This document shows positions 1 to 24,402 of a stretch of DNA of 24,402 nt, piece by piece. Both the position numbers and the translations under genes were made by a program. Under the pieces are notes generated by a model. That model saw nothing but the letters and a program-made list of their open reading frames with translations, made no database searches and had not been told where the DNA came from. The stretch is taken from positions 646-25,047 of the IMG/VR virus record IMGVR_UViG_3300030104_002934; one strand, 5' to 3'. Position 1 is the first letter of the stretch; every line of letters begins with the position of its first letter. This DNA comes from a virus.

Positions 1-213
1 ACCTGGAGACACAGAAACAGAACAACAATAAAATACTCGGTGTTTAAAACATCATTCAAATGTTCTCAGTTAATATCTAGGATATATAGAGTGTTGTTAG
101 GTGAAGAAGATTTACCAACATCAGAAAGAAGTGTTTTTTATAATAATAAATCATATACAGATAAGGTTTTTAATAAATCTATAGATGATATGATAAAAGA
201 TAAAGACAGATAA
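1..213 (+). CDS. C-terminal end of an unidentified gene entering from the left (partial)
   Basis: Frame 1 is open from the first base to a TAA at 211-213 and gives 70 residues with no usable ATG near its left end, so the gene would start outside the window. The fragment is basic, with segments such as SERSVFYNNKSYTDKVF and a charged end, IDDMIKDKDR. It matches nothing I recognise. The stop lies one base before the ATG of the next gene, which is the spacing seen elsewhere in this gene string and supports a real coding end. One caveat is that frames 2 and 3 also contain short open stretches at the very edge (to about 31 and 47), so the upstream gene could end in one of those instead. Seventy open codons is unlikely by chance in such AT-rich DNA, but not impossible. 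Confidence 0.5.
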   Translation, partial: TWRHRNRTTIKYSVFKTSFKCSQLISRIYRVLLGEEDLPTSERSVFYNNKSYTDKVFNKSIDDMIKDKDR

Positions 214-214
214 T

Positions 215-637
215 ATGGGATTTAAACTAGGGACAAATAGAGGTAATTATGCTGTTGGCGGAGAGATCAAAACTAAAATGCGTTTTGGTAAAGAAGCTGG
301 TGGTGATGCATCTATCCCTGGTACACCTGTTATCAGAAAACCACTAGAAGAAGGAGTGCTAGGTGAAGCTAATATGGATGGAAGTATATATATTAGTGAT
401 AAAATAATACCTGGTAGTGAAGAAGAAAGACAAGTAATTAATCATGAAATGCGACACTCTACTGACATGAGAGTTGGTAAGTTAGAGTATGGAGATGATT
501 ATATAAAATACAACGGCGATACGTTTGTAAGAGAAACTAAAAATGGTAAAGATATGATAAATATCTATGGAGAATGGAAGGAAGCTGGAGACACCGGTTT
601 TCCTTGGGAAGATGACGCTAATAACGGAAACATATAA
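215..637 (+). CDS. Zincin-like metallopeptidase-family phage protein
   Basis: This is a 140-residue protein with an HExxH motif, HEMRH, at residues 77-81, preceded by a short acidic linker (GSEEERQVIN) that would lead into the active-site helix. In zincins the two His bind zinc and the Glu activates water. A possible third ligand is the Glu in the C-terminal FPWEDDA segment (132), because related Bacteroidota-phage proteins, as I remember them, end in a similar WEKEA-type motif. The N-terminal 45 residues are basic and glycine-rich and look like a virion-protein tail (EIKTKMRFGKEAGGDASIPG). There is no signal peptide or membrane segment. It starts one base after the preceding stop and is followed by small virion/lysis genes. 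Roles compatible with this are maturation protease, cell-wall-acting virion enzyme, or a structural zincin that has lost activity. The motif is clear; the function is inferred. Confidence 0.6.
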   Translation: MGFKLGTNRGNYAVGGEIKTKMRFGKEAGGDASIPGTPVIRKPLEEGVLGEANMDGSIYISDKIIPGSEEERQVINHEMRHSTDMRVGKLEYGDDYIKYNGDTFVRETKNGKDMINIYGEWKEAGDTGFPWEDDANNGNI

Positions 638-648
638 AAATTAAAACT

Positions 649-915
649 ATGCCATACGGAGATAAAAAATCATATTCATTTTTTAAAATGAAAGGTAGTC
701 CACATAAAATGGGGACAATAGAAGGAACATCAGCTTTTAAGAAAAAGCTTCCAATAGATAAAAGCAGAAGCTTTGATTTAGACTATACTACAGACGTATC
801 AGCGGTAAACAAAAAGCTAATAAAAGATATGGAAAAAAAATATAAAGCTGGTAAAATTACTAAAAAACAATTAGAAGAAGCGATACGCGAAATTAAAAGC
901 TACGAGGACATTTAA
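649..915 (+). CDS. Small phage protein with N-terminal FKMKGSPHKMG motif
   Basis: This 88-residue protein is basic at its start and helical at its end. Residues 12-22 read FKMKGSPHKMG, a motif that also occurs in altered form (SPMKMG) near the N-terminus of the internal virion protein at 21403-22317. The C-terminal half, with LIKDMEKKYKAGKITKKQLE at about 57-76, is predicted helical and resembles a short helix-hairpin, possibly a binding module. No enzyme motif, signal peptide or membrane segment is present. The start follows the previous stop by 11 bases with an A-rich leader and no Shine-Dalgarno. I do not know a function. The shared motif suggests it is a minor virion component or is delivered to the virion. 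Confidence 0.7.
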   Translation: MPYGDKKSYSFFKMKGSPHKMGTIEGTSAFKKKLPIDKSRSFDLDYTTDVSAVNKKLIKDMEKKYKAGKITKKQLEEAIREIKSYEDI

Positions 916-927
916 TAAAATTAAATT

Positions 928-1320
928 ATGAATATATTAGGAAAAATATTTTCAAGTGGAGCTACTGATTTAGTAAAAGGTGTAGGTGGTGTTATAGATA
1001 ACTTACACACTTCTAAAGAAGAAAAGCTTGAAGCTGAAAAGAAAATTAAAGATATGATAATGGGTTATGAAGCTCAAATGCAAAAAGAAGTTTCTAACAG
1101 ATGGGGTATGGATATGAATTCAGACTCTTGGTTATCAAAAAACATAAGACCATTAGTTCTTATATTTCTAGTTATATCAACAGTATTGATGATATTTATC
1201 GATGCTGGTGTTTTAGCTTTTGAAGTAAAAGACACTTGGGTAGACTTATTACAATTAGTATTAATAACAGTGATTGGTGCTTACTTCGGTGGTAGATCAC
1301 TAGAAAAAGTAAAAAAATAA
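928..1320 (+). CDS. Phage holin, GTA/3TM-type
   Basis: This 130-residue membrane protein is expected to form holes in the inner membrane at lysis. Residues 1-28 form an amphipathic stretch (MNILGKIFSSGATDLVKGVG), followed by a charged coiled-coil-like region (30-58). The conserved-looking segment DSWLSKNIRPL then leads into a first membrane helix at about 74-95 and a second at about 104-120, ending in a positive tail (SLEKVKK). A tryptophan and SKNIRP just before the first membrane helix is characteristic of the holin family named after gene transfer agents (GTA_holin_3TM), which fits this architecture. It sits in a run of small genes next to the zincin-like gene and ahead of the packaging genes. 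I see no endolysin in the immediate neighbourhood. Confidence 0.8.
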   Translation: MNILGKIFSSGATDLVKGVGGVIDNLHTSKEEKLEAEKKIKDMIMGYEAQMQKEVSNRWGMDMNSDSWLSKNIRPLVLIFLVISTVLMIFIDAGVLAFEVKDTWVDLLQLVLITVIGAYFGGRSLEKVKK

Positions 1321-1323
1321 ATT

Positions 1324-1653
1324 ATGGCACATAATATGGCTCAAATAGATATAGGTCAAGCTGGTGGAGCTTACCTAGATGACACAGGCGCTTTTACGCC
1401 ACCTACTGGAAAAGTAATAGTTGCTATAAACGTAGTAGCTGCTAATACTAGTTTTACCACATTAACACCAGCAAATGACGTTGGCACTTATTATCCTGGA
1501 ACAGCCGTAACAGCTACAGCAGCTGGTAATGGACTTAACGCTGAAGCTATAGCTGAAGCTGATAATTTCCCAGCAGGACAATGGATATACGGTAGATTTT
1601 CAGCTTGCACTCTAGATGATGGTGCAGCATTCCTGTATTTTGCAGACGCATAA
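1324..1653 (+). CDS. Small beta-rich phage protein, possible capsid decoration or minor virion protein
   Basis: This 109-residue protein has few charged residues and is rich in Ala, Gly and Thr, with alternating hydrophobic strands (GKVIVAINVVAANTSFTTL) that suggest a small beta fold. The end, FPAGQWIYGRFSACTLDDGA, resembles a pattern I remember from many small proteins of marine phages, where a strand reading roughly FPxGxxIYGRW closes the domain. Those proteins are often found among virion genes and have been regarded as decoration or fibre-like components, but no function is established to my knowledge. It starts three bases after the holin stop, so the two are likely translated from one message. 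There is no signal peptide or membrane helix. Confidence 0.65.
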   Translation: MAHNMAQIDIGQAGGAYLDDTGAFTPPTGKVIVAINVVAANTSFTTLTPANDVGTYYPGTAVTATAAGNGLNAEAIAEADNFPAGQWIYGRFSACTLDDGAAFLYFADA

Positions 1654-1682
1654 AAAAAATAAATTAACTTAAATTAAATAAA

Positions 1683-1970
1683 ATGGCAAAGAACACAAGT
1701 AAAAAAATCAAGGAGTTGAAGGCTGAAAAACCTTCTAAAATTACAAACGAAGAATTAAATCAAGTACAATCAGTAATAAACAACATCAATAGAGCACAAT
1801 TAGAAATTGGAAGTTTTGAAAGTAAGAAACATAACCTTTTACATCACGTAGCTACGTTACAAGAAAAATTAGGTGAAATGCAAGTTGGATTTGAAAAGAC
1901 TTACGGCACATCTGATATTGATATACAAGATGGTACTATAAACCACAAGAAAGATGTCAAAACTGATTAG
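1683..1970 (+). CDS. Coiled-coil phage protein of unknown function
   Basis: This is a 95-residue helical protein. A lysine-rich start (MAKNTSKKIKELKAEK) is followed by a long heptad-like region at about 22-70 containing EELNQVQSVINNINRAQLEI and KKHNLLHHVATLQEKLGEMQ. It ends in a short acidic/polar tail (DIDIQDGTIN). The ELNQ...NRAQLEIG...KHxLLH pattern recurs in marine Bacteroidota phages as I remember them, always without assigned function. The helical rod could be a structural or scaffolding-type element. This is the only gene in the window that stops with TAG. Its last 17 bases overlap the start of the next gene, and an in-frame TAA follows five codons later. Confidence 0.75.
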   Translation: MAKNTSKKIKELKAEKPSKITNEELNQVQSVINNINRAQLEIGSFESKKHNLLHHVATLQEKLGEMQVGFEKTYGTSDIDIQDGTINHKKDVKTD

Positions 1971-2175
1971 AAAAATTACCGTAGGTAAAGATTATAAAGA
2001 AAACGCTATGCATTATTCTGTTGGTCAAGAAGTATATGGCGGGCACACTATTTGCGATATAATAGAAGAGAAAGAAAAATATTCTATTTATATTAAGAAA
2101 AATAAAGATGTACTACCGTGGAAAGACTTCAATAAAAACATGGCGGTATCTATAGAATATAATCTACAGTATTAA
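1954..2175 (+). CDS. Small conserved-looking phage protein of unknown function
   Basis: This 73-residue protein reads as a compact alpha/beta or all-beta domain: a basic first strand (MSKLIRKITVGKDY), a segment VGQEVYGGHTICDIIEE, then alternating strands IYIKKNKDVLPWKDF and a closing MAVSIEYNLQY. The same sequence pattern (start SKxIRKxxxGKDYK, middle VGQxVxGG, end ISxEYNxxF) is familiar to me from marine flavophage genomes next to the terminase block, without function. Its start overlaps the previous gene by 17 bases. Its stop shares one base with the next ATG (TAATG), which favours translational coupling with the GroES-like gene downstream. Confidence 0.75.
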   Translation: MSKLIRKITVGKDYKENAMHYSVGQEVYGGHTICDIIEEKEKYSIYIKKNKDVLPWKDFNKNMAVSIEYNLQY

Positions 2176-2765
2176 TGAAAGCGCCTTTTGACTTTGTTAT
2201 AGAGCCAAAGGGAAATAGATATAACAATACTACTAAAATTGGTGATAAAGATCTTATATTAAACACAGAGGTTTATAACCATCAATTTGTAAATAGAGAG
2301 GCTGTTGTTAAATCAGTTCCTACAGCTTTTAAAACAGAAATAAAACCTGGAGATACTATCATAACACATCATAATATATTTAGACGATGGCACGACGTCA
2401 GAGGTAACGAAAAGAATAGTAGAAGTTATTTTGACGAAAACACTTATTTTGTAAAACAAGATCAAGTTTTTTTATACAAAAGAAAAGGTGAGTGGAAGGC
2501 TCCTAAAGGATATTGTTTTGTACAACCGATTAAAGATAGAACTCGATTTGGTGTTGATGAAGAAGAGCCTTGTATAGGTATTGTTAAGCACACAGATGGT
2601 TCGTATAATAAAGGAGATTTAGTTGGCTTTACGCCTTTTTCAAAATACGAGTTTATAATCGATGGTAAACGCTTGTATAGAGTTATGACGCAATTTATTA
2701 CAATTAAATATGAATACCAAGGAAACGAAGAAGAATATAATCCAAGCTGGGCAGAAAGCAGTTGA
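2175..2765 (+). CDS. Tandem GroES-like co-chaperonin candidate
   Basis: This 196-residue protein appears to hold two GroES-like domains. The second (about 111-181) is the clearer one: GYCFVQPIKDR opens it, then IGIVKHTDG, the strand KGDLVGFTPFSKYEF, the turn IIDGKRLYRV and a closing ITIKYEY. This order matches the GroES pattern of strand, V/I-G-V, K-x-GD-x-V, IDGxxYxxx and I-I-Y. The first domain (about 5-102) follows the same plan with AVVKSVPTAF, EIKPGDTIITHHN and a final QVFLYKR, plus a longer mobile or roof loop. Phage co-chaperonins such as T4 gp31 replace host GroES so that the host chaperonin can fold the capsid protein; a similar role is inferred here from its place just before terminase and capsid genes. 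It is coupled to the gene before by TAATG and overlaps the gene after by 56 bases. It is the only gene ending in TGA. Identity by pattern only. Confidence 0.6.
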   Translation: MKAPFDFVIEPKGNRYNNTTKIGDKDLILNTEVYNHQFVNREAVVKSVPTAFKTEIKPGDTIITHHNIFRRWHDVRGNEKNSRSYFDENTYFVKQDQVFLYKRKGEWKAPKGYCFVQPIKDRTRFGVDEEEPCIGIVKHTDGSYNKGDLVGFTPFSKYEFIIDGKRLYRVMTQFITIKYEYQGNEEEYNPSWAESS

Positions 2766-2985
2766 AGAACTGATTAAAGTCGCTAAAGAACCGATTGTAG
2801 ATTCAGACGACGATATATCAGCAGATAGATTAAAAAATGCCGCGGCTACTAAAAAACTAGCTATATTTGACGCATTTGAAATACTCACAAGAATCCAAGA
2901 AGAAGAAAACTTGCTTGAGGGCAAAGCACCTGAAGAGAGAAAGGAAAAAGTCTTTAAAGGATTCGCAGAAGGTAGATCTAAGTAA
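2710..2985 (+). CDS. Candidate small terminase subunit
   Basis: This 91-residue helical protein lies directly before the large terminase and shares one base with its start (TAATG). Residues 1-27 (MNTKETKKNIIQAGQKAVEE and on) form an amphipathic helix, then comes an acidic stretch (VDSDDDISAD) and a helix DRLKNAAATKKLAIFDAFEI. Small terminase subunits are usually found in this position and are helical DNA-binding oligomers, though most are longer than 91 residues. The assignment therefore rests on position, not on a recognised domain. The start is forced: there is no other Met in the frame, so the first 56 bases lie inside the end of the GroES-like gene. Confidence 0.55.
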   Translation: MNTKETKKNIIQAGQKAVEELIKVAKEPIVDSDDDISADRLKNAAATKKLAIFDAFEILTRIQEEENLLEGKAPEERKEKVFKGFAEGRSK

Positions 2986-5198
2986 TGTACAAGCAAAATT
3001 TAGTTAACACAGTAGAACCTATAAAAAAGACTACTATTACCAGAATGAACAGAGGTAAGAAGTGGAAATATGGTTACAACAAAGAATACGACTTAATTGT
3101 ATTATCACACAATGGAATTATAGGTGAGATTATAGAAATACAAAATTTAATTATAGCGCTACCTAAACCACCTAAAGAAGTATATAAGCACGAGAAAAAC
3201 AAATGGGTGAAACAAGAGTATCCCAAGGAGTTAGAACGTATCAAAAACATATTCGATTGGAGGAGTTATCCGGAAAGCAATAAAGAAAAATGGTACGATT
3301 ACATAGACGAGGAGTTTAAACGTCGAGAAGAAGGTTTCTGGTTTATGAATAATGGTAAACCAACCTGGATAACTGGTACGCACTATATGTATTTACAATG
3401 GAGCAAAATCGACGTTGGAGCTCCAGATTATAGAGAGGCAAATAGGTTGTTCTATATATTTTGGGAAGCTTGTAAAGCAGATAAAAGATGTTACGGGATG
3501 TGTTACCTTAAAAACCGTAGATCTGGTTTTTCTTTTATGTCGTCTGCTGAAACAGTTAACTTAGCAACTATATCAAGTGATAGTAGATATGGTATATTAT
3601 CTAAATCAGGTGCAGATGCGAAAAAAATGTTTACAGATAAAGTCGTTCCTATATCGATTAATTATCCGTTCTTTTTTAAACCTATACAAGATGGAATGGA
3701 TCGTCCAAAATCCGAGTTGGCTTATCGTGTTCCCGCTAGTAAGTTTACGAGGAAAAAAATTACAACGAACGAACAACTCGAAGATATCAAAGGATTAGAT
3801 ACAACTATAGATTGGAAGAACACTGGAGACAATAGTTATGATGGTGAGAAACTAAATCTATTAGTACACGATGAGAGTGGTAAATGGGAAAGACCTGATA
3901 ATATATTAAACAACTGGAGAGTTACAAAAACATGTTTACGATTAGGTAGTAGAATAGTTGGTAAATGTATGATGGGCTCTACTTCAAACGCATTAAACAA
4001 AGGTGGAGACAATTTTAAAAAACTATACAACGCATCAGATGTCACACAAAGAAATAGAAATGGCCAAACAAAGTCTGGCTTATATTCTTTGTTTATCCCA
4101 ATGGAATGGAACTATGAAGGATTTATTGACGAATACGGACATCCAGTCTTCGATAATCCAGATTATGAAGTGCTCGGACCAGATGGCGAATTAATAGACG
4201 TAGGCATAATAGAACATTGGGAAAACGAAGTAGAAGGTTTAAAATCTGATCAAGATGGATTAAACGAATTTTACAGACAATTTCCAAGAACTACAGAACA
4301 CGCCTTTAGAGATGAGGCTAAAAACAGTATATTTAATTTAGCTAAAATATACGAACAAATAGATTACAACGAAGGTATAGGTAGTTCAGCAGTTTTATCA
4401 GTTGGTAATTTTCAATGGGTAAACGGAATTAAAGATACGCAAGTTATATTTTATCCAGATCCAAAGGGTAGATTTAAAGTAAGTTGGTTTCCACCATCTC
4501 ATATGCAGAATAAAATTATTATGAAAAATAATATAAAGTATCCTGCAAATGAACACATGGGAGCTTTTGGTTGTGACAGTTACGATATATCAGGAACTGT
4601 AGATGGAAAAGGATCTAACGGAGCTTTACATGGATTAACTAAATTTTCAATGGAAGACTGTCCACCTAATCATATGTTTTTAGAATATGTAGCAAGACCT
4701 CCAACTGCTGAGATATTTTTTGAAGACGTATTGATGGCATTAGTTTTTTATGGAATGCCACTTCTCTGTGAGAACAACAAACCTAGGTTATTGTATCATT
4801 TAAGAAGAAGAGGTTATAGAGGTTATTCTATGAATCGACCAGATAAACTATGGAACAAACTATCTGTAACAGAAAAAGAAATAGGTGGTATACCTAATTC
4901 AAGTGAAGATATTAAGCAGGCTCACGCAGCTGCTATTGAAATGTATATACAAAGTCACGTTGGTCATTTAGGTGATGGAAATTATGGAAACATATATTTT
5001 AACGAAACATTAAATGATTGGAGTAGATTTGATATAACAAAAAGAACAAAGTTTGACGCTACTATAAGTAGTGGTTTAGCAATAATGGCTTGTAATAGAC
5101 ATTTATATAGACCAAATGCTAAAATTGAGAAACAAAAATTAAACATAAATATTGCGAGGTATACTAATACTGGAAACGCATCAAAAATAATAAAGTAA
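2985..5198 (+). CDS. terL: Large terminase subunit (DNA packaging ATPase and nuclease)
   Basis: This 737-residue packaging motor pumps DNA into the procapsid and cuts it. The ATPase half shows a deviant Walker A, KNRRSGFSF at 176-184, closely like the lambda gpA form in which the lysine sits at the start of the loop. Walker B is NLLVHDE at 291-297 (Asp296, Glu297), and a coupling-type motif, KCMMGSTSN, lies at 327-335. The nuclease half shows an RNase H-like acidic triad: Asp531 in GAFGCDSYD, Glu596 in PLLCENN and Asp691 in TKFDATISSGLAIMA. The length fits the large terminases of crAss-like and related Bacteroidota phages. An N-terminal region of about 120 residues precedes the ATPase and contains a Trp/Lys-rich segment. 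The gene starts on the last base of the preceding stop and is followed three bases later by the portal gene. All catalytic positions look intact, so the enzyme should be active. Confidence 0.93.
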   Translation: MYKQNLVNTVEPIKKTTITRMNRGKKWKYGYNKEYDLIVLSHNGIIGEIIEIQNLIIALPKPPKEVYKHEKNKWVKQEYPKELERIKNIFDWRSYPESNKEKWYDYIDEEFKRREEGFWFMNNGKPTWITGTHYMYLQWSKIDVGAPDYREANRLFYIFWEACKADKRCYGMCYLKNRRSGFSFMSSAETVNLATISSDSRYGILSKSGADAKKMFTDKVVPISINYPFFFKPIQDGMDRPKSELAYRVPASKFTRKKITTNEQLEDIKGLDTTIDWKNTGDNSYDGEKLNLLVHDESGKWERPDNILNNWRVTKTCLRLGSRIVGKCMMGSTSNALNKGGDNFKKLYNASDVTQRNRNGQTKSGLYSLFIPMEWNYEGFIDEYGHPVFDNPDYEVLGPDGELIDVGIIEHWENEVEGLKSDQDGLNEFYRQFPRTTEHAFRDEAKNSIFNLAKIYEQIDYNEGIGSSAVLSVGNFQWVNGIKDTQVIFYPDPKGRFKVSWFPPSHMQNKIIMKNNIKYPANEHMGAFGCDSYDISGTVDGKGSNGALHGLTKFSMEDCPPNHMFLEYVARPPTAEIFFEDVLMALVFYGMPLLCENNKPRLLYHLRRRGYRGYSMNRPDKLWNKLSVTEKEIGGIPNSSEDIKQAHAAAIEMYIQSHVGHLGDGNYGNIYFNETLNDWSRFDITKRTKFDATISSGLAIMACNRHLYRPNAKIEKQKLNINIARYTNTGNASKIIK

Positions 5199-5201
5199 AA
5201 T

Positions 5202-7631
5202 ATGGCAGAGTCTGTTATAAATAATTATTTCCCTAGTCAAGTTGTAAGTGACGCTGAAAAGTTGAGTTATGACTACGGTTTAAAAGTAGCTAAGGCTATT
5301 GAGTCTGAGTGGTTCTATAAAGATCGTGGACACACTAGGTACACTACTACACAAAACAATTTCCACAATTTGAGATTATACGCTAGCGGGAATCAATCTA
5401 TAAGAAAATATAAAGATGAGTTATCTATAAACGGTGATTTGTCATATCTTAATTTAGATTGGACTCCAGTTCCAATTATACCTAAATTTGTAGATATAGT
5501 AGTTAATGGTATTGCAGAAAGAATGTACGATGTAAAAGCTTATTCACAAGATCCTTATGGTGTAGCTAAAAGAACAGAATACATGGAATCTATACTTGGG
5601 GACATGCAAACGCGAGAAATGAATGATTTCGCTCAACAAGCATTTGGTGTTAATTTGTACGAAAACGATCCAGAGACACTACCAGAGTCACAAGAAGAAT
5701 TAGAACTACATATGCAATTGACTTATAAACAGTCTATTGAAATAGCTGAAGAGCAAGCTATAAACGTTTTGATGGATGGAAATAACTATGAGTTAATAAA
5801 GAAAAGATTTTATAGAGATTTAACAGTACTAGGTATTGGTGCTGTAAAAACAGGGTTTAATACTTCGGAAGGAGTAGTTATAGATTATGTTGATCCAGCT
5901 GATTTAGTGTATTCTTACACTGATTCTCCTTATTTTGACGATATATATTATGTAGGAGAAGTTAAAACTATTCCGGTGAATGAATTAGCTAAACAATTTC
6001 CGCATTTAACACATGGTGACTTAGAAGACATAGTAAAAACAAAATCTATGTATACTAACAATTATCATCATGGTAGTAGTACTTCTAGAGAAATAGATAA
6101 TAATTCTGTTCAAATACTTTATTTTAATTTTAAAAGTTACATGAATGAGGTATATAAGATGAAGGAAACTGGATCTGGAGCTTTAAAAGCAATAGAAAAA
6201 GATGACACGTTTAATCCGCCTGCTGATAAAGAAGGTGGATACGAAAAATTACATAGATCTATAGAGTGTCTTTATGAAGGAGCTATAGTTCTTGGTACAG
6301 AAAAATTACTTAAATGGGAAATGGCAAAAAATATGTTACGTCCTAAAAGTGATTTTACTAAAGTAAAAATGAATTATTCTATAGTAGCACCTAGGATGTA
6401 CAAGGGAAAAATAGAGTCTTTAGTACAACGTATTACAGGATTCGCGGATATGATTCAACTAACTCATTTAAAACTACAGCAAGTGATGTCGCGTATGGTA
6501 CCTGATGGTGTGTATCTAGACGCTGATGGGCTTGCTGAAGTAGATTTAGGTAATGGCACAAACTACAATCCACAAGAAGCTTTAAACATGTTTTTCCAAA
6601 CAGGTAGTGTTATAGGTAGATCATTTACTAGCGATGGCGATATGAATCCTGGTAAAGTACCTATTCAAGAAATAACTTCTGGTAGCGGTGGTAATAAAAT
6701 GCAAGCTCTTATAGGTAATTATAATTATTACTTACAGATGATTAGAGATGTAACTGGATTAAACGAAGCTAGAGATGGTAGTACACCAGATGAAAGAGCT
6801 TTAGTAGGTGTTCAAAAAATGGCAGCAGCTAATTCAAACACAGCAACAAGACATATATTAAACGCTGGATTATTTTTAACAGCAGAAACAGCTGAGTGTT
6901 TGTCTTTAAGAATATCTGATATTATAGAGTATTCACCAACAAAAGATGCTTTTATACAAGCTATAGGAGTTCACAATGTAGCCACGTTAGAAGAAATTTC
7001 TGATTTACATTTATATGATTTTGGTATATTTATTGAGTTAGAACCAGACGAAGAGCAAAAAGCTATGCTTGAAAACAATATTCAAATGTCTTTACAGCAA
7101 CAAAGTATAAACTTAGAAGACGCTATAGATGTTAGACAAATAAACAACGTAAAACTAGCTAATCAAGTTTTAAAATTACGTAGAAAGAAAAAAGCTGAGC
7201 AAGATCAAATAATCGCTCAACAAAATATTCAGGCACAAGCTCAAGCTAATATGGAAACACAACAAGCTGCTGCTCAATTAGAAGTTCAAAAACAACAAGC
7301 ATTATCTCAAGCAGAAGCTCAATTAGAGCAAATGAAAGCTCAAATGGAGTCTCAAAAACTACAACAAGAAGCACAAATAAAAGCACAGTTAATGGAATTA
7401 GAATTTCAATATAACATGCAGTTAAGAGGTACTGAAGCTGAAATGTCTAAACAAAAAGATAAAGAAAAAGAAGATCGTAAAGACGAAAGAACTAGAATAC
7501 AAGCTAGTCAACAATCCGAACTTATAGAACAAAGAAAAGGTAACCAGCCACCTAAAAAATTTGAATCATCTGGTAACGATGTTTTAGGTGGAGAAAACAT
7601 TGGTGATATGTCTATGTTTGGACCTAGATAA
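5202..7631 (+). CDS. Portal protein
   Basis: This 809-residue protein is expected to form the dodecameric ring at one capsid corner through which DNA enters and leaves. The N-terminal two thirds is a mixed domain with a typical portal-like core (PVPIIPKFVDIVVNGIAERM near 87-106, LIQRITGF-type helices in the middle, and VTGLNEARDGSTPDERALVG around residue 520). The last 190 residues are very rich in Gln and Ala and read as a long coiled coil (such as AQAQANMETQQAAAQLEVQ) ending in a disordered tail, as in the barrel or crown of large podoviral portals. It follows the large terminase by three bases and precedes the scaffold candidate and capsid gene, the usual order of a head module. A length near 800 residues matches crAss-like and marine flavophage portals. 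Confidence 0.9.
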   Translation: MAESVINNYFPSQVVSDAEKLSYDYGLKVAKAIESEWFYKDRGHTRYTTTQNNFHNLRLYASGNQSIRKYKDELSINGDLSYLNLDWTPVPIIPKFVDIVVNGIAERMYDVKAYSQDPYGVAKRTEYMESILGDMQTREMNDFAQQAFGVNLYENDPETLPESQEELELHMQLTYKQSIEIAEEQAINVLMDGNNYELIKKRFYRDLTVLGIGAVKTGFNTSEGVVIDYVDPADLVYSYTDSPYFDDIYYVGEVKTIPVNELAKQFPHLTHGDLEDIVKTKSMYTNNYHHGSSTSREIDNNSVQILYFNFKSYMNEVYKMKETGSGALKAIEKDDTFNPPADKEGGYEKLHRSIECLYEGAIVLGTEKLLKWEMAKNMLRPKSDFTKVKMNYSIVAPRMYKGKIESLVQRITGFADMIQLTHLKLQQVMSRMVPDGVYLDADGLAEVDLGNGTNYNPQEALNMFFQTGSVIGRSFTSDGDMNPGKVPIQEITSGSGGNKMQALIGNYNYYLQMIRDVTGLNEARDGSTPDERALVGVQKMAAANSNTATRHILNAGLFLTAETAECLSLRISDIIEYSPTKDAFIQAIGVHNVATLEEISDLHLYDFGIFIELEPDEEQKAMLENNIQMSLQQQSINLEDAIDVRQINNVKLANQVLKLRRKKKAEQDQIIAQQNIQAQAQANMETQQAAAQLEVQKQQALSQAEAQLEQMKAQMESQKLQQEAQIKAQLMELEFQYNMQLRGTEAEMSKQKDKEKEDRKDERTRIQASQQSELIEQRKGNQPPKKFESSGNDVLGGENIGDMSMFGPR

Positions 7632-7660
7632 AAAATTATTAATTATTATTATATTATATT
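7632..7660 (+). promoter_or_regulatory. G/C-free leader before the scaffold gene
   Basis: These 29 bases between the portal stop and the scaffold ATG contain only A and T. They end in ATTATATTATATT directly before ATGGCAAAAAA. A leader of the same length and the same ending lies before the gene at 10450. Such A/T leaders commonly replace Shine-Dalgarno sequences in Bacteroidota, so a role in translation initiation is likely. A promoter is possible but not shown. Confidence 0.4.
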
Positions 7661-8878
7661 ATGGCAAAAAAGAAAAAAGAACAGGTAACTGAAGAAGTTA
7701 CTAAAGAACAAGTTGACAACAAGGTAGAAGAAACAAAACCTGAAATTGATTTGAATAAATTTGAAAGTAAAGATGACGATAGTGTTATCAAGGTAGATTT
7801 AAGTAAAAAACCAGAAGAAATAAATGAAACCAAAGAAGAAGTTGTTGAAGATAACACTAACGACGAAGGAGTGGTTGAACTCGTTGAAGATGCCGACACC
7901 TCAGAAAAACAAGAAGAAGTACAACCGGAAGCAGAAACACAAGAAACTACAATTTTAGAAGAAATAACTGAAGAAGAAGTTAAAGAAGAAGTTGAAGAAC
8001 TAACTGAACAAGTTGAAGAAGCAGTTGCGGAAGCTGAGGCTACTGGTAAAGAACTTCCTGAAAACATTCAGAAACTAATGCAGTTTATGGAGGAAACTGG
8101 TGGTGATTTAGAGGATTACGTTAATTTAAACCAAGATTATAGTAAACTAGATAATCACACTTTACTTAAAGAATACTACAAACAAACAAAACCTCATCTA
8201 GATAACGAAGAAATAGATTTTATGATGGAAGACTATTTTTCTTATGACGAAGAGATAGATGATAGTGTAGACATTAAAAGAAAAAAATTAGCCATGAAGG
8301 AGCAAGTTGCTCAGGCAAGGCAACACTTGGACAGTGCAAAGTCCAAATATTACGAAGATATTAAATATGGTTCTAAGCTCACTGGTGAGCAACAGAAAGC
8401 AGTTGATTTCTTCAATAGATACAACAAAGAATCAAAAGAACAGCAAGAAGTAGCAGAAAAGCAACACAAGACATTTTTAAATAAAACTAATCAGTTATTC
8501 AACAAAAATTTCAAAGGTTTTGAATATGAAGTTGGAGATAAAAAGTTTAGATTTAATGTTAAAGACTCAGACGCAGTAAAAGGTACTCAAAGCGACATTA
8601 ATAATTTTGTCAAGAAGTTCTTGAATAAAAACAATGAAATGGAAGACGCTAAAGGTTATCATAAGTCAATATACACTGCTATGAATGCTGATAAAATTGC
8701 TAGTCACTTTTACGAACAAGGTAAGGCTGACGCTTTAAAAAATAGCGTAGCTAAATCTAAAAACATTAGTATGGATCCACGACAACAACATAGTGGTGAG
8801 ATTGATGCTGGTGGTATAAAAGTAAGAGTACTTGGTGAAAATTCTAATGATTTCAAATTCAAAATTAAAAATAAATAA
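7661..8878 (+). CDS. Candidate capsid scaffolding protein
   Basis: This 405-residue, strongly charged protein lies between the portal and the major capsid genes, the standard place for a scaffold. The first 140 residues are Lys-rich for about 12 positions (MAKKKKEQVTEEVTKEQV) and then highly acidic (for example EEITEEEVKEEVEELTEQVE), and are probably disordered. The centre and C-terminal half (about 145-345) are helical, with coiled-coil character around KEQVAQARQHLDSAKSKYYE. The protein ends in a small basic segment, FKFKIKNK, of the sort that often contacts the capsid shell. No enzymatic motif is seen. A scaffold role is inferred from position and composition only. The alternative is an internal virion protein. 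Confidence 0.65.
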   Translation: MAKKKKEQVTEEVTKEQVDNKVEETKPEIDLNKFESKDDDSVIKVDLSKKPEEINETKEEVVEDNTNDEGVVELVEDADTSEKQEEVQPEAETQETTILEEITEEEVKEEVEELTEQVEEAVAEAEATGKELPENIQKLMQFMEETGGDLEDYVNLNQDYSKLDNHTLLKEYYKQTKPHLDNEEIDFMMEDYFSYDEEIDDSVDIKRKKLAMKEQVAQARQHLDSAKSKYYEDIKYGSKLTGEQQKAVDFFNRYNKESKEQQEVAEKQHKTFLNKTNQLFNKNFKGFEYEVGDKKFRFNVKDSDAVKGTQSDINNFVKKFLNKNNEMEDAKGYHKSIYTAMNADKIASHFYEQGKADALKNSVAKSKNISMDPRQQHSGEIDAGGIKVRVLGENSNDFKFKIKNK

Positions 8879-8898
8879 CAATTTAAAATTACAAAATT

Positions 8899-10377
8899 AT
8901 GGCAATTACACCCGGAGGTAGTTTAAATAGTGTTCCAGCTTCACAAAGGCAAACACTATCTTCAAACTACATAGATTTTACGGCATCTGGCACAGCTGGA
9001 TGGGCACAACAATATCTGCCTGACTTAATGGAAAAAGAAGCTGAGGTTTTTGGAAACAGAACAATATCAGGATTTTTAGCACAAGTTGGAGCAGAAGAGG
9101 CGATGTCCTCGGACCAAGTTATTTGGTCAGAACAAGGTAGATTACATCTATCATATAAAGGTACGGTTAACACTGGTACTGGAGCACTTTCAATTACTCA
9201 TGATATTGATGACGTTGCGTTAACTACAACTCACGGTATTAGAAGAAACGATATTGTTATTGTAGCTACGGCTGAAGGTACTATCAAATGTTTAGTTACT
9301 GACGGCTTTGTATCTACAGCGGATATAGTTACCGTTAAACCTTACGAAGTTGAAAATATCGATGATTCTTCAACGTTCTCAACTGCATCAGCTGCGGCTT
9401 GTACGGTATTAGTTATAGGTTCTGAATGGGCAAAAGGAGTTAATGGTCAAGGTAGCGCTGCTTCTGATGAAGCAAAAGCTGTTAAACCAACTCACACTTC
9501 ATTTACAAACAAACCAATCATAATGAAAGATTACTATGAGATTTCTGGATCTGATGCGTCTCAAATTGGTTGGGTTGAAATCACTGGTGAAGATGGTCAA
9601 AATGGATATCTTTGGTACTTAAAAGCTGAAGGTGATACTAGATCAAGGTTTACTGATTATTTAGAGATGACTATGATGGAAGCTGTTAAAGGTGTTGATG
9701 TGGCTAATGACGTAGTTGAAGATTTACTTGGATCAGGTGGAGCTACTCACGGTACTGAAGGTTTGTTTGCTGCTGTTGAAACAAGAGGTAACATTACTTC
9801 TGGTATCACTGGAGTTAACGCTGCTACTGATTTAGCTGAATTTGACGCTATCTTAGCTGAGTTCGACAACCAAGGAGCTATTGAAGAAAATATGATGTTT
9901 GTTAACAGAGCAACTGCTCTAGCAATAGATGACATGTTAGCTTCTATGAATTCTTACGGAGCTGGTGGTACTTCTTATGGAGTTTTTAACAACTCTGAAG
10001 ACATGGCGTTAAACCTAGGTTTCTCTGGATTTAGAAGAGGTTCTTATGACTTTTATAAGTCTGATATGAAATACTTAAACGACAAGTCAACTAGAGGTGG
10101 TATCAACGCTAGAAATACTGTTTCTCCAGTTAGAGGAATATTTATTCCAGCTGGTGTATCTTCAGTTTACGACCAAGCATTAGGTAAAAACCTTAAACGT
10201 CCTTTCTTACATGTTAGATATAGAGCTTCTCAAATGGAAGACAGAAAGATGAAAACGTGGATTACAGGTTCAGTTGGTGGAAACGTTACATCTGATTTAG
10301 ATGCAATGCAAGTAAACTACTTATCTGAAAGATGTTTAATTACTCAAGGTGCTAACAATTTCATGATGATGAAATAA
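8899..10377 (+). CDS. Major capsid protein
   Basis: This 492-residue protein is of the HK97-fold type used by crAss-like and related Bacteroidota phages. A short Ser/Gly/Ala-rich N-arm is followed by FTASGTAGWAQQYLPDLMEK and a capsid-like segment, TISGFLAQVGAEEAMSSDQV. An inserted beta-strand domain lies at about 90-180 (IRRNDIVIVATAEG, IVTVKPYEVE). The core then reads IIMKDYYEISGSDASQIGWV and GYLWYLKAEGDTRSRFTDYL, the conserved-looking spine-helix region. The C-terminal half has a conserved NTVSPVRGIFIPAG strand and ends in MMMK. Codon choice is richer in C-ending codons than in the flanking genes, as expected for a very highly expressed gene. A strong terminator follows within 12 bases of the stop, so the message level can be separated from the downstream genes. 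Confidence 0.9.
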   Translation: MAITPGGSLNSVPASQRQTLSSNYIDFTASGTAGWAQQYLPDLMEKEAEVFGNRTISGFLAQVGAEEAMSSDQVIWSEQGRLHLSYKGTVNTGTGALSITHDIDDVALTTTHGIRRNDIVIVATAEGTIKCLVTDGFVSTADIVTVKPYEVENIDDSSTFSTASAAACTVLVIGSEWAKGVNGQGSAASDEAKAVKPTHTSFTNKPIIMKDYYEISGSDASQIGWVEITGEDGQNGYLWYLKAEGDTRSRFTDYLEMTMMEAVKGVDVANDVVEDLLGSGGATHGTEGLFAAVETRGNITSGITGVNAATDLAEFDAILAEFDNQGAIEENMMFVNRATALAIDDMLASMNSYGAGGTSYGVFNNSEDMALNLGFSGFRRGSYDFYKSDMKYLNDKSTRGGINARNTVSPVRGIFIPAGVSSVYDQALGKNLKRPFLHVRYRASQMEDRKMKTWITGSVGGNVTSDLDAMQVNYLSERCLITQGANNFMMMK

Positions 10378-10388
10378 GCACAACACTT

Positions 10389-10425
10389 TAAAAAGTCGGG
10401 GCTTCGGCCTCGACCTTTTATTTTT
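10389..10425 (+). terminator. Strong intrinsic terminator after the capsid gene
   Basis: An 8-bp GC-rich stem, GTCGGGGC / GCCTCGAC with one G-U pair (10395-10402 with 10407-10414), is closed by a TTCG loop (10403-10406), the very stable UUCG tetraloop. It is preceded by AAAAA and followed by CTTTTATTTTT, so it has the poly-U tail needed for factor-independent termination. It lies 18 bases after the capsid stop (TAA 10375-10377) and is a very clear terminator for the + strand. The A-tract on the left also pairs with the U-tract, so the element may have a weaker effect on the opposite strand. Confidence 0.9.
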
Positions 10426-10449
10426 ATTAATTTTATTATATATTATATT
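10421..10449 (+). promoter_or_regulatory. G/C-free leader before the gene at 10450
   Basis: These 29 bases of only A and T follow the terminator and end in ATTATATATTATATT before ATGGCAAAAAA. This is nearly the same as the leader before the scaffold gene at 7661. Since it follows a terminator, it may also hold a start point for transcription, but no promoter consensus can be read in such simple sequence. Confidence 0.4.
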
Positions 10450-11274
10450 ATGGCAAAAAAACAAAAAAACACAGAAGTGGAATCAACTCCACAAGTTGTA
10501 GAACAAATAAAAGTTGAAACATCGGTTATGGAAACTCCAAAACCAAAAAAAGACACTTGGGAAATAAAAGATAGAACGTATTTTTTAAATGATAAAAGAA
10601 AACCTCTTTCTTACATTATTAAATCTGCAAACGTTTATTGGTTTGATAAAGACAAAGGTTATGAGAGAGAAATAAAATACTGTGAGAACCAACAAAGTTG
10701 TTTTGTAGACGAGATGAAGGGTGATCAAAGAATGTCTCATATTATTTTTAGAGGCGGATCTTTAGTTGTACCAAAAGAAAAGACAGTATTACAAAAATTC
10801 TTATCTTTATATCACCCACATAGAAATAAGTTATACCGTGAATGGCAACCTGAAGTTAAAGCTTCTTACGAAGTTGATTTTATAGAAATGGAAATTGAAG
10901 CTTTAAACGCGGCTCAAGCTCTAGATATAGATATGGTAGAGGCTGTTATGAGAGTTGAGATTGGTTCTAAAGTATCAGAGATGAGCTCTAAGGAACTTAA
11001 AAGAGATTTACTATTATACGCTAAGAAAAACCCAGGTTTGTTCTTAGAATTAGTAAACGATGAAAACGTTGTTCTTAGAAACTTTGGTATCAAAGCAACA
11101 GAAATGGGGATATTAAAATTATCTTCTGATCAAAGAACTTTTTCGTGGGGATCTAACGATAGAAAACTATGTACGGTTCCATTTGATGAACATCCATATT
11201 CAGCTTTAGCCGCTTGGTTTAAAACTGATGAAGGCATGGAGATTTACTCCAATATAGAAAAAAGATTAAATTAA
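10450..11274 (+). CDS. Phage protein of unknown function after the capsid gene
   Basis: This is a 274-residue protein. Residues 1-35 are Lys/Glu-rich and probably disordered (MAKKQKNTEVESTPQVVEQI). The core contains WEIKDRTYFLNDKRKPLSYI, a segment ending QQSCFVDEMKGDQRMSHIIF, and a helix-rich middle (IEALNAAQALDIDMVEAVMR). It ends with a conserved-looking block, ILKLSSDQRTFSWGSNDRKL and then VPFDEHPYSALAAWFKTDEG. I have seen this end block in related marine phages, where it has no function that I know. Its place after the capsid gene would suit a head-completion, decoration or DNA-related role. It begins after the capsid terminator and is followed by a GC-rich stem-loop, so it may be regulated separately from its neighbours. 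Confidence 0.8.
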   Translation: MAKKQKNTEVESTPQVVEQIKVETSVMETPKPKKDTWEIKDRTYFLNDKRKPLSYIIKSANVYWFDKDKGYEREIKYCENQQSCFVDEMKGDQRMSHIIFRGGSLVVPKEKTVLQKFLSLYHPHRNKLYREWQPEVKASYEVDFIEMEIEALNAAQALDIDMVEAVMRVEIGSKVSEMSSKELKRDLLLYAKKNPGLFLELVNDENVVLRNFGIKATEMGILKLSSDQRTFSWGSNDRKLCTVPFDEHPYSALAAWFKTDEGMEIYSNIEKRLN

Positions 11275-11280
11275 TCTAAC

Positions 11281-11318
11281 TGTAGAGCGGTCGCCCTACG
11301 GGGCGATCGTAAACTACA
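11281..11318 (+). other. GC-rich stem-loop with UACG loop, no poly-U tail
   Basis: A 9-bp stem, CGGTCGCCC / GGGCGATCG (11288-11296 with 11301-11309), carries one G-U pair and is closed by a TACG loop of the stable UNCG type. It is surrounded by an outer 5-bp helix, TGTAG (11281-11285) with CTACA (11314-11318). It lies between the stop of the 274-residue gene and the ATG at 11330. No U-run follows on either side, so it is not a normal intrinsic terminator. It could protect or process the message, or act on the following gene's translation. The GC content contrasts sharply with the AT-rich surroundings. Confidence 0.8.
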
Positions 11319-11329
11319 AATTAAATTAT

Positions 11330-11485
11330 ATGGAAAAATCTAAAGGCTTAGGTGATACAATAGAAAAAATAACAACTGCAACTGGAATAAAGAAATTTGT
11401 ACACAAAGTAGCGGGAGACGATTGTGGTTGTAATAAAAGAAAACAAACGTTAAATAAGGTCTTCCCTTATAAAAATAAAAAATAA
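11330..11485 (+). CDS. Short Cys-containing protein, 51 residues
   Basis: A 51-codon gene from ATG at 11330 to TAA at 11483-11485 reads MEKSKGLGDTIEKITTATGI, then KKFVHKVAGDDCGCNKRKQT and a C-terminal LNKVFPYKNKK. The next gene starts on the very next base. The pattern GLGDTIExxTxATGIKKxV, then DCGCxxRKxxLNKxFPY, is familiar to me from Bacteroidota phages, including gut types. CGC beside basic residues suggests metal binding or a redox-active site, but two cysteines do not make a complete zinc site on their own. An A/T leader (AAATTAAATTAT) precedes the start and there is no Shine-Dalgarno. It lies in the gap between the longer genes that flank it and is easily missed because of its size. No function is known to me. 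Confidence 0.8.
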   Translation: MEKSKGLGDTIEKITTATGIKKFVHKVAGDDCGCNKRKQTLNKVFPYKNKK

Positions 11486-12190
11486 ATGGTAAATATAGAT
11501 ACGGTATATCAAAGAGTTTTAGCGTTAGCTAATAAAGAGCAAAGAGGATATATAACTCCTCAGGAGTTTAACTTATTTGCTAACCAAGCACAACTTGATA
11601 TTTTTGAGCAATATTTTTACGATATAAATCAATTCGGTAGAATACCTGGTAACGACACTGAATATTCAGATATGTTAAATTATTTAGAAGAAAAAATTAG
11701 TATTTTTGAAGACGAAAAAAATGTTAATAAAAATACAACTGGAACGTTTTACAATATAAGTAATAGCATAGGTAGTTCTTTATATAAAATAGGTAGTATT
11801 ACATACAATGGATATGTTTGTGAAAAAGTTAACGCAAATCATATTCATACAATTAATAGATCACCTCTTTTAAAACCAAGATCTTATAGTCCAATATACA
11901 CGTTAAAAGAAAGTAAAAACAAACTTTACTTATATCCAGAGAGTCTTGAAGATCCAATACTAGTTAATTATATTAGAAAACCAGAAAAAGCAAATTGGAG
12001 TAGTTATACTTTATCGGGTTCACAACTTTACGACTCAACAAATAGTGTAGATTTTGAACTACATCCATCTGAAGAAACAAAATTAGTTATTAAAATATTA
12101 AGTTTAGCTGGTATAACTTTAAAAGATCCCGCGTTATATCAAATAGCAGGAACAGAAGATAACAAGAATATTCAACAAGAAAAACAATAA
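11486..12190 (+). CDS. Neck ring / head-tail connector protein (R1-like)
   Basis: This 234-residue protein has a characteristic start: MVNIDTVYQRVLALANKEQR followed by GYITPQEFNLFANQAQLDIF and then EQYFYDINQ. A conserved-looking N-terminus of this kind is what I remember for the first ring/connector protein of crAss-like and marine flavophage tails. The rest is a mixed alpha/beta domain ending in a Gln/Asn-rich tail. It lies just after the head block and directly before a tail-tube adaptor gene (three-base gap), in the usual order from head outward. The assignment is by family resemblance and order. Alternatives within the neck would be an adaptor or head-completion protein. Confidence 0.7.
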   Translation: MVNIDTVYQRVLALANKEQRGYITPQEFNLFANQAQLDIFEQYFYDINQFGRIPGNDTEYSDMLNYLEEKISIFEDEKNVNKNTTGTFYNISNSIGSSLYKIGSITYNGYVCEKVNANHIHTINRSPLLKPRSYSPIYTLKESKNKLYLYPESLEDPILVNYIRKPEKANWSSYTLSGSQLYDSTNSVDFELHPSEETKLVIKILSLAGITLKDPALYQIAGTEDNKNIQQEKQ

Positions 12191-12193
12191 TAA

Positions 12194-13771
12194 ATGGCAT
12201 TATTAACTGGAACAGACCAGAGTTACTATGAAGGAGATAATTATGGTAATTATCAATTCACTTCTATTAGAGATATTGTAGATCAATTTATGGTAGCTTA
12301 CGTAGGAGAAGGGAAAACAATAAGCAAAGTAAACAGAACAGATGTTGCTTTTCACGCACAAAGAGCTATGCAAGAGCTTTCTTTTGATACGTTTAAATCT
12401 ATTAAATCTCAAGAAATAGAACTACCACCATCGTTAACAATGAGACTTCCTCGTGATTATATTAACTATACTAAGTTGTCTTGGAGTGATAGCTCTGGTA
12501 TAAAACATCTTTTGTATCCTACTTCTAAAACTTCTAATCCATTTAAAATAAAGCAAAGTAGTGATGGTGAAAGATACGACTTTGTGGGTACACAAGGAGT
12601 AATATCTAGCGACGACTTAAGTAACACGGATTTTAGCTCTGTGTTATCCGCTACGTATAACTGGACGTTTACTCCAGCGGCAGATAACACGCCTTGGGGT
12701 GGTTCAAGTACAGACACGGTAACAGCAGCTTCTCCTGCAAGTGTAACAGGAGGAAGTTCTACAAGATTACAATTTGACTCTAAACCTTTTACATCTTCTT
12801 ATAACAGTGTAGTTACTGGTAGAGCTTATGCCTGTTGGCAAGAAATAAACGTTACAAATATGGATTCTTTAGATATAAGAGCATACGGTAGCGCTGCTTC
12901 AGCTTTATCTAACGAAACTACTGGTACTACCTTACGGTTTGGAATTAGTAGCACACCTGGCGATCAAGCTACTAACGTAGAAAAAGCTAACCCTAGTTTA
13001 AACAACACTGTTACTAATCCTGGAAAATCTAACGCTCCAAACTTTATACCTGCTTCAAACAGCACAAATGGTCTTGCTTATGTAGAATGGGTTAGTACTG
13101 GAAACATCGCTACACAAAAAGAGCTTTTAGATATAGACGTAACGAGTTACAATGTTGTTTATGTTTTAATAACTTGTTTTACTGATTTTATTAGTACAGC
13201 TTCGTCTCCAGCAACTCTAACAGATTATTCAAAAAGAAGATCTACTTTAACTGATGTAGAAGTTACATATGAGGGTGCTTCTCCTGATTTAGTGAGAGAT
13301 GATACTAATTCAAATAGTGATTCTACAACATGGACGAATTATAAATCTACAACTCCATCTGAAAATCAAGATGATTACCAAGATGATACTTATTGGCCAA
13401 ATAATCAAAAAAGATATGGATTAGATCCTCAACACGCTCAGGTTAATGGATCTTTTTATATAGATAACTTAAAAGGATTAATTCACTTTTCATCTAATAT
13501 TTCAGGAAAAACTGTAATCTTAGATTATATAAGCGATAGTTTAGGTACTTTTCAAGAAATGCAAGTACATAAGTTCGCAGAAGAAGCTATGTATAAATGG
13601 ATTATGCATGCAATATTATCTACAAGAGCAAACACTCCAGAATATGTAGTAAGAAGATATCAAAAAGAAAAATTCGCAGCAACCAGACAAGCTAAATTAA
13701 GATTGTCAAATATTAAATTAGAAGAATTAACTCAAATATTAAGAGGTAAATCGAAACATATAAAACACTAA
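12194..13771 (+). CDS. Tail-tube adaptor protein (T7 gp11-like) with inserted beta domain
   Basis: This 525-residue neck protein should connect the portal/ring stack to the tail hub. The N-terminal 115 residues read as a helix-rich adaptor core (NRTDVAFHAQRAMQELSFDT, LPRDYINYTKLSWSDSSGIK). The C-terminal 120 residues complete it (HAQVNGSFYIDNLKGLIHFS, DYISDSLGTFQEMQVHKFAE, IMHAILSTRANTPEYVVRRY). Between them, at about 150-365, lies an insertion rich in Ser, Thr, Asn and Gly with alternating strands (TYNWTFTPAADNTPWGG through DIRAYGS, LLDIDVTSYNVVYVLI and TLTDVEVTYEG), probably a jelly-roll or other beta-sandwich exposed outward. The flanking core resembles the R2/tail-tubular type of crAss-like phages. 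It is packed three bases from its neighbours on either side. Confidence 0.75.
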   Translation: MALLTGTDQSYYEGDNYGNYQFTSIRDIVDQFMVAYVGEGKTISKVNRTDVAFHAQRAMQELSFDTFKSIKSQEIELPPSLTMRLPRDYINYTKLSWSDSSGIKHLLYPTSKTSNPFKIKQSSDGERYDFVGTQGVISSDDLSNTDFSSVLSATYNWTFTPAADNTPWGGSSTDTVTAASPASVTGGSSTRLQFDSKPFTSSYNSVVTGRAYACWQEINVTNMDSLDIRAYGSAASALSNETTGTTLRFGISSTPGDQATNVEKANPSLNNTVTNPGKSNAPNFIPASNSTNGLAYVEWVSTGNIATQKELLDIDVTSYNVVYVLITCFTDFISTASSPATLTDYSKRRSTLTDVEVTYEGASPDLVRDDTNSNSDSTTWTNYKSTTPSENQDDYQDDTYWPNNQKRYGLDPQHAQVNGSFYIDNLKGLIHFSSNISGKTVILDYISDSLGTFQEMQVHKFAEEAMYKWIMHAILSTRANTPEYVVRRYQKEKFAATRQAKLRLSNIKLEELTQILRGKSKHIKH

Positions 13772-13774
13772 TAT

Positions 13775-16700
13775 ATGCCAGAGATTAAAAACACTTTTGT
13801 TCAAGGTAAAATGAATAAAGACCTTGATGAAAGAATAGTTCCAAATGGACAATATAGAGACGCGGTAAATATACAGGTTTCAACTTCTGACGAAGCAGGA
13901 GTTGGAACTGTGCAAAATATATTAGGTAACACTAAGATAGGGAGTTTAACGTTACCTGATAACAGCTCTACTTGGGAGTGCGTTGGTTCTATAGCTGACG
14001 AAAAAAACGATGTTTTATATTCTTTTATTACGGATGATGTTAATAGTGTGGTAGTGGAGTATACGAAATCTGGTTCAGCTAATTTAGTTGTAGTTGATTT
14101 AACTAACACTGTTTTAAAATTTTCTACAGGTAATATTATAACTGGGATTAATATAATAGATGGATTATTATTTTGGACAGATGGAGTTAATGAACCTAAA
14201 AAAATAAATATAGAAAGATGTAAAGCTGGTACAAGTGATTTTAGTACACATACTAAATTAGTTGTTAATAACAATGATTTTTCTAAAATAGTAAACACTC
14301 TTTGGACACAAGATTTTTCTGACGCAAGTGCTGGTACTACTGATTTATATTTAAGTAATCTTGGAACCGCATCAAACCCAAATGTTAAAATTGGTGACGA
14401 ATTAATAGAGTTTGAATCTGGTAATAACAATAATATTAACACCCCATCAAATAAAAATGTTACTGCTGTTGATTACGCAAATGGAATAGTAACTATAAAT
14501 ACTTCAATTTATAATGGAACTGGAATCGCTAATACTGGTCAATATGTAAAGTTCGCTACAGCTCAGCCCTTAAAAGAAGAGCATATTACTGTTATAAAGA
14601 AAAAACCTACACAAGCTCCAAGAATAGATTTTAACATAATAGATGATACAAGTGCAAATTCAGGTTCTTTAAATTCTTTTTCAATAAGTGGTGTTACGGT
14701 TGGACAAACAAGCGTAAGTATAAGCGCACCAATGAATAGACGTAAAATTTGGGAAAGTGGATCAGCTAATTTAACACCAGATCCTTACACGTTAATTACT
14801 GGTGACACTGTTAGTCAATCTTTTGCAACATCAAACTCAATAACTATATACGATGGTATTCCTTACGGTGTTAATGATGGTGATATTTTATTGTTAAGCG
14901 ATCCTAGTGCGCAAGGAGTTTTACCAAATAACGCGCAAATAAGATTTTTAGTTACAACTAGTCCTACTGTTACTATGACCGCGGGTTTTGGAGCTACAGG
15001 AGGATCAAGTGCTGATGACCCAGAGTATACGCAAACATTTACAGGCACTATATTATCTATAGATTCTGGAACTTCTTTAGACTCTATACAATATGATTTT
15101 GTTGTAGAAGATTTAAATGATTTATTATTTACTAAATCTTTCCCAAGGTTTGCTTATAGATACAAATATGAAGATGGAGAATACTCTGCTTTTAGTCCGT
15201 TTACACAAGTAGGATTTACTGTAGGAGAATTTAGTATACATCCTACTAAAGAACCTTATAATTCAGCGATGGAAACTAGAGTTAAAAGCATTGCGTTGAA
15301 AGAATTTATAACACATGATATACCTTTAAACGTAGTAGAAGTTGATTTACTTTATAAACCTGATAATTCAACTACTGTATACTCTATAGAAACTATTAAA
15401 CCAAGTGCTGTAGGCACAAATGGACCTTGGGAATTAGTAGGTTTAGATTACGCTAGCTCTCCACCAGGTGAAATAGATACTATAACACTTCCTTCTGGTA
15501 ATGAATTAGTAGCTTCTAATACCGGCTACTATAGAATAACTGCCGATAATATCCACGCTGCCCTACCTTCAAATCAATTATTAAGACCCTGGGATAACGT
15601 TCCAAAAACAGCTAAAGCACAAGAGGTTACAGGTAACAGACTTGTTTATGGTAATTATGTTCAAAATTTAAAATTAGAAGATTACACTCCATATATCGTT
15701 ACTAGATATCAGAAAAGAAGTTTTCCTGGAACTGATATAGATTATAGTGATGGAAAACAATCAGTAAAATCTCAAAGAACATACCAAGGAGGTATAGTTT
15801 TTGGAGATAAATACGGTAGAGAAACACCGGTTTTTAGCGGAGGAGGTAATCATATTGTAAAGATTCCCTACGATAACGATCAAACGGTTGTTTTTAATGG
15901 AATGGCTAGTAGATCTAATAGGTTGTACGTGAGACATTCTCCTGTAGATCTACCTATAATGAGTAACGATAATAACTCCACTCTTGATTACGAACCGTAT
16001 TATTTTAAAATATTTATAAAAGAAACCGCTTCAGAATACTACAACTTAGTAATGGATAGAGTATATAGAGCAGAAGAAGATGGTAATTTATGGATATCTT
16101 TTCCTTCGAGTGATAGAAACAAAATACAAGAAGATGATTATATAATCCTTAAAAAAGGATTAGGAACTTTAGGTAATCCTGCTACCCAAGTTCCGTTTGA
16201 AAATAAATACAAGGTAATTGATATAAAGAACGAAGCACCTGAATTTATAAAGAAAAAATACCAAGAAATAGGACAACTAGATGGAGATGGTACGTTAACA
16301 GGACCTAATGGTTTATATCTTAATGGAGCGCAGCCTTTCGTAGGAACAAATAGTCTTATAATAAGTAAAGATTCTTTTTTAAATGAGGGCCTCGCGGATA
16401 TACAACACGAATACGATAAAGGCACTAAACAATCTCTTACGTTTAAAGTAACTAACGCTAATGGTGATGAAATAATTTCTCAAAGATATAAAATAATATC
16501 GCTAACTACAACAGATTCAACTATAGATTTTTATACTATAATTCTAGATAAAGCTATTGTACAAGCAGATGGTTGGGTAGAAACTAGCATTGGTGTTTTA
16601 GATACGAGTTTAAAAACAACTATTTGGATAGAAGAACAACAAGAATGGGAAGAGTTCCAGGGAAGATTTTTTGTAAAAATATTATCTGATATAGTTACAG

Positions 16701-19654
16701 ATGAATATTTAGAATCTCAAATTGGAACAATAATATCAACTACTTTAGAAGCTAGAACTAAATTATTTTATATTAGTGATCAAACTGCAACTAATAATGG
16801 AGCTCCAACTACTTCAAATCCATCTCCAGGTATTCATGGATCTGGACTGTTTCAGGGATTGCACGGTTTTGACTCACAGCAATCTAATACTCCAAACGTA
16901 AAAAATCAATCTTTATCTGACACTAAAGGCGAGTGGGCTGATGAAAATTTAGAGTTTGATAACGGACAAACAAGCGAAGGATGGTTTATAGACCACGCTT
17001 TTTCAGCAGCGCAACAACCAACTATATTGTCCGATACTAGTGGTTGGTCAAACCATGATTCAAGCGCCAGTATTTACGACGCTTCCGTTTCTGGTAATTT
17101 ACGTGAAGCTCATTCTCAAAAAGTAAACGGTATGACCGGTATTGTCGAAACTGACAAATATTATACTGACGAATCATTTGGAAGGTTCATGTGGATTAAA
17201 CAGTTTGGTAATGGACAAGTAAGAAGTGGATCGGGAAGCAGTTTTTCAAATTATAAAGAAACAAACGTCTACGGTAACGAAAACGGTAAACATTACATGC
17301 ATTTATCTTTTTCTGGAGTTGGAGAGCATTTAGCTCCAGACGGTCCAACTATCACTCAAGGTAACAGCACTGGTACGTCTGTTTTCAATAAATTTACTTT
17401 ACACCACATACACAATTACAACCAACAAAACGACACTACTACGTACCCATTTAACCACAGTGATATAACACAAGATACTGCGTACGTGCCAGATCCAAAT
17501 ATCTACGAAAAACAATGGGATATAACACATAATCACCCTGAAAACGAAGCGATTCTTCAAAACTTAGTGGTAGGTAGTAAGTTTCAGTTTGAAAATGATG
17601 TGAATGAAACAATATTTACGATATTAAAGGTTACTAAAAAACATCTGTATAATCACACCGCGTGGAACAGAACTTACGTTTGGGATCATAGCGCTCTAGA
17701 AAACGTACTTGACGATGTTGATGTCCCCGTGGGAACTTCTGTTTGGGCAGCTTGGCATAAATGGAGAAGTTTAAGCGGTGGTAATAGTACTAATATAGCT
17801 AATTGGAATAGTTACAAACAGAAAGTTAAAAATTTTGCGGCGCCTCACAATAGAAGAGTTTGCTTTATAATAGAGTTAGATAAAAATCCTAGTACTGAAG
17901 TTTACGATGGAACTAACACTGGAATACAAAGTGTTCTTAAAGCATTAACTAACAACAATGATTTAGGTGCGAGTGCTGCTAGTAACTTACCGCAAACTCC
18001 AGGTTTTTTAAAGTTTATAAAAAATTATATTTCTGAAAACTCTACCGTTTTAAGTGATGACCCTGCTGTTTGGGAAACAGAACCTAAAGAAAATACAGAT
18101 TTAGATATTTATTACGAAGCATCAGACGCGATACCATTAAAGTTAGATTTAGAATCTACAAACAGTGATAAAGCCGCTGATCCAGACAATAGAAAAGGGC
18201 ATATGATAGCACCTGTTGGAACGGCTGTTAGATGTACTAAAACAAATTCACACACTGCTACAACTAACTTTGGTGATTGTGTAGTTAAAAGTTGGGATGG
18301 AAGAATAGTACAATTAGATCCAGGACTAACTGCGTTGACTGATGATATAGACGATGGTTCTGGAGGAACAACACCTGCTTCAGCAAATAGCACAAGTGAT
18401 CAAACAGAGTTGTTTGAAGATTCTACATTAAGATTCTACAGAAAAGATCTAAGTTATGTTGAAGTTGGAATCGACACTATAGAAACTATAGATACTGGTA
18501 AAATAACAAAAATAGCGTTAAATAGAACGTTAAACAAAAATATAGGATTGCCATATTTTAATTGTTTTACTTTTGGTAACGGAGTTGAATCTAATAGAAT
18601 TAGAGATGACTTTAACCAACCATTTATAAGTAACGGAGCTAGAGCTTCATCAACCTTACAAGAGCAGTATAAAGAAGAAAACAGAAAAAGTGGATTGATA
18701 TATTCTGGTATATATAACGATACTGGTGGGATCAATAATCTCAACCAGTTTATAATGGCTGAAAAGATTACAAAAGATTTAAACCCTACATACGGTAGTA
18801 TACAAAAATTATTTTCAAGAAGAATAAGTTTAATAGCTTTTTGTGAAGATAGAGTAGTAGGGATAACAGCAAATAAAAACGCTTTATATAACGCGGATGG
18901 AGACCCACAAATAGTAGCTTCTGACGCTGTATTAGGTGATGCAAATCCTTTTGTTGGTGATTATGGTATATCTAAAAATCCAGAATCATTCGCGAAAGAA
19001 TCATATAGAGCTTATTTTACAGATAGACAACGTGGAGCTGTTTTAAGATTATCAATGGATGGATTAACACCGATATCAGACGCTGGTATGAGTGATTGGT
19101 TTAAAGATGAATTTAAAGATGACACACATGTAAATATTATTGGTAGTTATGATAATTATAAAAACGATTATAATTTAACGTTCGATAGAGGAGACAACAC
19201 TACTTACGGTATACAAGGAAATACAAGTGGTCATAGTCAAACAGTTACTTATAGTGAAGACGTGAAAGGTTGGACTAGTTTCAAATCGTTTATACAAGAG
19301 TCAGGTATTAGCATGTCTGGAGATTATTATACTTTTAACGCGGGTCAATGTTATAAACACCATGATAATTCAACGAGAAATAGTTTTTATGGTGCTTCTA
19401 CTAATTCTAATATAACGTTTTTATTAAATGAATCTCCTCTTATTATTAAAAACTACAATACTTTAAATTACGATGGAGACGAAAGTTGGATTTGTAATAG
19501 TATTGAAACAGATCAACAAGGTGGAACTGTTTCAAGTTTTATTGAAAAAGAAGGAAAATGGTTTAATTACATTAGTGGTAACGATAACGTGGTAGATACG
19601 CAGGCTTTTAATTTTCAGGGAATAGGAATTGCTAACGATATAACATCTATATAA
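13775..19654 (+). CDS. Giant tail hub / stabilisation protein (P22 gp10-like)
   Basis: This is a 1959-residue protein, the largest of the window. The first 60 residues are the clearest mark: NTFVQGKMNKDLDERIVPNG and QYRDAVNIQVSTSDEAGVGT, a start typical of phage stabilisation or tail hub proteins of the P22 gp10 type. The C-terminal 350 residues also look like propeller-blade sequence (SLIAFCEDRVVGITANKN, YRAYFTDRQRGAVLRLSMDG). The two halves would build one propeller, with a very long middle region inserted. That middle has beta-rich segments and a His-rich part at about residues 1070-1380 (for example LHHIHNYNQQ at 1209-1218 and THNHPENE). It is preceded by the tail adaptor and followed, with a one-base TAATG overlap, by another beta-rich tail protein. 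Expected role: to plug the tail and hold DNA, possibly carrying receptor contacts. Confidence 0.75.
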   Translation: MPEIKNTFVQGKMNKDLDERIVPNGQYRDAVNIQVSTSDEAGVGTVQNILGNTKIGSLTLPDNSSTWECVGSIADEKNDVLYSFITDDVNSVVVEYTKSGSANLVVVDLTNTVLKFSTGNIITGINIIDGLLFWTDGVNEPKKINIERCKAGTSDFSTHTKLVVNNNDFSKIVNTLWTQDFSDASAGTTDLYLSNLGTASNPNVKIGDELIEFESGNNNNINTPSNKNVTAVDYANGIVTINTSIYNGTGIANTGQYVKFATAQPLKEEHITVIKKKPTQAPRIDFNIIDDTSANSGSLNSFSISGVTVGQTSVSISAPMNRRKIWESGSANLTPDPYTLITGDTVSQSFATSNSITIYDGIPYGVNDGDILLLSDPSAQGVLPNNAQIRFLVTTSPTVTMTAGFGATGGSSADDPEYTQTFTGTILSIDSGTSLDSIQYDFVVEDLNDLLFTKSFPRFAYRYKYEDGEYSAFSPFTQVGFTVGEFSIHPTKEPYNSAMETRVKSIALKEFITHDIPLNVVEVDLLYKPDNSTTVYSIETIKPSAVGTNGPWELVGLDYASSPPGEIDTITLPSGNELVASNTGYYRITADNIHAALPSNQLLRPWDNVPKTAKAQEVTGNRLVYGNYVQNLKLEDYTPYIVTRYQKRSFPGTDIDYSDGKQSVKSQRTYQGGIVFGDKYGRETPVFSGGGNHIVKIPYDNDQTVVFNGMASRSNRLYVRHSPVDLPIMSNDNNSTLDYEPYYFKIFIKETASEYYNLVMDRVYRAEEDGNLWISFPSSDRNKIQEDDYIILKKGLGTLGNPATQVPFENKYKVIDIKNEAPEFIKKKYQEIGQLDGDGTLTGPNGLYLNGAQPFVGTNSLIISKDSFLNEGLADIQHEYDKGTKQSLTFKVTNANGDEIISQRYKIISLTTTDSTIDFYTIILDKAIVQADGWVETSIGVLDTSLKTTIWIEEQQEWEEFQGRFFVKILSDIVTDEYLESQIGTIISTTLEARTKLFYISDQTATNNGAPTTSNPSPGIHGSGLFQGLHGFDSQQSNTPNVKNQSLSDTKGEWADENLEFDNGQTSEGWFIDHAFSAAQQPTILSDTSGWSNHDSSASIYDASVSGNLREAHSQKVNGMTGIVETDKYYTDESFGRFMWIKQFGNGQVRSGSGSSFSNYKETNVYGNENGKHYMHLSFSGVGEHLAPDGPTITQGNSTGTSVFNKFTLHHIHNYNQQNDTTTYPFNHSDITQDTAYVPDPNIYEKQWDITHNHPENEAILQNLVVGSKFQFENDVNETIFTILKVTKKHLYNHTAWNRTYVWDHSALENVLDDVDVPVGTSVWAAWHKWRSLSGGNSTNIANWNSYKQKVKNFAAPHNRRVCFIIELDKNPSTEVYDGTNTGIQSVLKALTNNNDLGASAASNLPQTPGFLKFIKNYISENSTVLSDDPAVWETEPKENTDLDIYYEASDAIPLKLDLESTNSDKAADPDNRKGHMIAPVGTAVRCTKTNSHTATTNFGDCVVKSWDGRIVQLDPGLTALTDDIDDGSGGTTPASANSTSDQTELFEDSTLRFYRKDLSYVEVGIDTIETIDTGKITKIALNRTLNKNIGLPYFNCFTFGNGVESNRIRDDFNQPFISNGARASSTLQEQYKEENRKSGLIYSGIYNDTGGINNLNQFIMAEKITKDLNPTYGSIQKLFSRRISLIAFCEDRVVGITANKNALYNADGDPQIVASDAVLGDANPFVGDYGISKNPESFAKESYRAYFTDRQRGAVLRLSMDGLTPISDAGMSDWFKDEFKDDTHVNIIGSYDNYKNDYNLTFDRGDNTTYGIQGNTSGHSQTVTYSEDVKGWTSFKSFIQESGISMSGDYYTFNAGQCYKHHDNSTRNSFYGASTNSNITFLLNESPLIIKNYNTLNYDGDESWICNSIETDQQGGTVSSFIEKEGKWFNYISGNDNVVDTQAFNFQGIGIANDITSI

Positions 19655-20952
19655 TGAAAAAAATAACAGGATTTAACACAAGCCCAGTAGAAATATCTTC
19701 TAAAGCCACCGCGGTAACAGTAAATGTTTTGGGTGATAATGGAGCTATGTTTAACTTACAAATAAAAGATAATTCATCTCCAAATAAATTTTATAACTTT
19801 ATAACAAATACGTTTACTAATACTTTTTCATCTGAAAACACGTTAAGCAAAGCAACTATTACTGGTGCTTTTAGTACATCGGTTATTTTACCGGCTAATT
19901 CAAGTGGTGACACCTATAGGTTTTTGTTATTTGCATACCCTGAATTTGAAACTGAAATATCTAATCTTGCTAGTTCTGATAGTAATTTTATTGCAACAGA
20001 AGTAACACAGGGCAAACAAGTGGGGGTTAGATTCTCTACTTCTTCAGATCAAGCTGATGCTCAGTTCGTAGGAATAGGTAGTTTTTCTGACAACGATAGT
20101 GCAACAATGAAAGTAGATGATTCTGCTGGATCTACATCAAAAAGAGTTATGTCCATAAGTAAAACAATATCAGATAGTAGTGACGCTCCTCTTCTTGGAT
20201 ATAAATATACATTACCTTCCAGTACTAATAACAGAAATAGTTTAGCAGATTCACTACAACCTAAAGATAGAGATTTTTTCATTAAAGTAACAGGGCAAAC
20301 AAATGGTACTGGAACAAACTCTAATAGTATGATTTTAGATAGTGTAGATGGTTTAGTCGTCGGTATGAGTTTGGTAGATATAGCAGATAGTTCAGACGAA
20401 GAGCAAAGTGGCACGTTAGGAGTTTTGACGTATCCTACTATTACAGCTATAGATGTAGACGCAAAAACAGTTACGCTTTCTACAACGCCTAGTTGGGGAG
20501 ATGACAAAGCTGTTGTATTTAGAGCTTATGGATCTGATTTAATATCTCAGTCTACTGGAGGATCATTTAGTTTTGATTTAACCGTTACCCCTGTAACATC
20601 TGATAATAGCAAAACAAACAACTTTGGAACAGTTACAGTCAATGGTAATGTTAGTGCTAGTACTTCTATAGCTATAGATGGTATTAGTGGTGTTTCTGTT
20701 GGAAGTAAAATAATTGGGAGTGGAGTAACAACTTCTAGTAACGCAAATTTAATAACAGCTGTTCACGCTTCTGGAACACCTATAACTGTTACGGGAGCAC
20801 AAACAATTAAAGATAACACGGTTTTACGTGTTTATGGATCATCAGCTTACGCTTTGATAGAGGGAACTATGACTGTATCTGTTTTCCCAACAGATAGCGT
20901 AGATGTATTTTACGATATTGATAGAGCTTTTATATTAGCAACTAATTCTTAA
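19654..20952 (+). CDS. Beta-rich tail or virion surface protein with internal repeats
   Basis: This 432-residue protein is rich in Ser, Thr, Asn and Asp with no enzyme motif. Two segments share a plan: SNSMILDSVDGLVVGMSLVD (about 225-244) leading to PTITAIDVDAKTVTLSTTPS, and STSIAIDGISGVSVGSKIIG (about 335-354) leading to ANLITAVHASGTPITVTGAQ, each closing on a strand with a YGS motif. Repeats of this kind are frequent in marine phage tail proteins and probably form small beta domains. The N-terminal half (about 1-120) is a separate beta domain. It shares a base with the stop of the hub gene (TAATG), which points to coupled translation. A tail appendage or hub-associated component is likely. 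A receptor-binding role is possible but unsupported. Confidence 0.65.
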   Translation: MKKITGFNTSPVEISSKATAVTVNVLGDNGAMFNLQIKDNSSPNKFYNFITNTFTNTFSSENTLSKATITGAFSTSVILPANSSGDTYRFLLFAYPEFETEISNLASSDSNFIATEVTQGKQVGVRFSTSSDQADAQFVGIGSFSDNDSATMKVDDSAGSTSKRVMSISKTISDSSDAPLLGYKYTLPSSTNNRNSLADSLQPKDRDFFIKVTGQTNGTGTNSNSMILDSVDGLVVGMSLVDIADSSDEEQSGTLGVLTYPTITAIDVDAKTVTLSTTPSWGDDKAVVFRAYGSDLISQSTGGSFSFDLTVTPVTSDNSKTNNFGTVTVNGNVSASTSIAIDGISGVSVGSKIIGSGVTTSSNANLITAVHASGTPITVTGAQTIKDNTVLRVYGSSAYALIEGTMTVSVFPTDSVDVFYDIDRAFILATNS

Positions 20953-20956
20953 AATT

Positions 20957-21361
20957 ATGCCAGATAGAATAACCTTTGATAAAAATATAAACGAATCAGT
21001 ACAGGTTGGAGACAAGTTATATTACTGCACGATAACACCTGGTACTTGTAGTATACGTCCATCAAATAACAATACAGAACTTCTTTGTATTGACGCTGGT
21101 GGAATTTGGACACCTCCTGTTGTTGGTACTAGAACTGAAATAGGAGATATCACCGCTATTGGTAAAAAATACGTAGAAGTTGCTAGTGTTGGTAGTGCTG
21201 CAGTAGGTGATTTCTTTATGTTTAGAAAGCCTGAGCATAATAACTATACAAATGTATCTAGTTTAAAAGGATATTTTGCAGAAGTACAATTTACAAATAA
21301 CTCTTCTGTAAAACAAGAATTATTCGCTGTAGGCTCCGAAGTAACAGTTAGTAGTAAATAA
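20957..21361 (+). CDS. Small virion protein of unknown function
   Basis: This 134-residue protein has one beta-rich domain: KLYYCTITPGTCSIRPSNNN with two Cys in the first half, EIGDITAIGKKYVEVASVGS and GDFFMFRKPEHNNYTN in the centre, and a C-terminal conserved-looking block, SLKGYFAEVQFTNNSSVKQE then LFAVGSEVTVSSK. The last block is familiar from marine phages, where the protein lies among tail and internal virion genes. No function is known to me. The gap to the tail protein before it is four bases; the gap to the next gene is 41 bases, without clear signals. It is probably a minor structural component. Confidence 0.7.
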   Translation: MPDRITFDKNINESVQVGDKLYYCTITPGTCSIRPSNNNTELLCIDAGGIWTPPVVGTRTEIGDITAIGKKYVEVASVGSAAVGDFFMFRKPEHNNYTNVSSLKGYFAEVQFTNNSSVKQELFAVGSEVTVSSK

Positions 21362-21402
21362 AACACAAAAAGTGTAACTATAAATAGATAAAATAGAATA
21401 AT

Positions 21403-22317
21403 ATGGCAAAATTACCGGTGGGATATAAATCCCCTTTTAATAAAATTTCTTCAATAAAACCTTCGCCGATGAAAATGGGTGGAGGAGCGGCAGCAGTAGC
21501 ACCAGTAGCAGCCCCAGCCGCTGGCGCAGGAGCACAAATGTTATTATCGGCGGCTCCAGGAATTATGACAGCTCTTGGAAGTATATTTGGTAGAAAGAAA
21601 AGAAGAAGAGAACAAACCGCTGCTAGAAAAGAATTAGAAGCAGCTAAAAAAGCTTTTGAAGATATAGAGTTTGTAAATCCATACTTAGGATTAACTAATC
21701 CGTATGCTGGTATGGAAAACGTATATGAAGATGCTACTGTAGACATGCAGGCCGCAGATTATTTAAGACAACAACAACAACAATCCCAAGCTAATGTTAT
21801 GGCTAATTTAAAAGGTGTTGCTGGAGGAGCTGGAGTTGCTGGGTTAGCACAACAAATGGCTAATATATCTACTGGACAAGCTAGACAAGCTTCTGCTCAA
21901 ATAGCACAACAAGAAAGAGCTAACCAACAAAGAGCTATGGCTGAATCTACTAGAATAGATCAACTACAAAGAACTGGTCAATCACAAGTAGATATAGCTA
22001 AAATGCAGGGTGAGATGATGAAAAAAGCAAAGGAAGATAAAAAAACAGAGATGATGTACGGTTTAAGTATAGAGAGAATGAACGCTGCAGACGCAGCTAG
22101 AAGACAAGCTAGAGCTCAATTAACTGCTGGCCTAGGTCAAGCTATAAGTGGTGTCGCTGGAACGTACGCTCCTGGCGGCGCTAGATCAGGTCAATTTGGG
22201 ACAGACATGTTTAACATATCTGGCGGTATGTTTGGTACTAATCCAAGTTACGGTATGTCTCCGTATGCGCCAAGTTACCGTGGACTACCAACAGGTGGAA
22301 TTCCTTATAGATATTAA
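21403..22317 (+). CDS. Internal virion / ejection protein candidate
   Basis: This is a 304-residue protein. The N-terminus holds SPMKMG at residues 21-26, a Gly/Ala/Pro-rich stretch and a hydrophobic segment at about 44-63 (AQMLLSAAPGIMTALGSIFG) followed by basic residues (RKKRRR). The middle is a long Gln/Ala-rich helical region (RQQQQQSQANVMANLKGVAG, then GLAQQMANISTGQARQASAQ) likely to be a coiled coil. The C-terminal 50 residues are Gly, Tyr and Pro-rich (GTNPSYGMSPYAPSYRG) and probably disordered. This plan, together with its place at the end of the tail block, suits a protein packed inside the head that is ejected with the DNA and forms part of a channel across the envelope. The assignment is inference. 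A helical tail-internal protein is the other option. Confidence 0.65.
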   Translation: MAKLPVGYKSPFNKISSIKPSPMKMGGGAAAVAPVAAPAAGAGAQMLLSAAPGIMTALGSIFGRKKRRREQTAARKELEAAKKAFEDIEFVNPYLGLTNPYAGMENVYEDATVDMQAADYLRQQQQQSQANVMANLKGVAGGAGVAGLAQQMANISTGQARQASAQIAQQERANQQRAMAESTRIDQLQRTGQSQVDIAKMQGEMMKKAKEDKKTEMMYGLSIERMNAADAARRQARAQLTAGLGQAISGVAGTYAPGGARSGQFGTDMFNISGGMFGTNPSYGMSPYAPSYRGLPTGGIPYRY

Positions 22318-22327
22318 AATATAAATT

Positions 22328-24402
22328 ATGGCAGAAGATAATAAAAAAGAAGATAATCTAACTGGTTTAGATCAATTTAGTTTAGATAAAATCGCTGGAG
22401 TAAAAATGGGTGGTATTAAACCTAAAGCAATAGACACTACGGGGATTGACGAGCAAATAGCAGCGTTAGAAAAACCTGCTAGTGGTAATGTTTATGATAA
22501 AATGGCAGCTAGATATAGATCACAAGGTGAAGCAGCTGTTCTACGTACGCAAAAAAACTTAGCTAATTTATTTGGTCCTACAATTACTTTAATACAAGAA
22601 AGAGAAGCCGCTGCTCAAAATAGATTTACGTTATTAAAAGATAAATTACCTGAATTTGACGACTCTACTATATTTGGACATCAAAGTGGTAATCCGATGC
22701 CTATTGTAGATGAAATAAAAAGAATATCACAAGCTACCAAAGAAGATATGCGTATGTTATCTCGTTTAAATATTAACGATGAAAGATACGATGAAATAAA
22801 AAAGAGGATTGAAAAGAATCAAGATGCTATTGTAGCTTTCGATGCAATTAACGAAAAGTTATTAGAAATAAGAAACTCTCAAGATGGTCGTGAAGATGAG
22901 TCTCAATGGAGTAGAGGTATGGATGCAACCACAAGAAGAATGTGGGAAGATATATATTCTAGTAGCGGTCAAAATATAAAAATACAAAACGGTAAACTAG
23001 TTTGGACAGATACAAAAGGTACTACCAGTTATGAGTTTGAAGGCGGAAGTTATCAAGACGATAAATACGAGGCGCTTGGAGGATATGATACTACTTTAGG
23101 TAAATTAACGTTTATGACTAGGGATAATGATGGAAACCAACACACATTTAAAAAAGGACAGAAGGTTTACGGTGAAAACTATGATATCACAGGCGTGCAA
23201 GAAGCTTTAATTGAAGGTGGTTTTACTGATGCTAACGGTAACGAACTTGATCCTGATGGTGAATGGGGTCCTAAATCTCAAGCTGCTTATGATAAGTATT
23301 TAAAAAACAAAGATAAATTAGAGAAAGAATGGCTTGATGAAAACTACGAAGGAGATCTTAGAAAAACTACTGGTATCGGCGAGACTAAAGTAATAGATTT
23401 AAACGAAATAGGTGATGGTCCAACAACAATAGATAACCTTGGAATAAAAAAAGATATAGAAGTACAAAGCGCTATTCAAGAACTTATAAACAAGAATATA
23501 ACAGTAAACACACCTGGATACGAATCTCAAGTAAGCGCACTTATTCGTACTATAAATTCAGTTGGACCAAAAGGCATTAAATCTTTAATATTTGACGGAT
23601 TTGGAGCGGAACAAGGTGATGTACTTAAAAGTACTAATACAGATTCTTTTATAGAACAAATTATACAAAACAATCCTGAAGAGTTTGGTATTAAAGACGT
23701 AGAAAATTTAACCGAAGAAGAAATAGCTAACGCATACGATATAATGAGATCTAGAGATGTAACTTATAGTTATTCTAACGAATTAGGAGAATCTAAAACT
23801 TTACAGTCACAATACTTACAATGGTATAGAAAACAAATTGATACTAAAGTTCAAGAAGGCGTTAAAACTAATAGGAAAATTAGTAGTAAAAAAACTACTG
23901 GTAAAGCAACAAATTTTAAATCTTGGAAAAATTTCAAAAAAGGTTTTTCTTCTATTTCTAAAGAAAATATTCAGTCAAGTGGTTATCAAATTCCAAATAT
24001 TAGCGATGGAGAAAACACTTATTCACCTGTTTTAAAACTAAATGAAGACGGTAAAAGTTATGATATAATTTTTGATGAAGATAACGCGTTAAATCAAACA
24101 GGGTTATCTGTTAAAGAAGCTGCTTCGCAATTAAAAGAATTACTTACTATAACAGGTGTTATTAAAAAAGGGCAAGATATTAGTATCGATGCTATTGAAG
24201 ATATGCTTGTAGGTAATGTCGGAGAAGTTCCTGAAGATATTGACTTTGAAAGAAAAGTAGAAATAGCACAACAACCATATATTGAAAAAATGAGTCAAGG
24301 CGTAAGCGTAGATTATATAGTTGACAATATATGGCAACCTAATACTCCTGAAGGTTATAATATGGGTGAAAATGGAAAGGCACTTTTTGATTATTTAGCA
24401 GA
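22328..24402 (+). CDS. Large internal virion-type protein with peptidoglycan-binding-like segment (partial)
   Basis: From ATG at 22328 the frame stays open for 691 codons to the right edge without a stop, so the gene continues beyond the window. The N-terminus has a KMGG motif (about 26-29, in KIAGVKMGGIKPK), echoing its upstream neighbour. A helical region follows (such as EIKRISQATKEDMRMLSRLN). Residues 286-324 read DITGVQEALIEGGF then DPDGEWGPKSQAAYDKY, which matches the order of a peptidoglycan-binding (PG_binding_1) helix bundle: V-Q-x-x-L, a Gly, D-G-x-W/F-G-P-x-T/S, A-Y. The remainder is mixed and acidic with no recognised catalytic centre. A likely role is a virion protein that contacts the cell wall during DNA entry. 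A tail-associated lysin is possible only if a catalytic domain lies beyond the edge. Confidence 0.75.
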   Translation, partial: MAEDNKKEDNLTGLDQFSLDKIAGVKMGGIKPKAIDTTGIDEQIAALEKPASGNVYDKMAARYRSQGEAAVLRTQKNLANLFGPTITLIQEREAAAQNRFTLLKDKLPEFDDSTIFGHQSGNPMPIVDEIKRISQATKEDMRMLSRLNINDERYDEIKKRIEKNQDAIVAFDAINEKLLEIRNSQDGREDESQWSRGMDATTRRMWEDIYSSSGQNIKIQNGKLVWTDTKGTTSYEFEGGSYQDDKYEALGGYDTTLGKLTFMTRDNDGNQHTFKKGQKVYGENYDITGVQEALIEGGFTDANGNELDPDGEWGPKSQAAYDKYLKNKDKLEKEWLDENYEGDLRKTTGIGETKVIDLNEIGDGPTTIDNLGIKKDIEVQSAIQELINKNITVNTPGYESQVSALIRTINSVGPKGIKSLIFDGFGAEQGDVLKSTNTDSFIEQIIQNNPEEFGIKDVENLTEEEIANAYDIMRSRDVTYSYSNELGESKTLQSQYLQWYRKQIDTKVQEGVKTNRKISSKKTTGKATNFKSWKNFKKGFSSISKENIQSSGYQIPNISDGENTYSPVLKLNEDGKSYDIIFDEDNALNQTGLSVKEAASQLKELLTITGVIKKGQDISIDAIEDMLVGNVGEVPEDIDFERKVEIAQQPYIEKMSQGVSVDYIVDNIWQPNTPEGYNMGENGKALFDYLA

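Follow-up and report, generated by a model that had tools for sequence, protein, structure and literature searches.

Near the 5' end of a viral DNA stretch lies a short gene whose product carries the motif HEMRH. The question is whether this protein is a zinc peptidase and, if so, whether it serves the processing of virion proteins or acts on the cell wall, the two roles offered in the initial annotation. The stretch, referred to as the window, is the whole 24,402-nt sequence taken from IMG/VR record IMGVR_UViG_3300030104_002934 (record positions 646-25,047), see Table 1. Judged by its sequence, the ORF is a real gene: compared with eight close relatives its synonymous codon differences (12-38) exceed the non-synonymous ones (10-19), and relatives are encoded in 351 of 355 and 582 of 598 candidate stretches from IMG/VR.

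The HEMRH motif is present at the annotated residues of a protein of the annotated length. In the window genes tested, HExxH occurs once, against 0.13 occurrences expected by residue shuffling; the count covered the 20 complete plus-strand genes (7,278 residues), with the 5'-open gene 1-213 and the 3'-open gene at 22328 standing outside it. For a shuffled copy of the 140-residue protein itself, the probability of an HExxH is 0.0016. Further on lies FPWEDDA, which begins at residue 129, so that its Glu is residue 132.

Table 1. Features at the locus and, in the last row, large virion-module proteins of related contigs. Positions refer to the window unless a contig is named.
Feature	Position	Strand	Basis
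Putative DNA-binding gene, 3' part, directly upstream of the zincin gene	1..213	+	MW202828 homologue annotated 'repressor protein'
Probable gluzincin-type protein (zincin), 140 aa	215..637	+	ORF from ATG, relatives, predicted fold
N-terminal tag MGFKLG, residues 1-6, opening the predicted disordered segment 1-33	215..232	+	M1 invariant, F3 at least 90% in 76 sequences
HEMRH, residues 77-81: two putative His ligands and putative catalytic Glu	443..457	+	Invariant in 76/76; inside predicted helix 69-86
E132, putative third zinc ligand, in FPWE	608..610	+	Invariant in 76/76; inside predicted helix 130-137
Tagged neighbour, 88 aa, FKMKGSPHKMG near N-terminus	649..915	+	ORF, tag pattern
Holin-like membrane protein	928..1320	+	phrog_3427 holin, E 5.4e-31
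Giant HExxH virion-module protein	G001 21126-28388; G005 16694-23572; G017 32764-39771		

The product of this ORF is probably a small zinc peptidase of the gluzincin type, and we refer to it as the zincin. Its main family comprises 140 loci, a count that includes the record of the window itself (L081) and a few contigs twice over, with 120 distinct sequences. The proteins have 139-145 residues; all 140 loci contain both HExxH and FPWE, and in 139 an Asp follows three residues past the motif (HExxHxxD). A divergent set consists of 69 sequences, obtained from the 73 scan matches listed by dropping two incomplete or ambiguous ones and two duplicates. HExxH is found in all 69, while the Asp is replaced by Q, E, R or A in 36 of them. 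We aligned 76 sequences, namely the window, ten main-family members (L140 among them), the relatives L182 and L188, and 63 of the 69 divergent sequences. Although identity to the window falls to 17%, five columns are invariant, and they are the only ones: M1, H77, E78, H81 and E132. At the level of sequence this set is the gluzincin signature. The residues preceding E132 vary among the divergent members. Since E132 is invariant in all 76 sequences, the initial guess that the third ligand is the Glu of FPWEDDA holds; the conservation of the His and Glu residues in relatives, proposed as a check, was thus found, and HExxH is nowhere lost in the alignment.

L182 came from a DNA pattern search for HEL.H..D followed by PWE, which gave four matches, and is a relative at 38% identity; L188 was found by a search with L182. 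The other three matches were dropped, two being copies of a 282-aa zincin-like protein and one a frame that looks polymerase-like by eye. The zincin diverges far faster than the terminase of the same phages: identities to the window are 27% for the zincin vs 73% for the terminase in L188, 30% vs 70% in L301 and 30% vs 71% in L242. Such fast divergence would fit changing substrates or a host target.

No cultured phage with a main-family zincin was found by tblastn with two main-family queries (E up to 1 and 10). The divergent L301, the sole query to do so, detected distant relatives in large phage genomes, one of them annotated as 'ImmA/IrrE family metallopeptidase'. In a profile search limited to five sequences, the family profile recognises those of phages OC, XacN1, Cr30 and Melnitz-3 (E 1e-11 to 1e-5) but not the fifth, that of phiM12. 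For the main family, Pfam and PHROG scans returned only weak matches, such as M90, M91 and eCIS_core, and an NCBIfam scan gave nothing useful.

Two single relatives deserve mention. G109 carries at 8354-8737 a zincin copy with two in-frame stops, either a decaying gene or a sequencing error. L140, on contig JAAXIF010000025.1 of a metagenome-assembled genome (MAG) labelled Sphingobacteriales, was the only relative from one pattern-based scan of assembled genome contigs. Because groEL and terminase genes accompany the zincin there, the contig is probably of phage origin and was binned into the MAG.

Structurally, two AlphaFold2 models, built from alignments of 116 close and 76 divergent sequences, agree on a disordered N-terminus, a small sheet, a helix at residues 69-86, five short strands at residues 90-123 and a last helix. 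The disordered stretch covers most of the first 27 to 33 residues (pLDDT below 50 for residues 1-33 in the second model). Confidence is moderate, with an overall pLDDT of 74-75 and values of about 84-92 across residues 41-130 in the second model. In both models HExxH is predicted to lie within a helix, as expected from the initial annotation, which had named a non-helical motif as a reason to abandon the idea, and E132 lies within the last helix.

The fold comparisons point to zincins as a class. Foldseek against the PDB gave no match below E 0.1, the best rows nonetheless being zincins, and the deep family profile matches selecase (E 0.0017) over 52 positions that cover a strand and the HExxH region. 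In the VIA comparison, where a Z below 8 may reflect only a common arrangement and where the families named are those among the matches listed, IrrE/PprI and an M. tuberculosis regulator, which we take to be PrpR, reach Z 5.8-6.3 (rmsd 3.4-6.3 A over 81-89 residues) and a DPC-repair protease (6mdx), presumably SprT, reaches Z 5.3-5.5. The minigluzincins score below these other zincins, with Z 4.1-4.8 (abylysin 4.8, selecase 4.2). The three leading groups are effectively tied, so these models indicate a zincin and not which family of zincins. Among viral models an uncultured virus supplies the best match, an uncharacterised protein (E 1e-6), and SprT-like phage proteins account for several of the rows that follow. 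The type that the initial annotation assigned is therefore also the predicted one, given the invariance of HExxH and E132, the helical setting of both motifs and the selecase match.

The initial annotation further called the protein a minimal zincin. Small it is, but its size is not new, as the minigluzincins selecase (MJ1213, about 110 residues), abylysin and jannalysin are equally small. Since selecase is a zinc peptidase of about 110 residues and is matched by the family profile, a zincin of this size has precedent. The minigluzincins also share the single HExxH helix and the Glu in a later helix. However, the phage zincin differs from them in its N-terminal tag and disordered segment, in the five-strand stretch between the two putative active-site helices and in being encoded in a phage morphogenesis region. 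With the ImmA/IrrE group (M78; IrrE/PprI and, presumably, PrpR), which provides the best VIA rows, it shares HExxH and the downstream Glu, but it has no HTH in the same chain and no Pfam M78 match above cut-off (one divergent member reaches E 0.16). SprT-like phage metallopeptidases are close in the viral structural comparison, whereas the Pfam scans made gave no SprT match.

The zincin domains of phage polyvalent proteins, as described in PMC5512222, likewise combine HExxH with a Glu in the next helix, and one clade of them has an Asp three residues past HExxH, as does nearly the whole main family here. By contrast, the phage zincin is a stand-alone protein and not part of a large multidomain one, and by eye it has no counterpart of the strand His described for this clade. 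For zincin-like peptidases, proposed roles include the processing of phage multidomain proteins or action after injection (PMC5512222) and, in jumbo phages, a part in virion maturation (PMC7824862).

The terminase of the window is 64.6% identical to that of MW202828 (Manatee Spring), 46% to that of the Flavobacterium phages elemo and 38% to those of the Cellulophaga phages phi18:3 and phi38:1; four cultured records reach at most 64.6%. Among zincin-bearing stretches with at least 500 aligned terminase residues (n=124), in contrast, identity to the window is 70-99%. Five stretches with no zincin in view have terminases 76-93% identical, and one of these contigs, G101, carries the zincin further on. 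Published marine genomes related to phi38:1 were attributed to phages of Flavobacteriaceae, and 36 of these genomes encode GroEL (PMC5332604); we infer that the zincin phage clade belongs to this phi38:1-related group. What began as a motif spotted by eye is now a predicted enzyme, conserved in a group of marine phages for which no cultured member was found. At 66.9 kb and with a short terminal repeat, contig G005 of this group looks complete. A match to Hc1 (histone H1-like), possibly a DNA-condensing protein, is seen in G005 (E 1.8e-20) and in G001 (E 9.5e-20).

The gene order of the main family is groEL, groES, a putative DNA-binding gene, zincin, a holin-like gene and terL. We read the product of the DNA-binding gene as a winged helix. 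At loci with room for the respective gene, the DNA-binding gene is found in 87 of 89, groES in 48 of 49, groEL in 27 of 27, the holin-like gene downstream in 139 of 139 (a second holin type in three of them) and terL in 98 of 105. The order groEL, groES, zincin, terL places the zincin in the morphogenesis region. The initial annotation had put it beside the holin gene, which is nearly right: in the window, the 88-aa tagged ORF sits between the two. Elsewhere this interval is filled by variable inserts, which are a 70-aa protein with two transmembrane (TM) stretches, an 'IDGIPLF' protein or small, often basic proteins. The first downstream neighbour (n=137 main-family loci) is holin-like in 57, the two-TM protein in 39, IDGIPLF in 23, tagged in 15, another in two and none in one. 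A fixed zincin-holin unit was considered and is broken by L182, where about 5 kb, groEL included, separate the zincin from the holin, and by L188, where by eye no holin lies beside it.

Two of the inserts are conserved families. The first, of about 70 aa, lies between zincin and holin in L023, L025 and many others, has two TM stretches by eye and the pattern MEIFKDNN.WNEKSI...GISGLEKFAKK, and ends much like the 130-aa holin; it may be a second holin or an antiholin. It is absent from the window, where the tagged ORF occupies its place. The other, of 75-150 aa, is found near the zincin in L018, L045, L047 and others, shows the pattern IDGIPLFST..EAL.W...GL.GYHTH...G..GYMGG..H and is rich in conserved His.

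The start of the zincin is shared with other proteins. Nearly every zincin opens with this tag. In 55 of the 69 divergent zincins it reads MAFKL, MAFKM or MGFKL, and the residues just after it vary and are predicted to be disordered; other small proteins begin with MAFKMKG.SP.K and variants. For a pattern that was chosen after examples had been seen, 42 of the 316 protein clusters from zincin loci are tagged vs 4.0 expected from shuffles, a few of the 42 being frame artefacts or signal-peptide-like. The tag falls within the first 30 residues in 38 of the 316 cluster representatives, vs 15 of 1058 later 30-residue windows. In sequence terms, a MAFK[ML] start is common to the zincin and to about forty otherwise unrelated protein clusters. 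Non-zincin tagged proteins below 260 aa are basic (net charge per residue +0.138 vs +0.021) and 43% of them contain SPxK, vs 4.7%, while the zincin itself is not basic (-0.04). Nine tagged proteins of 240-430 aa had no PHROG match, and a resemblance of two of these to an ejection protein was set aside, as it was by eye alone. No cultured phage was found by tblastn with the tagged proteins tried. For FKMKG, a search of the PMC literature, whose scope leaves out most subscription journals, returned no paper.

Tagged genes cluster around the zincin. In 137 loci chosen for their zincin they are adjacent to it 41 times, whereas 2000 permutations gave 11.0 on average and never more than 20. At 46 of these loci a tagged gene besides the zincin is present, and at the other 91 there is none in the stretch at hand. 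A DNA scan for MAFKMKG, through which the divergent set was collected, yielded at least 118 new stretches, at least 73 of them with a zincin; among the matches listed, the zincin's own start is the sole tag site in 19 of the 73. In 99 stretches another gene carries a tag site, and 54 of these have a zincin among the matches listed. The 45 stretches lacking one come from 44 contigs, and among the matches listed a zincin lies elsewhere on 27 of these, including 10 of the 11 contigs of at least 60 kb. The lone exception is a 120-kb contig whose only tag site may be a chance one. L182 and L188, which were found by zincin motif or similarity and not by the tag scan, both have a tag-like start, and tagged or SPAKMK-type basic proteins are encoded close to their zincins.

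Six cultured relatives showed no zincin and no strict tag, although in elemo a looser scan picks up FKMK at residues 2-5 of a protein annotated as structural. Because these six lack both, tag and zincin may reflect one shared ancestor, and because terminase identities separate the zincin stretches from the cultured records, the two may have been acquired in a single joint event. The correlation is real, though few independent events underlie it.

What is observed is a common start motif, an active site whose residues do not vary, the fold as predicted and the order of the genes; that the protein binds zinc, is proteolytic, is expressed late and is packaged, and what it cuts, are inferences. 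The two His and the general-base Glu of HExxH, with E132 as third ligand, would bind zinc and cut peptides. The disordered N-terminal tag would bring the zincin and the tagged proteins to one place, most likely the capsid, whose interior is pointed to by the chaperonin-terminase neighbourhood and by the basic SPxK proteins. There the zincin would trim or activate tagged cargo during assembly; alternatively, it would be ejected with the cargo and then cut a host protein. Our preferred reading, tentative and somewhat short of even odds, is that the zincin is an active gluzincin located where the tagged proteins are, perhaps as cargo of the virion, and works as a processing or co-ejected protease. 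Of the two roles first offered, virion processing is plausible, compatible with the evidence and near to this reading, while cell-wall action is weakened and unlikely.

A comparison with phage T4 suggests a more specific form. The internal proteins of T4 carry a short N-terminal capsid-targeting sequence that is removed by the head protease gp21, and the known T4 head protease is a serine protease. The systems are alike in having a short N-terminal peptide on variable small basic proteins, a trait that is found here in the tag statistics, for a pattern chosen after the examples. By this analogy, hypervariable small basic proteins could enter the capsid by the MAFKMKG tag together with a tagged gluzincin, the constant member of the set, which would trim the tags or be ejected to disarm the host, a cargo system independent of that of T4. 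Packaging and tag cleavage are known for T4 and would be predictions here, and we consider this form distinctly unlikely. We know of no earlier phage head-cargo protease of the zincin kind. The compartment reading and its cargo-system form are rated somewhat lower than they would otherwise be, and a lysis function, though unlikely, somewhat higher, because a second tagged gene is present in only about a third of the main-family loci, because a zincin accompanies little more than half of the outside tag sites among the matches listed, and because the Melnitz-3 relative neighbours cell-wall genes. The wider point of the finding is the tag, which links the zincin to some forty clusters of proteins, most of them unnamed. 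Should it act as a signal for packaging or processing, an entire class of head cargo could be named from sequence alone and would become testable; should it not, the tag still calls for explanation.

The main rival to the tag-linked reading is an accessory role in lysis, in which a holin-dependent peptidase, in a cassette with one or two holin-like proteins, would, as infection ends, cleave envelope proteins or the cross-links of peptidoglycan. The holin-like gene downstream at every main-family locus with room agrees with it, as does a holin-like or two-TM protein as direct downstream neighbour in 96 of 137 loci. Lysin genes do occur at this position in other phages: a homologous holin was looked at in six phages, and in three of them its neighbour is an M15 or annotated endolysin gene, the other three having none. 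MW202828, elemo, phi38:1 and phi18:3 each carry a lysin-type gene upstream of terL, and Gundel_1 has it downstream. The distant relative in Melnitz-3 sits between a GH108 gene and a cell wall hydrolase gene. VgrG2b, described as an antibacterial T6SS metallopeptidase (PMC12992299), is listed in the first fold comparison with Z 4.4, though not among the rows listed for the second model. In many contigs the lysin-type families searched for were also not found: M15_3 is found in four and DUF5675 in two of 28 long contigs, neither in the other 22, and M15_3 or Amidase_2 in eight of 49 contigs of the divergent set, neither in 41, most of these contigs being fragments in either set. No M15_4 above cut-off was found in the 28. 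However, nine contigs were examined in full (the eight longest of the 28 and one more), and in all seven whose late operon could be followed another lysin-like gene lies in its last part: M15 in four, DUF5675, whose product we read as a lysin or cell-wall protein, in two, and a phrog-endolysin-like gene in one (G001). In the remaining two no marker of the last part of the operon was found. In L242 an amidase gene (E 1.2e-15) lies some 1.6 kb away from the zincin, and L188 encodes, upstream of groEL, a peptidase of the M15_4 family (E 4.6e-11). The Pfam and PHROG matches of the zincin include no significant lysin family; the sole cell-wall match in Pfam scans of 25 members is a LytB WW-like domain in one of them (E 0.15). 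The long contigs, L242 and L188, with their other lysin-like genes, do not support the zincin as sole endolysin. Because the followed contigs carry such genes, and because the zincins of L182 and L188 lie away from the holin, a cell-wall role is weakened, and lysis is therefore kept as a rival, an unlikely one, and not as the main reading.

Two other explanations place the protease outside the particle or pair it with a regulator. As a host-directed protease, which we consider rather unlikely, it would cut a host protein during infection, such as a defence factor or a DNA-bound protein, like small zincins in the accessory regions of large phages. This agrees with the profile matches of OC, XacN1, Cr30 and Melnitz-3, with several of the large-phage relatives sitting among small hypothetical genes, with IrrE, SprT and ArdC structures among the fold neighbours and with the fast divergence. 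However, neither the near-constant position in the morphogenesis region nor the common N-terminal tag follows from it. The regulator-protease pair is a familiar arrangement, as ImmA or IrrE cleave ImmR or DdrO, and here the zincin would cleave the putative DNA-binding protein encoded directly upstream. In 81 of 130 loci no more than 10 nt separate the end of that gene from the zincin, IrrE/PprI and the M. tuberculosis regulator are the top VIA rows (tied with the DPC-repair protease), and a phage relative bears the ImmA/IrrE annotation. But the DNA-binding protein is present with no zincin in MW202828, elemo, phi38:1 and Panino, and its gene lies apart from the zincin in L182 (about 4.7 kb away, beside the holin) and in L188 (about 1.9 kb away), so that such a pair appears highly improbable.

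Several other proteins of these phages were observed in passing. Next to the M15_4 peptidase of L188, positions 220-708 encode a lipoprotein-like protein with a C-terminal hydrophobic stretch, by eye similar to a unimolecular spanin. The 3'-open protein at 22328-24400 of the window weakly resembles the phage endolysin family phrog_17214 at residues 282-324 (E 0.005), a region that looks peptidoglycan-binding by eye. Giant virion-module proteins of 2292-2420 aa carry an HExxH of their own (HELLHG or HEILHG). A relationship of the small zincin to these regions was considered, but no match emerged when the long ORFs of nine contigs were searched with the family profile. A 51-aa protein with the pattern GLGD.IE..T..TGIK..V...CGC is encoded within the virion string of the window, at 11330-11485, and in seven divergent loci, among them L242, L214, L219, L226 and L218, it is the upstream neighbour of the zincin.
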